Shown: piece after piece, positions 1 to 64,000 of the stretch
Position numbering within the stretch: position 1 is the first letter of the stretch
How the letters are laid out: the number at the start of each line of letters is the position of its first letter
Source of the DNA: Polynucleobacter campilacus
Lineage (GTDB): Bacteria; Pseudomonadota; Gammaproteobacteria; Burkholderiales; Burkholderiaceae
DNA: 64,000 nucleotides
Assembly: GCF_002206625.1 (NCBI RefSeq)
Contig: NZ_NGUP01000007.1
Coordinates: 1 to 64,000 of the forward strand
Direction of reading: 5' to 3'
Made by a program: the position numbers and the translations under genes
Notes under the pieces: generated by a model
Database searches by the model: none
The model's input: only the letters and a program-made list of their open reading frames with translations
Told to the model about the DNA's origin: nothing

Positions 1-2
1 AT

Positions 3-170
3 CTTCGTTCAAATATTGCCGACATTATTAGTCGCGCAGGCTTCCAGCCGATTCATCTAAATGAAATCAATTTCCAAGGTATGTATGAGCACCGCCTCAT
101 GCAAGCTCAACAGGCAGCTGGCGAAGAAAGCGAAGCTACTGATGAGAGCAAAATAATTCTTCCTCATTAG
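3..170 (+). CDS. C-terminal part of an unrecognised protein (runs off left edge)
   Basis: An open frame enters from the left edge and ends at a TAG, giving 55 codons. The visible end is hydrophilic, with a Gln/Ala/Glu-rich tail finishing in SKIILPH. It is in a different frame from the crtI remnant that follows and does not look like the missing part of CrtI. I do not recognise the family. Its stop lies about 40 bases before the crtI remnant, so it probably belongs to the same rightward transcript. Confidence 0.5.
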
Positions 171-211
171 ACCTAAACAGCGAGCACACAGATCATGAAA
201 GATCCTTTCTC

Positions 212-445
212 ATGACTCCTCAAGATTTTCAGGATCGTCTTTTGTCAGTCAAAGGTGCCGCCTTTGGTTTTGAACCGCTCTTGCTTCAAAGTGCTTGGTT
301 TAGACCGCACAATCGTAGTGAGGATATTCAAGGGCTTTATATGGTGGGGGCTGGAACCCACCCAGGTGCAGGCATCCCCGGTGTTTTATCTTCAGCAAAA
401 GCGTTGATGTCAGTAGTAGCCGAACCTAAAAAAGTCTTAGCATGA
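212..445 (+). pseudogene. crtI: C-terminal remnant of phytoene desaturase CrtI
   Basis: The 77 residues match the very C-terminus of CrtI-type phytoene desaturases: a TPxDF start, the QSAWFRPHNR block, and the FAD-binding end GAGTHPGAGIPG. A full CrtI has about 500 residues and an N-terminal Rossmann GxGxxG motif, so some 400 residues are missing. The frame is open only back to about 146, where two TGA codons close it, and CrtI-like sequence seems to begin near DHERSFL. The stop overlaps the crtB start as ATGA, the usual crtI-crtB junction. It is therefore the stub of a normal crtIB operon after a deletion or rearrangement. A working CrtI must be encoded elsewhere if the strain makes carotenoids. 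Confidence 0.8.
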
Positions 446-1476
446 CCCAAAGTATGAAAGACCTTCAAGAGTGCGTCGCAACCATGCGAGATGGCTCAAA
501 GTCTTTCTTTGCTGCCTCCAGAATTTTGCCGCAGAGAGTGAGAGACCCAGCAACTGCGCTTTATGCATTCTGTCGAATTACCGATGATGTCGCTGATGCA
601 GTAGACGCAGAACCAGATGCGATACCAAAATTGCGTGAACGGCTTGACCGAATCTACCAAGGTACGCCAGATGATATTGCTGCTGATCGGGCTTTATCGA
701 TTGTGGTTAAAGAGTTTGATTTACCTATCAGCTTGCCGCTCGCACTGATAGAGGGTTACGAGTGGGATACCCAGTTTAAAACTTACGATAGCTTAGAAGA
801 CCTACTAGATTACTGTGCACGCGTTGCGGGTACAGTGGGCGCCATGATGTGTGTGATCATGGATCGCAGAGAGTCTGAGACTTTAGCAAGAGCTTGCGAG
901 CTTGGTCTTGCAATGCAACTCACCAACATTGCGCGCGATGTGGGTGAGGATGCTGCAAATGGCAGGATCTATTTACCCCTTAATTGGCTTAGAGAGGCAG
1001 GACTCGATCCACAAGTCTGGTTACAAAAACCCGAGTTCAATGATCAAGTTGCTAGTGTGATTGCACGCCTTTTAAAGCATGCTGATACTTTGTATTCTCG
1101 TGCAGAGGATGGTATTTCGGATTTACCGTGGGATTGCCGTCCAGCCATTCAGGCGGCGAGGCTGATCTATGCTGAGATTGGTCGAGAAGTTGAAAAGTTG
1201 AATCTAGATTCAATCTCTACAAGAGCGTATGTGCCTTCAAAGAGAAAAGTAGTTCTTTTGGCAGAAGCCTTTACAGCGATCTCTAAAATATTTTCTAAGC
1301 AGCATCAGGTTGATGCTGATAAAGCGATTCAGTATTTAGTAGATGCTGTGATTGAGATTCCCCATGACAAGCGGTTTGATGGAACAACACACGATCATTT
1401 GCTCTGGTTCGTTGATCTGATGGAGCGACAAGAGCGACGCCGCAATACTCCTACTCATGGCAGAGCCCTACAGTAA
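442..1476 (+). CDS. crtB: Phytoene synthase CrtB
   Basis: CrtB condenses two geranylgeranyl diphosphates to phytoene, the first committed carotenoid step. The 344-residue protein has both Asp-rich motifs of the squalene/phytoene synthase family: DDVAD at about 48-52 and NIARDVGED at about 162-170. It lacks a signal peptide, as expected for a cytoplasmic or membrane-peripheral enzyme. Its ATG overlaps the stop of the crtI stub (ATGA), implying translational coupling. It converges with crtC, with about 10 bases between the two stops. Length is normal, with an extended C-terminus after the catalytic core. Confidence 0.97.
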   Translation: MTQSMKDLQECVATMRDGSKSFFAASRILPQRVRDPATALYAFCRITDDVADAVDAEPDAIPKLRERLDRIYQGTPDDIAADRALSIVVKEFDLPISLPLALIEGYEWDTQFKTYDSLEDLLDYCARVAGTVGAMMCVIMDRRESETLARACELGLAMQLTNIARDVGEDAANGRIYLPLNWLREAGLDPQVWLQKPEFNDQVASVIARLLKHADTLYSRAEDGISDLPWDCRPAIQAARLIYAEIGREVEKLNLDSISTRAYVPSKRKVVLLAEAFTAISKIFSKQHQVDADKAIQYLVDAVIEIPHDKRFDGTTHDHLLWFVDLMERQERRRNTPTHGRALQ

Positions 1477-1486
1477 CTAGAGCTAG

Positions 1487-2560
1487 TCACCACGTAATAC
1501 GCGGCATTCTCCAGGGCAGCATGAATTGGGTCGCAGTTGATGTGAGTTTGGGCACATTTAAGGTCTCATGAAAAGAGACGACTTTCTCGCCTAAGAGTTC
1601 TGAATTCAAAACAGAGCGCGTATAAAAAGGTGTATTTTCTAGCATCTGAATGACTTTTAAGCCCTCAGAGCCTTGATTGCGCATATGCCCTTGAATACCC
1701 CAGATGGTTTTTGGGAGAGCTTGTCTTGGCGGCGCTTCAAAATGATCAATCGTGCCATTCGGATTAAAGGTCAGTGCTAAGATTTTTTCTTGAGCATTCT
1801 TTTCGCGCACATCATAAATAACCGAAGTTCTGCCACCACTCATTTCCGCTCTAGACCAGTCCCATTCATGAAAAGATTTGCTGATAGGTTCATCACCTTC
1901 ATTGGAATCTAAATAGGCATTCCCTTCCCATTTTAAATCGGGAGAATTTAAGTTCACTTTGACGCGTGCTGAAGGAGCAAGCGGGCCCCAGCGGTGTTTG
2001 CCTGCGGCATCTAAGGGCGTACTAAAGTTAAAGAGGGTATTGGGATAAAGTTCAACCGTGCCTGAAACCTTTTGCCCAAAGGGCACGGCGCGCTCCTCAA
2101 TATTGACAATTAACTTATTGCCATCCCAGCGTAGATTACTTGGACCAATCACAAATTCAGTAGAACTGCGGGAGACTTGCTTTTCACCACGCTCGGTCAT
2201 CGCCCAGCGATTTTTGCCTTTGCTATAAATAGCAACGTTGAGTGAGCAATGATTTTCAGGGTTAACAGAGGCTCCACCTCTTCTAGCCCAGGCATAGTAG
2301 GGTGAAAATACGCTACCAACAAAGGCGATTAAGACAACGCCATGTTGCCCATCATCACTTAGAGCGTCGATGTACCACCAGAGATAAGCGTTCTTCCCGA
2401 CAGCTTGGTCAAACCGAGGTGTCCCATCAGGGTTGCGGCCGCCATGCGTCCCGATAGGGCTGCCATTGGAACTCCCGGTCCCGGATGCACGCTGCCCCCC
2501 GTCAGAAGTAGTCCCGGAATTGGACTCTGCGCTGAAGCTCGCCCAAAAGTTTCCATCCAT
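1487..2560 (-). CDS. crtC: Acyclic carotenoid 1,2-hydratase CrtC
   Basis: CrtC hydrates the psi end of neurosporene/lycopene-type carotenoids in the spheroidene/spirilloxanthin pathways. Recognisable parts are the RFDQ...WWYIDALSDDGQHG block, the FVGSVFSPYYAWAR motif and an RWAMTERG segment. The start is unclear. The open frame reaches 2707, but family homology begins only around the RFDQ motif (near 2416), where no ATG, GTG or TTG is in frame. The nearest in-frame ATG is at 2560, giving 357 residues and a roughly 200-base overlap with crtD. No good Shine-Dalgarno precedes it. Last gene of the ppaA-ppsR-crtA-crtD-crtC block. Confidence 0.88.
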   Translation of the reverse strand: MDGNFWASFSAESNSGTTSDGGQRASGTGSSNGSPIGTHGGRNPDGTPRFDQAVGKNAYLWWYIDALSDDGQHGVVLIAFVGSVFSPYYAWARRGGASVNPENHCSLNVAIYSKGKNRWAMTERGEKQVSRSSTEFVIGPSNLRWDGNKLIVNIEERAVPFGQKVSGTVELYPNTLFNFSTPLDAAGKHRWGPLAPSARVKVNLNSPDLKWEGNAYLDSNEGDEPISKSFHEWDWSRAEMSGGRTSVIYDVREKNAQEKILALTFNPNGTIDHFEAPPRQALPKTIWGIQGHMRNQGSEGLKVIQMLENTPFYTRSVLNSELLGEKVVSFHETLNVPKLTSTATQFMLPWRMPRITW

Positions 2561-3954
2561 CCATGGTTGGCTTGGCCATAGAGGGCTCCGCCCGTCGCCG
2601 GAAAGAGCTGGTTGAAAATAGCGGGTGTCGTACGGTGACATATTGCGCTGTCCAAATCGATGTTCAAACCACATTGTTGCAGAAGACCAAAGGTTTCGTG
2701 TTCGCATTGTTCGATTTCCTGGGCATTAAATTCAGATTGATCGCCTTTGGCCGGGGCATTCACCAGACAGAGGAGTCTTTGTAAGTCAGGTTTAGCTTGG
2801 TAGCTATCCCCTTGATCTTGGGCGCAGACATAGACGGTGGGTTTACGGGGGAGGCGACCCCGATTAAAGATGTCATCAAACTCAGCTTGATAGTCTTGAT
2901 TAAAGAACACATTGTGACGCACCAGTGGAAAGCCATCTGCTTTGGCATTGATTGACCAAGTAATCGCAGAAAGCGATCTCTTGGCAGGTGAGGGCGGAGC
3001 CATCTTTGTATTGAATGCTTTGATTCCCTCTGCATTGAGGAGGCCAGTTTGTAGCGCCGCAAGATCACCATTGAAAATAACGTGCTCTGAATAAAGCAGA
3101 GTGCCATCTGCTAATCGAACGCCACTGACCTTACCATTTTTGAGCAGAATTTCTTCACAAGCTTTACCAGTCAAAAATTGCACACCTTGATCTTGCGCTA
3201 ACTTACGAATGGCCGCAACGAGGCTATACATGCCGCCTTCGAGCGCCCATACTCCTTGGGTCTCAACATCGGCAATCAGCATCAGGGTAGCAGGGGCTTC
3301 GTATGGGGATGAGCCACAGTAGGTAGCGTAACGACCAAACAATTGATGCAATCTAGGATCATGGAAATAATTGCCTAAGGATTTCCAGAGAGTATTAAAT
3401 AAGCCAATGTCATATAAGACCTTGGAGCCAGCAATTCCTAAGTCGGCAATCATGCCGCTAAAGTTTGGCTTGGCTGAAAGCATATAAGGCTTTTCAAGCG
3501 CCTTATAAAGATCTCGACATTGGGCAGAAAATTGGAGAAACCGTTTTGCCTCTGCAGGAGAAGAAAACTCTGCAATCGCTTGCGCTGATTGATCTATATC
3601 TGAAAATAAATCCAATCTCTCATCTTTACTCCAGGCGTGTCTCGCGAGGATATTGAGTTTCTCTAACCTTAACTCTGACTCTAAAGTGGTGCCAGCCTTT
3701 TCAAAGAGCGCATCAAAGACCCAGCGCATCGTAAAGACGGTAGGGCCAGAGTCAATGGGCGCAGGGGCTAGAGGATCATCAGAGCAATTGATTTGACGAA
3801 TCTTGCCACCAAGCTGAGCTTCTTTTTCGACCAGGATGACTTCAACTCCAGAGGAGGCCAGATCGAGTGCGCAAGTAAGTCCAGCAATGCCGCCACCAAT
3901 AATAATGACGGGAGCTTTAGCCAAGAGTGCGACCCTTCCAGCTACCGAACGCAT
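2359..3954 (-). CDS. crtD: Carotenoid 3,4-desaturase CrtD (methoxyneurosporene/hydroxyneurosporene dehydrogenase)
   Basis: CrtD introduces the C-3,4 double bond during spheroidene-type carotenoid synthesis. The protein has an N-terminal FAD dinucleotide fold (IIIGGGIAGLTCALDLA, about residues 16-33) with the family's EKEAQLGGK segment, and a C-terminal FAD motif (LTGGSVHPGPGVPMAALSGR). The track ORF begins with TTG at 3957 immediately followed by ATG at 3954, which I prefer (531 residues). It overlaps the end of crtA by about 38 bases and the crtC frame by about 200 bases. It belongs to the CrtI-like desaturase family, but the carotenoid context (crtA, crtC) argues for CrtD. Confidence 0.93.
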   Translation of the reverse strand: MRSVAGRVALLAKAPVIIIGGGIAGLTCALDLASSGVEVILVEKEAQLGGKIRQINCSDDPLAPAPIDSGPTVFTMRWVFDALFEKAGTTLESELRLEKLNILARHAWSKDERLDLFSDIDQSAQAIAEFSSPAEAKRFLQFSAQCRDLYKALEKPYMLSAKPNFSGMIADLGIAGSKVLYDIGLFNTLWKSLGNYFHDPRLHQLFGRYATYCGSSPYEAPATLMLIADVETQGVWALEGGMYSLVAAIRKLAQDQGVQFLTGKACEEILLKNGKVSGVRLADGTLLYSEHVIFNGDLAALQTGLLNAEGIKAFNTKMAPPSPAKRSLSAITWSINAKADGFPLVRHNVFFNQDYQAEFDDIFNRGRLPRKPTVYVCAQDQGDSYQAKPDLQRLLCLVNAPAKGDQSEFNAQEIEQCEHETFGLLQQCGLNIDLDSAICHRTTPAIFNQLFPATGGALYGQANHGWMETFGRASAQSPIPGLLLTGGSVHPGPGVPMAALSGRMAAATLMGHLGLTKLSGRTLISGGTSTL

Positions 3955-4621
3955 CAAAAGGTTGGTAACGTGAGAACATCGATTCAGAAAAGTAACTGCC
4001 GTTCATCGATGCACGGATGGCTTCTTGATGCGCGCCTTGCCTTGCATATTGATCCATTGCTGCTTGAGATTCCCAGATTGTAAAAGTAGCCTGGCGGAAA
4101 AAAGGTGCTTCTCCAATACCAGCAGCAATAATGCAGCCAGCAGTTTTCTCTAGCGAGATTTCTGCAGCCGGCTCTTTACTCCAGAATTCTAGACAATTGA
4201 GCGGTTTAATTGAGGCTCTGGTAATTGAAACGATCGGACCTGATGTCGGTGTATCAGCAGTAATTTGTGGAATAAACCCTGACCACTGACCTTTGATTGA
4301 ATAGGTCTTGAGCTTTACTGAAAAAAATTCATTAGCATGTGCTCTGTACCACTGGATCAGTTTTGAGGATGCACAAAATTTTTCAGCGCTACTGAGATCT
4401 TTAAAGATGCAATAAAGGGCTTGATGGGTGCCACTGGGGCGGAATGAGAATCCACCATTTTTTCCTGAGCCCATATGTTTGAAGAACTCAAGACCGGGCG
4501 TGGACCAAAGCCATAGCCTTGCAAACATGAGCCTTAAAATGCCACTGATTTTTGCTGATGACTGGATATCTACAAGGACCATCAGTGCAACTTGACTGCT
4601 CATCACTGACTTTCTAATCAA
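3917..4621 (-). CDS. crtA: Spheroidene monooxygenase CrtA
   Basis: CrtA oxidises spheroidene to spheroidenone using oxygen, which fits an aerobic phototroph. The 234-residue protein contains the family's C-terminal blocks: the FRQATFTIWES segment, MDQYARQGAHQEAIRA, and the FSESMFSRYQP end. No signal peptide or membrane span is evident. The ATG at 4621 follows an AAGGAT-like ribosome site inside the end of ppsR and overlaps the ppsR stop by 8 bases; a second in-frame ATG lies at 4603. It is translationally linked to ppsR before it and crtD after it. Confidence 0.92.
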   Translation of the reverse strand: MIRKSVMSSQVALMVLVDIQSSAKISGILRLMFARLWLWSTPGLEFFKHMGSGKNGGFSFRPSGTHQALYCIFKDLSSAEKFCASSKLIQWYRAHANEFFSVKLKTYSIKGQWSGFIPQITADTPTSGPIVSITRASIKPLNCLEFWSKEPAAEISLEKTAGCIIAAGIGEAPFFRQATFTIWESQAAMDQYARQGAHQEAIRASMNGSYFSESMFSRYQPFDAFGSWKGRTLG

Positions 4622-6026
4622 TATCCTTATTGAGGTCTACGAGACCATACTTTCTGAGTTTGATGTACAGACTTTGTCTAGATAGCCCCAAGATTTCTGA
4701 AGCAGAAACGCGATTATCTTGAGTCAGGTCTAAGGCAGCTTTGATGCAGAGCTGCTCAATTAAGTCAGTTGTTTCAGCGAGGATATCTTTTAAGGGGACT
4801 TTTCCAACCAACATTGAAAGCTCTTGGGAGCTGCGCACGAGTTTTTTGTCGATGCGCGCACCTTTATTTTGTCTCGAATCTACTTGGCGAAAGATCATGC
4901 CAATACACGCGCGTGGTTGGGCTACGGATACTGCGGAAATATCGACTAACTTAATGCTACTCGTGGCGTTAGTGATCGAAGAGACACAAGATTGTGAGCT
5001 AGCCTTGCCTTGTAAGGATTGCATCATTTGATCAAAATCGGTTCTCTCTGGCCCTAAATAATTTCGTATATTGGTACCAATGAGTTCTTGCTCACCCTTG
5101 GTGGCGCTGAGTTTATTGAAGGCTTTATTTGCCTTCAGAATCAGACCTTCTGGGGTACAAACGACAAAACCGTAGGCATTATTTTCAATCGCCTTAACGG
5201 TTAACGAGTCAGCATCTAATAGGCTAGATGCTTTCGCCAAATCCTGCGGCTTCAGATTCAGCAGTAAGTAGGTAACCCCACTGTTATTAAAGGAAGATGC
5301 GCTAATTTGAGTTGCTTCACCATTGCTCAATACTGTTATTAGGACGCTAGGCTCATCTGTATCTTGAACGCCTTTCAGAAAATGCGTAGCCTTGCTTAGC
5401 TCGCCAGCCGGGAAGAGGGACAGAAGTGATTTTCCAATGCAATTATTTTTAGCAAGAAGCAGTTGCTTTATGGCATTTCTGTTCATCTCGATGATCGGGT
5501 ATGCATCATCTGCTTTAACGATGACGATAGACTCTGTGCCAATTTCAAAGATAGATTGAAACCGCTCTTCCAGCTGACTTATTTGTAGATAATTTTGACT
5601 AATCTCTTTTTGGGCCGACACTAAATTTTGCTGCAAGCGAGAGACCTCTGTGATGTCTCGGCCGATAACGATAATCTTTTGATTCGACGATGTTTTGATG
5701 GAAGCGCACATCATTGGCAACGCCACGTTTCGCTCATTGCCAATCATATTAATTTGTCTAAACTTAGAAATAGTGTCTGAGCTAGCATCATCTAGTAAGC
5801 TCTGCACTTTTTTTCTGCTATCAGGCTCTACTACTTCTGACCATTTTTTCCCAATCAGATCTTCTGAAATTTGCTTGGCTAAATTTTTATTATCAGAGTA
5901 GATGCTTTGTATCGATCCTAAGTCATCCAAAACAAAAGAAATATCTGCAGATGCTCGCGCTATCTGGCTGAGCTCTTTCCCGCTTAATTCTGAAAAGAGT
6001 TTGTCTGGATGATGTGAGATGGACAT
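4614..6026 (-). CDS. ppsR: Photosynthesis gene repressor PpsR/CrtJ
   Basis: PpsR is the redox/light-responsive repressor that binds TGT-N12-ACA operators of bch, crt and puc genes. The 470-residue protein has the expected layout: tandem PAS-like regions over roughly residues 25-380, a coiled-coil stretch around residues 130-155, and a C-terminal Fis-type helix-turn-helix ending VSASEILGLSRQSLYIKLRKYGL. It lies one base after ppaA and overlaps crtA, so regulator and carotenoid genes are probably co-transcribed. Candidate operators for it are visible upstream of bchF, pucB and hemA. Confidence 0.94.
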   Translation of the reverse strand: MSISHHPDKLFSELSGKELSQIARASADISFVLDDLGSIQSIYSDNKNLAKQISEDLIGKKWSEVVEPDSRKKVQSLLDDASSDTISKFRQINMIGNERNVALPMMCASIKTSSNQKIIVIGRDITEVSRLQQNLVSAQKEISQNYLQISQLEERFQSIFEIGTESIVIVKADDAYPIIEMNRNAIKQLLLAKNNCIGKSLLSLFPAGELSKATHFLKGVQDTDEPSVLITVLSNGEATQISASSFNNSGVTYLLLNLKPQDLAKASSLLDADSLTVKAIENNAYGFVVCTPEGLILKANKAFNKLSATKGEQELIGTNIRNYLGPERTDFDQMMQSLQGKASSQSCVSSITNATSSIKLVDISAVSVAQPRACIGMIFRQVDSRQNKGARIDKKLVRSSQELSMLVGKVPLKDILAETTDLIEQLCIKAALDLTQDNRVSASEILGLSRQSLYIKLRKYGLVDLNKDID

Positions 6027-6027
6027 A

Positions 6028-6867
6028 TTAATTTAAGGCGGATTTTTGTGCTATTAAGTCTGCAACTTTTTTAATGGCATCTTCGGCAGTGAGCTCGCAA
6101 ACATCTGCAGAACACTCTTGAATGAGTTCCGGTTTGAAATCAAATAACGGGCCACCCGCCATTGTCAGTATTCCTTTGTTTTTTGAGTTCTTTTTTACTT
6201 CATTAAGCAATGTTTCCATGGTACTCCATTGATCCTCGCAGGAGATAGAAATTGCCAATAAATCATATGCTTGTAAACGAATGCGTTCCTTGAGATCGGC
6301 GCTAGTCGTTTCAATTTCAACCGTTGCATTCCAGCCGTTTAATTTGAAAAATTCACCCATGATCAGGATGCCTAAGGTGTGTTGGGATCCTGGAGCATTG
6401 ATCAGCAGGGCATTTCCCTGGAACTCAGAGAGTTTGGCTTGGCTCATAAAGGCAGGACTTAGCTGATGGATCAGGTTCTGGGCTCTACCCAGGGCCAAAG
6501 TCACCTCTGTAAAGCTATTTTCGTCGGTTTCCCAGAGCTGTTGCAAGCGCCTAGTCGATGCTGGAATCAGATTCATATAGAGCGAGACCAGACTGTGCCC
6601 CGATTTTTGCATGTGATCGATAAAGGTGAAGCAGTCTGCTATGGGGCCATCGAGCAAAGTCTGACAAAAATCGATAATTTCTGTCTGTTTTACCTCGATA
6701 TTGCTACTTTGGGCGTCAGCTATATTGTTGGCTGATTCCAGCTTATGCCCCATCAGTAAGCGGGGGATGATTTCTGACTCTATTGTTTTATTGAGCCATT
6801 GCATCATTTCAGCATTATCTAATTCGCCTAAACTGGATTGGAATGTTTTTTTCAGCGAGTCCGACAA
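6028..6867 (-). CDS. ppaA: PpsR antagonist PpaA/AerR (B12-binding)
   Basis: PpaA/AerR proteins bind cobalamin and modulate PpsR/CrtJ. The C-terminal half (about residues 140-275) has the B12-binding fold: NALLINAPGSQHTLGILIM with the His of the cobalamin signature, a LLAISISCEDQWS strand-helix, and MAGGPLF. The N-terminal half is helical, as in AerR-type proteins. The track ORF starts at TTG 6873, but AGGAG sits too close to that codon. A second TTG at 6867 has the same AGGAG seven bases upstream, so I prefer it (279 residues). The stop is one base from the ppsR ATG. Confidence 0.92.
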   Translation of the reverse strand: MSDSLKKTFQSSLGELDNAEMMQWLNKTIESEIIPRLLMGHKLESANNIADAQSSNIEVKQTEIIDFCQTLLDGPIADCFTFIDHMQKSGHSLVSLYMNLIPASTRRLQQLWETDENSFTEVTLALGRAQNLIHQLSPAFMSQAKLSEFQGNALLINAPGSQHTLGILIMGEFFKLNGWNATVEIETTSADLKERIRLQAYDLLAISISCEDQWSTMETLLNEVKKNSKNKGILTMAGGPLFDFKPELIQECSADVCELTAEDAIKKVADLIAQKSALN

Positions 6868-7079
6868 AGCCAATCTCCTAGTGATGCATTAATCGAGACA
6901 AATTAGGGGCGCTAAACTTAATGCGGTCATAAAAATGCTGCACCGCAAAAAATTAATCACCTTTTCCCCCAAAAAGGGGCTATTTGCTTACAAACCCATT
7001 TGGCATTCTTTTTGCATAAATAGCCATAGGGAAACTACCAGTAATAGGGTTAGCCCGAGGGGTATATTTTACTAAATAA

Positions 7080-7120
7080 CGTAAACTTTGATTGACACTT
7101 TTAGACTTTAAAAGTTTAGC
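7080..7120 (+). promoter_or_regulatory. Candidate bchF promoter with overlapping PpsR-like operator
   Basis: CGTAAACTTTGATTGACA at 7080-7097 matches TGT-N12-ACA except for the first base. Its right half contains TTGACA (7092-7097), a consensus -35 box. A weak -10-like TTTAGC follows after 17 bases at 7115-7120. The spacing and the position of the -35 inside the right half-site repeat what is seen upstream of hemA. The 291-base gap between ppaA and bchF is also where a leftward ppaA promoter must lie. I did not find a second operator there. Confidence 0.55.
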
Positions 7121-7164
7121 TACGATTGTTTTAATGATGTTTTAGAAAAACTAGCAGACTGTAA

Positions 7165-7680
7165 ATGGAAAAAACCTATAGACCACTTTATACCCCAGAA
7201 GAGAGGGTAAGAAGAGATGAGACTAAATGGACTCTGGTTCAGGGAATTTTAGCGCCTATTCAGTTTGTGGTTTTCCTAGTGAGTCTGTATCTCGTGCTGC
7301 GTTTTTTGTTCACTGGAGAGGGTGAGAGTGCAGCGAATGTTTCAGTAGTAGTTAAAACACTCACGCTTTACACCATCATGATTACCGGATGCATTTGGGA
7401 AAAAGTTGTTTTCAATTGCTACTTATTTGCCCCAGCATTTTTCTGGGAAGACGTATTCAGTATGTTGGTATTGCTATTGCATACCTTGTATCTGGTGGCA
7501 CTAGGAACGGGATATTTAGATCAAACCGAACTGATGTTGCTCGCTTTAGCTGCTTATGCAACCTATGTTGTGAATGCAGGCCAATTTATTTGGAAGTTGC
7601 GGATGGCGCGTTTGGATGAGGCTAAAAAAAAGTTGGCAACTACCACTCTCAATCCCTCAATGGCAAGCCCCCATGGTTGA
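7165..7680 (+). CDS. bchF: 3-vinyl bacteriochlorophyllide hydratase BchF
   Basis: BchF hydrates the C3 vinyl group on the way to bacteriochlorophyll a. The 171-residue protein shows the family N-terminus YTPEERVRRDETKW..VQG, several membrane spans, and conserved GCIWEKVVFNCYLFAPAFFWEDVFS and AAYATYVVNAGQF blocks. It starts the rightward bch-puh transcript. In most purple bacteria bchF is followed by bchN-bchB-bchH-bchL before bchM. Here bchM follows directly after about 23 bases, so those four genes are not in this window. Confidence 0.96.
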   Translation: MEKTYRPLYTPEERVRRDETKWTLVQGILAPIQFVVFLVSLYLVLRFLFTGEGESAANVSVVVKTLTLYTIMITGCIWEKVVFNCYLFAPAFFWEDVFSMLVLLLHTLYLVALGTGYLDQTELMLLALAAYATYVVNAGQFIWKLRMARLDEAKKKLATTTLNPSMASPHG

Positions 7681-7703
7681 AATAATTAATAGGCGATGAT
7701 TTG

Positions 7704-8429
7704 ATGCTTGAAAATTCTTACACCCAAAAGCGCAGTCAGCTGCAAGAGTATTTCGATCGTACTGCGGTAGACGCTTGGGCTAAGCTCACCTCCACTGCCA
7801 AGGTAAGCGGTATACGTGCCAAGGTTCGTGCTGGGCGCGAAGAGATGCGCCATGTGTTACTCAGTTATTTACCGAGTGATTTGACTGGTCAGCGTATTTT
7901 AGATGCTGGTTGTGGAACGGGAGTCTTGGCAGCTGATCTAGCAAAGCGGGGGGCTAATGTGGTCGCGATTGATCTATCGCCAACTTTAGTCGATTTAGCG
8001 CGCGAAAGAATTGGTAATGATGTCGGCTCTGGCTCGATTGAGTTTCGCTCTGGCGATATGTTAGATCCATCCCTTGGTGAGTTTGATCACGTGGTTTGTA
8101 TGGATTCGATGATTCACTATCACCATTTAGATATTGCGGATGCAATGGCTAAGCTTGCTGATCGGACTAGGGCCAATATTGCCTTTACCTTTGCGCCTAA
8201 CAATGCGGCATTGAGTACTTTATTGACCATCGGTAGCTTATTTCCGAGAAGCGATCGATCACCCTTTATTCAACCGATTTCGATTGACTCCCTTACGAGG
8301 ACCTTTAGCAAGCATGATGGTTTAGTAGATTGGGCACCAGTGAGTACACAAAAAGTGCAACGCGCATTTTATTTTTCACAGGCTATGCGTTTAAGCAAAA
8401 AGCCATCTGATCAGAATAAAGCGCAATAA
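7704..8429 (+). CDS. bchM: Magnesium-protoporphyrin IX methyltransferase BchM
   Basis: BchM uses S-adenosylmethionine to methylate Mg-protoporphyrin IX, producing the substrate of the AcsF cyclase encoded further downstream. The SAM-binding motif I ILDAGCGTGVLAADLA lies at about residues 65-80, followed by VVAIDLSP and a VCMDSMIHY motif typical of BchM/ChlM. The track ORF starts at TTG 7701; the ATG at 7704 is more likely, with AGG about ten bases upstream. Length (241) is normal. The stop is two bases before the lhaA ATG. Confidence 0.95.
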   Translation: MLENSYTQKRSQLQEYFDRTAVDAWAKLTSTAKVSGIRAKVRAGREEMRHVLLSYLPSDLTGQRILDAGCGTGVLAADLAKRGANVVAIDLSPTLVDLARERIGNDVGSGSIEFRSGDMLDPSLGEFDHVVCMDSMIHYHHLDIADAMAKLADRTRANIAFTFAPNNAALSTLLTIGSLFPRSDRSPFIQPISIDSLTRTFSKHDGLVDWAPVSTQKVQRAFYFSQAMRLSKKPSDQNKAQ

Positions 8430-8431
8430 CC

Positions 8432-9880
8432 ATGAAAATGTTTACTCTGACCTGGCGTGGCAAAGAGCTTTTTGAAAATTGGAAGAGAGTGAGTCCAAGG
8501 TTCTTACCTTTTGCCGATATCGCCACCAAAGAGTTGCCATTAAGTCGTCTCTTAAGGCTGTCACTATTTCAGGTCTCTGTCGGTATGGCGATGGTGATGC
8601 TAATTGGTACTCTCAATCGAGTCATGATTGTTGAGTTGCAAGTGAGCGCTGCTTTAGTTTCCATTATGGTGGCCTTGCCGCTGCTTTTTGCTCCCTTTAG
8701 AGCATTGATTGGATTTAAGAGTGATAGTCATAAGTCATTTCTAGGATGGCGCAGAGTCCCCTACATCTGGATTGGCTCTTGGTTGCAATTTGGTGGCTTT
8801 GCAATCATGCCTTTTGCACTCATTCTCCTATCCGGTGATACCACTTGGCCCGCTTGGTTTGCACAAGCTGCAACTGGACTTGCCTTCTTATTGGTAGGTG
8901 CTGGCATGCAGACTACTCAAACCGCTGGCCTCGCTTTAGCATCGGACTTAGCCCAGCCAGAGGCTAGACCAAGAGTAGTTGCGATGATGTACATGATGCT
9001 CTTAGTTGGCATGGCAGTCAGTAGCGCCATCTTTGGCTATTTGCTGATTGATATCACACCGATTCTGTTGATACGGGTAGTGCAGGGCGTTGCAGCAACG
9101 ACCTTGATACTGAATTTAATTGCCGCCTGGAAGCAAGAACCTCGTCAACCTCATTTAACAGCGCACTCCATTCCAACGCCAAGCTTTAAAGCAACTTGGG
9201 CCACTTTTTCCCAGCAGGGCAAAGTGATGCGTTTCTTGCTAGCCTTAGGTTTAGGTACTGCCGCATTTAGTATGCAAGACATTATTTTGGAGCCTTATGG
9301 TGCTGAAGTATTAGGCCTATCAGTCAGCGCTACGACAGTATTAACCAGCCTGACTTCCTTAGGTGCGCTGCTGGCATTTGCGGTGGCTGCGCGTTATTTA
9401 AATCGCACCATTGATCCCTATCGTCTTGCCTCCATTGGTGCCTTGTTTGGCATTGTGGCATTTAGCTGCGTGATTTTTTCCGAACCACTACTCTCTCCTT
9501 TGCTATTTCGTTGTGGCGCATTTTTAATTGGCTTTGGAGGTGGATTATTTGCTGTCAGTACATTAACTGCCGCAATGAGTTTTGAGTCAGGCGGAATGAA
9601 TGGTTTAGTCCTGGGTGCTTGGGGCGCCGTACACGCTACTGCATCTGGTGTTGCGATTGCAGCTGGTGGAGTGATACGGGATGTGATTTCTGGTCTAGCG
9701 ACTAGCGGTCTCTTAGGAGATGGCCTGATTTCTACTGCTACAGGTTATAGCTTTGTGTATCACATTGAATTTTATTTACTGTTTGCTACATTGATTGCCA
9801 TTGGGCCTTTAGTGGTGATAAATAAGCACGCGGTAATGAATGTTTCGAAGAAGTTTGGTTTAGATGAATTACCAAGTTAA
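8432..9880 (+). CDS. lhaA: Light-harvesting 1 assembly protein LhaA (PucC/BCH family MFS)
   Basis: LhaA is a 12-helix membrane protein of the PucC/BCH family needed for assembly of the LH1-reaction-centre core. The protein has the family N-terminus with PRFLPFADIATKELPLSRLLRLSLFQ, the ALIGFKSD and GWRRVPYIWIG motifs, and a conserved GAWGAVHATASG helix near the C-terminus. Its position between bchM and puhA is the standard location of lhaA. It is clearly related to the pucC gene at 21417 and the bch2 gene at 14640; position separates the three. Confidence 0.93.
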   Translation: MKMFTLTWRGKELFENWKRVSPRFLPFADIATKELPLSRLLRLSLFQVSVGMAMVMLIGTLNRVMIVELQVSAALVSIMVALPLLFAPFRALIGFKSDSHKSFLGWRRVPYIWIGSWLQFGGFAIMPFALILLSGDTTWPAWFAQAATGLAFLLVGAGMQTTQTAGLALASDLAQPEARPRVVAMMYMMLLVGMAVSSAIFGYLLIDITPILLIRVVQGVAATTLILNLIAAWKQEPRQPHLTAHSIPTPSFKATWATFSQQGKVMRFLLALGLGTAAFSMQDIILEPYGAEVLGLSVSATTVLTSLTSLGALLAFAVAARYLNRTIDPYRLASIGALFGIVAFSCVIFSEPLLSPLLFRCGAFLIGFGGGLFAVSTLTAAMSFESGGMNGLVLGAWGAVHATASGVAIAAGGVIRDVISGLATSGLLGDGLISTATGYSFVYHIEFYLLFATLIAIGPLVVINKHAVMNVSKKFGLDELPS

Positions 9881-9937
9881 CTAGTAGTAAAGTATGTTTT
9901 TTTCTCAATAAGCGTTTTTGTTAAAAGGGAGAGCAAG

Positions 9938-10708
9938 ATGGCAACCGGAGCAATTACAGAATATATAGATATTGCGCAATTGGTTCTATATGCATTTTGG
10001 GTATTTTTTTTCGGTCTAGTGTATTACCTCACCTTAGAGGGTAAGCGTGAAGGTTTTCCGCTAGAGTACGACATTCGTGGAGAAACGCGACGAGCGATCG
10101 GAATAATCGGAATGCCGGCACCAAAGACTTTTCATACGGAGTATTTTGGTGATGTGACCCAGCCAAAAGATGAGCCCCTTGAAAAAGTGGCTGCCAGGCC
10201 CTCAAGCTATTTAAATGGCGCCCCCTTAGTGCCAACAGGCAATCCCATGCTTGATGGAGTGGGGCCAGGTGCCTTTACGAAGCGCGCAGATATTCCTGAT
10301 ATGACATCAGAAGGTCAAAAGCGCATTCTGCCAGGGCGTTTACTCGGTCAATTTAGTGTCGCCAAACAAGATCGAAATCCGATTGGTATGCAGGTCATGG
10401 GTGACGATGGTGTGGTAGCTGGCACCGTGAAAGAGCTCTGGATTGATCAGGCTGAAGTGGTGATTCGCTATTTTGAAATTGAAACCTTGACAGAGTTTGG
10501 CGGTAGAAGAGTATTGCTACCGATCAATTTTTCTAGAGTTGGCAAAGAGGCTATCAAGGTGAAATCAATTCTGGGTAATCAATTTGCTTCGGTACCAGGT
10601 TTAAAGAGTCAAGATCAAATCACCCTGTTAGAAGAAGAGAAGATCATGGCTTACTACGGCGGAGGCACTTTGTATGCAACCCCTGAGCGTCAAGAACCTT
10701 TAATTTAA
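9938..10708 (+). CDS. puhA: Photosynthetic reaction centre H subunit PuhA
   Basis: PuhA caps the cytoplasmic side of the L/M reaction centre and helps proton delivery to the secondary quinone. One N-terminal transmembrane helix (about residues 12-32) is followed by LEGKREGFPLEYD, the hallmark at the membrane boundary, and then a PRC-barrel cytoplasmic domain with a PINFSRV block. The length of 256 residues is normal. A GGGAG ribosome site precedes the ATG. The 57-base gap after lhaA holds no TGT-N12-ACA operator. Confidence 0.97.
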   Translation: MATGAITEYIDIAQLVLYAFWVFFFGLVYYLTLEGKREGFPLEYDIRGETRRAIGIIGMPAPKTFHTEYFGDVTQPKDEPLEKVAARPSSYLNGAPLVPTGNPMLDGVGPGAFTKRADIPDMTSEGQKRILPGRLLGQFSVAKQDRNPIGMQVMGDDGVVAGTVKELWIDQAEVVIRYFEIETLTEFGGRRVLLPINFSRVGKEAIKVKSILGNQFASVPGLKSQDQITLLEEEKIMAYYGGGTLYATPERQEPLI

Positions 10709-10741
10709 ATCGCTGTAAATTGAAAGTAGAAAGTATTTTTT

Positions 10742-11401
10742 GTGAGTCAACAACCTTATCAATCAGCAGAGTATGAGTTTGAAGCGGCCTTAGGGTTGCC
10801 CGAACCATTGCCACAAGATGAAATCATCTTGTGGCAGGGAGCTCCCAATTGGATCTCCATGGCAAAGCATGTATTTCGTTTGCAATGGCTCGGCTTGTAC
10901 TTTGCTGTAATTGTGATTTGGCAAATGATTACTGTAGCCGGTAGTGAGGGTGGCTTAGCCGCTGGATGGAGTAGCGTAGCACTTGCCTTTGCTCTAGCTA
11001 TAATCGGGTTGATATTGGTTGGTCTAATGGCTTATTGGTCTGCCACTGAAGCTCTGTACACCCTAACGAACCGTCGTATCGTGATGCGAGTCGGTATTGT
11101 TTTGACTGTGACATTTAATCTCCCGTATAAAACCCTGGGCAGTGCTGGTCTCAAGTTATACAAAGACGGCACAGGTGACATTCCAATGCAAATTGCCACC
11201 GAGGATAAGATTGCCTACTTTCATTTATGGCCTCATGCACGTCCATGGCGCTTAGCCACCCCAGAGCCAATGATGCGTTGTGTTCCAGAGGCAAAAAAAG
11301 TAGCAGCCATCCTGACAGAAGCCTGGGCTGCATCAACTGGCTTGAGCAAAAAAGTAGCACAAGAAATTCAAGTTGAGCAAGCGGGAGTTCAGACGGTATG
11401 A
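10742..11401 (+). CDS. puhB: Photosynthetic complex assembly protein PuhB
   Basis: PuhB assists assembly of the reaction-centre/LH1 core. The 219-residue protein has a GEXILWQGAP-like N-terminal segment, two or three membrane spans around residues 45-105 followed by a YTLTNRRIVMR motif of PH-like membrane proteins, and a soluble tail. The start is GTG at 10742; no ATG near it fits better. The stop overlaps the puhC ATG (ATGA). Confidence 0.93.
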   Translation: MSQQPYQSAEYEFEAALGLPEPLPQDEIILWQGAPNWISMAKHVFRLQWLGLYFAVIVIWQMITVAGSEGGLAAGWSSVALAFALAIIGLILVGLMAYWSATEALYTLTNRRIVMRVGIVLTVTFNLPYKTLGSAGLKLYKDGTGDIPMQIATEDKIAYFHLWPHARPWRLATPEPMMRCVPEAKKVAAILTEAWAASTGLSKKVAQEIQVEQAGVQTV

Positions 11402-11862
11402 GCATTCCAGAAAACAAAGATTTTTTATCGCCTGTGGCCAAGATACTGGTGGCTGCTGGCATTAGCATTGTGCTGCTATTGGTATTTATTAATAGTCGCG
11501 ACCTGAGTACAGTGCGTGAGCCCGACGCATCCCCAGTAAAAGTGTTACAGCTGAGTTTTGAGGATCGTCCTGATGGGTCGATTGCAGTCATTGATTACAA
11601 AACAGGCAAGCAAATTGATACCGTGCAAGGTGAAGCAGGCTTTGTAAGAGGTACCTTGCGTGGTCTTGCGCAAGAAAGAAAACGCAGAGGCTTAGATGGT
11701 GGGCCTCCATTTGAGCTCATTTATCGTGCCGATGGCCGCTTAACCCTATCAGACACTGCAACCGGTCGTCTGGTGGATTTGGAGTCTTTTGGACCCACCA
11801 ATGCGAGTACATTTTTTAAGTTATTGAATGAGTCAAAAGTAGTGGCAGTTAGTAAGTCATAA
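11398..11862 (+). CDS. puhC: Photosynthetic complex assembly protein PuhC
   Basis: PuhC is a small membrane-anchored factor for core complex assembly. The 154-residue product has one N-terminal membrane helix (about residues 13-31) and a periplasmic-type domain with the family pattern FEDRPDGSIAVID...GEAGFVRGTLRGLAQERKR and a FELIYRADGRLTLSD segment. It overlaps puhB by four bases and is followed by acsF after about 20 bases, in the usual puhABC-acsF-puhE order. Confidence 0.92.
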   Translation: MSIPENKDFLSPVAKILVAAGISIVLLLVFINSRDLSTVREPDASPVKVLQLSFEDRPDGSIAVIDYKTGKQIDTVQGEAGFVRGTLRGLAQERKRRGLDGGPPFELIYRADGRLTLSDTATGRLVDLESFGPTNASTFFKLLNESKVVAVSKS

Positions 11863-11881
11863 ATCTTTATTGGAGCTGGAA

Positions 11882-12976
11882 ATGAATTTAGATAGCGCAG
11901 AAACCATGTTGCAAAGTCAGATCCCTGCAAAGGGTTCAATTAATGAGTCCACCAAGATGGCATTAGAAGATGCGGTATTAAGCCCGCGCTTTTATACGAC
12001 CGATTTTAAAGAGATGGATCGCATTAGTATTGATTCCTTGCGTCCAGAATGGGATGCATTGATGGCAGAGTATGAGGGCGACAATAATGCGGATCACTTC
12101 CAGCGACCTGCGGATATGGACAAGAATTATTCCAACCTCCATCCCGCCTTATATGATGAGTTCGTTGAATTCTTAATTAGTTCGATTACCTCCGAGTTTT
12201 CGGGTTGCATTTTGTATGCTGAGATTAAGCGCAAGGTCACCAATCCCGATATGCGTAACTTGTTCGGCTACATGGCTAGAGATGAAAGTCGACATGCTGG
12301 CTTTATTAACCAGTGGCTCAAGGACTTTAATATTGGTATTGATTTAGGCTTTTTAGCGAAAGCCAAGAAATACACTTACTTCAAGCCAAAGTTTATTTTT
12401 TACGCTACCTATCTCTCCGAGAAGATTGGCTATGCGCGTTACATCACCATCTTTAGGGAACTTGAAAGTCGCCCTGAAACACGCTTTCATCCGATCTTCT
12501 TGTGGTTTGAGCGCTGGTGCAATGACGAGTTCCGCCATGGCGAATCCTTTGCGTTAATCATGCGTGCTAATCCGAAGTTACTCCAAGGTGTCAATAAGTT
12601 ATGGATTCGCTTCTTTATTCTTGCGGTATACGCCACGATGTATGTTCGTGACCATACTCGGATTGAGCTTTACAAAGCGATGCAGATTTCTCCAACGGAT
12701 TACGACAAGAAAGTATTGTTCATCACCAACGAAATTATTAAGCAGGTATTCCCAATTTCTGTGAATTTGGATGACTCCCGTTTCTATCGCTATCTTGAAG
12801 AGATGAGGGCGCTGTTTGAGAAGATGGATGCCTATAAGAAAGAGGGTGGTCTGACCAATAAAGTGAAGTCTGCTGTTTTGGGTGCTCGTGCTGGTTTAGT
12901 GTTCGTAAAACTGTACTTCCTACCAGTCCAAGACAACACTTTGCCTGCCAATGTTCGTATGGTTCCTACCTGGTAA
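11882..12976 (+). CDS. acsF: Aerobic Mg-protoporphyrin IX monomethyl ester cyclase AcsF
   Basis: AcsF is the oxygen-dependent di-iron cyclase that forms ring E of bacteriochlorophyll; its presence indicates synthesis under oxic conditions. Two carboxylate-bridged di-iron motifs are visible: DESRH at about 134-138 and NDEFRH at about 214-219, with matching Glu residues in the preceding helices (SSITSEFSG...LYAEIKRK). The track ORF begins at TTG 11870, but a GGAG ribosome site at 11872-11875 points to the ATG at 11882 (364 residues). The oxygen-independent cyclase bchE is not seen in this window. Confidence 0.96.
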   Translation: MNLDSAETMLQSQIPAKGSINESTKMALEDAVLSPRFYTTDFKEMDRISIDSLRPEWDALMAEYEGDNNADHFQRPADMDKNYSNLHPALYDEFVEFLISSITSEFSGCILYAEIKRKVTNPDMRNLFGYMARDESRHAGFINQWLKDFNIGIDLGFLAKAKKYTYFKPKFIFYATYLSEKIGYARYITIFRELESRPETRFHPIFLWFERWCNDEFRHGESFALIMRANPKLLQGVNKLWIRFFILAVYATMYVRDHTRIELYKAMQISPTDYDKKVLFITNEIIKQVFPISVNLDDSRFYRYLEEMRALFEKMDAYKKEGGLTNKVKSAVLGARAGLVFVKLYFLPVQDNTLPANVRMVPTW

Positions 12977-12980
12977 TGTG

Positions 12981-13733
12981 ATGAGCATTGTTTGGCCTAT
13001 CCTCTACGCGATTTTTATATGGTGGTTTAGCACCGGGATCATTCTTTTGCTAAACCAGCGTGATCCTTCGACCTATAAAAATACCTTTTGGGTGAGTGGT
13101 ATGGTTTTGGCTTTAGCTTTAGTGGGATTAAAAACGAGCGCCAACTTAAGTACAGTAGCGGGTGCTTATTGTGGTTTCACCTGCGCTATTTTAGTTTGGG
13201 GTTGGCAAGAAATCGGCTTCTTGTTTGGCTATGTGACTGGTCCTCGTCGAGAGCCATGCCCAGAAAACTGCCGGGGTATGCAGAAGATGTACTTTGCATT
13301 TCAGACGATTCAGCATCATGAGATTGCTTTAGTTGTGTTGGCATTGGCAGTAACAGTCATGACTTGGGGTGGCTCAAATCAAACAGGCTTTTGGACTTTT
13401 ATCATCCTCTGGTTAATGCGTCAGAGCGCTAAGCTCAACGTCTTCTTGGGTGTTGCAAATCTCAATGAGCGTTTCCTGCCAAATCATCTCAAGTACATGT
13501 TTACTTATTTCACTTGTAAGCCAATGAATCCTTTGCTGCCGCTATCGGTTATTGGTGGTGTTCTCTGCGCAGTTCCTTTGTGGTTAGCCGCAGTCAACCC
13601 TAGTTCAAATGATTTTCAGGTTGCTTCAATGTCATTGACTGGCGCTATTTTGTCGCTAGCAGTCTTAGAGCATATTTTGATGGTGTTACCTTTCTCTAGC
13701 GAGCGCCTTTGGAAGTGGGGAATGCGATCATAA
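12981..13733 (+). CDS. puhE: Photosynthesis membrane protein PuhE
   Basis: PuhE is a polytopic membrane protein consistently found behind acsF or puhC and linked to bacteriochlorophyll/core complex formation. The product has about seven membrane helices, with the family start LYAIFIWWFSTGIIL and the FFAFQTIQHHEIAL-like block (here FAFQTIQHHEIAL). The track ORF starts inside acsF at 12951. The ATG at 12981, just after the acsF stop, gives the natural N-terminus (250 residues). It is followed closely by bchG. Confidence 0.88.
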   Translation: MSIVWPILYAIFIWWFSTGIILLLNQRDPSTYKNTFWVSGMVLALALVGLKTSANLSTVAGAYCGFTCAILVWGWQEIGFLFGYVTGPRREPCPENCRGMQKMYFAFQTIQHHEIALVVLALAVTVMTWGGSNQTGFWTFIILWLMRQSAKLNVFLGVANLNERFLPNHLKYMFTYFTCKPMNPLLPLSVIGGVLCAVPLWLAAVNPSSNDFQVASMSLTGAILSLAVLEHILMVLPFSSERLWKWGMRS

Positions 13734-13744
13734 ATACACTCACT

Positions 13745-14632
13745 ATGCGCCGCTTCCCCGCGCCATCCGCCATCCTAGAATTACTTAAGCCCATTACTTG
13801 GTTTCCGCCAATGTGGGCTTTTGCCTGCGGGGTGATTGCTACTGGCGTTTCCTTTGAAGGACGTTGGCACTTGTTAGTTGCGGGTGTGATTCTGGCAGGC
13901 CCCATGGTGTGCGCTGCCAGTCAGGCAGTCAATGATTGGTTTGATCGCGAGGTAGATGCGATTAACGAACCACAACGTCCCATTCCTTCGGGCCGTATGC
14001 CAGGTACTTGGGGTCTGTATGTTGCCTGTATCTGGACTGGCCTCTCACTCTTATTGGGCTGGTTGATTAGTCCTTGGGCATTTGCAGCAACTTTGTTAGG
14101 GCTCTTACTAGCTTGGCTTTACAGCATGCCGCCACTCCGCTTTAAACAAAACGGCTGGTACGGTAATGCTGCTTGCGGAATTTCTTATGAAGGATTGGCT
14201 TGGTTTACAGGATCAGCAGTGATGATGGGGGACTTGCTTCCTTCTACTCCATCGATTCTTCTAGCGATTCTGTATAGCATTGGCGCACACGGCATCATGA
14301 CCTTAAATGATTTCAAGGCAATTGAAGGCGATCGCAAGATGGGCGTACTCTCTTTGCCAGTCCAGCTCGGTATCGCAGGTGCCGCCCAGAATGCATGCCT
14401 CATGATGTTAGCGCCTCAGTTTGGCGTTATTGGGCTCTTATTGGTATGGGGCGCTTATTGGCAAGCGCTCGTGATTTTGCTGCTCATCGCCGGTCAAATC
14501 AAAATGATGCATTATTTTTTACAGGATCCAGTCAAGCGCGCATTATTTTTGAGTGGCTTTGGAGTGCCATTATTTGTTGCAGGAATGATGGTCAGTGCAT
14601 TTGCAGTGGCAGGACGTTTCTCGGTAAATTAA
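13745..14632 (+). CDS. bchG: Bacteriochlorophyll synthase BchG
   Basis: BchG attaches the geranylgeranyl/phytyl alcohol to bacteriochlorophyllide a. The UbiA-family prenyltransferase signature NDWFDREVDAINEPQRPIPSG is visible, with a second Asp-rich block LNDFKAIEGDRKMG and about eight membrane spans. The N-terminal ELLKPITWFPPMWAF is typical of BchG. The ATG at 13745 gives 295 residues; a GTG at 13715 and a TTG at 13709, overlapping puhE, are alternatives. BchP, which reduces the side chain, is two genes downstream. Confidence 0.95.
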   Translation: MRRFPAPSAILELLKPITWFPPMWAFACGVIATGVSFEGRWHLLVAGVILAGPMVCAASQAVNDWFDREVDAINEPQRPIPSGRMPGTWGLYVACIWTGLSLLLGWLISPWAFAATLLGLLLAWLYSMPPLRFKQNGWYGNAACGISYEGLAWFTGSAVMMGDLLPSTPSILLAILYSIGAHGIMTLNDFKAIEGDRKMGVLSLPVQLGIAGAAQNACLMMLAPQFGVIGLLLVWGAYWQALVILLLIAGQIKMMHYFLQDPVKRALFLSGFGVPLFVAGMMVSAFAVAGRFSVN

Positions 14633-14639
14633 TAAAACT

Positions 14640-15992
14640 ATGAGCGCACCTGAAACCACCTATCTCACTTGGCCCCAAATTGCCAGACTAGGTTTAGTCC
14701 AGGCATCTTTAGGATCGATTGTGGTGTTAACGACCTCACTCTTAAATCGAGTGATGGTGATTGAGTTAGCTCTGCCAGCAATTTTGCCCGGCGCATTAGT
14801 AGCAATACATTATTTTATTCAGTTAATCCGCCCCCGCATGGGTTTTGGTTCCGATCAAACGCGCAGAGCCAGCCCATGGATACGTGGAGGAATATTGGTA
14901 TTAGCTAGTGGCGGCGTATTAGCGGCCGCCTCCACAATCCTGTTAAGTCACTCGGTTGTTTTAGGCATTGCACTGGCAACCGTTGCCTTTTTAATGATTG
15001 GCATTGGCGTGAGTTCTAGTGGCACTGCATTACTGGTGCTGCTAGCAAAACGAGTAGAGCCTAAAAAGAAGGCTGCAGCAGCTACTTGCGTTTGGTTGAT
15101 GATGATTTTTGGGTTTGCTTTTACAGCTAGTGTTAGTGGCAAGTTCCTCACCCCATTTTCATTTGAGCGTTTACTCATGGTTTCATCGACCGTATCGGTG
15201 ATTGCAGTGATAGTCACATTCTTGGCGATCTGGGGCATGGAAGCGCCAGTTACTAAAAACCAGCAGCTAGCAACTAAGGCAGATGGAGTCGAATCAGAGG
15301 GTCCAAGCAAAGCCAGTTTTCGTGAAGCCTTTGCTGAGGTCTGGAAAGAAAGTAGGGTGCGTTCGTTTACCTGGTTTGTCTTTGTATCGATGTTGGCTTA
15401 TAGCTCACAAGATTTGATCTTAGAACCTTTTGCTGCCGTTGCCTTTGGGTTCTCACCCGCAGAGACAACCACTTTATCTGGCTTGCAAAACGGTGGCGTA
15501 CTCATTGGAATGCTCTTTTTAGCCTTTATTACGAGCAAGGCTAAATCTCAGACATTAACGTCATTGAGTACTTGGACGATTGGCGGATGCCTGGCTTCAG
15601 CCTTAGCGATGTTAGGTCTGGTTTTATCAGGTCCGATTGCCAATGTGATTTTCTTTCAAGTAGCTGTTTTCCTATTGGGCATCTTTAATGGCGCATTTTC
15701 GATTGCTGCTGTCGGCTCGATGATGCAATTTGCGAGTATCGGTAGTGCGCGGCGTGAGGGTGTTCGTATGGGAATTTGGGGTGCATCGCAAGCGATGGCC
15801 TTTGGTTTAGGTGGAATTATTGGAACGGGTTTAAGCGATATTGCCAGAATCATTTTGGGTGACCCCGCTTCTGCCTATGCCTTTGTCTTTTTATTAGAAG
15901 CTGTTTTATTTGTGGTGGCTGCGTACTTGTCTTATCAGACCAGAACGCAAAAACAAACAAGCAAGATGTCGAGTCATTTAGTGGGTGTGTAG
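14640..15992 (+). CDS. PucC/BCH-family MFS protein between bchG and bchP (Bch2/ORF428 type)
   Basis: This 450-residue, 12-helix protein belongs to the same PucC/BCH transporter family as LhaA and PucC: it has LGSIVVLTTSLLNRVMVIELALPA and a GIWGASQAMAFGLGG helix. Its position between bchG and bchP matches the bch2/ORF428 gene of other purple bacteria, whose role is thought to lie in pigment delivery or use. It is more divergent than the other two paralogues and lacks their PRFLPFAD N-terminal extension. The start ATG is seven bases after bchG. Confidence 0.85.
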   Translation: MSAPETTYLTWPQIARLGLVQASLGSIVVLTTSLLNRVMVIELALPAILPGALVAIHYFIQLIRPRMGFGSDQTRRASPWIRGGILVLASGGVLAAASTILLSHSVVLGIALATVAFLMIGIGVSSSGTALLVLLAKRVEPKKKAAAATCVWLMMIFGFAFTASVSGKFLTPFSFERLLMVSSTVSVIAVIVTFLAIWGMEAPVTKNQQLATKADGVESEGPSKASFREAFAEVWKESRVRSFTWFVFVSMLAYSSQDLILEPFAAVAFGFSPAETTTLSGLQNGGVLIGMLFLAFITSKAKSQTLTSLSTWTIGGCLASALAMLGLVLSGPIANVIFFQVAVFLLGIFNGAFSIAAVGSMMQFASIGSARREGVRMGIWGASQAMAFGLGGIIGTGLSDIARIILGDPASAYAFVFLLEAVLFVVAAYLSYQTRTQKQTSKMSSHLVGV

Positions 15993-16042
15993 TAAATCAA
16001 TCAATTAACTGAATCATTTAACTGAGTATGATGGAGATGAAC

Positions 16043-17245
16043 ATGAGTGCCCTAGAAACTTTTGAAGTCGTTGTGGTTGGCGGTGGCCCTACTGGAGCTA
16101 CAGCTGCAAGTGATCTCGCAAAGAAAGGTCGAAAAGTCCTCTTACTAGATCGCATGGGCCGTATTAAGCCTTGCGGTGGCGCTATACCTCCTCGCTTAAT
16201 TAAAGATTTTGAAATCCCCGATGAGCTTCTAGTAGCCAAGGCCAATTGCGCCAGAATGATTGCCCCTTCAGATAAGGCAGTCGATATGCATATTGAGGGC
16301 GGCTTTGTAGGCATGGTCGATCGCGATAAGTTTGATGAATTCTTGCGTGTTCGTGCTGCCAATGATGGTGCCGAAAGAAGAACTGGCGTCTTTGAAAAAC
16401 TCACTAGAGATTCAGATGGAGTCTCAGTTGTGCATTATGTCGTGCGAGGTAAGCATGGTGCACCTGATGAAACCGTAGCCGTTCGCGCCAAGGCAGTGAT
16501 TGGTGCTGATGGCGCAAAATCAGGAGTGGGCCGTCAGGCGATTCCAGGGGCTAAAGATGTGGAGTATGTCTTCGCCTATCACGAGATCGTTAAGGTTCCT
16601 GAAAACCCACCAGAGGGTTTTGATGGCTCACGCTGCGATGTGTTTTATCAGGGCGCTTTATCCCCAGACTTTTATGGCTGGATATTCCCTCATGGCACCA
16701 CCATGAGTATCGGCACAGGCACTGCTGATAAAGGCTTTTCTTTAAGAAGTGCAGTAGAAACTCTCAAAAAACAAACTGGCCTAGAGAATGCTGAAATGCT
16801 CAGGCATGAGGGCGCACCGCTACCCATGAAGCCATTAAAGAAATGGGATAACGGTAGAGATGTGGTGTTGGCTGGTGATGCTGCTGGTGTGGTGGCGCCT
16901 GCTTCCGGTGAGGGAATTTACTACGGTATGTATGGTGGCCGTGTGGCTGCAGAAGCGGTAGAAGAGCTCCTAGTGACCGGCAAGGGTAAGTCCTTGGCAA
17001 AAGCCCGTAAAAAGTTTATGAAAGAACATGGCACGGTATTTTTGGTACTTGGAATCATGCAGCGTTTTTGGTACACCAACGATAAACGTCGTGAGCGCTT
17101 TGTCAAAATGTGTGAAGATAAAGACGTTCAGCGCTTAACATTTGAATCGTATATGAATAAGAAACTCGTTCGCCGTGACCCTCTGGCGCACTTGAAGATT
17201 TTCTTAAAAGATACCGCCCATTTATTGGGTTTTGCGAAAGTTTAA
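16043..17245 (+). CDS. bchP: Geranylgeranyl reductase BchP
   Basis: BchP reduces the geranylgeranyl tail of bacteriochlorophyll to phytyl. The FAD-binding start VVVVGGGPTGATAASDLAKKG is followed by LLLDRMGRIKPCGGAIP, characteristic of the geranylgeranyl reductase family, and the second FAD motif VVLAGDAAGVVAPASGEGIYYGM lies near residue 275. The track ORF starts at 16028, but GGAG at 16032-16035 is seven bases from the ATG at 16043, which gives a standard N-terminus (400 residues). Last recognised bch gene of this rightward run. Confidence 0.96.
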   Translation: MSALETFEVVVVGGGPTGATAASDLAKKGRKVLLLDRMGRIKPCGGAIPPRLIKDFEIPDELLVAKANCARMIAPSDKAVDMHIEGGFVGMVDRDKFDEFLRVRAANDGAERRTGVFEKLTRDSDGVSVVHYVVRGKHGAPDETVAVRAKAVIGADGAKSGVGRQAIPGAKDVEYVFAYHEIVKVPENPPEGFDGSRCDVFYQGALSPDFYGWIFPHGTTMSIGTGTADKGFSLRSAVETLKKQTGLENAEMLRHEGAPLPMKPLKKWDNGRDVVLAGDAAGVVAPASGEGIYYGMYGGRVAAEAVEELLVTGKGKSLAKARKKFMKEHGTVFLVLGIMQRFWYTNDKRRERFVKMCEDKDVQRLTFESYMNKKLVRRDPLAHLKIFLKDTAHLLGFAKV

Positions 17246-17300
17246 GAGTTAGTCAATCAACAGCTTTAAATTAGTCCTAAAACTGAAGGGAAGTGGAATC

Positions 17301-17423
17301 ATGAAAGATAACAGCGCAGCAACCTTGAAGAACAAAACTGGCAAGATGTACCTGATTGGAATCATTGCATTCTCAGGCTTGATTATCGGAATTACCTTTA
17401 TTAAATTCTTATTCTCAGTTTAA
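17301..17423 (+). CDS. Small single-span membrane protein (40 aa)
   Basis: A 40-codon ORF begins at ATG 17301, shortly after bchP, with a GGAA purine stretch a few bases upstream. The product MKDNSAATLKNKTGKMYLIG... has a charged N-terminus and one predicted hydrophobic helix (about 17-38). It is not a LH alpha or beta polypeptide: there is no His ligand in the span. Its end overlaps the convergent lipocalin gene by four bases. Function unknown. Position and spacing suggest co-transcription with bchP. Confidence 0.5.
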   Translation: MKDNSAATLKNKTGKMYLIGIIAFSGLIIGITFIKFLFSV

Positions 17424-18001
17424 TTTTGTGGTGTCAGGCTCAGCTGCTCAAGACTGAAGCCATTATTATTTACTAGGCGACCCAGTAGCGCCTGGTATTT
17501 GCTGGGCTCTACTGCCTTAGAGCGGGAGAGTATCCAGAGATATTTTCTGCCGGGGTCGCTCACTGCAGCCAATTGGTATTCGGGATCGATATCGATTACC
17601 CAGTAATCACCCCAGACCATCGGTAGAAAAGCCAGCCAATCTGGCGCAAAGCGTACCTCCAGAATTGGGGAAGTTGAAGCACCAATTTGCCTTGCGGTAC
17701 CCATGGCTTCGCCTTTACCCCCACCCTCAAATGTGCAGCGATTCGTGACGCTCACATTGCCATCTTCTTTGATCTTGTAGGTGGCATTGGTATCGGCAAT
17801 GCATTTTCTCTGAAACCAATTGGGAAACTTCGCAATCTCATACCAAGTGCCCTGATAGCGGGCAACATCTAATGAGGCAATCGTCTTGATAGGCGCTACT
17901 GGCTTTGGATCTGCCTGAGTCCCTTGTGCCGATTGAGCCATGGCCCAATTTTGTGAGCAGCAGAAAAGAAGCAAGCCAATAATGTAGTGATTTTTTCTCA
18001 T
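17420..18001 (-). CDS. Lipocalin family protein (Blc-like)
   Basis: The 193-residue protein has an N-terminal signal peptide (MRKNHYIIGLLLFCCSQNWAMA) and the bacterial lipocalin motifs YQGTWYEIAKFPNWFQRKC and a C-terminal YLWILSRS strand. Such proteins bind lipids or other hydrophobic ligands at the envelope. The Cys residues in the signal region do not form a clear lipobox, so a soluble periplasmic form is likely. It is the last gene of a leftward group bciB-nnrU-small lipoprotein-lipocalin with short spacers. Confidence 0.9.
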   Translation of the reverse strand: MRKNHYIIGLLLFCCSQNWAMAQSAQGTQADPKPVAPIKTIASLDVARYQGTWYEIAKFPNWFQRKCIADTNATYKIKEDGNVSVTNRCTFEGGGKGEAMGTARQIGASTSPILEVRFAPDWLAFLPMVWGDYWVIDIDPEYQLAAVSDPGRKYLWILSRSKAVEPSKYQALLGRLVNNNGFSLEQLSLTPQN

Positions 18002-18011
18002 GATGTTTGTC

Positions 18012-18368
18012 CTATGATTTTTTTAATTCTGCCACACAAGTAGCGACTTGTTCATTGCCAGCTTTGACTTGAGTCAACTCATTACCCATCTTATTCATTT
18101 TGAGTTGCCCAATTTGTGGGTCAAAGCGCATCAATATCTGATAAAAATCTTTTACTTCTAAGAGATTCACCTTAATCTCTTTGCCCTCATAAAGTACGCT
18201 TGCGTCGAGAGAGCCCTTAGTAATGAATATCTGAATGGGACTGCCGTTGAGAGAGCATGACAATGTCTTGCTTTGACTATCTATAGCTTCCACTTTGGGG
18301 GCTTGAGCATCGCATCCCCATAAAGCTAGCGTCAAGAGGAGGCTGACTAAGGCCCCCTGAGTACGCAT
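18012..18368 (-). CDS. Small putative lipoprotein, unknown function
   Basis: The track ORF starts at 18461 inside the NnrU gene; the ATG at 18368 gives a 118-residue protein with a hydrophobic signal ending in a lipobox-like LALWGC. The mature part is a short beta-rich domain without a family I recognise. It lies 10 bases upstream of the lipocalin gene on the same strand. Confidence 0.7.
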   Translation of the reverse strand: MRTQGALVSLLLTLALWGCDAQAPKVEAIDSQSKTLSCSLNGSPIQIFITKGSLDASVLYEGKEIKVNLLEVKDFYQILMRFDPQIGQLKMNKMGNELTQVKAGNEQVATCVAELKKS

Positions 18369-18391
18369 ACTGGCTGATTTCAAAAGAGTGC

Positions 18392-18976
18392 TCAAGACAA
18401 CTGGGCGAGAGGAGAAACTCCAATGAGGTATTGGTGTAATCCAAATATAAAGACTACCCAAAGGATGACGCCAGCAGCAATCGTAATCACTGTTGCTTTA
18501 GTACTGACTTGAGCCTGTTCAGGGAGATGAACAGGACGCTTTCTGGCTGAACGAAAATCTAATACAGCCCAGATTAAAAAGGCACCAAAGAGGATCAGAT
18601 TGACTAAAGTGCCATTAGAAAGAAGATGCGCTAGTGCCCATACTTTGACGCCCAAAATCATTGGGTGCTTCAGTTTGAGGCGAATCGCATTGTTCGATGG
18701 CGAACTTCCTGCAAGGAAGATAAAGGCCACTAGATTTAAGACTAGGGCAATATAGATGAGAGCAATATTGGGTTGCCACAACACCACTGTACTTTGCCTT
18801 GCTTGACCATAGCCAATCACCATGATGACAAATCCAATTAAGGAAACGATGGTGTACAAACCTTTCCATTTCACTTCACCGATACGATCAATCATCTGGT
18901 TGCGCCATGACTCAGCAAAGATGCGACACGAGTGGCTAGCAAGAAAAATAATAAGACCAATCAGAAATAAAGCCAT
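18392..18976 (-). CDS. NnrU family membrane protein
   Basis: NnrU-family proteins are polytopic membrane proteins; the plant/cyanobacterial carotenoid isomerase Z-ISO belongs to the same family and carries heme b. The 194-residue product has five or six helices and the family's N-terminal SHSCRIFAESWR and KHPMILGVKVWALAHLLSNG blocks with conserved His residues. The track start is TTG at 18988, but GGAG six bases before ATG 18976 marks the better start. It lies 24 bases after bciB. A role in carotenoid or heme metabolism is plausible from context only. Confidence 0.88.
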   Translation of the reverse strand: MALFLIGLIIFLASHSCRIFAESWRNQMIDRIGEVKWKGLYTIVSLIGFVIMVIGYGQARQSTVVLWQPNIALIYIALVLNLVAFIFLAGSSPSNNAIRLKLKHPMILGVKVWALAHLLSNGTLVNLILFGAFLIWAVLDFRSARKRPVHLPEQAQVSTKATVITIAAGVILWVVFIFGLHQYLIGVSPLAQLS

Positions 18977-19000
18977 GGAATACTCCAAAGGAAAATAGGT

Positions 19001-20197
19001 TTAGGGTTTATGAATTTCTTGTTCGCTAGGCTTGATGCCATAGGGCTCTACTAGAGGCCAGATATGGTTCGGAACCATGGAAGCCATTTTTGCAGGCTGC
19101 TCTCTGCGCAGGTGAAGTACTGTTTCAATCGCTTTCATCTCAACGCGAGTACGAGCAAATTCCAGACCACGAGGGCCTACCTTGGGCATTAGCCAACCCA
19201 CAATGGGTCTTAACCAGTTCGGCATTTTTCTCAAGGGGAGGCCCCCAGCAGCGCGCTCCACGTTTTTCATAAAGCCAACAACGGCTGAGTGACGTTTACC
19301 AGCAGTTCCCGGTGCCGAGGCGCGAACTTCATCGCCCAAAAGATTTAATAACTCTTCACCACGTTCATTGCGAATAATGAGCCATTGCTCGCCTTGTCCG
19401 CCCATATAACCAACCGTGATGTCTGATAGCACATTGGTGTAATCAACACAGGTACGGCAGGTTAGTGGAAAGAAGTCATTGGGCAAAGTGGAGAGTGGTA
19501 ATTGAAGAAACGGAATCTCTTTCTTTTTCCCATTCTTAAAGCGGACCTCTACGTGGTAATCCGCTCTAAATTCAAGATAGTTAATCTCATCAGGCTCTGA
19601 GCTAACCAGCGACAGGAAATGATGAAAATTCTCGGTAGTAGTATTGTCAGAGCATGGCGTACCAATGACATAAAGTTTTTCTAGGCCAAGCTCTTTCTCT
19701 AGAGCCCTTAAGGCATATACCTGGCAGGGTATGCCGATGACAGCCATCCTTTTGTACCCTTTAGCAATCGCTGGCTCCAAGAGGGAGAGAAGCGGGGCGT
19801 AGCCCATTCTCATGCCACGACACTTGGCCATATCAGATGCTTTATCAATAATGATCGGCAAAGGCTTCCAGCGATCATTGGGATCCTCAGTCATGGTCAA
19901 AATCGCATCGACCGCACCAGTTTCTAAGAGACGCTCACCAATCCGAGTGGTAATTCCGGTCCACTGTGCACCGGTACTCGGATTTTTAAGTCCTGCTCTG
20001 AGCATTTTGATAAAGGGGCCAAAATGCAATTCGTCAGGACGACTCAGATCTCTTGCCCTGCCGTGAACCTGAGTTTCTAACTCTGGGTACTTGGGCTTGA
20101 TAAATTGACAAGCCTCACCGCAGCGTTTTGGGTTATCAGTTCGAGAAATTCCGCAGTCGGTGCATAAGCTCCGATAGGGTGCATCAGCAGTATTCAT
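19001..20197 (-). CDS. bciB: F-type divinyl (8-vinyl) chlorophyllide reductase BciB
   Basis: BciB reduces the C8 vinyl group of chlorophyllide using flavin and 4Fe-4S clusters. The N-terminus has the Cys motif CTDCGISRTDNPKRCGEAC, followed by the FrhB-like domain with a second Cys set (GIPCQVYAL, TPCSDNTTTENF, FPLTCRTCVDY). The FrhB/FdhB family also includes F420 enzymes, but the length (398) and photosynthesis context support BciB. The start codon lies in the second copy of a 13-base tandem repeat; the ATG in the first copy is out of frame and stops after eight codons. Confidence 0.92.
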   Translation of the reverse strand: MNTADAPYRSLCTDCGISRTDNPKRCGEACQFIKPKYPELETQVHGRARDLSRPDELHFGPFIKMLRAGLKNPSTGAQWTGITTRIGERLLETGAVDAILTMTEDPNDRWKPLPIIIDKASDMAKCRGMRMGYAPLLSLLEPAIAKGYKRMAVIGIPCQVYALRALEKELGLEKLYVIGTPCSDNTTTENFHHFLSLVSSEPDEINYLEFRADYHVEVRFKNGKKKEIPFLQLPLSTLPNDFFPLTCRTCVDYTNVLSDITVGYMGGQGEQWLIIRNERGEELLNLLGDEVRASAPGTAGKRHSAVVGFMKNVERAAGGLPLRKMPNWLRPIVGWLMPKVGPRGLEFARTRVEMKAIETVLHLRREQPAKMASMVPNHIWPLVEPYGIKPSEQEIHKP

Positions 20198-20210
20198 CAG
20201 CAGTATTCAT
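20185..20210 (-). repeat. 13-base tandem duplication across the bciB start
   Basis: On the minus strand ATGAATACTGCTG occurs twice in direct succession and is followed by another ATG. The unit is not a multiple of three, so the upstream ATG reads only eight codons before TGA while the downstream ATG opens bciB. Copies: 20198-20210 and 20185-20197. Confidence 0.95.
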
Positions 20211-20346
20211 TAGCAGGATTTACTCAGTCCTTTAGACATGATGATTTATGGGGTAGCGGAGCAAAAAGCAAAGTAAACATAATCCATTTATTATGGCCTG
20301 AATACGAAATATTTGCAGACCAATTTTATGAATATGGAGAGTAAAC

Positions 20347-20820
20347 ATGTTGCCCAATATCCCCCTCAAAAGACTTAATGGATCCTCAGAAAACTTGCAG
20401 GATTATGCGGGCAAGACACTCTTAATCGTGAATGTCGCAAGTAACTGCGGCTTTACTTCTCAATATCGTGACTTACAGAATCTGTACACTGCAAATCAAG
20501 CTAAGGGCCTAGAGATATTAGGATTCCCATGTAATCAATTTGGCGCTCAAGAGCCCGGCTCTGCAGAGCAAATTCAAAACTTTTGCAGTACTAACTATGG
20601 CGTGACTTTTCCAATGTTTGAAAAAATTGATGTGAATGGGGATAGTACTCATCCCTTGTATATCTATTTAAAGGATCAAGCGCCTGGCATCTTAGGAACC
20701 ACCGGCATTAAGTGGAACTTCACTAAATTTGTCGTGAGTAAAGATGGCCAATCCATCACACGGCTTGCATCAGCAGATGGCGCAAGCAAGATGGCAGAGG
20801 CGATTAGTAAGCTGCTCTAG
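20347..20820 (+). CDS. Glutathione peroxidase family protein
   Basis: A thiol peroxidase of the glutathione peroxidase family, reducing hydroperoxides. The peroxidatic Cys is at residue 34 in NVASNCGFTSQY; the Gln and Trp of the active site are in GFPCNQFGAQEPG and KWNFTKF. The 157-residue length is normal for the Cys-type bacterial enzyme. GGAG lies upstream of ATG 20347. It is transcribed alone between two leftward photosynthesis groups. Protection against light-driven oxidative damage is an inference from location. Confidence 0.95.
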   Translation: MLPNIPLKRLNGSSENLQDYAGKTLLIVNVASNCGFTSQYRDLQNLYTANQAKGLEILGFPCNQFGAQEPGSAEQIQNFCSTNYGVTFPMFEKIDVNGDSTHPLYIYLKDQAPGILGTTGIKWNFTKFVVSKDGQSITRLASADGASKMAEAISKLL

Positions 20821-20842
20821 ATTACGAGCAGTTCATCACTAA

Positions 20843-20998
20843 TTACTTCTTTTTCTTCTTATCTGAATCTAGCCACTCATTGACATCAGGGAAGGCATCT
20901 TGCACTTCTCCCATAAATTCGCGAACCATGAAATATAGGCCAGCAATTAAGAGGGAAAAAACAAAGACCGATAGAAGGAGTAATGTTGTATTACTCAT
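20843..20998 (-). CDS. Small single-span membrane protein (51 aa)
   Basis: A 51-codon ORF not in the track. The product starts MSNTTLLLLSVFVF, has one helix (about 5-25), then an acidic stretch and five Lys at the end. Its ATG overlaps the stop of the next upstream ORF by four bases (ATGA), so it is part of the pucBAC-linked leftward transcript. No family recognised. Confidence 0.6.
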   Translation of the reverse strand: MSNTTLLLLSVFVFSLLIAGLYFMVREFMGEVQDAFPDVNEWLDSDKKKKK

Positions 20999-21183
20999 TT
21001 TTTACGATTCAATAATGCAGCGAGTTTGAAATAAATCCCAAAGCAAAATATGGAGGGTACCCATAGCGCTGTAAAGATGGATTGCTCTTTGTCCTGAACT
21101 ACAAACCATAAATAGGCAGAGGTAAAGAAAGAAATCACCACTGCCATGAGAATGAAGTAATCTGATCTTTTAAACATTTTCAC
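20995..21183 (-). CDS. Small two-span membrane protein (62 aa)
   Basis: The 62-residue product has two predicted helices separated by a short loop (FVVQDKEQS) and a basic C-terminus LLNRKK. It overlaps the ORFs before and after it by four bases each, a pattern typical of a coupled operon. It sits third behind pucC. No family recognised. Confidence 0.65.
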   Translation of the reverse strand: MKMFKRSDYFILMAVVISFFTSAYLWFVVQDKEQSIFTALWVPSIFCFGIYFKLAALLNRKK

Positions 21184-21416
21184 TCCTTCGCTTCGTTATT
21201 AAAATAATCTCCAATGCCATAGCCAACAGCGCTCAAAAGGCATCCCATGATAGCGCAGCTGCCCAATACGCGAATACCTGAAGAAAGACCAAAAGAAAAC
21301 AGATCTGCAGAGATGAAGTCCCACAGACTCAAGGTAATTAATATAAAACTAATTGAGCTAATGAAGAAGCCAAAAATAATGAGCGTCTTTTCGGCAAACT
21401 GGGAGATAGTAGTCAT
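21180..21416 (-). CDS. Small two-span membrane protein (78 aa) directly behind pucC
   Basis: The 78-residue product has two long hydrophobic segments (about 12-32 and 48-68) and a soluble acidic end. Its ATG is immediately adjacent to the pucC stop, so it is very likely translated from the puc transcript. It does not resemble LH alpha or beta chains, PucE or PucD as far as I can tell. Function unknown. Confidence 0.65.
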   Translation of the reverse strand: MTTISQFAEKTLIIFGFFISSISFILITLSLWDFISADLFSFGLSSGIRVLGSCAIMGCLLSAVGYGIGDYFNNEAKE

Positions 21417-22829
21417 TTAAGCAGCAGATTCTACAGGCTTTGTTGGCCATATGAAGTTGGTCATTGCGGCGATGGTAATCAAGAGCAGAATGATTTCTAG
21501 TAGATAGACACCACAGTAACCCGTTGCTGGATTATTGAGGTCGGCGCCGAAATAATTTCTGGAGGCCATACCAGCCAAAATATCCCGAAATATTCCTCCG
21601 ACACCAATGGCAATGCCTGCAGCAGTCGCTTGTACTGCTCCCCATGCACCTAAGGCTAAACCACTTTGATTTTCTGGGGCGTATTTCATGGTGGCAGTTA
21701 AAGTCCCATGACTAAATAGCCCATTACCAAATCCAATTAACACGACGCCCACAATAAAAATAAGTGTGCTGTTCAAAGGTGCCGCAATGATGACTAGCAT
21801 GAATGCCGGAATACCAATTTTGGCACCATTGCTAGCCATCTTAAAGGGGTCGTAACCAGCACTTAATACTTTGGACGCAATGCTAAAGCCAAATAAACAA
21901 CCAATGGCTAAAGTAGCCGTTAATACCGTGGTGGCGCTTACGCTCATGTTTAATAATTCACCGCCATAGGGTTCTAGCAAAACATCATTCATGCTAAAGG
22001 CCATGGTGCCAAAACCGACTGCAACTAAGCGGCGAATTGCTTGGCCACCTGCTTTAAAAGTTTCCCAAGATTGTTTAAAGTTTTGTTCTCTGGCTACTAA
22101 TGCTCGCGCGCGGGCTTCTTCACGACTTTCCTGCTTCCAAAGTGCAATGGCATTTAAAACGAGCGTGACTACAGCGCAACCTTGAATCACTTGTATTAAG
22201 CGACCTGGACTGTACTCTTCTAATAACTGGCCAAAAATGAGGGCGCTACCAATCATGCCGATTAATAGCATCACATACATCAGGCCAACAATATTCGCTT
22301 GGGATTTAGGCGGCGCAAGATCACAAGCCAAGGCAAGACCAACTGTTTGTGTCGTGTGAATACCAGCACCCACAAATAAAAATGCCAGTGCTGCAGCTGC
22401 TAATCCAATCCATGCTGGCGCTTCACTGGCATTGCCTGCACCAGCTAAGACGAGTAAAGCAAAAGGCATGATGGCAAGCCCGCCAAACTGAACCATGGTT
22501 CCCATCCAAATATACGGAACACGACGCCAGCCTAAAGCAGATTTATGAGTATCTGAGCGAAAGCCAATCAAAGCTCTAATGGGAGCAAAAATAATCGGCA
22601 AAGAAACCATGATCGATACCAGTGATGCGGGTACTTGTAGCTCAACAATCATCACTCGATTTAAGGTGCCCACTAGTAGCACTAGGGCCATGCCAACCGA
22701 TACTTGAAATAAGGATAGTCTGAGTAATCTACCGAGGGGTAATTCAGCAGAAGCAGCGTCTGCAAAAGGCAAGAAGCGAGGGCCTAAATTAGCCCAAGTA
22801 CTGATTATTTTTTGACCAAAACGATTCAT
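21417..22829 (-). CDS. pucC: Light-harvesting 2 assembly protein PucC
   Basis: A 470-residue, 12-helix PucC/BCH-family protein, strongly similar in sequence pattern to LhaA at 8432: PRFLPFADAASAELPLGRLLRLSLFQ, ALIGFRSDTHKSALGWRRVPYIW, GAWGAVQATAAG. Its place directly behind pucBA identifies it as PucC, required for LH2 assembly. A strong hairpin with a T-run lies between pucA and pucC, so pucC is probably expressed at a lower level than the antenna genes. Confidence 0.94.
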   Translation of the reverse strand: MNRFGQKIISTWANLGPRFLPFADAASAELPLGRLLRLSLFQVSVGMALVLLVGTLNRVMIVELQVPASLVSIMVSLPIIFAPIRALIGFRSDTHKSALGWRRVPYIWMGTMVQFGGLAIMPFALLVLAGAGNASEAPAWIGLAAAALAFLFVGAGIHTTQTVGLALACDLAPPKSQANIVGLMYVMLLIGMIGSALIFGQLLEEYSPGRLIQVIQGCAVVTLVLNAIALWKQESREEARARALVAREQNFKQSWETFKAGGQAIRRLVAVGFGTMAFSMNDVLLEPYGGELLNMSVSATTVLTATLAIGCLFGFSIASKVLSAGYDPFKMASNGAKIGIPAFMLVIIAAPLNSTLIFIVGVVLIGFGNGLFSHGTLTATMKYAPENQSGLALGAWGAVQATAAGIAIGVGGIFRDILAGMASRNYFGADLNNPATGYCGVYLLEIILLLITIAAMTNFIWPTKPVESAA

Positions 22830-22870
22830 GTAAAGCTTAGTTTAAGTGATACATGCGTAAACCAAAAAAC

Positions 22871-22902
22871 ATAAGACCTAGATGTTTAGATCTAGGTCTT
22901 AT
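22871..22902 (-). terminator. Hairpin with T-run between pucA and pucC (attenuator/mRNA stabiliser)
   Basis: A perfect 13-base inverted repeat (ATAAGACCTAGAT / ATCTAGGTCTTAT) encloses a 6-base loop. On the minus strand it is followed by GTTTTTTGG. This is an intrinsic terminator form placed 16 bases after the pucA stop. Because pucC lies behind it in the same direction, partial read-through is expected, as known for puc operons in other purple bacteria. Confidence 0.85.
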
Positions 22903-22918
22903 ATGGGAAAGATAAAAC

Positions 22919-23122
22919 TTATTTTTTTGCTGCTGGTGCCGCGGGTGCCATTGAGGTAGCGGCAGACTTTGTAGATTGACCACCCTCTAAAAAGGCTTTC
23001 ACCCAAGTTGTATTGTTTAGTAATGCTAAATGCACTGAAAAAGAACCAACTGCTACAGCGCCCAAAAACAGGGGAATGCCAACTGTTGGTCTAACCACTG
23101 TCCACATTTTTCCGTAGATCAT
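22919..23122 (-). CDS. pucA: Light-harvesting 2 alpha chain PucA
   Basis: LH2 alpha polypeptide. It aligns without gaps to classical B800-850 alpha chains from the N-terminus: GKMWTVVRPTVGIPLFLG, then the bacteriochlorophyll ligand His31 and TTW at 38-40. Residues 44-45, Tyr-Trp or Tyr-Tyr in B800-850 antennae, are Phe-Leu here, the pair found in blue-shifted B800-820 complexes. The C-terminus after EGG carries an Ala/Pro/Lys-rich tail. AAGGAG precedes the ATG. Co-transcribed with pucB 15 bases upstream. Confidence 0.96.
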   Translation of the reverse strand: MIYGKMWTVVRPTVGIPLFLGAVAVGSFSVHLALLNNTTWVKAFLEGGQSTKSAATSMAPAAPAAKK

Positions 23123-23137
23123 CTCAATCTCCTTTAA

Positions 23138-23281
23138 TTATTTCAACCAAGGTGAATAGATATAGGCAAGTAAGTGGGCGAGTGCTGCAATCATCCCAAA
23201 AAATTGCGTACCTTGAATGAGGTTGCGATGTAACTCTTCCGCTTCCTCAACACTCAGACCTGTAAGAGTGTCATTTGTCAT
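23138..23281 (-). CDS. pucB: Light-harvesting 2 beta chain PucB
   Basis: A 47-codon ORF absent from the track. The product shows the beta-chain pattern LSVEEAEELHRNLIQGTQFFG, then AALAHLLAYIYSPWL. His36 is the central bacteriochlorophyll ligand, His18 the cytoplasmic-side conserved His, and Trp45 the membrane-boundary aromatic. It pairs with PucA to make the LH2 ring. It is first in the leftward pucBAC operon, with a PpsR operator and a long inverted repeat upstream. Confidence 0.96.
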   Translation of the reverse strand: MTNDTLTGLSVEEAEELHRNLIQGTQFFGMIAALAHLLAYIYSPWLK

Positions 23282-23329
23282 AGCTTTTTTCCTCTCAAAT
23301 CTAACTGCGTCGTGCTAACCCACACGAGG

Positions 23330-23369
23330 GTACTGAATTAACCTTCTAACCACAGGGTTAATTTAGTAC
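23330..23369 (-). promoter_or_regulatory. Long inverted repeat in the pucB upstream region
   Basis: GTACTGAATTAACC and GGTTAATTTAGTAC form 14-base arms with a single non-Watson-Crick position around a 12-base spacer. The repeat lies 49 bases upstream of the pucB start and next to the PpsR operator. It could be an mRNA leader hairpin or a binding site for another dimeric regulator. No T-run follows on the minus strand, so it is not a terminator. Confidence 0.7.
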
Positions 23370-23374
23370 GAATG

Positions 23375-23392
23375 TGTAAATAAATCTATACA
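23375..23392 (-). promoter_or_regulatory. PpsR operator upstream of pucB
   Basis: TGTAAATAAATCTATACA is an exact TGT-N12-ACA match, and the surrounding bases extend the dyad (GTGTA...TACAC). It lies about 95 bases from the pucB start, in the 247-base gap between pucB and the rightward small ORF at 23529. Apart from this site and the inverted repeat I see only A/T-rich sequence with no clear -35/-10 pair. Confidence 0.8.
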
Positions 23393-23528
23393 CTTTTCTT
23401 AGGAATTTCCCTTATACGTCAAGATGTTGCGTTGCAAAATAACTCATCCGTAACAGTCATTACTTGAGATGCTTTAGGCTATATGGCATATAGAATGAAC
23501 TCTATCTAATGTCTATTTTGGATATCAA

Positions 23529-23741
23529 TTGAGTAAAACTAGCCAGCGCTTTAGCACCATCAAACTGCTCTTTGAGATAGCCTGCGCTGCAGGTGGCTTT
23601 GGTATGGGGCTACTATTTGCCAAGCAGTTGGATTTAGGCGTCGTTCCTGGGGTGTTTATGGGTCTGATGGGGGCGATCTTCACCTTTATCCTTGCCCAGG
23701 GCATGACAGCCTTCATTTTTCGTATACTGAGGCGAGATTAA
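23529..23741 (+). CDS. Small two-span membrane protein (70 aa), TTG start
   Basis: The 70-residue product has two hydrophobic segments rich in Gly (GGFGMGLLF, GVFMGLMGAIFTFILAQG) and ends in basic RILRRD. The only start that keeps the N-terminus is TTG at 23529, with a weak GGAT upstream. It is divergent from pucBAC and shares its upstream region. It may be read through into the next ORF and hemA. No family recognised. Confidence 0.6.
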   Translation: MSKTSQRFSTIKLLFEIACAAGGFGMGLLFAKQLDLGVVPGVFMGLMGAIFTFILAQGMTAFIFRILRRD

Positions 23742-23777
23742 TCAGAGGCTCCGCCTCTTCAGTCCTAAGGATAGGTA

Positions 23778-24014
23778 ATGAATAAGCAAGTTGAATCGAC
23801 CCCAGTAGATCCCAAAGTTAAAAGAACCATGCTGTGGCTCAAATTTGCCATTGTGGTGTTCCCAATAGCCTTAGTTGGTCAGGTCTGGATTCTGTATCAG
23901 GATTACTCATTGACCAATCTATTCTTCGTGCTGATCACGGCCTTTGCCCTGTATTCCACGATCAATTCGTATAAAAAATTTAAAGCCTACGAGGCTGCGG
24001 CTAAGAATCAGTAA
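23778..24014 (+). CDS. Small two-span membrane protein (78 aa)
   Basis: The 78-residue product begins with a soluble, charged segment, has two helices (about 20-38 and 46-64) and ends KKFKAYEAAAKNQ. An AAGGATAGGTA ribosome-site-like sequence precedes ATG 23778. It follows the 70-residue ORF by 36 bases. No family recognised. Confidence 0.6.
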   Translation: MNKQVESTPVDPKVKRTMLWLKFAIVVFPIALVGQVWILYQDYSLTNLFFVLITAFALYSTINSYKKFKAYEAAAKNQ

Positions 24015-24059
24015 TCAGCGAGCATGTGGGTTTTCCCTAGGTAGGGAGGCTTAAATAGG

Positions 24060-24100
24060 TGTCAATCTTGATTGACAGATTGCCAATCAAGAGGAAGAAT
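24060..24100 (+). promoter_or_regulatory. hemA promoter with perfect PpsR operator
   Basis: TGTCAATCTTGATTGACA at 24060-24077 is a perfect 18-base palindrome and an exact TGT-N12-ACA site. Its right end is TTGACA (24072-24077), a consensus -35. AAGAAT at 24095-24100, 17 bases on, is a fair -10. Repressor binding would block the -35 box. A second dyad, TCTTGATTG with CAATCAAGA, overlaps the right arm and extends to 24092. Confidence 0.82.
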
Positions 24101-24153
24101 CATTCTCATGATTTTTCTAGATCCACACAAAGCTATTTTTAATAGCCCATAGC

Positions 24154-25455
24154 ATGCAACTACTCAATCTTGGTGTGAATCATCACACGGCTCCAATTGA
24201 TATTCGAGAGAGCGTTGCTATTTCTCCAGCAGATTTACAGGACTCCTTATTAGATCTTCGTAATTATTTAAAAGGCAGCCATTCTGAATTAATGCCAGAG
24301 GTTGCGATTTTATCTACGTGTAACCGTATGGAGATTTATTGTGCTGCCAATGATGTTTCTAATCCTGCACATCATCTAGAAGAGCGTGCTTTTGATTGGC
24401 TGACCTCTCAAAAGCGTTTGCAGGGCGATGCATTAAAGCCATATATCTATTCCGCGAAAGAGACGGATGCGGTCAAGCATGTGTTTAGAGTCAGCTGTGG
24501 AATGGACTCAATGGTATTGGGTGAGACTCAAATACTGGGTCAAATGAAAAAAGCGGTTGAATTCGCTGACCAAGCTGGCACATTAGGAACATACCTCAAG
24601 CCTTTATTCAATAAAACTTTTTCAGTTGCAAAAGCGGTCCGAGCAACAACAGATATTGGTACGCATTCAGTCTCCATGGCAGGGGCCTCAGTACGTTTAG
24701 CTGAAAGAATCTTTGGCGATCTTAAAGACTCCAAAATTTTGTTCATTGGTGCAGGTGAAATGATTCAATTGTGCGCCTCTCACTTTGCTGGTCGAAAGCC
24801 AAAACAGATTGCAATCAGTAATCGTACGGTTGATCGTGGCGATGAGATGGCAAAAGTATTTGCCGAAAAGGGTCTGCAAACAGATTCCTTTCCTTTGCAA
24901 TCCTTGCCAACGCGCTTGCATGATTTTGACGTGATCGTTTCCTGTACAGCAAGTTCATTGCCCATCATTGGTATGGGCATGATTAAAACTGCCCTGAAGG
25001 CCAGAAATAGCAGACCGATTGTGTTGATTGATTTGGCCGTACCGCGGGATATAGAGCCAGAGGTTCGATCTCTGAAAGATGCTTATCTTTATTCCGTCGA
25101 TGATTTGGGAAGTGTTGTGAATGAGGGTCGTAATATTCGTGAACTTTCGATGGCTGACGCTGAAACTATTATTGATAAAGGCGTGGGTGAATTTTTCCAG
25201 ACACTGCAAAAAAGAACGCTAGTGCCAATTATTCAATCGCTCCAAAATACCGCAGAGCGACTCAAAGAAATTGAATTAGAAAAAGCGGTGCGGCGCATTA
25301 AGCGGGGAGAAGATCCGGTTAAGGTCCTATCGATCATGGCTGAAGCCCTGGCTAATAAATTTATGCATGCACCGATCAATGCCTTGCAAAAATCACCCAA
25401 TAACGAGATTGAAGATTTCAAGCGAATTCTATCTAGTATTTATTCTCCAAAATAA
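24154..25455 (+). CDS. hemA: Glutamyl-tRNA reductase HemA
   Basis: HemA reduces glutamyl-tRNA to glutamate-1-semialdehyde, the entry to tetrapyrrole synthesis by the C5 pathway. The catalytic Cys56 is in [10 protein letters not shown]. The [11 protein letters not shown]-terminus, the [17 protein letters not shown] block and an NADPH-binding region beginning ILFIGAGEM are all present, with the dimerisation helices at the end. The length of 433 is normal. The PpsR operator in its promoter suggests a photosynthesis-dedicated gene; whether a second hemA exists elsewhere cannot be seen here. dxs follows after 14 bases. Confidence 0.96.
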
Positions 25456-25469
25456 ATTCGGCGTTAACT

Positions 25470-27356
25470 ATGCTCCAGGCAACTAAAGTACTTCACACCA
25501 TTAACTCCTCACAGGATTTAAAACAGCTTGAGCAATCTGAGCTTGCCCAACTATCGGATGAATTGCGTGAATTCATTTTGCAGTCTGTTGCTAGCACTGG
25601 TGGTCACTTATCATCCAATCTAGGTACTGTTGAGCTCTCAATTGCGCTGCATTATGTTTTTGATACGCCAGAAGATCGGATTGTCTGGGATGTAGGACAT
25701 CAAAGTTACGCCCATAAAATTTTGACAGGGCGCAGAGAAATGATGCCAAGCTTGCGTCAGTTTGGTGGCTTATCTGGATTTCCAAAGCGCGCAGAAAGCC
25801 AATACGACGCTTTTGGTACAGCCCATTCCTCTACTAGTATTTCAGCCGCTCTTGGGATGGCAGTAGCTAGCAAGGTGAAGGGCGAAAAGCGCAATGTCAT
25901 CGCAGTCATTGGCGATGGCTCTATGAGCGCTGGTATGGCCTATGAAGGTTTAAATAATGCAGGGGTTGATAAATCCATTCCCTTAATCGTGATTTTGAAC
26001 GATAACGAAATGTCGATTTCTCCTGCGGTTGGAGCTCTGAATCGATATCTAGCTAAGCTGATTAGCGGTTCACTCTATGGAGCTACTAAAAAAGGTTTGG
26101 ATAAGATGCTTTCTTACACCCCTCCCTTAAGAGAGTTTGCGAAGAGACTGGAAGGTCATGCAAAAGGGATGATTGGTCCAGCTACTATTTTCGAAGAATT
26201 TGGTTTTGACTACTATGGCCCAATCGATGGTCATAATCTTGAGGATCTCATTATTACTCTTGAGAACCTGAAAAAGATTGCTCAGACTGATGGCCCACAA
26301 TTTTTGCATATCGTTACAAAAAAAGGCAAAGGCTATGAGAGGGCAGAGTTAAATCCCATTTCTTATCATGGGCCTGGAAAATTTAATCCTAGCGAAGGCC
26401 TGAAACCTTCTGCACCAGGTAAAAAAACCTATACCGAAGTCTTTGGCGAATGGCTTTGCGATATGGCCAAAGCAGATCAACGTCTTATTGGTATTACGCC
26501 AGCAATGCGTGAGGGCTCTGGCCTAGTTCAGTTTGAAGCTCAGTACCCCGATCGTTACTTTGATGTAGGTATCGCAGAGCAACATGCAGTGACTTTTGCG
26601 GCGGGTATTGCTTGTGAGGGTCTCAAGCCAGTAGTAGCGATCTACTCCACTTTTTTACAAAGGGGCTACGATCAACTCATACACGATGTGACCTTGCAGA
26701 ATTTACCGATTGTCTTCGCTATCGACCGAGCTGGTATGGTTGGTGCAGATGGGCCAACCCATGCAGGTGTATTTGATGTTGCCTTTCTGAGATGCTTGCC
26801 GAATGTCGTCTTAATGACGCCATCGAATCAAGAAGACTGCAGAAATATGCTCACGACGGCTTTTAGTTTGAATGGTCCTGCTGTGGTGCGCTACCCCCGC
26901 GGTTCTGGAGTAGGCCCAGAGGCATCTCAAAAACTAGAGACCATCCCAGTTGGCAAAGGCGTGATTGTTCGCAAAGTAAAAAATGCACAAGCCCAAGGTA
27001 AAAAGATTGCGTTTGTTTGTTTTGGTCCATTGGTCTATAACGCACTAGAGGTCGCAGAGGAGCTTGATGCTACTGTTGCTGATATGCGCTTTGTAAAACC
27101 ATTAGATGAGCAATTGCTATTAGATCTTGCCAATACTCATGATGCTTTGGTCTTTATTGAAGACAGCGCAACTCAAGGAGGGGCGGGTAGTGCCTGCCTG
27201 GAAGCGCTATCAACGCACAAGATTCAGATACCGACTCTGCAGATTGGTTTGCCTGATGAGTATGTAGAGCATGGTGATATCAATGTGCTCTTAGATTTAT
27301 ATGGACTGTCTCCCAAGAAAATCCTAGCCAAAGTGCGGGATCATTTTCAGATATAG
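25470..27356 (+). CDS. dxs: 1-deoxy-D-xylulose-5-phosphate synthase Dxs
   Basis: Dxs makes DXP from pyruvate and glyceraldehyde-3-phosphate, the first step of the MEP isoprenoid pathway that supplies carotenoids and the phytyl tail. Thiamine-diphosphate motif [18 protein letters not shown] lies at about residues 148-165. The His of YAHKILTGR, the catalytic Glu in [10 protein letters not shown] and the RYPRGSG block are present. At 628 residues it is full length. It forms an operon with hemA, coupling both pigment precursor pathways to one PpsR-type promoter. Confidence 0.97.
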
Positions 27357-27367
27357 GCACCTCATTT

Positions 27368-27508
27368 ATGTTTAAGAAAGAAAAAAATCAGACGCAACTA
27401 CTGTCAAAAGAGGCAAAGTGGCAATATATCGGTAAACCAGTTCTGATCATCTTTGGCACTCTGAACATATTCATTCTCATTTTTTTCTTTATCTACTATT
27501 ACATTTAA
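27368..27508 (+). CDS. Small single-span membrane protein (46 aa)
   Basis: A 46-codon ORF not in the track, starting 11 bases after dxs. The product has a Lys/Gln-rich N-terminus (MFKKEKNQTQ) and one hydrophobic helix rich in Ile, Phe and Tyr up to the C-terminus. No strong ribosome site is visible, so translation depends on coupling to dxs. Function unknown. Confidence 0.45.
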   Translation: MFKKEKNQTQLLSKEAKWQYIGKPVLIIFGTLNIFILIFFFIYYYI

Positions 27509-27559
27509 ACGCTCAATTTTCAGAACCCTATACGGCACCGCTACCTTTGAAGGAAATTG

Positions 27560-28033
27560 ATGTTGAATAAAAAAATGGCCATGCCATTAGCCTGGGGTTT
27601 AACAGTAGCGATTCTGGGTGGCTTGGCAACGGATTTGGGACCTTGGTATCAAGCCCTAAAAGAACCTTTTTGGAAACCGCCTGACGCAGCATTTGGCCCA
27701 ATCTGGTCCATCATTTTTATTTTGTCTGGTATGGCTTGGGTGGCCGTAAAGCACTTGGCCTCTAATGCCGCATTTCTTCGTCGTCTAACATTTTTATTTT
27801 GGCTTAATGCTTTTCTGAACTTGCTATGGAGTATTTTGTATTTCCGCTTTCAAAGGCCAGACTGGTCTTTGTACGAGGCAGTGCTTTTATGGCTTTCAGT
27901 TCTCGCAATCTTTTTGACAATACGCAAAGTTTCTACTAAATATAGTCTTTACATCCTGCCATATCTCATCTGGGTCAGTATTGCGATTGTCTTGAATTGG
28001 GATACTGTGCGACTCAATGGGCCCTTCGGATAA
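27560..28033 (+). CDS. tspO: TspO/MBR family protein (tryptophan-rich sensory protein)
   Basis: TspO is a five-helix outer or cytoplasmic membrane protein that binds tetrapyrroles and, in Rhodobacter, negatively affects photosynthesis gene expression. The family motifs are visible: WYQALKEPFWKPPDAAFGPIWS, the LNLLWSILYF helix and RPDWSLYEAVLLWLSV. The track ORF starts at TTG 27557; ATG 27560 with AAGGAAA upstream is preferred (157 residues). It lies behind hemA-dxs, which fits a role tied to tetrapyrrole supply. Confidence 0.95.
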   Translation: MLNKKMAMPLAWGLTVAILGGLATDLGPWYQALKEPFWKPPDAAFGPIWSIIFILSGMAWVAVKHLASNAAFLRRLTFLFWLNAFLNLLWSILYFRFQRPDWSLYEAVLLWLSVLAIFLTIRKVSTKYSLYILPYLIWVSIAIVLNWDTVRLNGPFG

Positions 28034-28048
28034 AAGGCTCACACGCCC

Positions 28049-28240
28049 TTAATACTGCTTCCAAATGGCAAAGATAGCGGCAATCAAAATAAGCCCATAC
28101 AAGCAGGCATAAATTTTGAAATCTTTCAGAATGACTGCAGGGGCTAATTTTTTATATTTCCAGAGGTAGTAGTGAAAAACGATTGGTGAAATCAAAATCA
28201 CACCAAATTCAACTATCAGCTCGAGCATGACACCTGTCAT
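28049..28240 (-). CDS. Small two-span membrane protein (63 aa)
   Basis: The 63-residue product has two helices (about 5-25 and 42-60) joined by a basic loop (WKYKKLAP). The ATG at 28240 directly abuts the stop of the upstream ORF; a second in-frame ATG is at 28228. It converges with tspO. No family recognised. Confidence 0.55.
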   Translation of the reverse strand: MTGVMLELIVEFGVILISPIVFHYYLWKYKKLAPAVILKDFKIYACLYGLILIAAIFAIWKQY

Positions 28241-28390
28241 TTATTGGATGAATTTATTCTTAGAAAATACCAATACGGCTACGCTGACTATGCCTATGAA
28301 AAACAAAAGAAGTGCTCCCGTTTTGACAAAAACGATGAATCCCAAGAGTGCAAGACCAAATGCAATTAATCCTAATTTATCTCTAGACAT
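28241..28390 (-). CDS. Small membrane protein (49 aa)
   Basis: A 49-codon ORF not in the track. The product starts MSRDKLGLIAFG and consists largely of two closely spaced hydrophobic helices with a basic end KNKFIQ. An AAGGGAAATA stretch precedes the ATG. It is contiguous with the 63-residue ORF, making a two-gene leftward unit. Function unknown. Confidence 0.5.
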   Translation of the reverse strand: MSRDKLGLIAFGLALLGFIVFVKTGALLLFFIGIVSVAVLVFSKNKFIQ

Positions 28391-28476
28391 TTATTTCCCT
28401 TGATTTAAACAAGCCCTCTGCTAAATAGGGGGTCATCTGTATAAAACTATACCAATGTTTGACTCTGTATTGGGGG

Positions 28477-28578
28477 GTGGATGAGCCAAACCCCCGGCAC
28501 TGGCAGAAATTGGGTTTGGCTGCTTCGTTCCCGACCTGACCAGGTTATCCAACCCACCATGCGGGGAGGCCCATCCAC
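28477..28578 (-). ncRNA. ffs: Signal recognition particle 4.5S RNA
   Basis: On the minus strand the universally conserved SRP RNA tip is present: CCTGGTCAGGTCGGGAACGA followed by AGCAGCC. It is flanked by arms that pair (GTGGATGGGCCTCCCC with GGGGGTTTGGCTCATCCAC) to give the long 4.5S hairpin. The ends are estimated from the limit of pairing. Its location just upstream of dnaX, divergently oriented, is common in betaproteobacteria. Confidence 0.95.
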
Positions 28579-28607
28579 TTCCATTTTAGCTTGTTAGAAT
28601 GTAAGAC

Positions 28608-30258
28608 ATGACAGCATTGGCATTAGCCCGTTCGTGGCGCCCTAAAACATTCTCTGAGCTAGTAGGACAGGACCATGTGGTTAAGGCTTTAACCCATGCC
28701 TTGGATCAGGGTCGCCTGCATCATGCCTGGCTCTTTACAGGTACTCGTGGGGTAGGTAAGACCACCATTGCACGCATTATGGCCAAAGCCCTCAATTGCA
28801 CAGGTGCAGATGGTTCAGGCAAGATGACTTCAGAGCCTTGCGGAAAATGCCCAGCCTGCATGGAAATTGATGCTGGTCGTTTTGTTGACTATATAGAGAT
28901 GGATGCAGCAAGTAATCGCGGGGTTGACGATATTGCTGCTCTATTAGAGAAAGCAGCCTACGCACCAAGCAATGCTCGTTACAAGGTCTACATGATTGAC
29001 GAGGTGCATATGCTCACCAATCATGCCTTTAATGCCATGCTCAAAACTCTGGAAGAACCTCCAGAACACGTCAAATTTATTCTAGCCACTACTGACCCAC
29101 AAAAGATCCCCGTCACGATTTTGTCTCGTTGCTTGCAGTTCAACCTCAAGCAAATGCCTGTACCTCTGATCGTTGAGCATTTAGAAAAAGTGCTTGCAGC
29201 AGAAAAGGTGGCTTACGAAGTCAACGCATTGCGTGTCTTGGCTAAAGCAGCTCAAGGTTCCATGCGTGATGCTCTGTCATTAACTGATCAAGCGATTGCT
29301 TATGCGGCAGGCAAAGTGACTGAAGAATCGATACGCAACATGCTTGGCACATTAGACGATGCTTATCTCATTCGTATTTTAGATTGCTTAATTGCAAAAG
29401 ACGGCGCCAGCCTGTTAGCAGTTGCAAACGAAATGGGTGAGCGCAGCATGTCTTTCTCATTAGCATTGCAAGATCTCTCTAGTCTGCTACAAAAGATTGC
29501 AGCAGCCCAAGTGGTTCCAGAGTCCGTACTAGAGGATTGGCCAGAGGCAAGTGAGATTCGTCGCTTAGCTACCCAACTCACCAAAGAAGAGGCGCAACTC
29601 TTCTACCAAATCACCATTACTAGCCGTCCCGATCTATCACTTGCACCGGATGAGCAAACTGGCTTTGCCATGACGCTCTTGCGGATGTTGGCATTTCGTC
29701 CAGGGAGCAGTGGGGGTAGTGGGGGGGCAAGCTCCAGCGCCATCAGCCCCACCAGTCGCTGGTGCGCCACGCCCAGCTCCAGCAGCAAAAACAGTAGTGC
29801 CCACAGCAGCAGCTGTAGCAACACCAATGGCAACAAAGCCAATTACTGCAGCATCTCCTATAGGTGATGCTGCAAATCCTCCAGACTGGCATAGCTTAAT
29901 GCGCCAATTGCCCGTGAAGGGCATGGTTCAACAGTTAGCATTTCAGACCGAGCTACAGAACTGGAAAGATTCTGCAGCAGGTGTAAAAGCAACGATCGTG
30001 ACACCAATGCCACAGCTAGCTTCAGAAGCTTCTGTTGCAAGATTGGCCGATGCACTGACGGCTCACTTTGGTAAGAGTGTCAAGATCGTGATTGAAAAAG
30101 GTGAAGTAGAGGGCAAGACTGTTGCTAAGGTTGATGCCCAGATTCATCAAGAGAAAAGAATGAATGCCGAGCAAATGATTGCGGCCGATCCTTTTATTCA
30201 GCAATTAGAAAAAGAGTTTGGCGCCAAAGTGGTTGGTGGCTCTGTGAAACCCCATTAA
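28608..30258 (+). CDS. dnaX: DNA polymerase III tau/gamma subunit DnaX, frame broken at a G7 run
   Basis: DnaX is the clamp-loader ATPase. The first frame (28608-29867, 419 aa) holds the P-loop GTRGVGKTT, the four-Cys zinc module CTGADG...CGKCPAC, the DEVHML Walker B and domain III. The tau C-terminal part (PDWHSLMRQL...) is in another frame, open as 29710-30258. The frames join properly if one G of the G7 run at 29721-29727 is skipped, giving 549 residues. The unshifted product is close in length to E. coli gamma (431 aa). So this may be productive slippage making gamma and tau, or a sequence error. ybaB and recR follow in the usual order. Confidence 0.9.
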
Positions 30259-30298
30259 TTTAAATTCACTAATAAATAAGCATTAAGGAAAAGAAGCG

Positions 30299-30622
30299 AT
30301 GATGAAAGGTGGACTTGCTGGCCTCATGAAACAGGCCCAGCAGATGCAAGAGAAGATGAAGCTAGCGCAAGAGCAGTTGGCTGCGCTAGAGGTCACTGGC
30401 CAAGCAGCTGGTGGCCTAGTTAAAGTTACCATCTCTGGCAAATACGAACTCAAGCGTGTGCAAATTGATCCAGGTGCAATGGACGACCGTGAAATGTTGG
30501 AGGACTTGGTTGTAACTGCTTACACAGAAGCATTCAAACAAGTAGAAGCAGCCAGCGCACAAATGATGTCTGGTGCTACCGCTGGAATGCCAATGCCTCC
30601 AGGCTTTAAGCTTCCTTTCTAA
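30299..30622 (+). CDS. ybaB: YbaB/EbfC nucleoid-associated protein
   Basis: A small DNA-binding protein of the YbaB/EbfC family. The 107-residue sequence has the Met/Gln-rich first helix [20 protein letters not shown] and the family core [27 protein letters not shown] precedes two adjacent ATGs (30299 and 30302). The dnaX-ybaB-recR order is conserved in many proteobacteria and links it to DNA recombination and repair. Confidence 0.95.
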
Positions 30623-30632
30623 ATCATCATTC

Positions 30633-31247
30633 ATGGCACGCATAGAAGCACCTGCTGATGCACTTGGTCGTTTGATCGAGGCATTGCGTGTGCTCCCCGG
30701 AGTGGGCCCCAAGTCTGCTCAGCGGATGGCATTCTATCTTTTGCAGCATGATCGCAATGGTGCTGCAGTACTTGCTCAGTCCCTGGGTGAGGCAGTGCAA
30801 ACGGTGGGGCACTGCGCTCGTTGTAATACTTTTTCTGAAACTCAAATCTGCATCACTTGTGGAGATGAGCGCCGCGATCCATCCTTGTTATGCATCGTAG
30901 AAACACCCGCTGATCAAGTGATGGTAGAGCAGACCTTAAGTTTCAAAGGCAATTACTTTGTATTGATGGGCCGTCTTTCGCCACTCGATGGCATGGGCCC
31001 CAATGAAATTCATTTTGATCGCTTACTGGCTCGTATTGAGAATCCAGATACTAACGTGCCCATTCGGGAAGTAGTGCTAGCGACAAACTTCACTAGTGAA
31101 GGTGAGGCTACTGCCCATTACATCGGCGAAGTACTCAAAGCCAAAGGCATTAAAGTCACACGCATTGCTAGAGGTATTCCAGTAGGCGGGGAGTTAGAGT
31201 ACGTTGATGCAGGCACGTTAGCTAGAGCCTTGATGGATCGCCGCTAG
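30633..31247 (+). CDS. recR: Recombination protein RecR
   Basis: RecR acts with RecO and RecF to load RecA at gaps. The N-terminal helix-hairpin-helix [17 protein letters not shown], a four-Cys zinc finger ([16 protein letters not shown], about 57-72) and the TOPRIM domain starting [12 protein letters not shown] are present. The track ORF starts at 30573 inside ybaB; ATG 30633 gives 204 residues, the normal family length. It is separated from ybaB by 10 bases. Confidence 0.95.
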
Positions 31248-31383
31248 TCCACACAAGTTCGAAGCTTTAAGCTCTCTCTGCCCCATTTCCTCCACTTATA
31301 GGGGAACTACTTAATTACCTGCTGGAATAGATAGGATAGAGTGAACCCATTATAAGAAAGTAGTTCAATCAGGGAGATGGATC

Positions 31384-32367
31384 ATGGGTAAATTTCAATC
31401 AAGCAAAATTTTGGTAGCTGGCCTAATGAGTGCTGGCTTAATATTGACTTCCAATATTACCCAGGCACAAGTAGGTTTTCCGCCACCACCTCCTAAAGTG
31501 AGTCCTGCAGCTGGCGTGATTGATATGCATGTGCATCCCGATCCAGATGTCTTTGGCCGATCCTTAACGGATTATGAATTAGCCACTATTGCTCGTCGTA
31601 AAGGGATGCGCGGTATTGTGATTAAGAATCATGTGGTCACAACGAATGCTCGAGCTGCATTAGTAATGCAACAGGTTCCTGGCATTGAAGTATGGGGAGG
31701 AATTGTTCTTAACAAGTCTGTAGGTGGTGTAAATCCTGCAGCTGTAGAGTGGATGCATCGTATGTCTGGCGGTCGCGGAAAAGTAGTTTGGTTGCCGACT
31801 TTTGATTCGGATATGCATGTCAAGACTTTGGTAGATAAAAATCAATCAGGAATTGTGGTTGCGCCAAATGGCCAAGTCACACCAGAGTTGGAGCAGGTGC
31901 TAAAGATCATTGCTCGCGAAGATTTGATCCTAGCTACCGGCCATATTTCTGCGGATGAAGTAGTTACGGTCGTCAAGCGCGCAAAAGAATTGGGCGTGAA
32001 GAATATTTTGATCACGCATGGATTGACTAACATACCAGGCTTATCTTTCGAGCAAGCCAAGCAAGTTACTGCAATGGGCGCATATATTGAAATTTGCTAT
32101 TTACAATTTATGACTGGTCCTTCAGCGCAGTACAAATGGATGACCCATTGGGAAAAAGTGGATGCAACCGTGGTTGCTAAAGCTGTTAAGGAAATTGGCG
32201 CAGACCATTTAGTGCTTTCAACCGATTTAGGTCAACAAGGCATGATGACTCCACCAGATGGTGTTGAGAATCAAATCGCAGCAGTTAAGGCGGCAGGTGT
32301 ATCGCAAGCTGATATCGATAAGATGATGAAAAAGAACCCAGCCAAATTGTTGGGTCTAAAAGACTAA
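31384..32367 (+). CDS. Secreted metal-dependent amidohydrolase-like protein
   Basis: The 327-residue protein has a cleavable signal peptide (AGLILTSNITQAQA-like end ITQAQ) and an amidohydrolase TIM-barrel pattern: the metal motif DMHVHPD at about residues 47-53, VIKNH, ATGHIS, LITHG and LSTDLG carrying the later His and Asp ligands. It resembles uncharacterised members (DUF6282 type) often found near uptake genes in Burkholderiales. The substrate is unknown. A GGGAG site precedes the ATG. The next gene is a porin on the same strand, with 190 bases between. Confidence 0.8.
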   Translation: MGKFQSSKILVAGLMSAGLILTSNITQAQVGFPPPPPKVSPAAGVIDMHVHPDPDVFGRSLTDYELATIARRKGMRGIVIKNHVVTTNARAALVMQQVPGIEVWGGIVLNKSVGGVNPAAVEWMHRMSGGRGKVVWLPTFDSDMHVKTLVDKNQSGIVVAPNGQVTPELEQVLKIIAREDLILATGHISADEVVTVVKRAKELGVKNILITHGLTNIPGLSFEQAKQVTAMGAYIEICYLQFMTGPSAQYKWMTHWEKVDATVVAKAVKEIGADHLVLSTDLGQQGMMTPPDGVENQIAAVKAAGVSQADIDKMMKKNPAKLLGLKD

Positions 32368-32557
32368 GGCGCATTTCTTCCCCGAATCATTGCGTTTTTG
32401 TCATGTCTACGACATAAAGACTAGGTAAATTCCCCCTTTTTGGGGATAATTTGGGCCTGCACCACCCTTGGGCTTCAATCTCAAGCTGTGTTTGCCTAGT
32501 TTTTCCTATCGGCATGTTGCTATTGCATTGCACTGGCATCCCAATTAGAAATTGTGA

Positions 32558-33973
32558 ATGACCCGCAAGTTTTATACCCTCTTCCTGTTAAGCATTGTTT
32601 GCACTTTTCTGGGCGCTTCTGCAGTTGCGCAGAAGGCAGGGTCTGGCTCCGATCAAATTGCTAGCTTTGCATCACCAATTCAAGATTTACCAACAGAGGG
32701 TGAGTTCTTGGGTTTACCGGTGAACATACACGGTCAGACCACATACATTAACCAGCGCTATAACAATTTCACATCAAGCTACTCAGGCAAGAATAGTCTA
32801 GCTGCTCAGAACTCGATGAGTTATACCTGGTCAGGAACATTATTTTTTGGTGCTCGTGTTGCGCCAAATACGGATGTGTATTTCAATCCAGAAGTGGTTT
32901 CTGGTGTGCCATTTTCAGGCTTGGTTGGCTTGGGCGGCTTTACCAATGGCGAGGCAACAAAAGCCGGTGGCTTAAACGCTAAATTTTACTCTGCCAGAGC
33001 ATTTATGCGACACACGATTAATCAAGAGGGCGATAAAGTTGTTCTTGAGAATGAGGCTAATCAAATTACGCAAACGGTGAGTAGTAATCGCGTCGTGGTG
33101 ACTGCTGGCCAGTTTTCTACTTTAGATATTTTCGATGACAGCCGTTATGCAAAAGACCCCCGCGTCCAGTTCATGAACTGGGGCAATATGACTTATCTAG
33201 CTTATGACTACGCTGCCGACGCACGTGGCTACAGCACTGGATTAGCAGGCGAGTGGTACCTCGACCATTGGGTATTGAGAGCTTCTCGTATGCTGGCCCC
33301 AAAGAACCCCAATGGCCGTGATCTCAATTGGCAAATTTTTAATACTTATGGCGATCAATTTGAGGTTGAGCGCCAACATCATATCGGCAAACTTCCTGGC
33401 AAGGTGAGCGTGCTTGCTTATCGCAACAAAATGATCTTGGCGAGATTTAGTGATGCAACTAATTATGTGCTCACCAATAATGCACAAGGCACACAAGCAA
33501 TTAATAATGTCCGTACTAATTATCAATACAAAACAGGTGTGGGTGTTCATGGGGAGCAGGCCTTAACTGATGACCTCGGTATCTATGCTCGTGCATTTAC
33601 CTCCGATGGTCGCACTGAAACCATGTCTTTCACAGAGGCAGATAACTCAGTCTCTGTTGGTATGGGCATGAATGGCACAAGTTGGGCGCGTCCACACGAC
33701 AGCATTGGCATTTCAATGATGCAAAACGGCCTATCCAGTTATCGCCGCTCATACTTACAAGCTGGAGGGGTGTCTTACTTTATTGGTGACTATGCTGGCC
33801 CTGGCCAGACAATTTCTTATCGTCCTGAACGGGTAGGCGAGGTGTATTACAACGCTAACGTTGTTAAGAATGTCCTGGCGGGCTTGAACTTTCAGCACAT
33901 CAATAATCCCGCTTACAACGCAGCCCGTGGCCCAGTAAACATCATCTCTTTTAGGATTCATGCTGAGTTTTAA
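32558..33973 (+). CDS. Outer membrane porin, carbohydrate-selective OprB-like
   Basis: The 471-residue protein begins with a signal peptide ending SAVAQ and continues as alternating amphipathic beta-strands ending with an aromatic C-terminal residue (FRIHAEF), the sorting signal of outer membrane barrels. The segments NIHGQTTYINQRYNNF, an AGQFSTLDIFDD strand, and the late GGVSYFIGDYAGPGQ resemble OprB/carbohydrate porins. The substrate cannot be inferred. The 190-base gap before it has a small palindrome (ATGTC-tac-GACAT) and no clear promoter. Confidence 0.8.
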   Translation: MTRKFYTLFLLSIVCTFLGASAVAQKAGSGSDQIASFASPIQDLPTEGEFLGLPVNIHGQTTYINQRYNNFTSSYSGKNSLAAQNSMSYTWSGTLFFGARVAPNTDVYFNPEVVSGVPFSGLVGLGGFTNGEATKAGGLNAKFYSARAFMRHTINQEGDKVVLENEANQITQTVSSNRVVVTAGQFSTLDIFDDSRYAKDPRVQFMNWGNMTYLAYDYAADARGYSTGLAGEWYLDHWVLRASRMLAPKNPNGRDLNWQIFNTYGDQFEVERQHHIGKLPGKVSVLAYRNKMILARFSDATNYVLTNNAQGTQAINNVRTNYQYKTGVGVHGEQALTDDLGIYARAFTSDGRTETMSFTEADNSVSVGMGMNGTSWARPHDSIGISMMQNGLSSYRRSYLQAGGVSYFIGDYAGPGQTISYRPERVGEVYYNANVVKNVLAGLNFQHINNPAYNAARGPVNIISFRIHAEF

Positions 33974-34060
33974 AGGCTCTAGTGGTCTAGTTTTTCATTA
34001 TTATCTTTAGAATCAATAAGATAGAGATTGTCAATAATTAGACTTTTGGCTTTTGTCACC

Positions 34061-34118
34061 TATAATCGATAAAACCCCCTGAAATGGGTATTTGTAAGAT
34101 CTCAATCTGCTTCAGGGG
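34061..34118 (+). promoter_or_regulatory. Promoter -10 and 5' hairpin of the RND efflux operon
   Basis: A consensus -10 box TATAAT lies at 34061-34066, with no good -35. About ten bases on, CCCCTGAA (34076-34083) and TTCAGGGG (34111-34118) form a perfect 8-base inverted repeat with a 27-base loop. If the start site is where the -10 predicts, the mRNA begins with this stem. It lies 42 bases upstream of the first gene. Confidence 0.5.
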
Positions 34119-34159
34119 CTATAAAAACAGCATTTTATTGATTTAGAGGGCAGCTGAAT

Positions 34160-35677
34160 TTGTTGATTCACGGCAAACGTAAATGGGGCGTAGTCAGTCT
34201 CCTCAAAAGCATTGCACCATATGCAATGGCTACTATTGCTATTTCGGCGTTTGCACAAGGATCTGGTAGCAGCACTCCTGCAAGTGTCACAGTGCAATCA
34301 GGCAACTCTTCCTTAGCATCGCCACCATCGATTGGTGCGCAGCTGAGCTCTCAAGACCAAAGCCCAAAAGCAGCTGAATTATTTGCTCCTGTCACTAAGG
34401 CAAATACTCCCAAGATCTACGTCAAAAGTGCGCCATCAGGCCCAACAGAGATGGATTTGCGCCAGCTTTGGAATGAGCTCAAGACCAATAACCCGCAATT
34501 ATCTTCATTGCGTGAGTCCTATCTCTCAGCCAAGGCAACCGTTCCACAAATTGCAGCACCCGCAAATCCTCAAGTAGGTTTAGTGTGGTCTGGCATGCCA
34601 GTGAATTCACCATTTGCCTTAGGCAGTGCCAACACGCCATCAGCAGCCAACCCTAATGGCATTAGTAGTAATAACTCGATTTCTGTAGCGCAACCGTTTC
34701 AGTTCCCTGGCAAGAAAAGCTTGGCTGCAGACATTGCTGATACCAATGCAGAAGCGCTCTTAGCCAGTTCTGAATCCACCTATTTACAATTAGGTGCGCA
34801 GCTCTCAACCCTGTATTACGGTGCACTGGCTGCTCAGAAGCAGTTGCAGGTTTTAAAAGAGACAGTCGTACGCTTAGAGATGGTGAAGAATGTTGCTAAA
34901 GCACGTTACTCCAATAATGCTGCAGCTTATGTTGAGTTTCTGAATGCGCAAGTCGCACAAAGCGCTGCCCAAGCCGACCAATTCAATGTCGAGCGTCAAC
35001 TCCAAGTCGCACTCAACAACATCAACACTTTGGTGGGCCGTCACTCTCGCGAAAAATTAGTATTGCGTGGAGATGTGCGCCGTGCAATGAGTGCTGTACC
35101 AACCTTGCTTGAGTTAGAGGATTACGCAGAGTCCAGCCATCCCGCTTTAAAGAGTTCAGTTTTGCAATTAGATGCTGCACGTAAGGGCGTAACTCTTGCT
35201 AAAAAAGCATACCTACCGGATTTTCAGGTTATTGGTTCTTCTTACACGCCGCGCGGACCGTTTTCATCAAACAATGGCACGATGTTTTATCAGTTTGAGT
35301 TGGATCTCATTATTCCGCTGTATTTCTTTACCAAGGAAAAGTACGGGGTAGAGCAGGCACAACGCAATCAAGCTGCTGCTGAAGCCGGCAATATTTCAAA
35401 TCGCCAGCAAATTGTATTGGCAGTAAATACCGCTTATGCCAATTATGAGCAAGCCAAGACCCAAGCCCAGTTTCTGAGGGATCGCCAAGTCCCACAAGCT
35501 GATGCCGCCTATAAGGTGGGTCTGACCCAGTACTCAAATAATGGCCAAGGGTTTAATGATTTATTGACTGCGCAAACTCAATTGCGTAACTTAGAGATTG
35601 CTTTGGCACAAGCAGAGAGTAATCTATTGCAAGCGCAAGCAGTATTAATGGTTTCTGCAGGCAAAGAGCCTTTTTAA
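34160..35677 (+). CDS. TolC-family outer membrane efflux protein (CzcC/CusC-like)
   Basis: First gene of a tripartite efflux operon; it forms the outer membrane channel. The 505-residue protein has a signal-type hydrophobic stretch (about 15-35), a Ser/Pro-rich linker and two TolC-type repeats. These include a PFQFPGKKSLAADIADTNAEA segment typical of metal-efflux members and a C-terminal LTAQTQLRNLEIALAQAESNLLQA coiled coil. The start is TTG 34160 with GAGGG about ten bases upstream. The order outer membrane protein-adaptor-RND pump matches czcCBA. Confidence 0.88.
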   Translation: MLIHGKRKWGVVSLLKSIAPYAMATIAISAFAQGSGSSTPASVTVQSGNSSLASPPSIGAQLSSQDQSPKAAELFAPVTKANTPKIYVKSAPSGPTEMDLRQLWNELKTNNPQLSSLRESYLSAKATVPQIAAPANPQVGLVWSGMPVNSPFALGSANTPSAANPNGISSNNSISVAQPFQFPGKKSLAADIADTNAEALLASSESTYLQLGAQLSTLYYGALAAQKQLQVLKETVVRLEMVKNVAKARYSNNAAAYVEFLNAQVAQSAAQADQFNVERQLQVALNNINTLVGRHSREKLVLRGDVRRAMSAVPTLLELEDYAESSHPALKSSVLQLDAARKGVTLAKKAYLPDFQVIGSSYTPRGPFSSNNGTMFYQFELDLIIPLYFFTKEKYGVEQAQRNQAAAEAGNISNRQQIVLAVNTAYANYEQAKTQAQFLRDRQVPQADAAYKVGLTQYSNNGQGFNDLLTAQTQLRNLEIALAQAESNLLQAQAVLMVSAGKEPF

Positions 35678-35686
35678 GGAGTAGTT

Positions 35687-36958
35687 TTGATCGATAAATT
35701 GATTTCGTTTCTAAAGCGTTTGTCTGAAAAGACAAAGCCAATTTTGAATAAGGGTGCTGATCATGGCGCGCATCATGCAAAAGCTGCTGCTGCTGGCTTA
35801 GCGGGCTTATATTGGAATCTCTCCCCGACAAATCGCTACCGTGTGCGCTTAGCTGCTTTTGCATTCGCAATTTTATCCTTGGGTATTGTGGTGGGTCGTA
35901 TTACCAATGTAGATCGCGCTGTCAAAATTGAAAGCTCTGGAAAGGATCTTAAAGTTGAGACCAGTGGTATCTTGGAGTTGAAGTTACCTGGCGTCAAACT
36001 TAATCCTGAGATTTATACGTTTCAGTTGGCAGAAAAAATTCCAGTACCAGTGAATATTAAAGTGCCAGGCCGTTTAGCATTCAATGCAGAAAAATCAAAA
36101 GTACTCTCAGCGCGTGCTCCAGGTAGAGTAGAGCGCATTTATGCTTTTGATGGCGCCCAAGTAGATATTGGTTCTCCAATCGTAGAGCTTTATAGCCCAG
36201 ATTTTCTGTCTGCTCAGCAAGAATATTTACTCTCTTCTAAAACCGCAAAGGTATTGGAAGGCAATAAAACGATCAGTGATTTACTCGGTGATGCACTCAT
36301 TACTCAACAAGCTGCCGCTAATCGCATGAGAAACTTAGGCGCAAGCGAAGGCGACATTAAGAGTATTGAAACTACTGGTAAGACCACTACTAATTTAGTG
36401 ATGCGTTCACCCTTGAAGGGTGTCGTAGTGAAGCGCAATGTTGAGCCTGGAACTGCAGTGAGCGCTGGTGATGTGATTACTACCTTGGCAGATCCCAAGC
36501 ATCTCTGGTTTTTAGGTAACGTATTTGAGCAAGACTTTAGGATGATTAAGCAGGGCCAGAAAATGGCTTTACGTCTTGAGGCATACCCTGAGAAAGAGTT
36601 TGTCGCTTATGCCAATTACATTGCGCCAACGGTTGACCCACAAACGCGCGCTTTACTCATTCGTGCTGATGTAGAAAACATCGATGGTTTATTGCGCCCC
36701 GATATGTATGCTTCGGGCTTGCTCACTACAGGCATGGCAGACGCAGTTGTAGTGCCTCAGACAGCCATTGTCCGGATTCGTGAGAACCGCTTTGCCATTA
36801 TTAAAGTCGGTGACGAGACGTTCCGGCGTGTACCAGTGAAAGGTTACGATCTCAATAGCAAGGCCTTTGCGATTACCGAGGGCGTTGAGCCCGGATGGAA
36901 AGTGCTAACAGAAGGCGCTGTCTTATTAAATGATCGCTTTGCTAAGCAGGAGGACTAA
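35687..36958 (+). CDS. RND efflux periplasmic adaptor (CzcB/CusB-like)
   Basis: Membrane fusion protein linking pump and channel. The 423-residue protein has an unusually long cytoplasmic N-terminus with GADHGAHHAKAA before a membrane helix at about 62-80. The barrel-sandwich/lipoyl halves (GRLAFNAEKSKVLSARAPGRVERIYAFDG, MRSPLKGVVVKRNVEPG) and the C-terminal membrane-proximal domain are visible. The start is TTG with AAGGAG seven bases upstream. The stop directly abuts the pump's TTG. The His-rich N-terminus may bind metal, but this is only an inference. Confidence 0.88.
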   Translation: MIDKLISFLKRLSEKTKPILNKGADHGAHHAKAAAAGLAGLYWNLSPTNRYRVRLAAFAFAILSLGIVVGRITNVDRAVKIESSGKDLKVETSGILELKLPGVKLNPEIYTFQLAEKIPVPVNIKVPGRLAFNAEKSKVLSARAPGRVERIYAFDGAQVDIGSPIVELYSPDFLSAQQEYLLSSKTAKVLEGNKTISDLLGDALITQQAAANRMRNLGASEGDIKSIETTGKTTTNLVMRSPLKGVVVKRNVEPGTAVSAGDVITTLADPKHLWFLGNVFEQDFRMIKQGQKMALRLEAYPEKEFVAYANYIAPTVDPQTRALLIRADVENIDGLLRPDMYASGLLTTGMADAVVVPQTAIVRIRENRFAIIKVGDETFRRVPVKGYDLNSKAFAITEGVEPGWKVLTEGAVLLNDRFAKQED

Positions 36959-39900
36959 TTGAGTATTTTTACCTCCTTTATTCGAGGAGTAATCGAGAAG
37001 CGTGTATTAGTCATCTTTGCTTCTATCGCATTGCTTGGGTTAGGTATGCTCAGTTTGAGCAAATTACCAATTCAGCCCTACCCAGGCGTTGCACCACTAA
37101 CGATTCAGGCTATCTCTCAATGGCCTGGTAGAAGTACTACTGAGGTCGAACAACAGGTCACCATTCCAGTTGAGAATGCTTTAGCTGGTATTCCAGGCTT
37201 ACAAGCATTCCGCTCTGTATCTTTGTTTGGCTTATCTGTAGTAACACTCAAATTTAATGACACTACTGACCCATTTAAAGCGCGTCAGGTGTTTATTAGC
37301 AATTTATCGAATGTGAGTTTTCCGCCAGGCGTAACATCTAGTGTTAGCCCTGACTCCGATGCTACCGGCGAGATCATGCGCTATGAAGTTCGTTCAGAGT
37401 ACGCAACCTCAACGTTGCTGAAAACATTACAGAACTATGAAATCTATAAAGAGTTGAAGCAAACACCGGGTGTTGCCGATGTTTCTTCATTTGGCGGTAA
37501 GGTTCGCCAGTATCAGGTGATTGTGAGCCCTGAGGGTTTGCAGGCCAAAGGGGTTTCAGTTAATCAATTGATCTTGGCGCTCACAAACGCTAACAGTAAT
37601 ATCGGTGGCGGCTTATTACCGAGTGGTGAACAGCAGTTCGTTGTTCGCGGCGTAGGTCTACTGAAGAATATCGACGACATCAAGCAGGTAGTCATTACTA
37701 TCAATAACGGCGTGCCCATTCGGATTGGGGATGTTGCTAAAGTAGAAATTGGTAATGCGCCACGCCTAGGCATGTTCCAGTTTAATGAAAATCCAGATTC
37801 TGTTGAGGGTATTGTTTATTTACGTCGTGGCGAGAATGCTACTGAGGTCTTAGCGCGAGTGCGTAGCACAGTAGATAACATTAACAAGCATGTATTACCG
37901 CCTGGTATTGAGGTGAAGCCCTTCTATGACCGCCAAGTACTTTTAGATATTACTATTGGCACGGTTAAACATACCCTGTTCTTTGGTATCTCATTAGTGT
38001 TGGCAGTGTTGTTCTTCTTCTTAGGCAACATTCGTGCTGCTGCGGTTGTGGCTGCTGTAATCCCACTTGCTTTGTGTGTCTCGTTTATTCAGATGCATTT
38101 ATGGAGCGTACCCGCTAACTTGATTTCTTTGGGTGCGATTGACTTTGGTGTGATCGTTGATTCTGCGGTGATTCTGACTGAAAACGTAATGCGTCACCTA
38201 GAGCAGGGGGGCAAGCGTTTAAATCAAAGCATCATTTTGGCAACGAGTGAAGTGCAGCGAGCGATGATTTACTCGACTGGCATCATCATCGTTGCTTACT
38301 CACCATTGTTCTTTATGGGCGGAGTTGAAGGCATCATCTTTAAGCCGATGGCATTCACGATGGGCTTTGCCTTGATTGCAGCAATGGTGTTGAGTCTCAC
38401 CTTCTTGCCAGCAATGATTTCTTTAGTCTTTGGCGAGAATCTGCATCACACGCCCCCCTCATTTATGACCAAGATTCTCAATGGCTATAAGCCGTTACTG
38501 AGAAGGTGGATGGATCGCCCACTAACAGTTTTCTCGGTAGCAGTTTTTGTATTGGGATTAACGCTGCTCAGTATGACTCGCTTAGGCACTGCATTCTTGC
38601 CAACTTTGGAAGAGAATAATATTTGGTTGCGTGTTACCTTGCCAAATACGGTAGATCTTGATTACTCAGTCAAAGTTGCCAATCAATTACGCGAAACCTT
38701 TATCGGGCAACCAGAGATTGACAAAGTTGCTGCACAAATTGGTCGTCCTGATGATGGTACTGACTCTACTGGCGTATTTAATCAAGAGTACGGGCTATAT
38801 TTGAAGAGTCCCGATAAGATGCCGGCAGGTTCTTCTAAGAAAGACCTCATCGCCAATCTAGAGAAGGAGTTAAACCGGATTCCGGGTATCACCTATAGCT
38901 TCTCTCAATATATTCAAGATAACGTTAATGAAGCTTTATCTGGCGTGAAGGGTGAGAACTCAGTCAAAATTTACGGCACCGATCTCGAGGTTCTGGATCA
39001 AAAGGCCCATGAAGTTATCGATCAACTGAAAAAAGTGCGTGGCGTAGCGGATGAGGGCATCTTGAAAGAGCTTGGTCAGCCTACTTTGAATATTCAGATT
39101 GATCGTGAGCGTGCTGCGCGTTACAACATCAATGTAAATGATATTCAGACGGTTGTAGCTAATGCAATCGGTGGCGCTGCTGTAACAAACTTGCTTGAAG
39201 ATGAAAAAACTTTCGGTATTGCGATTCGCTTAAACGAGGGAAGTCGTAATGACGTAGCTGATATTAGTCATTTATTAGTAGAGTCTCCTGATGGCCCGAA
39301 GATACCCCTCTCAATGGTGGCCACTGTGAAATTAACTGATGGACCATTCTTTATTTATCGTGAAGCGGGTAAGCGCTATATCGCCATTAAATTTAGCGTA
39401 CGTAACCGTGACTTAGGTAGCGCTGTTGAAGATGCACAGTATTTAGTTGAGCAGAACATCACATTACCGCCAAATTATTCTATTAGCTGGGATGGTCAGT
39501 TCAATCAAATGAAGCAAGCGCAGAAAAAATTGATGTTGATTGTGCCTTTGGCGCTGATGGGCATTTTCTTATTGCTAGTGAGTGCTTTTGGCAACTTCCG
39601 CGATGCTACTATTGTGATGATTAATGTACCTTTTGCTGCCATTGGTGGTGTGCTTGCCTTGCATCTTGCTGGTGAGACACTAAGCATCTCGGCGCTCTTT
39701 GGATTCCTATCTCTCTTTGGGATTGCAATTCAGGATGGCGTAATCTTGATCTCGTTTATCAATAAGACAGTTGCAGCTGAGCATGGGCAGATGAAAGATG
39801 CCATGGTTGAAGGTGCTTCATTGCGCGTTCGTCCAGTGTTAATGACAGCTATGCTGTCTGGATTAGGCTTGCTACCTGCTGCGCTATCCCATTCAATTGG

Positions 39901-40036
39901 CTCTGAAGCACAGCGTCCACTAGCCTTAGTGATTGTCGGCGGCATGGTGACAACTACTATATTGACACTGTTAGTACTTCCAGTGATTTATGGCTGGTTC
40001 AGAGGCCGTGCATTGACACCTGCCAATAGTATTTAA
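36959..40036 (+). CDS. Heavy-metal RND efflux pump (CzcA/CusA family, HME)
   Basis: A 1025-residue inner membrane proton/metal antiporter with 12 helices and two large periplasmic loops. TM4 carries DFGVIVDSAVILTE with Asp395, Asp401 and Glu408, which keep the exact spacing of CzcA D402-D408-E415, the proton relay of the HME1 (Co/Zn/Cd) group. The N-terminus RVLVIFASIALLGLG...LPIQPYPGVAPLTI is typical. The start TTG lies immediately after the adaptor's TAA, with AGGAGG upstream. All three operon genes use TTG. The metal specificity is inferred, not shown. Confidence 0.92.
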   Translation: MSIFTSFIRGVIEKRVLVIFASIALLGLGMLSLSKLPIQPYPGVAPLTIQAISQWPGRSTTEVEQQVTIPVENALAGIPGLQAFRSVSLFGLSVVTLKFNDTTDPFKARQVFISNLSNVSFPPGVTSSVSPDSDATGEIMRYEVRSEYATSTLLKTLQNYEIYKELKQTPGVADVSSFGGKVRQYQVIVSPEGLQAKGVSVNQLILALTNANSNIGGGLLPSGEQQFVVRGVGLLKNIDDIKQVVITINNGVPIRIGDVAKVEIGNAPRLGMFQFNENPDSVEGIVYLRRGENATEVLARVRSTVDNINKHVLPPGIEVKPFYDRQVLLDITIGTVKHTLFFGISLVLAVLFFFLGNIRAAAVVAAVIPLALCVSFIQMHLWSVPANLISLGAIDFGVIVDSAVILTENVMRHLEQGGKRLNQSIILATSEVQRAMIYSTGIIIVAYSPLFFMGGVEGIIFKPMAFTMGFALIAAMVLSLTFLPAMISLVFGENLHHTPPSFMTKILNGYKPLLRRWMDRPLTVFSVAVFVLGLTLLSMTRLGTAFLPTLEENNIWLRVTLPNTVDLDYSVKVANQLRETFIGQPEIDKVAAQIGRPDDGTDSTGVFNQEYGLYLKSPDKMPAGSSKKDLIANLEKELNRIPGITYSFSQYIQDNVNEALSGVKGENSVKIYGTDLEVLDQKAHEVIDQLKKVRGVADEGILKELGQPTLNIQIDRERAARYNINVNDIQTVVANAIGGAAVTNLLEDEKTFGIAIRLNEGSRNDVADISHLLVESPDGPKIPLSMVATVKLTDGPFFIYREAGKRYIAIKFSVRNRDLGSAVEDAQYLVEQNITLPPNYSISWDGQFNQMKQAQKKLMLIVPLALMGIFLLLVSAFGNFRDATIVMINVPFAAIGGVLALHLAGETLSISALFGFLSLFGIAIQDGVILISFINKTVAAEHGQMKDAMVEGASLRVRPVLMTAMLSGLGLLPAALSHSIGSEAQRPLALVIVGGMVTTTILTLLVLPVIYGWFRGRALTPANSI

Positions 40037-40058
40037 GTAAAGAAAGCATTTCAGAGCT

Positions 40059-40847
40059 ATGAGCGAACGTCAACCCCATATCTTGGTCTCCAATGACGAT
40101 GGTTACCTCGCTCCTGGTCTATTGGCCTTGGTAAATGCAGTTCGTTCACTAGGGCGTATTACTGTAATTGCACCTGAGCAAAATCACAGTGGAGCGTCTA
40201 ACTCTCTGACATTGTCTCGACCACTCTCAATTCATCGAGTTGCTGGTGGTGAGCGTGATGGTTTCTTCTTTATTAACGGTACACCAACAGATTGTGTGCA
40301 CGTTGCCATGACTGGCTTCTTAGATGAAAAGCCTGATCTTGTGATTTCTGGTATTAATCAGGGTGAGAACATGGGAGAAGACGTACTTTATTCTGGTACG
40401 GTTGCCGCAGCAGTTGAAGGGGTAATGTTCGGTGTTCCGGGGATTGCTTTCTCGCAAATTGATCGCGGTTGGAATCGAATTGAGGATGCGGCTAAAGCAG
40501 CCCACGACGTTGTAGCGCAAATGCTAGTCTCAACACTTGCCAGAACTGAAGGCACAGCAACTTTACTGAATGTGAATATTCCTAATCGCCCTTATGCCGA
40601 TTTATATCGCTGGCGCGTGACCCGTTTAGGTAACCGTCATCACTCGCAGCCTGTAGTTGTCCAGGATAGCCCGCGGGGTGACAAGATCTATTGGATCGGT
40701 GCTGCAGGAGACGTTAAAGAAGGCTCTGAAGGCACTGATTTTCATGCTATCAATGAAGGCTGTATTTCTATTACGCCAATGCAATTAGATTTAAGTCATC
40801 ACGCCCGCTTAGCAGCGATGCGTTCTAACGGCTGGGATCGCGGTTGA
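40059..40847 (+). CDS. surE: 5'/3'-nucleotidase SurE
   Basis: SurE is a survival-associated nucleotidase acting on nucleoside monophosphates. The metal-binding NDDG motif is at residues 12-15, followed by [18 protein letters not shown] and the [19 protein letters not shown] loop with the conserved Asn and Ser ligands. The length of 262 is normal. The stop TGA overlaps the TTG start of pcm, in the standard surE-pcm-nlpD order. Confidence 0.96.
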
Positions 40848-41500
40848 AGGCTCCCACCGAAAGATTCGCCGCATATCGTCAAGCTCTAGCAGCCAAGGTA
40901 CATGCTGGTGGTGTGAAACACGGTAAAACCTTAGAAGCAATTGCTACTGTGCCACGCCATGCATTTATTGATGCTGGTTTACATGCCCAAGCTTACGAAG
41001 ATACAGCGCTTCCGATTGGGCAAGAGCAAACTATTTCTAAGCCTTCAGTAGTGGCGCGCATGATTGAGCTACTTCATAAACCAAGGCATAAGCTTGGTAA
41101 GGTTTTGGAGATTGGAACAGGCTGTGGCTATCAAGCGGCAGTGCTCAGTCTACTAGCTGATGAAGTCTATTCCATAGAGCGTATTCGTCCCTTACATGAT
41201 TTGGCTAGAGCGAAGCTGCGTCCATTTCGGATTAATAATCTGCGCTTAATCTATGGCGACGGTATCTTGGGCTTACCTCAGGCCGCACCCTTTGATGGAA
41301 TTATTCTAGCCGCTGCGGGTTTGGGTATTCCAGATGCCTTATTAGACCAACTGGCCATTGGAGGGCGCTTAGTTGCCCCAGTCGCCAAAAATGAAAAAGA
41401 GCAGCAGCTCATCATGGTCGAAAGAATGAGTTCCCAGCGCTATCAAAGAACTGTGCTGGACGAGGTCTTTTTTGTCCCCTTACAATCAGGGGTAGTATGA
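40844..41500 (+). CDS. pcm: Protein-L-isoaspartate O-methyltransferase Pcm
   Basis: Pcm repairs isoaspartyl damage in proteins using SAM. The signature [20 protein letters not shown] and SAM-binding [16 protein letters not shown] are present, followed by [21 protein letters not shown]. It starts at TTG 40844 overlapping the surE stop (TTGA), suggesting coupled translation. The length of 218 is normal. The ATG of nlpD overlaps its stop. Confidence 0.95.
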
Positions 41501-42300
41501 GATCTCACCAGAATTTATTATCAATTATGCCTATTAGCTTATCCAAGATACTCCTGATTACACTCATGTCTGCATCCCTGATGTTGACAGTCGGTTGTTC
41601 TACGCCGCGCACCAAGCCTGCTAGCGTTACTGATCGAACCAGCGCATCACCCGAATCTACACCTCCTGGCTACTATCGCGTGAAGAAAGGCGACACCTTA
41701 GCGCGTATCGCCTTGGATAATGGACAGGCACCACGTGATGTCGCGCAGTGGAATATTGCAGCTAATCCAAGCTTCAACCCAAATGTGATTGAGGTAGGTG
41801 ATTTAATTTTAATTAGAGCACCTACAGGATTAAAGTCTGCGAAAGTAGCTGACAAAAAACCAGCAGTCGATAAAGCTGATGTTCCAGCCCAAGCCCCGGC
41901 AGTAGCACCAGAGGTATCAAAGCCTGAAGTGGTTGCAGAGCCCGGTATTCGTTTGTCTTCTCCTGCTAAGGGAAAGATTACCCAAGAATTTAACGAGACC
42001 AATAAAGGTATTGATATCGCTGGCAAGGTTGGCGAACCAGTATTAGCAGCCTCTGAAGGTAAGGTGGTATATGCCGGCAACAGCTTACGCGGTTACGGTA
42101 ACTTAGTCATTATTAAGCATGACAACACCTATCTCACTGCTTACGCGCACAACAGCAAACTCTTAGTCAAAGAGGGTGATGCAGTTCGTAAAGGACAGAA
42201 GATCGCTGAGATGGGTGATACCGATACCACTTCTCCTAAGCTCCATTTTGAATTACGCGTAAACGGTAAGCCAGTTAATCCAATACCGTATCTGCAGTAA
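41497..42300 (+). CDS. nlpD: NlpD-like lipoprotein, LysM plus degenerate LytM (M23) domain
   Basis: An envelope lipoprotein that activates cell-separation amidases in relatives. A signal with lipobox LTVGC (Cys at about residue 34) is followed by a LysM domain ([19 protein letters not shown]...[10 protein letters not shown]) and a C-terminal LytM domain (about 150-265). Catalytic metal ligands are replaced: the expected HxxxD is NKGID and the HxH is KLHFE, so it is non-enzymatic like E. coli NlpD. In many proteobacteria rpoS follows nlpD; here a DEDD nuclease gene follows instead. Confidence 0.92.
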
Positions 42301-42314
42301 TAGCCGGGAAACGC

Positions 42315-43136
42315 ATGGCTACTGTTCTTGTCTTTGATATCGAAACGATTCCGGATGTAGCTGGCCTGCGTCGCCTGGAAGACTTGCCTAATTCCATGAG
42401 CGATGCTGAAGTAGCAGCTAAAGCCATGGCTGACAAAGCGGCTAAAACGGGGAGTGAGTTTTTGCCACTCTTTTTGCAAAAGATTGTTGCCATTTCTTGT
42501 GTGATTCGTAGAAGCACGAAAGAAGGTGCGCCACAAATTAAAGTCGGAACTCTGGGCACTCCACAAGATGATGAGAAGGTTTTGATTCAGGCCTTCTTTG
42601 ATTTGATTGAGAAGTACACGCCGCAACTAGTATCCTGGAATGGCAGCGGCTTTGATCTGCCAGTGCTGCATTACCGTGCGCTCGCTAGTCACATTCAGGC
42701 ACCACGTTATTGGGAAATGGGTGAGAGCCAAGAAGCTGATAGCCGAGACTTTAAGTGGAATAACTACATCAGCCGCTACCACATGCGTCATCTCGATATG
42801 ATGGATCTCTTGGCCAAATTCAATGGCAGAGCTAATGCGCCCCTGGATGGTTTAGCAAAGCTCTGTGGCTTCCCTGGCAAGATGGGCATGGATGGTAGTC
42901 AAGTTTGGCCCGCCTATCAGGACGGCAAGATTGATGATATTCGTCGCTATTGCGAGACGGATGTTGTGAATACATATCTGATGTATTGCCGCTTTCAATT
43001 GCTGCGTGGCGGTTTTTCCTTGCCTGAATACCAAGAAGAAATTGCGTTTGTAAAAGCCTACCTAGAAAAAGAAGCTAAAGAGCCTAATGGCGCGCAGTGG
43101 CATGAGTATCTCCAGGGTTTCGCCCCGGATGCGTAG
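42315..43136 (+). CDS. Predicted 3'-5' exonuclease, PolB-like DEDD family
   Basis: The 273-residue protein has the DEDD nuclease signatures: FDIETIPD near the N-terminus (Exo I), SWNGSGFDLPVLHYRAL (Exo II) and YCETDVVNTYLMYCRF (Exo III). This fits the predicted PolB-like 3'-5' exonuclease family found next to rlmD in betaproteobacteria. There is no polymerase domain. The gene overlaps the rlmD start by eight bases. Confidence 0.88.
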   Translation: MATVLVFDIETIPDVAGLRRLEDLPNSMSDAEVAAKAMADKAAKTGSEFLPLFLQKIVAISCVIRRSTKEGAPQIKVGTLGTPQDDEKVLIQAFFDLIEKYTPQLVSWNGSGFDLPVLHYRALASHIQAPRYWEMGESQEADSRDFKWNNYISRYHMRHLDMMDLLAKFNGRANAPLDGLAKLCGFPGKMGMDGSQVWPAYQDGKIDDIRRYCETDVVNTYLMYCRFQLLRGGFSLPEYQEEIAFVKAYLEKEAKEPNGAQWHEYLQGFAPDA

Positions 43137-44565
43137 AGGTGCTAAGCCAGTCAATATTGAAGTGACTGAGCCAGTAAAAGTTGAAGCACTCGATTTAGAT
43201 GCCCAAGGCATTGCCCGTTTAGCTCCTAATGAAGAAGAGCAAGCTCTTGGCCAAAGTGGCAAGGTGATTTTCATCAAAGGGGCATTGCCAACTGAGTTGG
43301 TCGCTTACACCATCACCAGTGATAAGGCTCGCTTTAGTAAAGCGAAGGTACGTGAGATCTTAAAACCAGCCGTATTTCGAGTAGAGCCTCAGTGTGCAGC
43401 ATTTGGTGTCTGTGGTGGCTGCACCATGCAGCACTTAGATATTCAGGCGCAAGTTGCGATGAAGCAGCGAGTGCTTGAAGATGACTTACAGCATATCGCT
43501 AAAGTAAGGCCAGAAGAAATTCTGCGACCGATGGGCGGACCCACCTGGGAGTACCGTCATCGCGCACGCTTAAGTGCAGTCAATCGCTCCATTAAGAAGG
43601 GTACGGTTCTCATTGGTTTTCATGAAGGCAAGAGCGGCTATGTGGCCGATATGCTTGCCTGTGAGATTTTGCCAAAGCACGTCTCCAATTTATTGCCAGA
43701 GATGCGCAAATTGGTTATGGGCCTATCGATTGTTGATCGCATGCCACAAATTGAAATTGCCGTTGGTGAGCCAGAGGAGCCCCATTCGGATGATCCCCAA
43801 AAGAATAGGCCCGTCACGGCATTGGTATTTCGCAACCTCATGCCTTTAACGGCAACTGACGAAAAACTATTGCGAGGATTTGCAGATCAACATCAAGTCT
43901 GGATCTGGTTGCAGCCAAAGGGTATTGAGACCGTCGCCCCGTTTTACCCAGAGACTGGCAAGCTTTGCTACCGGCTCCCCGAGTTTGAAATCGAGATGCC
44001 ATTTAAGCCAACTGATTTCACGCAGGTCAATCATCTGATGAACCGTGCACTCGTGAGTAGGGCAATTCGTTTGCTAGAAGTAAAAGAAACGGATTGCGTA
44101 CTCGATTTGTTTTGTGGGCTTGGTAATTTCACATTGCCGCTTGCTAGAAAAGCAAAACAAGTCTTGGGCATAGAGGGCCTAGAAACTCTAACAACACGCG
44201 CAAAAGAAAATGCAATGCATAACGGCCTTGAAGGTAAGGCCAGCTTCATGAAAAGCGATTTATTTGAAGTGACTCCAGAAACAATCGCATCTTGGAACAA
44301 AGCTGAGCGCTGGCTCATGGATCCTCCACGCGAGGGCGCCATGGAAATCTGTAAAGCGCTTGCAGACTTGCATACTCAAAAAAGCGATTTACTGCCGGAG
44401 CGCATTGTGTATGTCTCTTGCAATCCTAAAACATTGGCTAGGGATGTGGAGATCTTGTGTCATCACGCAGGCTATACCCTTTCTAGTGCAGGGATTGTTA
44501 ATATGTTCCCGCATACCTCTCACGTGGAGTCTATGGCGGTCTTTAATCGCTTAAAGCCTCTCTAA
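43129..44565 (+). CDS. rlmD: 23S rRNA (uracil-1939-C5)-methyltransferase RlmD
   Basis: RlmD (RumA) methylates U1939 of 23S rRNA. A TRAM-like N-terminus, the iron-sulfur Cys cluster (PQCAAFGVCGGCTMQH, with a fourth Cys in MLACEILP), SAM motif VLDLFCGLGNFTLPLA and the catalytic loop YVSCNPKTLARD are present. The track ORF starts at 43087 in the upstream gene; ATG 43129 gives 478 residues and an eight-base overlap. Confidence 0.95.
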   Translation: MRRGAKPVNIEVTEPVKVEALDLDAQGIARLAPNEEEQALGQSGKVIFIKGALPTELVAYTITSDKARFSKAKVREILKPAVFRVEPQCAAFGVCGGCTMQHLDIQAQVAMKQRVLEDDLQHIAKVRPEEILRPMGGPTWEYRHRARLSAVNRSIKKGTVLIGFHEGKSGYVADMLACEILPKHVSNLLPEMRKLVMGLSIVDRMPQIEIAVGEPEEPHSDDPQKNRPVTALVFRNLMPLTATDEKLLRGFADQHQVWIWLQPKGIETVAPFYPETGKLCYRLPEFEIEMPFKPTDFTQVNHLMNRALVSRAIRLLEVKETDCVLDLFCGLGNFTLPLARKAKQVLGIEGLETLTTRAKENAMHNGLEGKASFMKSDLFEVTPETIASWNKAERWLMDPPREGAMEICKALADLHTQKSDLLPERIVYVSCNPKTLARDVEILCHHAGYTLSSAGIVNMFPHTSHVESMAVFNRLKPL

Positions 44566-44696
44566 ATCACCGCTTTAGTGCATTACGCATTTTTGCGGTG
44601 CAATCCACCCAAGAGACCATCCCCTTAGAAGAGTAGATTGAAGTTGTGCAGTGAACCATGACTGCTAACAATTTCATCAAACACCGGGAGTGTGTC

Positions 44697-44777
44697 ATGA
44701 AAGCCTCAGATAGTTTTGCGATCATCTTAATTCTGATTGCACTGTCTTATGCGGTCAGTATGTTTGTAGCGAGCTAG
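44697..44777 (+). CDS. Possible 26-residue membrane peptide
   Basis: In the 300-base gap between rlmD and the convergent Bax-inhibitor gene, ATG 44697 is preceded by GGGAG seven bases upstream and opens 26 codons: a polar start and one hydrophobic helix (FAIILILIALSYAVSMFV). The good ribosome site is the only support. Nothing else is seen in the gap apart from the terminator behind it. Confidence 0.4.
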   Translation: MKASDSFAIILILIALSYAVSMFVAS

Positions 44778-44806
44778 TAGCTCACTTACAAAAAGCAAAG
44801 ACAAAA

Positions 44807-44832
44807 CTAAAGGCGCCCGCAGGCGCCTTTAG
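44807..44832. terminator. Bidirectional rho-independent terminator
   Basis: CTAAAGGCGCC and GGCGCCTTTAG form a perfect 11-base stem with a 4-base loop CGCA between convergent transcripts. T-rich and A-rich flanks suit both directions only moderately. Confidence 0.8.
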
Positions 44833-44864
44833 AGAACATCTCACTAAAAAGTCTTTAGACTCCA

Positions 44865-45566
44865 TTAGTCCTTATTGCCACCAACAATACCTAATAGTGC
44901 CAGTAAGTTGGTAAAGACGTTATACACATCTAAGTAGATGGCAAGAGTAGCCATGATGTAGTTGGTTTCTCCGCCATTGATGACGCGTTGTACGTCAACC
45001 AGGATGAAAGCTGAGAAGATTGCGATAGCCAAAACCATTACAGTCAACATCAAGGCGGGCAACTCTAGCCAGATGTTTGCCAACGAAGCAACGATCAAGA
45101 GCAGTACGCCGACCATTAACCATTTGCCCATGCCAGCAAAATCAGTTTTGCTTACAGTGGCAATCGTAGCCATCGTAGCGAAGATAGCTGCTGTGCCACC
45201 AAAAGACAACATGATGAGCGTAGCGCCATTACTGTAGCTATTGAGCGTAAAGCCAATCAAGCGGGACATCATGATGCCCATGAAGAAGGTGAAACCTAAG
45301 AGCAGCAGAACGCCTATACCAGTCTCTTTGTTCTTTTCAATAGCCCAGAAGAAGCCAAAGGCAACCGCCATGAAAACAATGAAACCAATGAATGGACTAC
45401 CAGCAAAAAGGGTAAAGCCCATCGCAACACCAAGCCAGGCGCCAATGACTGTTGGAACCATTGACAGCGCCAGGAGGGCATAGGTATTACGTAGTACGCG
45501 GTTACGTACCTGAAGATTGCTAATTGAACCGGTTTGACCAAAGCCGTAAGAGTTAAGATCACTCAT
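44865..45566 (-). CDS. Bax inhibitor-1/YccA family membrane protein
   Basis: A seven-helix membrane protein of the BI-1/YccA family (233 residues). N-terminal NRVLRNTYALLALSMVPTVIGAWLG and the C-terminal ALAIYLDVYNVFTNLLALLG with the conserved Asp residues are typical. The track ORF begins at 45632, but AAGGAG upstream of ATG 45566 fixes the start. It is monocistronic and convergent with the rlmD transcript. The family is linked to FtsH/ion homeostasis; the role in bacteria is unsettled. Confidence 0.92.
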   Translation of the reverse strand: MSDLNSYGFGQTGSISNLQVRNRVLRNTYALLALSMVPTVIGAWLGVAMGFTLFAGSPFIGFIVFMAVAFGFFWAIEKNKETGIGVLLLLGFTFFMGIMMSRLIGFTLNSYSNGATLIMLSFGGTAAIFATMATIATVSKTDFAGMGKWLMVGVLLLIVASLANIWLELPALMLTVMVLAIAIFSAFILVDVQRVINGGETNYIMATLAIYLDVYNVFTNLLALLGIVGGNKD

Positions 45567-45743
45567 AAGGACTCCTTTTTTCAAAGTGATTACATGAGCC
45601 CATGAAGGGCTGTTGACAGTAAGTATAGACAAAACAGCCTGATTTCAAGTCCCCAGAGAAAAGACCTACAAAATGAGGGTTTATGCCCTGTAAATTCAAT
45701 AGCTTAGCCCTACTCATATAGGGGTAAATACCCTCAGGCAATG

Positions 45744-45749
45744 TATAAT
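45744..45749 (+). promoter_or_regulatory. Candidate -10 box of the ndk operon
   Basis: TATAAT with an upstream TG (ATGTATAAT) lies 87 bases before the ndk ATG. No good -35 is seen, which is tolerated with extended -10 elements only if the TGn spacing is right, and here it is not exact. It is the only promoter-like element noticed in the 269-base gap. Confidence 0.4.
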
Positions 45750-45835
45750 TTGGGGGTCGTTGAGCTTGGGCGGGCTTTTTAACCCGTTTTCACCTTAGCC
45801 AACAAATATCTATGAAATAACTATTGGAGTCTTGC

Positions 45836-46261
45836 ATGGCAATTGAACGCACCCTTTCTATCATCAAACCTGATGCTGTCGCTAAAAACGTCATCGGCAA
45901 AATCTATGACCGTTTTGAATCCGCTGGTTTGAAGATTATTGCTTCCAGAATGGCGCACCTTTCACAAGTTGAGGCTGAGCAGTTCTATGGCGTTCACAAA
46001 GATCGTCCTTTCTTTAAAGATTTAGTGAGCTTCATGATTTCTGGCCCAGTGATGATTCAAGTATTGCAAGGCGAAGGCGCAATTGCTAAGAATCGCGATT
46101 TGATGGGCGCTACAGATCCTAAGAAGGCAGACAAAGGCACAATCCGTGCTGACTTTGCTGACAGCATTGATGCAAATGCTGTTCATGGTTCTGATGCTCC
46201 TGAAACAGCTGCTGTGGAAGTTGCTTTCTTCTTCCCTGGCATCAATGTTTTCAATCGTTAA
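45836..46261 (+). CDS. ndk: Nucleoside diphosphate kinase Ndk
   Basis: Ndk transfers phosphate among nucleoside di- and triphosphates through a phospho-His. Catalytic His117 lies in the [12 protein letters not shown] signature; the N-terminal [12 protein letters not shown] is typical. ATG 45836 (141 residues) is preferred over the track TTG at 45824, with GGAG eight bases upstream. It heads the conserved ndk-rlmN-ispG series. Confidence 0.97.
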
Positions 46262-46292
46262 TCAGTAACTTATTTATTTATAAGTAGGCGCA

Positions 46293-47481
46293 TTGACCTC
46301 CCCGCGCGTAAATCTCTTAGATTTTGACGCTGACCAAATGGCGGCGTATGTCGCGGGGTTGAATGAAAAGCCCTTTAGGGCCAAGCAGCTCATGCAATGG
46401 ATACACCAACGCGGTGTATCTGATATTAATGACATGAGTGATTTAGCAAAAAGCTTCAGAGCAACATTGCTAGATAAAGTAGAAGTCCTTTCTCTACCCG
46501 TGATTAAAGACGAGCACGCTTCAGACGGTACCCGTAAGTGGTTGCTAGACGTGGGTGCTGGTAATGCGGTTGAGTCTGTTTTTATTCCAGAGGATGATCG
46601 AGGTACCTTGTGCATCTCTTCTCAGGCGGGTTGTGCAGTCAATTGCCGCTTTTGCTCTACCGGCCGCCAAGGTTTTTCACGCAATCTCACCTCCGGTGAA
46701 ATCATCGGGCAATTGTGGTTTGCTGAGCATCTTTTGCGTAATGACCCAGAGGCGATTCGCAGGATCGAAAAATATCCAACTCCGGGCTGGGAGCACACAG
46801 GTCGAGTGATTTCGAATGTGGTGATGATGGGTATGGGCGAGCCATTACTAAATTACGATAACGTAGTCTCTGCATTGCGTTTGATGCTTGACGATAGAGC
46901 TTATGGCTTGTCGCGTCGTCGTGTCACAGTGTCGACATCCGGTGTAGTGCCGATGATTGATCGCCTGGCACAAGATTGCCCAGTTGCCTTAGCGGTGTCA
47001 TTACACGCAGCAAATGATGCCTTGCGTGACCAACTCGTGCCACTCAATCAAAAATATCCTTTACGTGAATTACTCGATGCGTGTGAGCGTTACCTGCCAT
47101 TTGCACCGAGAGATTTCTTGACCTTTGAATACTGCATGCTAGATGGTGTCAATGACTCAGACATCCAGGCAAAAGAATTAGTACGTTTGCTCAGAAATAT
47201 TAAGTGCAAAATCAACCTCATCCCATTTAATCCATTTCCAGAGTCAGGCTTAAAGCGTTCATCAGATCAGCGCATACATGCTTTTTTTTGGCATCCTCTT
47301 AGATGCAGGCATGGTGGCTACGGTACGTAAGACCCGTGGCGATGATATTGCGGCTGCTTGTGGTCAACTGGCAGGTGATGTTGTAGATCGCACCCGAGTT
47401 CGTGAACGTGCTGTGCACGATGCCCAAATTGTTACAGAATCACAAGAGCAGCCCATTGAGTGGCTCAAAAAGTTAAATTAA
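46293..47481 (+). CDS. rlmN: 23S rRNA/tRNA adenine-C2 methyltransferase RlmN, frame broken at a T8 run
   Basis: RlmN is a radical-SAM enzyme methylating A2503 of 23S rRNA and A37 of some tRNAs. The main frame (46293-47330) has the CxxxCxxC cluster motif (CAVNCRFC) and [13 protein letters not shown]. Near the end, at a run of eight T (47282-47289), the correct reading [17 protein letters not shown] continues in the next frame (to 47481). One T fewer would give an intact 395-residue protein. The shifted-out part carries the AACGQL Cys, equivalent to the catalytic methyl-accepting Cys355 of E. coli, so the unshifted product would be inactive. Start is TTG. Confidence 0.9.
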
Positions 47482-47493
47482 ATTTAGGTCCAT

Positions 47494-48774
47494 ATGAGCT
47501 CTAATCATTCCTCATCACCCAAGTTACCGAATTTACCTTTGGGACCATCCCCGAAGCGTGAGACCCGCCAAGCAACCGTTGCCTGGAAAACGAACATCAT
47601 CACGGTGGGTGGCGATGCGCCTGTGCGCGTGCAGTCCATGACCAATACTGATACTGCTGATGCAGTGGGTACGGCAATCCAAATTAAAGAGTTGGCACGA
47701 GCTGGTTCTGAGATGGTTCGTATAACTGTTAATACGCCAGAAGCTGCAGCTGCAGTGCCATATATTCGTGAGCAGTTGGACAAGATGGATGTTTTAGTCC
47801 CATTGATTGGCGACTTTCATTACAACGGCCATACTTTATTAAACGATTACCCTGAATGCGCTAAAGCACTCTCCAAATATCGCATCAATCCAGGCAATGT
47901 CGGTAAGGGTGCTAAACGCGATCCACAATTTGCACAAATGATTGAAGCAGCCTGCAAGTATGACAAGCCTATTCGCATTGGTGTGAACTGGGGAAGCCTA
48001 GATCAAGAGCTCTTGGCATCCATTATGGATAGCAATGCGGCTTTAGCAGACCCAAAGACTGCACAAGAGGTGATGATTGAAGCGCTGATTCAGTCTGCAT
48101 TGCAATCTGCAGAAAAGGCAGTGGAGTTGGGCATGAACCCCAATCAAATTTTGCTATCTTGTAAAGTCAGTAATGTGCAAGACTTGGTAGCAGTCTACCG
48201 TGACCTTGCGCGCCGTTCTGACTATCCTCTGCATTTAGGATTAACTGAGGCAGGTATGGGTAGTAAAGGAATTGTTTCTTCTACTGCTGCAATGGGCATT
48301 TTGTTGCAAGAGGGTATTGGCGATACGATTCGGGTTTCTTTAACACCGGATCCTGGTGCACCTCGTGAGAATGAAGTGATCGTTGCGCAAGAAATTTTGC
48401 AAACCATGGGCTTACGTAATTTCACACCAATGGTCATTGCCTGTCCTGGTTGTGGCAGAACGACTAGCACTACTTTCCAAGAGCTCGCAGCCGATATTCA
48501 ATCGTATTTGCGCCAACAAATGCCGATTTGGAAGAAAACCCATCCTGGCGTGGAGAATATGAATGTGGCAGTGATGGGATGTATTGTGAATGGCCCAGGT
48601 GAAAGTAAGCACGCTAATATTGGGATCTCATTACCAGGAACCGGTGAAACTCCAGCAGCCCCCGTATTTGTAGATGGCCTTAAGGTGAAAACTTTGCGAG
48701 GTGAGAAAATTGCCCAAGAGTTTCAGGTCATCGTCGATGAATACGTGAAAAAGAATTACGCGGCAAAAGCGTAA
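47494..48774 (+). CDS. ispG: 4-hydroxy-3-methylbut-2-enyl diphosphate synthase IspG
   Basis: IspG performs the sixth step of the MEP isoprenoid pathway with a 4Fe-4S cluster. The N-terminal barrel contains [13 protein letters not shown] and GDFHYNGH; the cluster ligands are in [14 protein letters not shown] and [10 protein letters not shown]. Length 426. It follows rlmN with 12 bases between and precedes hisS. PilF- and RodZ-type genes often found between rlmN and ispG in relatives are absent here. Confidence 0.97.
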
Positions 48775-48804
48775 TAGAGCTTAATTAGTAGAACAAGAAT
48801 AAAA

Positions 48805-50124
48805 ATGACTGATCAGCACAATAAAACTAAAGCGCAGAAGATTAATGGTGTGCGCGGCATGAATGACTTGCTGCCAGCCGACGCTGCGCAGTGGGCTCAC
48901 CTGGATCATGTCTTGCGGGATTTAACCCGTGCCTATGGTTATGAGTTTTTGAGAACCCCGATTGTCGAAGCAACCGCAGTATTTCAACGGGGTATTGGTG
49001 AAGTCACCGACATCGTTGAAAAAGAAATGTATTCCTTCGAGGATCGCTTGAATGGCGAACAGCTTACTTTGCGTCCGGAAGGTACTGCTGCATTAGTACG
49101 ATCGGTGATTGAAAATAATTTACTCTACGAAGGTCCTAAGCGTCTTTGGTATACCGGACCGATGTTTCGCCATGAGCGCCCACAACGTGGTCGCTATCGT
49201 CAGTTTCACCAATTTGGCATCGAGGCTTTAGGTTTTGCCGGCCCCGATATTGATGCTGAAATCATTCTAATGGGCCAACGTCTATGGGACGAGCTTGGCC
49301 TCATTGGAGTTCGCCTTGAGATTAATTCTTTAGGGCAGGCTAATGAGCGTGCTGAGCATCGTGCCGCCTTAGTCGCTTACTTTGAGAAAAACAAGGCACA
49401 GCTTGATGAAGATTCGCAGCGACGCCTGATTACTAATCCCTTGCGCATCCTCGATTCCAAGAATCCAGAGATGCAGGCATTCATTGAAGGCGCGCCAAAG
49501 TTATTAGATTTCTTGGGAGAAGAATCCCTTGCGCACTTCAATGCTGTCCAAGCTTTACTAAAAGCAAACAACATTCCTTGCAAGATCAATCCCCGTTTAG
49601 TCCGTGGTTTGGATTACTACAACCTCACTGTATTTGAGTGGGTTACTGATGAGTTGGGGGCGCAGGGAACGATTGCTGGTGGTGGTCGTTACGATCCATT
49701 GATCGAGCGCATGGGCGGTAAAGCCGCGCCTGCTTGTGGCTGGGCCATGGGGATGGAGCGTGTGCTCGAGTTGATGAAGGTCTCTGGATCATTACCCGAA
49801 GCTCAATCCCAGTGCGACATCTTTGTATTGCATCAAGGTGGCGAGACGTTGAGCACTGCCATGATCATTGCCGAGCGTTTACGTAGCGCCGGTATTGACA
49901 CCATTCTTTTCTGTCCACCAGACGGACAATTGGCCAGCTTTAAGTCACAAATGAAGAAGGCGGATGCCAGTGGGGCAGCCTTTGCAGTCATTATTGGCCC
50001 AGATGAATTGGCTAAGAATGAGCCTCAGATCAAAGACTTGCGGGCTAGCGGCGAGCAAAAGGCCGTGCCATTGGATGGGGTACTTGAAGCTGTAATTGAA
50101 GCCTTAGTAGGCGCCTCCGAATAG
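48805..50124 (+). CDS. hisS: Histidyl-tRNA synthetase HisS
   Basis: A class II aminoacyl-tRNA synthetase. Motif 1 ([21 protein letters not shown]), motif 2 ([19 protein letters not shown]), the His-specific [15 protein letters not shown] and motif 3 ([14 protein letters not shown]...GWAMGMERV) are all present, followed by an anticodon-binding domain. 439 residues is normal. A related but non-catalytic paralogue, hisZ, lies at 57328. Confidence 0.97.
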
Positions 50125-50184
50125 AATGAGTCTATTGTTTATCTTTAATAGCAATAAACCCCTTATTAATGAGTTTGGATTCAC

Positions 50185-50844
50185 ATGCCTTTAGATCTAG
50201 AAGAACAAGAACAGTTAGACCAACTTAAAGCGTTTTGGCAAAAGTACCGTAATCTGATTACCGGGGTCTTGACCGCCGTTTTATTTGCATATGCCGCATA
50301 TAGCGGTTATGGATGGTGGCGCAATAGTCAAGCTTTGGAAGCATCCAAGCTCTATGAAACGATGGTGAGCGCTATTGTGAAGGGTGATCAAGCTCAAAGC
50401 CTACGTGCTGCCGATGACTTGCAAAAAGATTTTGCGCGAACACCATACGCAGCGATGGCCAGCTTGATCGCTGCGCGTCTTGCTGCTGATACTGGAAATG
50501 TCGCTAAGGCGATTGATTATCTCCGTTGGACCGCTAAGAATGCATCCAATGATGGCTACTTGGCTTTGGCCAAATTACGCTTAGTGACTCAGTTAATTGA
50601 GCAGGGCGGTGAAAAAGATTTCGCCGAGGCAGATCAAATACTGAAAGAAACGCCGATTGCTGGCTTTGAGGCATTGTGGCTAGAGCGTCGTGGTGATTGG
50701 TATTTGGTACAAAAGAAAAATACTGAAGCCAAAAAAAGCTATGAAGATGCATGGAAAAAATTAGACCAAGCGAAAGAATTTCCTGAGGAGGCACGTCGCC
50801 TCTTGAAGGTGAAATTAGATGCAGTAGGAGGGGTAGCACAGTGA
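50185..50844 (+). CDS. yfgM: YfgM-like tetratricopeptide membrane protein
   Basis: YfgM is an ancillary SecYEG/periplasmic chaperone-associated protein. The 219-residue product has a short cytoplasmic N-terminus (LDLEEQEQLDQLKAFWQKY), one membrane helix at about 24-42 and a periplasmic tetratricopeptide-like domain. Its stop overlaps the GTG of bamB. The hisS-yfgM-bamB-der order supports the call. Confidence 0.9.
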   Translation: MPLDLEEQEQLDQLKAFWQKYRNLITGVLTAVLFAYAAYSGYGWWRNSQALEASKLYETMVSAIVKGDQAQSLRAADDLQKDFARTPYAAMASLIAARLAADTGNVAKAIDYLRWTAKNASNDGYLALAKLRLVTQLIEQGGEKDFAEADQILKETPIAGFEALWLERRGDWYLVQKKNTEAKKSYEDAWKKLDQAKEFPEEARRLLKVKLDAVGGVAQ

Positions 50845-51986
50845 GGCGCTTAGTAAGACCCCTTGGCACCACTATTTTGATGGGTGTAGTTGCCCTAGCG
50901 TTAGTTGCCTGTTCTGGTAGCTCTCGTGTTCGCAAGCCCTCCGATTTAGTAACCGTAAGCAATCAGTTTGAAATGCAGACGGTATGGTCAACTAGCGTCG
51001 GCTCTTCTGAAGGCTTTAACTTTCATCCAGTCGTTGCAGGCGATGCTGTGTATGCAGCCTCCCATCGCGGTAATTTGGTCAAGATTGATTTGGCCACTGG
51101 TAAAAAAGTTTGGGAAGCTTCTGTTCCTGAGCGCCTCTCTATTGGTCCTGGATCTGATGGTCGCACCACAGTTGCTGTGAGTACCAAAGGTAACGTCTAT
51201 GCATATGACGATACTGGTAAGCAGATGTGGAAAGTCAATGTCAGTAGTGAAGTATTGAGCGAGCCCATTGTTGCCGGTGGAATTGTGATTGTGCGAGCAC
51301 TCGACAATCGTTTTATTGGCTTAGATGCACAAACAGGCGTTCGTAAGTGGATTTATCAACGTCAACAATCCGCCTTGTCATTGCGTGTTGGTTACGGCAT
51401 GCTGGCTATCGGCAATGAAGTGATTGTGACTGGCTTTTCTGGCGGACGTTTTGGCATGATTGCGATTGCTAATGGTGGCCTGGTTTGGGAAACGCCGGTG
51501 TCATTTCCAAAAGGCTTTTCAGAGATTGAGCGCTTAAACGATGTGACGGCTAAACCGAGTATGGAGGGCGATATCATCTGCGCAGTTTCCTATCAGGGTA
51601 GAGTTGGTTGTGGACAGGCGCGAACCGGAAATTTACTGTGGTTCAAAGATTACTCAAGCTATACCGGTACCGCACAAAGTGCAGATCTCGTTTTTTCATC
51701 TAATGAAAAATCTTATGTGACAGCATTTGCTACTAAGGATGGTGCTCAGGTTTGGGAAAATACCCAGCTGACTCATCGTGATGTAGGCGAATCATTAGCG
51801 GTTGGCAAGGTTCTGCTTTTAGGGGATGCCCAAGGTTATGTGCATGCACTGGCACAGGCGAATGGAGAGATGATTGCTCGTATTCGTCACGATAGCAATC
51901 CAATCTCTGCTGCACCTATTGCAGTGGGTGGGCTCATCTTGATTCAATCTCAGGGTGGGAAAATCTCGGCCTACAGTCCTAAATGA
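50841..51986 (+). CDS. bamB: Outer membrane assembly lipoprotein BamB
   Basis: BamB is a beta-propeller lipoprotein of the BAM complex that inserts outer membrane proteins. The signal ends in lipobox LVAC (Cys24). Repeated PQQ-like blades follow, with [25 protein letters not shown] and GLVWETPV strands. 381 residues, GTG start overlapping yfgM (GTGA), ATGA overlap with der. Confidence 0.95.
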
Positions 51987-53347
51987 ATCCAGTCATCACT
52001 ATCGTCGGCCGTCCCAATGTTGGGAAGTCGACACTCTTTAATCGCCTGACTCGTTCGCGCGATGCATTGGTGGCAGATTTTTCTGGCTTAACAAGAGACC
52101 GTCACTACGGCAAAGGCCGCATTGGCGAACGTGCCTTTATATGTGTAGATACCGGTGGCTTTGAGCCTGTCGCTAAAACTGGCATCGTTGCAGAGATGGC
52201 AAAGCAGACCAAGCAAGCGGTAGCTGAGTCTGACATTGTGATTTTCTTGGTGGATGGCCGCTTAGGTATGGCACCGCAGGATCGCGTGATTGCAGACTTT
52301 TTACGCAAGACGGGTCGTCCGACCATTTTGGCAGTCAATAAAACAGAAGGCATGCAAGCGGGTATTGTTACTGCCGATTTTCATGAGCTGGGTTTAGGGG
52401 AGCCATTCCCCATTTCTTCTGCGCACGGCGATGGTGTTCGTGGACTGATCGATGACGCCTTAGATTCATTAGGAATTGCAGAGCCTGACGAAGAAGAGTT
52501 GGCAAATGATCCAAATCGCCCAATGAAAATTGCGGTGGTAGGTCGTCCAAACGTAGGTAAGTCCACTCTAATCAATAAATTAATCGGCGAAGAGCGGGTG
52601 ATTGCATTTGATATGCCCGGCACTACCCGTGATGCGATTGAAGTTCCATTTGAGCGCAATGGTAAGCCATACATCCTAGTTGATACAGCAGGTTTGCGTC
52701 GTCGAGGAAAAGTATTTGAGGCAATTGAGAAATTCTCGGTAGTGAAGACATTGCAAGCCATTGCTGACTGTAATGTGGTGATCTTGATGCTCGATGCGCA
52801 GCAAGATATCTCCGAGCAAGATGCGCACATTGCAGGATTTATTGTTGAGGCAGGTCGTGCACTGGTTGTTGCTGTAAATAAGTGGGATGGCCTTGACACT
52901 TACGTTAAAGAACGCGCTCGTTTAGAGATTGCACAAAAATTGCGCTTTCTAGATTTTGCAAACGTGCACCCCATTTCTGCTAAAAAAGGTACTGGCCTCA
53001 AAGAGTTGTTCAAAGATGTGGATTCTGCTTATGCAGCTGCCATGGCGAAATTGCCAACCCCACGCTTAACTCGGATTTTGCAAGAGGCTATCGAGCATCA
53101 ACAACCAAAACGCGTTGGCATGGGGCGTCCGAAATTACGGTATGCACACCAAGGGGGCATGAACCCCCCAATCGTAGTGATTCATGGAACATCATTGAGC
53201 GGTGTCACCGATAGCTATAAGCGTTACCTAGAAGGACGCTTTAGGGATGTCTTCAAATTACGGGGCACCCCCTTAAGAATCCAGATGAACACTGCCAAAA
53301 ACCCTTACGTGGATGCGGATAAAGGAAAAAAAGGTAAGAAGAGGTAA
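51983..53347 (+). CDS. der: Ribosome assembly GTPase Der (EngA)
   Basis: Der has two tandem GTPase domains and a C-terminal KH-like domain and is needed for 50S assembly. Two P-loops, [14 protein letters not shown] (about 8-21) and [14 protein letters not shown] (about 188-201), are present with their DTGG/DTAG and NKxx motifs. The Lys/Gly-rich end GKKGKKR is typical. Length 454. Confidence 0.97.
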
Positions 53348-53365
53348 TTTTGGACTTGATTTTTT

Positions 53366-53371
53366 TATAAT
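53366..53371 (+). promoter_or_regulatory. Candidate -10 box upstream of hfq
   Basis: TATAAT after a T-run lies 99 bases upstream of the hfq ATG in the 122-base gap after der. No matching -35 was found, so it is only a candidate. Confidence 0.35.
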
Positions 53372-53469
53372 TGAGCCCAATATAGAAGGTTTGGTAGCAG
53401 TCATTTTTAAAGGTTTTTGTTTCATTAAAAAAGCAAGACTCCCTAAGTACAAAAGATATAAGGAGCAGT

Positions 53470-53712
53470 ATGAGCGCCAATAAAATTCAGTTACTGCAGG
53501 ATCCATTTCTCAATGCCTTGCGCAAAGAGCATATTCCTGTTTCGATCTATCTCGTGAATGGTATTAAATTGCAAGGCAATATTGAATCCTTTGATCAATA
53601 TGTCGTGCTTTTGCGTAATACCGTAACGCAGATGGTTTACAAGCATGCAATCTCTACGATTGTTCCAGCGCGTGCGATTGACTTTCGTATAGAAGAAGGC
53701 GACCCTGTATAA
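53470..53712 (+). CDS. hfq: RNA chaperone Hfq
   Basis: Hfq forms hexameric Sm-like rings that pair small RNAs with mRNAs. The 80-residue protein has [27 protein letters not shown] (Sm1) and the YKHAIST Sm2 motif. AAGGAG precedes ATG. The C-terminus is short, ending EEGDPV. The hflX reading frame runs through its stop, so translation of the two genes is probably coupled. Confidence 0.97.
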
Positions 53713-54946
53713 AACTGGAGTAGATGCGGCACGCGCCGTTCTCGTTGGTGTCGATACGGGACGCGAAGATTTTGCAGATAGCATGGCCGAACTCAGTCTC
53801 TTGGCTGATAGCGCTGGCTCTATACCCGCAGCTAGCGTAATTGCCCGTAAAGGAAAAACAGACCCCGCCTTGTTTATTGGTTCTGGCAAGGTAAACGAAC
53901 TCAAGCGCGTGATGGAAGAACAAAACGCTGAGCTCGCGATCTTTAATCATCCGCTTTCGCCAACCCAGCAGCGCAACTTAGAGCGTCACCTCGATCGTCA
54001 TGTGATGGATCGGACTGGTTTGATATTAGATATCTTTAGTCAAAGAGCACAAAGTCACATTGGTAAGACGCAAGTGGAGTTAGCACAAGTGCGCTATCGC
54101 ATGTCTCGCTTAGTCAGGGCCTGGAGCCACTTAGAGCGTCAACGCGGTGGTATTGGTGTACGTGGTGGTCCTGGTGAAACCCAGATGGAGTTAGATCGCC
54201 GCATGCTAGCGACGAAGGCTAAGCGTTTAGAAAATGAACTCGAGAAACTCCAGCGCCAGCAAAAAACCCAGAGAAGGGCACGTCATCGTCAGGATGTGTT
54301 CTCTGTCTCCTTGGTGGGATATACCAATGCTGGCAAATCCACCTTATTTAATTCCCTAACAAAAGCAGGGGCTTATGCGGCTGATCAACTTTTTGCCACT
54401 TTGGATACCACCTCCAGAAAAGTCCATTTGGATGGAGTAGGCTCCATTGTGGTTTCCGATACCGTAGGCTTCATCCGAGATCTACCACACCAGTTGGTTG
54501 AGGCTTTTAGAGCCACCCTGGATGAGACCATCCATGCGGATCTGATCTTACATGTGATTGATGCCTGTAGCCCCGTAGCTCGGGAGCAAAAGGCCGAAGT
54601 TGAGGCTGTTTTGGAGGAAATTGGAGCAGATCAGATCCCTCGAATAGAGGTCATGAACAAAATTGACCAGATGCCTCAAACCTTTACCCGCGGAGCAGTT
54701 TTAGAGCGCGATGGGCAGGGTTTTCCTAGCCAGGTTTTCTTGTCCGCCAAGACAGGCTTGGGTCTAGATTTGCTCCGTACAGCCTTGGCTGAATGCTCCC
54801 AAATGACTGATAGAATAAGGTTCGAGCACAACCGTGCCAAGAAGCAATTGGCCCCGGACGAGTTTTTAGAACCTTTACCCGAACGACCAGATACCGCTGA
54901 ATTTAATCCCACTCTCAACCGAAACTATTTTTCTAATGATGCGTAA
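53705..54946 (+). CDS. hflX: Ribosome-splitting GTPase HflX, non-standard start likely
   Basis: HflX is a translational GTPase that rescues stalled ribosomes under stress. The glycine-rich linker [20 protein letters not shown] and the G domain with P-loop [12 protein letters not shown] and [10 protein letters not shown] are present. The track ORF starts at ATG 53783, but conserved N-terminal sequence ([16 protein letters not shown]) extends upstream in frame to about 53735, where no ATG, GTG or TTG exists before the TAG at 53690. CTG at 53705, five bases after AGAAGG, is the best candidate start (413 residues) and overlaps the hfq end by eight bases. Confidence 0.88.
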
Positions 54947-56438
54947 ATTTCTAGACCTCTTTTCGGTCAATGATCCAGGCTGGGGTAATAGCCACAATAG
55001 CGGATCCAAGGATGCCAAAGATGGGCAGGGAGGTGATCAAGCTCCCAAAGTCGATCCGGATACCAATAAGCCAACAGAAACTGCGCCAAAGAATTCTCCT
55101 AATAAGCCAAGTGGCCCTCCAGATTTAGATGAGCTCTGGCGTGATTTCAATGACAAAATTGCCGGAATTTTTGGTGGCAATAAAAAGCCAGGCGCCTCAT
55201 CAAGTCAAGCAGGCAATAAACCGAACAGTACTGATATTCCTCCGCCATCTCAGCGCGGAGGCAGCGGTGGCGGTGGTGGCATGAGTGCACCAAACTTTAA
55301 TTTCACCAACCCCTTTGGTTCGAAGGCTAGCATCCTCATCAGTGCAGCAGTTGTCTTCTTTATTTGGATTTGTAGTGGTTTTTTCATTATTCAAGAAGGT
55401 CAGGCTGGCGTGGTTTTGACCTTTGGTAAATATGCTGATACCGCTAAGCCAGGCATCAACTGGCGCATGCCTTGGCCAATTCAGTCGGATGAAACAGTAA
55501 ACCTTTCTGGAGTTCGCTCTGTTGAAGTGGGTCGTCCGGTACTGATTAAGGCAACGAATCAAAAAGATTCCTCCATGCTCACTGAGGATGAAAATATTAT
55601 TGATGTGCGCTTTGCTGTGCAATATCGCTTAAAAGATCCAACGGATTATTTATTCAACAATCGTGATCCAGATGCCGCAGTGATTCAGGCTGCTGAAACT
55701 GCTGTTCGTGAAATTGTTGCTCGTAGCAAGATGGATACCGTACTCTATGAAGGGCGCGAAAAGATTGGTATTGATTTAGCAAGCTCTATTCAGAAGATCC
55801 TAGATAGCTATAAGACCGGCATTTACGTCACTAGCGTGACGGTGCAAAACGTACAGCCACCTGAGCAAGTACAAGCTGCATTTGATGATGCAGTGAAGGC
55901 TGGTCAAGATCAGGAGCGCTTGAAGAGCGAAGGTCAGGCCTACGCCAATGACATCATTCCACGTGCTAAAGGTACTGCGGCCCGCTTGATTCAAGAGGCT
56001 GAAGGCTACAAGGCGAGAGTGGTAGCAACGGCAGAAGGTGATGCGACACGCTTTAAGCAAGTATTGGTGGAATACTCCAAGGCGCCACAAGTAACCCGTG
56101 ATCGGATGTATATCGATAGCATGCGCGAGATGTACAACAATGTGACCAAGATCTTGGTGGATACAACCAAGAGCAATAGTCTTTTATATTTGCCGCTCGA
56201 TAAGATCGTTGCTCAAGTCAGCGTAGAAAGTGCGCAGGCTGCTAGCTCTCAAGTAAATCAATCTGGCACATCCACTCCAACAGGAAGTGTGACAGTAGGT
56301 GGTGCTACTGGAATGAATAATCCAGCCCCCACTAACAGTGGTAGCACAACATATTCAGTACCTGCTGCAAACAATACCAACGATCGCTCTTTAGATAAGC
56401 GCGATGGCTTTCGCAGCCGTGATAGGGACCCCAGATAA
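54936..56438 (+). CDS. hflK: FtsH modulator HflK
   Basis: HflK and HflC form a membrane complex that modulates the FtsH protease. The 500-residue protein has a long cytoplasmic, Gly/Pro-rich N-terminus (RGGSGGGGGMSAP), one membrane helix (about 132-150), and an SPFH/band-7 domain with GVVLTFGKYADTAKPGINWRMPWP. A coiled coil and a low-complexity Ser/Thr/Asn C-terminus follow. It overlaps the end of hflX by eleven bases and hflC by one. Confidence 0.96.
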   Translation: MMRKFLDLFSVNDPGWGNSHNSGSKDAKDGQGGDQAPKVDPDTNKPTETAPKNSPNKPSGPPDLDELWRDFNDKIAGIFGGNKKPGASSSQAGNKPNSTDIPPPSQRGGSGGGGGMSAPNFNFTNPFGSKASILISAAVVFFIWICSGFFIIQEGQAGVVLTFGKYADTAKPGINWRMPWPIQSDETVNLSGVRSVEVGRPVLIKATNQKDSSMLTEDENIIDVRFAVQYRLKDPTDYLFNNRDPDAAVIQAAETAVREIVARSKMDTVLYEGREKIGIDLASSIQKILDSYKTGIYVTSVTVQNVQPPEQVQAAFDDAVKAGQDQERLKSEGQAYANDIIPRAKGTAARLIQEAEGYKARVVATAEGDATRFKQVLVEYSKAPQVTRDRMYIDSMREMYNNVTKILVDTTKSNSLLYLPLDKIVAQVSVESAQAASSQVNQSGTSTPTGSVTVGGATGMNNPAPTNSGSTTYSVPAANNTNDRSLDKRDGFRSRDRDPR

Positions 56439-57307
56439 TGAATGCAAATCGCTTAATTGCTGCGGGCATTGCCTTCATTGCGGTGATCTATGTCCTATCG
56501 TCCAGTATTTTCATTGTTGATCAACGTAAATTTGCGGTTGTTTTCTCATTCGGCCAGATCGTCCGCGTGATTGAAGAGCCTGGTTTGCGGGTGAAACTGC
56601 CAGCCCCATTTGAAAGTGTCCGTTTCTTTGATCGTCGCATTCTGACAATTGATAATCCAGAGGCTGAGCGCTTTATTACTGCAGAGAAGAAGAATCTCTT
56701 AGTAGATTCGTTTGTGAAATGGCGCATTGTTGATCCCCGTAAGTTCTTTATTAGCTTTAAGGGCGATGAGCGCTTGGCACAAGACCGCTTAACTCAGCTA
56801 GTGCGTTCTGCTCTGAATGAAGAGTTCACGAAACGTACTGTCCGCGAGTTGATCTCTGATCAACGTGAAGAGGTCATGCAAGGGATACGTAAAAAAGTGG
56901 CTGATGATGCAGCAGATATCGGCGTAGAGATTGTGGATGTCCGCTTAAAGCGTGTAGACCTCTTGGCAGAGATTAGCGATTCGGTATATCGCCGTATGGA
57001 AGCAGAGCGTAAGCGAGTAGCGAATGAATTGCGCTCAACGGGCGCTGCAGAGTCTGACAAGATTCGCGCAAATGCGGAGCGTCAGCGCGATACCATTTTG
57101 GCTGAAGCCTACCGCGATGCTCAAAAGATTAAAGGCGCAGGAGATGCTAGGGCAACCGCTTTGTATGCCGAAGCATTTGGTCGCGATGCACAGTTTGCTC
57201 AGTTCTATCAGAGCCTAGAAGCCTACCGTAGCTCCTTTAAGGATAAGAAGGACATCATGGTGGTTGAGCCTAATGGCGAATTCTTCAAGTTCCTGCACAA
57301 AAAATAA
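56438..57307 (+). CDS. hflC: FtsH modulator HflC
   Basis: Partner of HflK. One N-terminal membrane helix (about 5-23) and an SPFH domain (VDQRKFAVVFSFGQIVRVIEEPGLRVKLP) are followed by the typical RVDLLAEISDSVYRRMEAERKRVA helix and a C-terminal coiled coil. 289 residues. The start overlaps the hflK stop (TAATG). Confidence 0.96.
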   Translation: MNANRLIAAGIAFIAVIYVLSSSIFIVDQRKFAVVFSFGQIVRVIEEPGLRVKLPAPFESVRFFDRRILTIDNPEAERFITAEKKNLLVDSFVKWRIVDPRKFFISFKGDERLAQDRLTQLVRSALNEEFTKRTVRELISDQREEVMQGIRKKVADDAADIGVEIVDVRLKRVDLLAEISDSVYRRMEAERKRVANELRSTGAAESDKIRANAERQRDTILAEAYRDAQKIKGAGDARATALYAEAFGRDAQFAQFYQSLEAYRSSFKDKKDIMVVEPNGEFFKFLHKK

Positions 57308-57327
57308 GAAAGTGAATCATCTAAATC

Positions 57328-58488
57328 ATGAATCGTTGGTTGCTTCCTGAAGATATTGCAGACGTTTTGCCCGCCCAGGCTCGCAAGGTAGAGACTTTAC
57401 GTCGCACTATCTTGGATCTGTATCAAACCTACGGTTATGAACTAGTTGCCCCTCCGATTTTAGAGTTCTTAGATTCTTTATTGACAGGCACTGGCTCGGA
57501 TCTCAATCTCCAAACCTTTAAGTTGGTTGATCAAATGTCGGGCCGCACCCTGGGCTTACGTGCCGACATGACTCCGCAAGTTGCGCGAATTGATGCACAC
57601 TTATTAAATCGCGCAGGCGTCACCAGGCTTTGCTACGCCGGCTCTGTGGCGCATGCTCGTACCCCAGTAGGTAGTTCTGCTCGTGAAGATTTGCAGTTAG
57701 GTGCAGAGATTTATGGTTGCGCTACCTGGGAGGCAGATTTTGAGGCAATCACTTTGCTGCTTAAAACACTCTCTATTGCAGGGGTAGATAAGGTTTATCT
57801 TGATCTATCGCACGCAGGCATCTTGAGTGGCATCTTGGCCGACCAGAAGTTGAACAAAGAGACCATTGAAACCTTATACGGTTTATTACAGACCAAGGAT
57901 CGCCCAGGTCTTAACAAATGGGCAACCTGTTTGCCGGCAAAAACTTCTGAAGCGCTGATGGCGCTCACAGAACTTAATGGCCCTTGCGCTGAAGTTTTGG
58001 CAAAAGCTAAAAAAGTATTGCCGCAGCATGCTGCAATTGATCAAGCCTTAGCAGGTCTTGAGCGCTTAGTTGCCGCAGTGAGTTCATCCAGTGGCCTAGA
58101 GATCAGTATTGATTTAGCAGACTTGCGAGGCTATCAGTATCACAGTGGTGTGATGTTTGCAGCCTATGTAGACAAGCTGCCACAGCCGATCGCTAGAGGC
58201 GGTCGCTACGATCATGTAGGCCAGGCCTTTGGCCGCGCACGTCCTGCCACCGGATTCTCATTAGATCTGCTGACTCTCTCCAACCTATCACCTCTGAAAG
58301 TGCGCAAATTAGCAATCGCAGCGCCTTGGCTTGAAGATGTCAGTTTAAGTAAAGCAATTGCAGCTTTACGAGATTCTGGTGAGGTGGTTATTCAGGTGAT
58401 GGCTGGTGAAAAAGTAGAGGCTGCCGAATATGAATGTGATCGAGAGCTAGTAAAGCAGGGTAACTCTTGGGAAGTAAAGAAAAAATAA
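57328..58488 (+). CDS. hisZ: ATP phosphoribosyltransferase regulatory subunit HisZ
   Basis: HisZ is a non-catalytic HisRS-like protein that activates short-form HisG in histidine synthesis. The N-terminal half resembles the HisRS core (YGYELVAPPILEFLDSLLTG, LGLRADMTPQVARIDAH). The end lacks the anticodon-binding domain (386 residues), and the class II motif arginines needed for catalysis are altered. It sits between hflC and purA as in other betaproteobacteria. Confidence 0.95.
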   Translation: MNRWLLPEDIADVLPAQARKVETLRRTILDLYQTYGYELVAPPILEFLDSLLTGTGSDLNLQTFKLVDQMSGRTLGLRADMTPQVARIDAHLLNRAGVTRLCYAGSVAHARTPVGSSAREDLQLGAEIYGCATWEADFEAITLLLKTLSIAGVDKVYLDLSHAGILSGILADQKLNKETIETLYGLLQTKDRPGLNKWATCLPAKTSEALMALTELNGPCAEVLAKAKKVLPQHAAIDQALAGLERLVAAVSSSSGLEISIDLADLRGYQYHSGVMFAAYVDKLPQPIARGGRYDHVGQAFGRARPATGFSLDLLTLSNLSPLKVRKLAIAAPWLEDVSLSKAIAALRDSGEVVIQVMAGEKVEAAEYECDRELVKQGNSWEVKKK

Positions 58489-58506
58489 AGTAGAGCAACA
58501 CAGTAG

Positions 58507-59886
<1,380 letters not shown>

Positions 59887-59941
59887 GGGAAAATCATTTA
59901 TTCACTCTTTTTTATCCACTTTTGCTTAAGAAAATATCAAC

Positions 59942-62158
59942 ATGACTGCGCGCACTACCTGTAATGGCCTTCAAGTAGCAACTCCCTTGTACCGTTTTAT
60001 CGAAGACAAAGTACTACCAGGTACTGGTATTAAAAGCGCGGATTTTTGGAAAGGTTTTGATGAGATCGTCAAAGATTTAAGCCCAAAAAATGAAGCCTTA
60101 TTAGCTAAGCGCGATCGCCTGCAGGCTGATTTGGACCAATGGCACAAAGCCAATCCAGGTCCTATCAAAGATATGCCTGCTTATCGTAAGTACCTCAAAG
60201 AAATTGGCTATATCGATGAGGTGCCTGACACGGTTTTAGCGACTACTCAGAACGTAGATGATGAGCTAGCTCTACAGGCTGGCCCACAACTTGTAGTGCC
60301 TGTACTAAATGCCCGTTATGCCTTAAATGCTGCCAATGCTCGCTGGGGCTCTTTGTACGACGCTCTATACGGTACAGACCTAATTTCAGAAGAGGGTGGC
60401 GCTACCAAAGCTGGAGACTACAACCCAATTCGAGGCGCAAAGGTCGTTGCCTATGCTCGCCAGTTTTTAGATGAATCTGCTCCCTTGGCTAAAGCTTTAT
60501 ACAGAGATGTAGTCGCCTATAGCGTCGTAGACAAAAAACTGTCCGTGAAATTAAAAGACGGTAGCACTACTGGCTTAGTTGATGAAAAACAGTTTGTTGG
60601 TTACCAGGGTGATGCTGCTACTCCAAGCTCCATTTTGCTACGCAATAACGGTATTCATATTGATATCGAAATTGATAAGGCCAAAACCATTGGTGCTGCT
60701 GATCCAGCGGGTGTAAATGATGTAGTACTTGAGGCGGCTCTCTCAACCATTTTGGACCTAGAAGATTCTGTTGCAGTGGTTGATGCTGACGATAAAGTAG
60801 TGGCTTATGAAAACTGGTTAGGTATTCTTAAGGGCACTTTAGTTGAAGAAGTGAGCAAGGGAGGCAAAACCTTTACCCGCTCACTCAATCCAGATCGCAA
60901 ATACACGGCAGGCATTGGTGCAACCAATGCAAAAGACGGTGTTGTGACATTGCATGGTCGATCACTCTTGTTTCTACGCAACGTAGGTCACCTCATGACT
61001 AATCCTGCCATCATTACCAGTGAAGGTAAGGAAATCTACGAGGGTATCTTAGACGCAGTAGTCACAGTATTAATTGCTTTGTATGACATTAATCGCCCCG
61101 CAACTCAAGCGATTGGTAATACTCGCAAAGGCTCCGTATACATTGTGAAGCCAAAAATGCACAGCCCAGAAGAGGTGGCATTTGCTAGTGAGCTCTTTGG
61201 CCGTGTTGAAAAATTGCTTGGCCTGCCAGAGAACACGGTGAAGCTAGGAATCATGGATGAAGAGCGTCGTATGAGCGTCAATATTAAAGCGGCCATTGCT
61301 GCTGCTGGTGCACGCGTTGCCTTTATTAACACTGGCTTCTTGGATCGGACTGGCGATGAAATGCATACCGGAATGTACGGTGGTGCCATGGTTCGCAAAG
61401 GGCGGATGAAGATCGCTAAATGGTTTGGAGCTTATGAGCGTCGTAACGTATTGGCAGGTTTAGATTGTGGCCTTCGTGGTCGAGCACAGATTGGTAAAGG
61501 TATGTGGCCTGCGCCAGATCTCATGAAAGAAATGGTTGAGCAAAAAGGGGCACACCCTCAAGCTGGTGCCAATACAGCTTGGGTGCCATCACCTACCGCT
61601 GCGACTTTGCACGCAATGCACTATCACCAGATTAATGTTGAGCAAATCCAAAAGGATATGGAAAAGCAAGATACCAAAGCTGAGTATGAAGCCTTGATGG
61701 ATGACTTGTTGACTGTACCCATTGCGCTCTATCCTGATTGGACTAAAGAAGAGATTCGCGAAGCGTTAAATAATAATTGCCAGGGTATTTTGGGTTACGT
61801 AGTTCGCTGGATTGACCAAGGCGTTGGTTGCTCCAAGGTGCCTGATATCTATAACGTAGGGCTGATGGAAGATCGCGCCACCTTGCGTATTTCTAGTCAG
61901 CATATTGCCAATTGGCTGCTGCATAAATATGTGAGCAAGGCTGAAGTGAAGGAAGCTCTGCAACGTATGGCTACTATTGTTGACATGCAAAATGCAGGCG
62001 ATCCCCTCTATAAGCCAATGATGCCGAACTATAAAGAGTCATATGCCTTTCAGGCTGCAAGCGATCTGATCTTTAAGGGTCTTGAGCAGCCCAATGGCTA
62101 TACAGAGCCATTGCTACATGCTTGGCGCTTGAAAGTAAAAGCAGAACAAGCGAAGTAA
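59942..62158 (+). CDS. glcB: Malate synthase G
   Basis: GlcB condenses glyoxylate with acetyl-CoA to malate, allowing growth on glycolate or acetate. The 738-residue monomeric form is recognisable by its length and by [47 protein letters not shown] and the late GVGCSKVPD block with its conserved Cys. A terminator follows immediately. Glycolate is a common carbon source in lakes, which fits the supposed lifestyle, but no glycolate oxidase is in the window. Confidence 0.97.
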
Positions 62159-62178
62159 TTTCTTGAGCACTTGAAATC

Positions 62179-62213
62179 AAAATGGATTTGCCCACAAAGC
62201 AAATCCATTTTTT
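62179..62213 (+). terminator. Rho-independent terminator of glcB
   Basis: AAAATGGATTTGC and GCAAATCCATTTT form a perfect 13-base stem with a 7-base loop, followed by more T. It lies 20 bases after the glcB stop. Confidence 0.9.
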
Positions 62214-62236
62214 ATTAGGCACATCAATCCATCAAT

Positions 62237-62734
62237 ATGTTTAGCTTTCTCAATCCATTTGCCAAGTCCGGGAAAACTTACCCCTTTCAACTGAATGACG
62301 GGGGGAGGGAGGAAGCTGGCTTTAGGGGTGGGGCTGGGGACTGTGTTGTGAGATCCATCGCCATTGCCGCTAAGTTGCCCTATATGCAAGTCTATGAAGA
62401 CTTAAGAAGTGCTAATGAAAGCTACGCCCAACTTCGGAACGATCGTTTAGCAAGGCGCCTAAATGACAAGGGTTCATCACCGCGAAATGGCAACCATCGG
62501 AACGTTTTTCATGATTACATCGTGGGACTTGGTTTTGAGTGGGTGGCAACGATGAAGGTGGGGGCGGGCTGCCAAGTTCATTTGCGGCCTAGCGAGCTTC
62601 CAGATGGGGTCTTAATTGTGAAGGTTTCCAAACACTTAACTGCAATAGTTTATGGTGTGATTCAAGATACGCACGACCCTTCTCGACGTGGAAATCGCTG
62701 CGTTTATGGCTATTACATCAAGAAATCAGCTTAA
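62237..62734 (+). CDS. Hypothetical protein with papain-like Cys-His-Asp pattern
   Basis: The 165-residue protein has GDCVVRSIAIA with Cys36 at a helix start, KHLTAIVYG with His133, and QDTHDPSR with Asp144. This order and spacing fit a small papain/transglutaminase-fold cysteine peptidase or amidase. Similar sequences occur in phage and plasmid contexts, and the name of a specific family is not known to me. It is a single gene between two terminators. The first 35 codons are very G-rich (runs of 3-6 G), unlike its neighbours, a possible sign of transfer or of a G-quadruplex. Confidence 0.7.
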   Translation: MFSFLNPFAKSGKTYPFQLNDGGREEAGFRGGAGDCVVRSIAIAAKLPYMQVYEDLRSANESYAQLRNDRLARRLNDKGSSPRNGNHRNVFHDYIVGLGFEWVATMKVGAGCQVHLRPSELPDGVLIVKVSKHLTAIVYGVIQDTHDPSRRGNRCVYGYYIKKSA

Positions 62735-62747
62735 AAGAAGCTAATAA

Positions 62748-62778
62748 AAAAGCCCTGGAGCACAGCTCGAGGGCTTTT
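62748..62778 (+). terminator. Rho-independent terminator
   Basis: AAAAGCCCT and AGGGCTTTT form a 9-base stem around a 13-base loop, ending in a T-run, 14 bases after the stop of the papain-like ORF. Confidence 0.85.
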
Positions 62779-62828
62779 ACCAAAATTTGACCGAAAACAG
62801 CCAAATTCAGCTATAAATCAGCAATAAA

Positions 62829-62984
62829 TTACCAATTTGCGCTGTTTTTATGACTTTTCTGTTCCAAGGCCTTAGCTTCTTCCCATGCTGCTGAAATCAG
62901 GGTAAAGAAGTCCCGTATTGCATACAATGGCTTAGAGCTAAAGGTGCTGCTTTGTGTAAAACCAACTGAATTTGAGTGTGACAT
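62829..62984 (-). CDS. Small soluble protein (51 aa), unknown
   Basis: A 51-codon ORF absent from the track, with AAGGAG eight bases before ATG 62984. The product has a Ser-rich N-terminus and an amphipathic helix (RDFFTLISAAWEEAKALEQ). It resembles in style the very small stress-type proteins of betaproteobacteria, but I cannot assign a family. It is transcribed separately from its neighbours. A strong ribosome site is the main support. Confidence 0.6.
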   Translation of the reverse strand: MSHSNSVGFTQSSTFSSKPLYAIRDFFTLISAAWEEAKALEQKSHKNSANW

Positions 62985-63061
62985 TTAGAATCTCCTTAAG
63001 GGTATACCCTAATGATACTCCAAATGACAAAAGAATGCTGCGTGGCAGCAAATCACTCTTT

Positions 63062-63484
63062 TTAAGGCTTCTTGATGTGGTTTTTGAGTTTCCAGGTCTC
63101 ACGGTAGGTGTTGGTCATGCCGATCATGATGGAGGTGGTCCAAGCTAGGGAAAAGAGGCCGCTAAAGGCAATGAAAAAAGCCAAGGTCTTATAGCCATTG
63201 GGCAAGATATCCTCAACAAATCCAAGAGTCGTATAGCAACTTCCCGCAAAGAGGATTGAGTCAATCCCAGTATTAATGAGATTGAGGTGGTACACGAAGG
63301 TTGCCCAAATCAGCACTTCAGCAATATGAATGAGGGCAATGAAAGCAAATGAGATATAGAAGTGGAGATAGACCCAGCGATACTCCTTATTTACAAGGTT
63401 GGTAGCAGTCATTCTTTCGAAGCGCATCAAGACAGTATTGATGAGGATTCCGTGAAATACCAAAATCAGGATCATGCCAACCAC
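63062..63484 (-). CDS. Ion-channel-like membrane protein (two-pore-domain potassium channel family)
   Basis: The 140-residue protein has three or four hydrophobic helices with a pore-loop-like segment between the last two: AGSCYTTLGFVEDILPNGYK. In related channel proteins this reads TTLGYGD, so the selectivity filter is altered to LGFVED. The track start is GTG 63484; ATG 63475 is an alternative. Hydrophobic sequence in frame continues upstream (LTYLALFQDILLG) without a start codon, so the true start may be non-standard or the N-terminus slightly truncated. Confidence 0.75.
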   Translation of the reverse strand: MVGMILILVFHGILINTVLMRFERMTATNLVNKEYRWVYLHFYISFAFIALIHIAEVLIWATFVYHLNLINTGIDSILFAGSCYTTLGFVEDILPNGYKTLAFFIAFSGLFSLAWTTSIMIGMTNTYRETWKLKNHIKKP

Positions 63485-63642
63485 CCCTAAGAGAATGTCT
63501 TGAAAGAGGGCTAGATAGGTAAGTGGTAGGTTGCTGAAGGCATCTTATGCTGGATTAGATAAATATCAAATTTGTGGGCAGCGTTGATAATGGCATACAG
63601 GACCATTCAAGTAAAGTATTCAGAAATAGGCAAGGAGATCAC

Positions 63643-64000
63643 ATGATTCAATTTAAAAGACCTGATGGCAGTTCCGTTGCGGGTTATTTAGTCGAGCCAA
63701 CCGATAATGCAAATGCTCCTGGAGTGGTAGTCATCCAGGAGTGGTGGGGTTTGGATGAAGAAGTGAAGTCGGTAGCAGAGCGTTTGGCTCAAGCTGGGTA
63801 CCGTGCTTTAGTCCCTGACCTCTATCGTGGTAAGTTGGCGCTCGAAGCACATGAGGCTGAGCATTTAATGAATGGCTTGAACTTTGGTGATGCGGCCACT
63901 CAAGATATCCGTGGCGCAGTCCAATACTTAAAAGCGACTGGTAGCAAGAAGGTTGCTGTAACTGGATTTTGTATGGGCGGTGCTTTAACTATTCTGTCGG
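63643..64000 (+). CDS. Dienelactone hydrolase family protein (5' part)
   Basis: The frame runs off the right edge after 119 codons. The alpha/beta-hydrolase N-terminus shows the family's VVVIQEWWGLDEEVKSVAERLA, LVPDLYRGK and the nucleophile elbow VTGFCMGG with Cys110, as in carboxymethylenebutenolidases. AAGGAG lies seven bases before ATG 63643. The remaining Asp and His of the triad are outside the window. Confidence 0.93.
   Translation, partial: MIQFKRPDGSSVAGYLVEPTDNANAPGVVVIQEWWGLDEEVKSVAERLAQAGYRALVPDLYRGKLALEAHEAEHLMNGLNFGDAATQDIRGAVQYLKATGSKKVAVTGFCMGGALTILS

Follow-up and report, generated by a model that had tools for sequence, protein, structure and literature searches.

What is the role of three short membrane proteins that are encoded directly behind pucC in Polynucleobacter campilacus, and do they belong to LH2 at all? 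The locus lies in a stretch of 64,000 nucleotides that was analysed as a whole and is here called the window (positions 1 to 64,000 of contig NZ_NGUP01000007.1, assembly GCF_002206625.1). It comprises the following features:

21180 to 21416, minus strand: module protein 1, 78 aa, two predicted transmembrane helices
20995 to 21177, minus strand: module protein 2, 60 aa from a conserved ATG (62 aa if read from the GTG at 21183)
20843 to 20998, minus strand: module protein 3, 51 aa, one transmembrane helix followed by a conserved V.EF and a charged tail
21417 to 22829, minus strand: pucC (context), PF03209, E = 1.4e-148, directly upstream of the module
22919 to 23122, minus strand: pucA, LH alpha polypeptide (context), PF00556, E = 2.7e-09
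23138 to 23281, minus strand: pucB, LH beta polypeptide (context), PF00556, E = 2.2e-09

An earlier note on this DNA had described three reading frames behind pucC with overlaps of zero or four bases, and these are indeed present, on the minus strand: the ATG of protein 1 follows immediately on the pucC stop codon, the GTG of the 62-aa version of protein 2 (20995 to 21183) overlaps the stop of protein 1 by four bases, and the start of protein 3 overlaps the stop of protein 2 by four bases (ATGA). The sizes given there held for the outer two frames (78 and 51 residues), while the middle one most likely encodes 60 rather than 62 residues, since nearly all relatives read start at a conserved MF..SD, which makes the in-frame ATG at 21177 the better model. 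The one or two helices attributed to each protein were borne out as well, as AlphaFold2 predicts a helical hairpin both for protein 1 (helices 2–31 and 47–77, pLDDT 81) and for protein 2 (helices 4–27 and 30–58, pLDDT 87), and protein 3 has one hydrophobic stretch. As to the neighbouring antenna genes, the pucB product (23138 to 23281, minus strand) passes the NCBIfam cut-off of the LH1 beta model pufB_517_ASD (65 vs. 61 bits); the adjacent alpha polypeptide resembles the LH2 type, and the LH2 label of the locus rests on this polypeptide together with pucC. Divergent from pucB and upstream of hemA lie two further small uncharacterised plus-strand ORFs with a hydrophobic stretch, of 70 aa (23529 to 23741; 73–96 % identity across puc-linked Polynucleobacter loci) and 78 aa (23778 to 24014; 77–92 %), which among the loci compared were not found outside puc-linked ones.

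The three reading frames behind pucC are real genes, far beyond what chance would give, and evolve under strong purifying selection with dN/dS values of 0 to 0.17: against puc-linked relatives, 0.08–0.17 was obtained for protein 1, 0.03–0.13 for protein 2 (60 aa) and 0.00–0.10 for protein 3. Protein 1 bears the motif LSSGIRV.G..AI.GCLLSA.GYG..DY, of which SSGIR...GCLLSA.GYG is kept in the family and the cysteine is conserved in 34 of 35 members. Protein 2 (MFK.SD.FI..AV..SF..S.Y.WF...D..QAIFTAIW.PSI..FGIYFK) is the most conserved of the three, with 20 of 60 alignment columns invariant and 62–95 % identity to members across Beta- and Gammaproteobacteria. In protein 3, F14, E27 and F28 are invariant in 38 members and the pattern F......G...T..EF is kept.

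Searches of Pfam, NCBIfam and the PDB with the window proteins and the family alignments (for protein 3, the NCBIfam search covered the 51-aa sequence of the window) matched no family above cut-off, all hits being sub-threshold and inconsistent, and Foldseek found no significant structural relative of the two-helix models of proteins 1 and 2. Relatives were likewise absent from viral and phage collections, and no description of the three genes was found in open papers on Polynucleobacter phototrophy, pucC or LitR. The lack of resemblance to known Puc proteins that had been reported from the sequence thus holds as far as the Pfam, NCBIfam and PDB libraries go, and the three families and their module are, judged by these comparisons, undescribed in the libraries and open papers searched. 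Being short membrane proteins of one or two helices whose genes accompany those for light harvesting, they are reminiscent of small antenna and core subunits (LH alpha and beta, PF00556, and other solved chains). They differ, however, in that none of the three matches PF00556, which pucA and pucB do, and in that no alignment column in any of the three families has a histidine in three or more members, i. e., a conserved ligand for bacteriochlorophyll was not found. Among chains of solved structure, there is no PDB match by profile for any module protein and none by fold for proteins 1 and 2.

In the species genomes of GTDB, a scan for protein 2 yielded at least 289 relatives. Of these, the best 80 stem from Beta- and Gammaproteobacteria, mostly from lake and sea genomes (with record titles including Polynucleobacter, Candidatus Methylopumilus, Burkholderiales, Methylococcaceae, Pseudohongiella, Wenzhouxiangella, and Microbulbifer), and the module loci among them are mostly located far from puc genes. 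When three further loci are added, the order protein 1, protein 2, protein 3 is complete in 81 of 83 loci, of the two exceptions, one runs off the end of its contig and the other has a stop codon within the frame of protein 1; the ATGA overlap of proteins 2 and 3 is frequent among module loci. The three genes are one conserved module that is inherited as a unit and not an appendix of LH2. Single-gene relatives of protein 2 (37–41 % identity, annotated as hypothetical) also occur on haloarchaeal plasmids of Halobaculum and Haladaptatus (L174, L175, L176), where the other two module genes were not found nearby. Weak matches in two genomes, which turned out to be a different protein or a flagellar locus (G200 and G211), and a match to protein 1 only with 36 % identity and one stop inside (G130/L054) were taken as chance.

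Within the genus, the module is confined to genomes able to use light by means of PucC or rhodopsin. The search encompassed 150 relatives. Of 91 genomes of Polynucleobacter, 23 carry the module (proteins 1 and 2 in exactly the same 23), adjoining pucC in 12 and elsewhere in 11. PucC-family genes are present in 38 and rhodopsin in 6 of the 91 genomes; 19 carriers encode PucC and four a rhodopsin without PucC, and all six rhodopsin genomes, these four among them, are carriers. In total, 23 of the 42 genomes with PucC or rhodopsin have the module as compared to none of the 49 that lack both (Fisher p = 2e-10, without correction for kinship), and it is lacking in 19 PucC-positive congeners. A search for the reaction centre was positive in 18 of 19 carriers with PucC (the genome without a match, G070, is 81 % complete) and negative in the four rhodopsin-only carriers as well as in the 19 light-negative Polynucleobacter genomes tested.

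The position behind pucC is of more restricted origin. A tree calculated from the three concatenated proteins unites the 14 puc-linked modules in a single clade (support 0.989), so that the linkage to pucC arose once, and this clade is nested in a clade of modules from phototrophic Polynucleobacter (support 0.989). The modules of rhodopsin-bearing Polynucleobacter (L165, L168, L173) are located in another part of the tree together with L166, from a genome (G576) that encodes a reaction centre but lacks rhodopsin; hence, at least two module lineages exist in the genus. According to this phylogeny, the module was recruited into the puc operon a single time and by a single Polynucleobacter lineage.

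Outside the genus, the link to light becomes patchier. Among 51 further carriers, 13 have a rhodopsin and two a reaction centre, one of them both, which leaves 14 with either and 37 with neither detected. Rhodopsin is still enriched as compared to a sample of the phylum (13 of 51 vs. 11 of 399), part of which may reflect the sunlit-water habitat alone. A role as partner of rhodopsin only was rejected, because most carriers have no rhodopsin and the module is missing from each of the 11 genomes with rhodopsin in the phylum sample. Carotenoid synthesis was considered as the common factor and set aside as well: crtI above cut-off is only mildly enriched (16 of 51 carriers vs. 60 of 399), and carotenoid synthesis is therefore not required.

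The gene neighbourhoods provide stronger evidence for a link to light outside the genus. Of 19 loci that make up a large clade of Burkholderiales, 17 have one or more neighbours from the following set: LitR-like MerR, fasciclin, PAS, FAD oxidoreductase, DUF3429, DPRP photolyase, BLUF, FolE, and UfaM-like CMAS proteins. As independent cases in other clades, a UfaM-like CMAS with a lipocalin is located near the module (L142, L145), blh (PF15461) stands beside it (L156, L162; in L156 also crtY and crtB, read from sequence), and a photolyase (L173), MerR with DPRP (L135), PAS with DPRP (L140) or BLUF (L106, L149) were found. When near (<3 kb) and far (>5 kb) genes were compared, fasciclin (9 proteins), PAS (8), DUF3429 (4) and FAD oxidoreductase (4) were biased towards the module and MerR was found 5 vs. 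3 times, counts that are not independent because one clade contributes most of them. LitR-type MerR, photolyase, UfaM and lipocalin genes are thus linked to the module in the large Burkholderiales clade as well as in individual loci of other clades, but not everywhere; several lineages have no light-related neighbour, in particular most gammaproteobacteria, whose module loci have varied neighbours, and the non-puc sites of phototrophic Polynucleobacter. The PAS protein upstream of the module in L134, L136, L148, L157, L161, and L164 has 132–160 aa and is LOV-like without the adduct-forming cysteine (GK(T/S)P.ILQG); its gene shares the strand of the module and stops some 40 nt ahead of protein 1, as does that of the 132-aa PAS protein of the Burkholderiales clade. 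A lipocalin gene is also present near the puc locus of the window (17420 to 18001, minus strand), and lipocalin genes were also found close to the module in loci unrelated to it (a total of 16 loci).

The closest known setting is the light-induced gene set under LitR/CarH (class II LitR) in Pseudomonas, where PhrB, UfaM, CryB, FolE, an SDR and an FAD oxidoreductase are induced by light under LitR control (PMC9758184). In Burkholderiales, the module is often found among such kinds of genes, and it probably works in the same physiological setting. None of the named members of the set, which the comparison covered, is a counterpart of the three proteins, and the window differs in that the neighbours of the module there are puc genes.

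We consider it most plausible, with a probability of roughly 0.45, that the three proteins form a small heteromeric inner-membrane complex, which the cell employs in the light to protect or adjust its energy-transducing membrane and which was recruited once into the puc operon. This reading takes up the fixed gene order with its coupled starts, the selection, the distribution by light within the genus and the repeated proximity to light genes; the biochemical action would conceivably be as follows. Together, the three proteins would build a single small hetero-oligomer that spans the inner membrane with about five helices; by the positive-inside rule, proteins 2 and 3 are predicted to have their charged tails in the cytoplasm. 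The complex would be made when the cell is lit, presumably by light-responsive control in several lineages and, in the window, along with LH2 by read-through from pucBAC and translational coupling. The module itself would not bind bacteriochlorophyll and would thus not be a pigment-binding antenna polypeptide; rather, it may help to keep the energy-transducing membrane intact or coupled, for instance by countering singlet oxygen, or by stabilising membrane complexes or regulating them. Within a single lineage of Polynucleobacter, the module would have moved behind pucC and would therefore now be made together with LH2.

More broadly and tentatively, it could represent an unrecognised three-component membrane complex for light-exposed or phototrophic bacteria, irrespective of whether these use bacteriochlorophyll or rhodopsin, i. 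e., an accessory shared by bacterial phototrophy and photoprotection whose core subunit has relatives even among the haloarchaea. As far as we found, no dedicated protein partner is known that is shared by these two unrelated light-use systems, bacteriochlorophyll reaction centres and rhodopsins, and within one freshwater genus the module tracks both. If confirmed, this would offer a common entry point to the question of how aerobic bacteria cope with light-driven membranes as well as a marker for light-adapted lineages, and three small uncharacterised families gain strong gene-neighbourhood leads.

A more general envelope or membrane module of aquatic bacteria, whose association with light would be merely ecological (sunlit water) and phylogenetic, is doubtful and yet keeps some probability, because in most carriers outside the genus no light-driven system was detected (only 14 of the 51 outside the main set have rhodopsin or a reaction centre). 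The varied gammaproteobacterial neighbours, the mild enrichment of crtI and the single-gene relatives of protein 2 in haloarchaea point the same way. Against this stand the distribution within Polynucleobacter, where 0 of 49 congeners without PucC or rhodopsin and 6 of 6 with rhodopsin carry the module, and the light-related neighbours in several module clades.

Similarly unlikely is an accessory complex of electron transport or the proton-motive force, for example, small subunits for an oxidase or NDH or an ion leak, that cells would require once proton pumping by light supplements respiration. Respiratory complexes typically contain small subunits with one or two helices, and the co-occurrence of the module, within a single genus, with two light-driven energy systems that are unrelated to each other would fit such a role. 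Many carriers are, however, without a detected light-driven system, no oxidase or NDH recurs as neighbour, and no PDB chain resembles the three proteins by sequence or proteins 1 and 2 by fold.

In contrast to the complex proposed above, the earlier note had taken the operon coupling to suggest that the proteins act with LH2 assembly or function, possibly as undescribed linker, assembly or regulatory subunits analogous to pucDE in position. The link to light implied by this survives, given that carriers in the genus always have PucC or rhodopsin and that light-response genes neighbour the module elsewhere, but a specific role with PucC or the LH2 ring is improbable. It is favoured by the zero-gap coupling to pucC in one Polynucleobacter clade and by the strong association of the module with PucC genomes within the genus. 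Yet the module occurs neither only nor generally with LH2 pucBAC: it is present in rhodopsin-only genomes without PucC or reaction centre, in many bacteria without a detected photosystem or rhodopsin, and in G003 and G025, which have a reaction centre and only two PucC paralogues that match those of photosynthesis clusters, i. e., no LH2-type pucC. Conversely, four carriers (G001, G046, G050, G078) have an LH2 pucC locus without the module, which is located elsewhere in the genome, and it is absent altogether where LH2-type pucC loci of 11 other congeners were read, and absent from the LH2-type pucC loci read in other genera. The linkage to pucC is an event of a single lineage; the lack of a histidine for bacteriochlorophyll ligation also argues against LH2 subunits. 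The likeness to the pucDE-like, pucC-distal small genes of purple bacteria lies in the position directly behind pucC and in the encoding of small membrane proteins; they are set apart here by genomic occurrence rather than by direct sequence comparison, as the trio of the window exists mostly outside puc loci.

The other LH2 loci read have either nothing or a different one-helix ORF of 37–46 aa behind pucC. The latter was seen directly behind pucC in two loci of Polynucleobacter (L025, L030) and one of another genus (L026), with sequences that begin MNVTGILLTAWVIVCLITIASMAKG... and VDEEIRVEIGQLLLLAWVVVCAMWLLNMF....

Finally, that the three frames are spurious ORFs or relics, as their shortness, their hydrophobicity and an in-frame stop in protein 1 of one relative (L122) might suggest, is refuted by the substitution pattern (dN/dS 0–0.17) and by conservation across Beta- and Gammaproteobacteria, and has next to no probability. 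This relative (L122, G070:C87) has a puc-linked module with an in-frame TGA in protein 1 and has lost the conserved ATG of protein 2, and its copy is decaying or misassembled.

Follow-up and report, generated by a model that had tools for sequence, protein, structure and literature searches.

A single LH2 antenna with a predicted blue-shifted ring and an altered B800 site in Polynucleobacter campilacus

The puc operon and its surroundings

The window analyzed here, a stretch of 64,000 nucleotides from the Polynucleobacter campilacus genome, carries on its minus strand the pucBAC operon of an aerobic anoxygenic phototrophic (AAP) bacterium, which encodes a single, standing LH2 antenna (Table 1). 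The alpha chain, PucA, translates as MIYGKMWTVVRPTVGIPLFLGAVAVGSFSVHLALLNNTTWVKAFLEGGQSTKSAATSMAPAAPAAKK. Both the alpha and beta chains are homologous to those of LH2 and retain the bacteriochlorophyll-ligating histidines, and pucC lies downstream, which together place the complex within LH2. Among PDB entries, PucA matched LH2 alpha chains at E 1.8e-15 and weaker, down to 1e-6. A preliminary description of this DNA had located His31, a TTW motif at residues 38-40, Phe44 and Leu45 in PucA, and the translation has all of them at these positions. Its claim of a gap-free alignment with classical alpha chains also holds, with no gap to at least residue 48 for 7ze3, 1ijd, 9dwz and 1kzu and none through residue 47 for 7zdi. 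A gap that shifts other residues into positions 44-45 is thus ruled out by five solved LH2 alpha chains. Judging from the aligned family, alpha His31 and beta His36 would ligate the B850-type ring.

Table 1 Features of the window related to the puc operon and its control
Feature	Position	Strand	Description
pucA	22919..23122	minus	LH2 alpha chain, 67 aa, C-terminal tail Ala/Pro-rich; translation, Pfam LHC E 2.7e-9
Phe44 codon; Leu45 codon	22991-22993; 22988-22990	minus	No H-bond donor to the B850 C3-acetyl groups
Val41 codon	23000..23002	minus	V in 65/65 congeners
Ser27 codon	23042..23044	minus	S in 65/65 congeners
Alpha Tyr3 codon	23114..23116	minus	Asn/Gln3 position of the B800 site
pucB	23138..23281	minus	LH2 beta chain, 47 aa, His0 = H36, His(-18) = H18; Pfam LHC E 2.2e-9, PDB 7zcu_B E 1.8e-17
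Beta Gln26 = beta(-10) codon	23204..23206	minus	B800-binding Arg position in the closest solved LH2s
pucC	21417..22829	minus	LH2 assembly factor, downstream of pucBA; Pfam PUCC 495.6 bits
Inverted repeat in pucA/pucC gap	22864..22902	minus	13 bp perfect (22871-22883 / 22890-22902), then T6; read from sequence
TGT-N12-ACA palindrome	23375..23392	minus	94-111 bp upstream of pucB; probable PpsR/CrtJ operator
ppsR/crtJ, probable	4614..6026	minus	PAS domains and Fis-type HTH (Pfam); candidate puc regulator
PpaA/AerR-like gene	6028-6873		B12-binding
puhA	9938..10708	plus	Reaction-centre H subunit; same photosynthesis gene cluster; Pfam PRCH 151 bits

Each of the distinct pucB promoters compared among congeners (61/61) contains at least one TGT-N12-ACA palindrome, whereas shuffling predicts 4.7. 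The motif is not enriched across the whole window (9 found, 15 expected), and the support that we draw from it is its conservation at pucB only, not a window-wide count. Together with the PpsR/CrtJ-like and PpaA/AerR-like genes, this conserved palindrome makes control of puc by PpsR likely by analogy, with PpsR probably repressing expression through the palindrome 5' of pucB. The inverted repeat between pucA and pucC may act as a terminator or attenuator.

The surrounding photosynthesis gene cluster includes two more PucC-family proteins (Pfam PUCC; 8432-9880 and 14640-15992). The window also has two long overlapping minus-strand open reading frames at 1487-3957. One of these (2359-3957) encodes an amine-oxidase/CrtD-like flavoprotein and the other (1487-2707) has no Pfam match. 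In this strain the cluster is split over two contigs. The part on contig C1 ends in a complete crtI (G000:C1:365953-367506), and the window begins (1-481) with a 290 bp remnant of the crtI 3' end, 99% identical, which follows the apparent end of secB and precedes crtB. In congeners such as G039 and G073 the cluster is contiguous, and a distance of about 28 kb separates puf from puc within a single contig.

The assembly (1.98 Mb, 9 contigs, 99.99% complete) contains four LHC genes in a search with PF00556, namely pufBA on contig C1 and the pucBA of the window. Thus, the statement that only one pucBA is visible holds genome-wide, and this search rules out a further copy of pucBA. The designation of this LH2 as a low-light antenna did not find support, because such a name suits species that alternate between LH2 and LH3. 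P. campilacus has no other form to alternate with: LH2 is the sole peripheral antenna, the genome has no B800-850 LH2 alternative, and Phe44-Leu45 does not vary within the genus.

Compared end to end, PucA shares 82-94% identity with the most similar named records of Polynucleobacter, the closest being a P. meluiroseus metagenome-assembled genome (MAG); none of the papers searched gave pigment data on P. meluiroseus. LHC genes are present in 85 of 186 congener genomes and absent from 101. PucA was found in 66 of the 186, in single copy in each; residues were scored in the 65 with complete sequences, one being incomplete, and F44-L45, V41, S27 and Tyr3 are invariant in 65/65. A further 19 congeners possess LHC genes, but no PucA could be detected in them. 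Together with the 101 genomes devoid of LHC genes, and with some assemblies being incomplete, this suggests repeated loss of phototrophy or of LH2.

Outside this set, we inspected 106 further loci, mostly from Burkholderiales and some named Polynucleobacter, of which 99 have FL at 44-45 and the rest YH, YL, FM, YY or FY. Since the site varies in relatives, its constancy in Polynucleobacter is informative, with shared ancestry explaining part of it. One locus (L156, from a MAG labelled "Limnohabitans sp." whose identity is not secure) has Y44-L45 and was left out of calibration. In a PucB+PucA tree we counted 5 changes for residue 44 and 7 for the 44-45 pair, but with 80 columns the tree is too poorly resolved inside the clade to count origins of F44, and we limit its use to the deeper split described below. 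The YL, YH, YY and FM pairs in relatives outside the genus constitute a natural comparison series.

A BchF-LH2 beta fusion and its deletion scar

BchF is an enzyme of bacteriochlorophyll biosynthesis. In 15 congeners, including P. nymphae AP-Mumm-500A-B3, the bchF product is ~222-224 aa long and closes with an LH2 beta chain of ~43 residues that has His0, His(-18) and the terminal PWLK. The fused beta chain is under purifying selection, with a median dN/dS of 0.075 for the beta part and 0.038 for BchF among 13 aligned fusions, at dS near saturation. Of 49 further Burkholderiales genomes in which the search had a match, none showed such a fusion, and a narrow literature search found no published description of one.

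The BchF of the window (7165-7680) is unfused and its end reads ATGGCAAGCCCCCATGGTTGAAATAAT. However, the last codons of the fused domain persist out of frame at 7669-7686, after a deletion of 148-149 bp whose breakpoint is identical in 5 other congeners. The standalone pucB ends in CCTTGG and not CCATGG, and therefore the scar most likely derives from the fused copy. As read from these sequences, then, the P. campilacus strain appears to descend from an ancestor with a fused bchF, the beta domain of which has since been deleted. This scar is among the less expected parts of our analysis. The fusion, which marks a subclade of the genus, could have a role in passing new pigment into LH2 assembly by way of its beta domain, a function that we consider possible but doubtful.

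An altered B800 site

The change in the B800 site of PucA and PucB was absent from the preliminary description and is also among the less expected parts of the analysis. A classical site combines beta Arg(-10) with alpha Asn/Gln3. Here the two positions are PucB Gln26 and PucA Tyr3. Gln occupies beta(-10) in 62/62 congeners scored, whereas Arg is present in each of the five solved beta chains that are closest to PucB. The pairing of Tyr3 with Gln(-10) extends to 158/158 scorable loci of a freshwater Burkholderiales LH2 clade (some loci share genomes), and Asn/Gln3 occurs with Arg(-10) in 5/5 classical loci; none of the scorable loci has a mixed combination. Seven more LH2 loci from outside the clade, found by searching the class and phylum, all have Arg with an MN-type start. 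In the PucB+PucA tree, which is based on few columns (80), the split between the Tyr3/Gln clade and the classical clade has support of 100/99. The association thus represents a single evolutionary split, and is evidence of linkage within one lineage but not of coevolution that has recurred.

In Rba. sphaeroides, beta Arg(-10) forms a bond to the acetyl group of B800 that is worth ~10 nm of B800 shift, and alpha Asn3 belongs to a network holding the N-terminal ligand in place (PMC8775250). Replacement of the acetyl-bonding Arg by Gln, together with alpha Tyr3, may blue-shift B800 by anything from a few to ~10 nm; alternatively, B800 may be bound through Gln or Tyr instead. The effect of this pair on the B800 band is a prediction. 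Tuning of the B800 pocket has so far been studied by mutagenesis in Rba. sphaeroides, and the linked alpha Tyr3 and beta Gln(-10) provide a natural test of how the pocket sets the band. The freshwater Burkholderiales LH2 clade, with the P. campilacus protein in it, may constitute a separate spectral class with both rings retuned, one having no C3-acetyl bonds and the other a rebuilt pocket.

Predicted absorption and comparison with known antennae

Among solved LH2s, two C3-1 bonds go with absorption at ~850 nm, one with ~825 and none with ~800 (PMC9618040). In PucA, neither residue 44 nor residue 45 is a hydrogen-bond donor, and the sole Trp or Tyr C-terminal of His31 is W40, which makes a B850 band unlikely. 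The absence of both C3-acetyl donors is strong evidence against absorption at 850 nm. With Phe44, Leu45 and Val41 forming no hydrogen bond to the C3-acetyl groups, the ring would be shifted to the blue, and its band is expected to merge with B800 or lie close beside it, judging from measured relatives. A band within 800-827 nm is a well supported prediction, of which 803-815 nm is, by our own weighting, the most likely part. The preliminary description had proposed a B800-820 complex. The absence of donors at 44/45 bears out a shift away from 850 nm; the singling out of ~820 nm does not stand, because F44-L45 alone cannot choose between 820 and ~805 nm, and 820 nm, although it falls within the predicted range, is not the value that we would single out.

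A complex like LH3, with bands at ~800 and ~820 nm as originally proposed, is quite possible, and we hold this reading tentatively. PucA shares F44-L45 with the LH3 alpha chain (1ijd) over 48 residues aligned gap-free, and the donor-free state of 44/45 is found in 65/65 congeners as well as in the window. Furthermore, Rfx. antarcticus, with FF at 44-45 and hence no donors, absorbs at 819 nm (PMC5374385), and a Y44F+Y45L mutant of Rba. sphaeroides, with S27 and a hydrophobic residue 41, absorbs at 826-827 nm. Yet the natural 820 nm complex of Rbl. acidophilus keeps one C3-acetyl bond, from Tyr41 (PMC9618040), and this residue is Val41 here and in 65/65 congeners. Val41, Phe44 and a hydrophobic residue 45 are instead the combination of the PucD complex, which absorbs at 803 nm with zero C3-1 bonds (PMC9618040). 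An LH4-like complex, in which the ring and B800 absorb together as a single ~803-808 nm band, is a reading to which we give close to an even chance. F44-L45 is common to aerobic phototrophs with a single band at ~804-806 nm, according to a 2025 review (PMC12654162), and here too the pair occurs in a sole peripheral antenna. Moreover, three genomes from another family in the phylum (L285-L287, f252), which we suspect to be AAPs of the ~805 nm type, have exactly S27/V41/F44/L45. Against a merged band, the f252 genomes retain beta Arg(-10), and Ser27 may bond the C13-1 carbonyl as it does for beta-B850 in Rba. sphaeroides (PMC9618040), the species in which F44-L45 gives the 826-827 nm band. That mutant has the closest residue set with a measured band and sits at the red end of our range. 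PDB entry 9lt4 has an F44-F45 chain that is named B800/814. The carotenoid and residues outside 27/41/44/45 can also shift the band. A search for named plasmid relatives for spectral calibration found none that matched the pucBA DNA, PucA or an f252 PucA.

Alternatively, the genes could encode an outer ring that closes around RC-LH1, as the LHh of Gemmatimonas does (816 nm). The photosynthesis genes of Gemmatimonas are similar to betaproteobacterial ones, its gene clusters closely resemble that of Rubrivivax (PMC12817894), and an outer ring has been raised as an idea for Limnohabitans in a review (PMC12654162). However, the match of PucA to LH2 alpha chains reaches 1e-15, pucC and a separate puc operon are present in the genome, and a congener query matched LH2 at 6.5e-18 compared with 0.056-0.077 for the LHh alpha chain, which was absent from the list of PDB matches at E<=10 for the PucA of the window. 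We thus reject a Gemmatimonas-type LHh on sequence and consider an outer ring highly improbable. It is somewhat less improbable, but still unlikely, that the puc genes are rarely or never expressed, leaving LH2 without a physiological role. The gene cluster is present in P. duraquae, for which pigment has never been shown (PMC5018217), and the puc operon may similarly be silent in culture; the 101 congeners without any LHC gene are also in line with this reading. Nonetheless, every scored pucA-bearing congener has conserved both the PpsR operator and the residues of the pigment sites, and this retention implies purifying selection.

Our findings as a whole are best explained by a pucBAC operon that encodes a single LH2, with its ring blue-shifted to ~800-827 nm and with an altered B800 pocket, and we regard this explanation as probable. 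Energy would then pass downhill from LH2 to LH1. Polynucleobacter is an abundant genus of freshwater plankton. If this explanation is true for every LH2-bearing phototrophic member, a blue-shifted LH2 would be the normal state in the genus rather than a low-light switch, and it would be overlooked in surveys that look for a shoulder at 850 nm.

Aerobic phototrophs with a blue-shifted LH2 are already known, and the Polynucleobacter antenna shares some features with each of several described systems. The LH3 of Rhodoblastus acidophilus 7050 (1ijd) has the same alpha F44-L45 in a gap-free alignment, such that a classical LH2 fold is expected, but it has Tyr41, Ala27 and beta Arg(-10), as opposed to Val41, Ser27, beta Gln(-10) and alpha Tyr3 in Polynucleobacter, and P. 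campilacus has no alternative LH2 in its genome. The 803 nm PucD-LH2 of Rhodopseudomonas palustris (7ze3), which has no reported C3-1 bonds, is similar in Val41, Phe44 and a hydrophobic residue 45, and differs in its Met45, Val27 and beta Arg(-10). In addition, PucD is one of several puc pairs and, in a PucD-only strain, is made only at low light.

Further comparators are the LH4-like ~805 nm antennae of AAP Rhodobacteraceae, such as Roseobacter denitrificans, where F44-L45 is a published motif (PMC12654162) and the complex is likewise the sole standing peripheral antenna of an aerobe. These are Alphaproteobacteria, however, and the similar family f252 (L284-L288) has beta Arg(-10). The Rba. 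sphaeroides alpha Y44F+Y45L mutant (B800-826) has the same Ser27, F44 and L45 with a hydrophobic residue 41, but it is engineered and has beta Arg(-10) and alpha Asn3 intact. Finally, Limnohabitans planktonicus is, like P. campilacus, a freshwater betaproteobacterial AAP, and its LH2 is blue-shifted, with bands at 799/813 nm.
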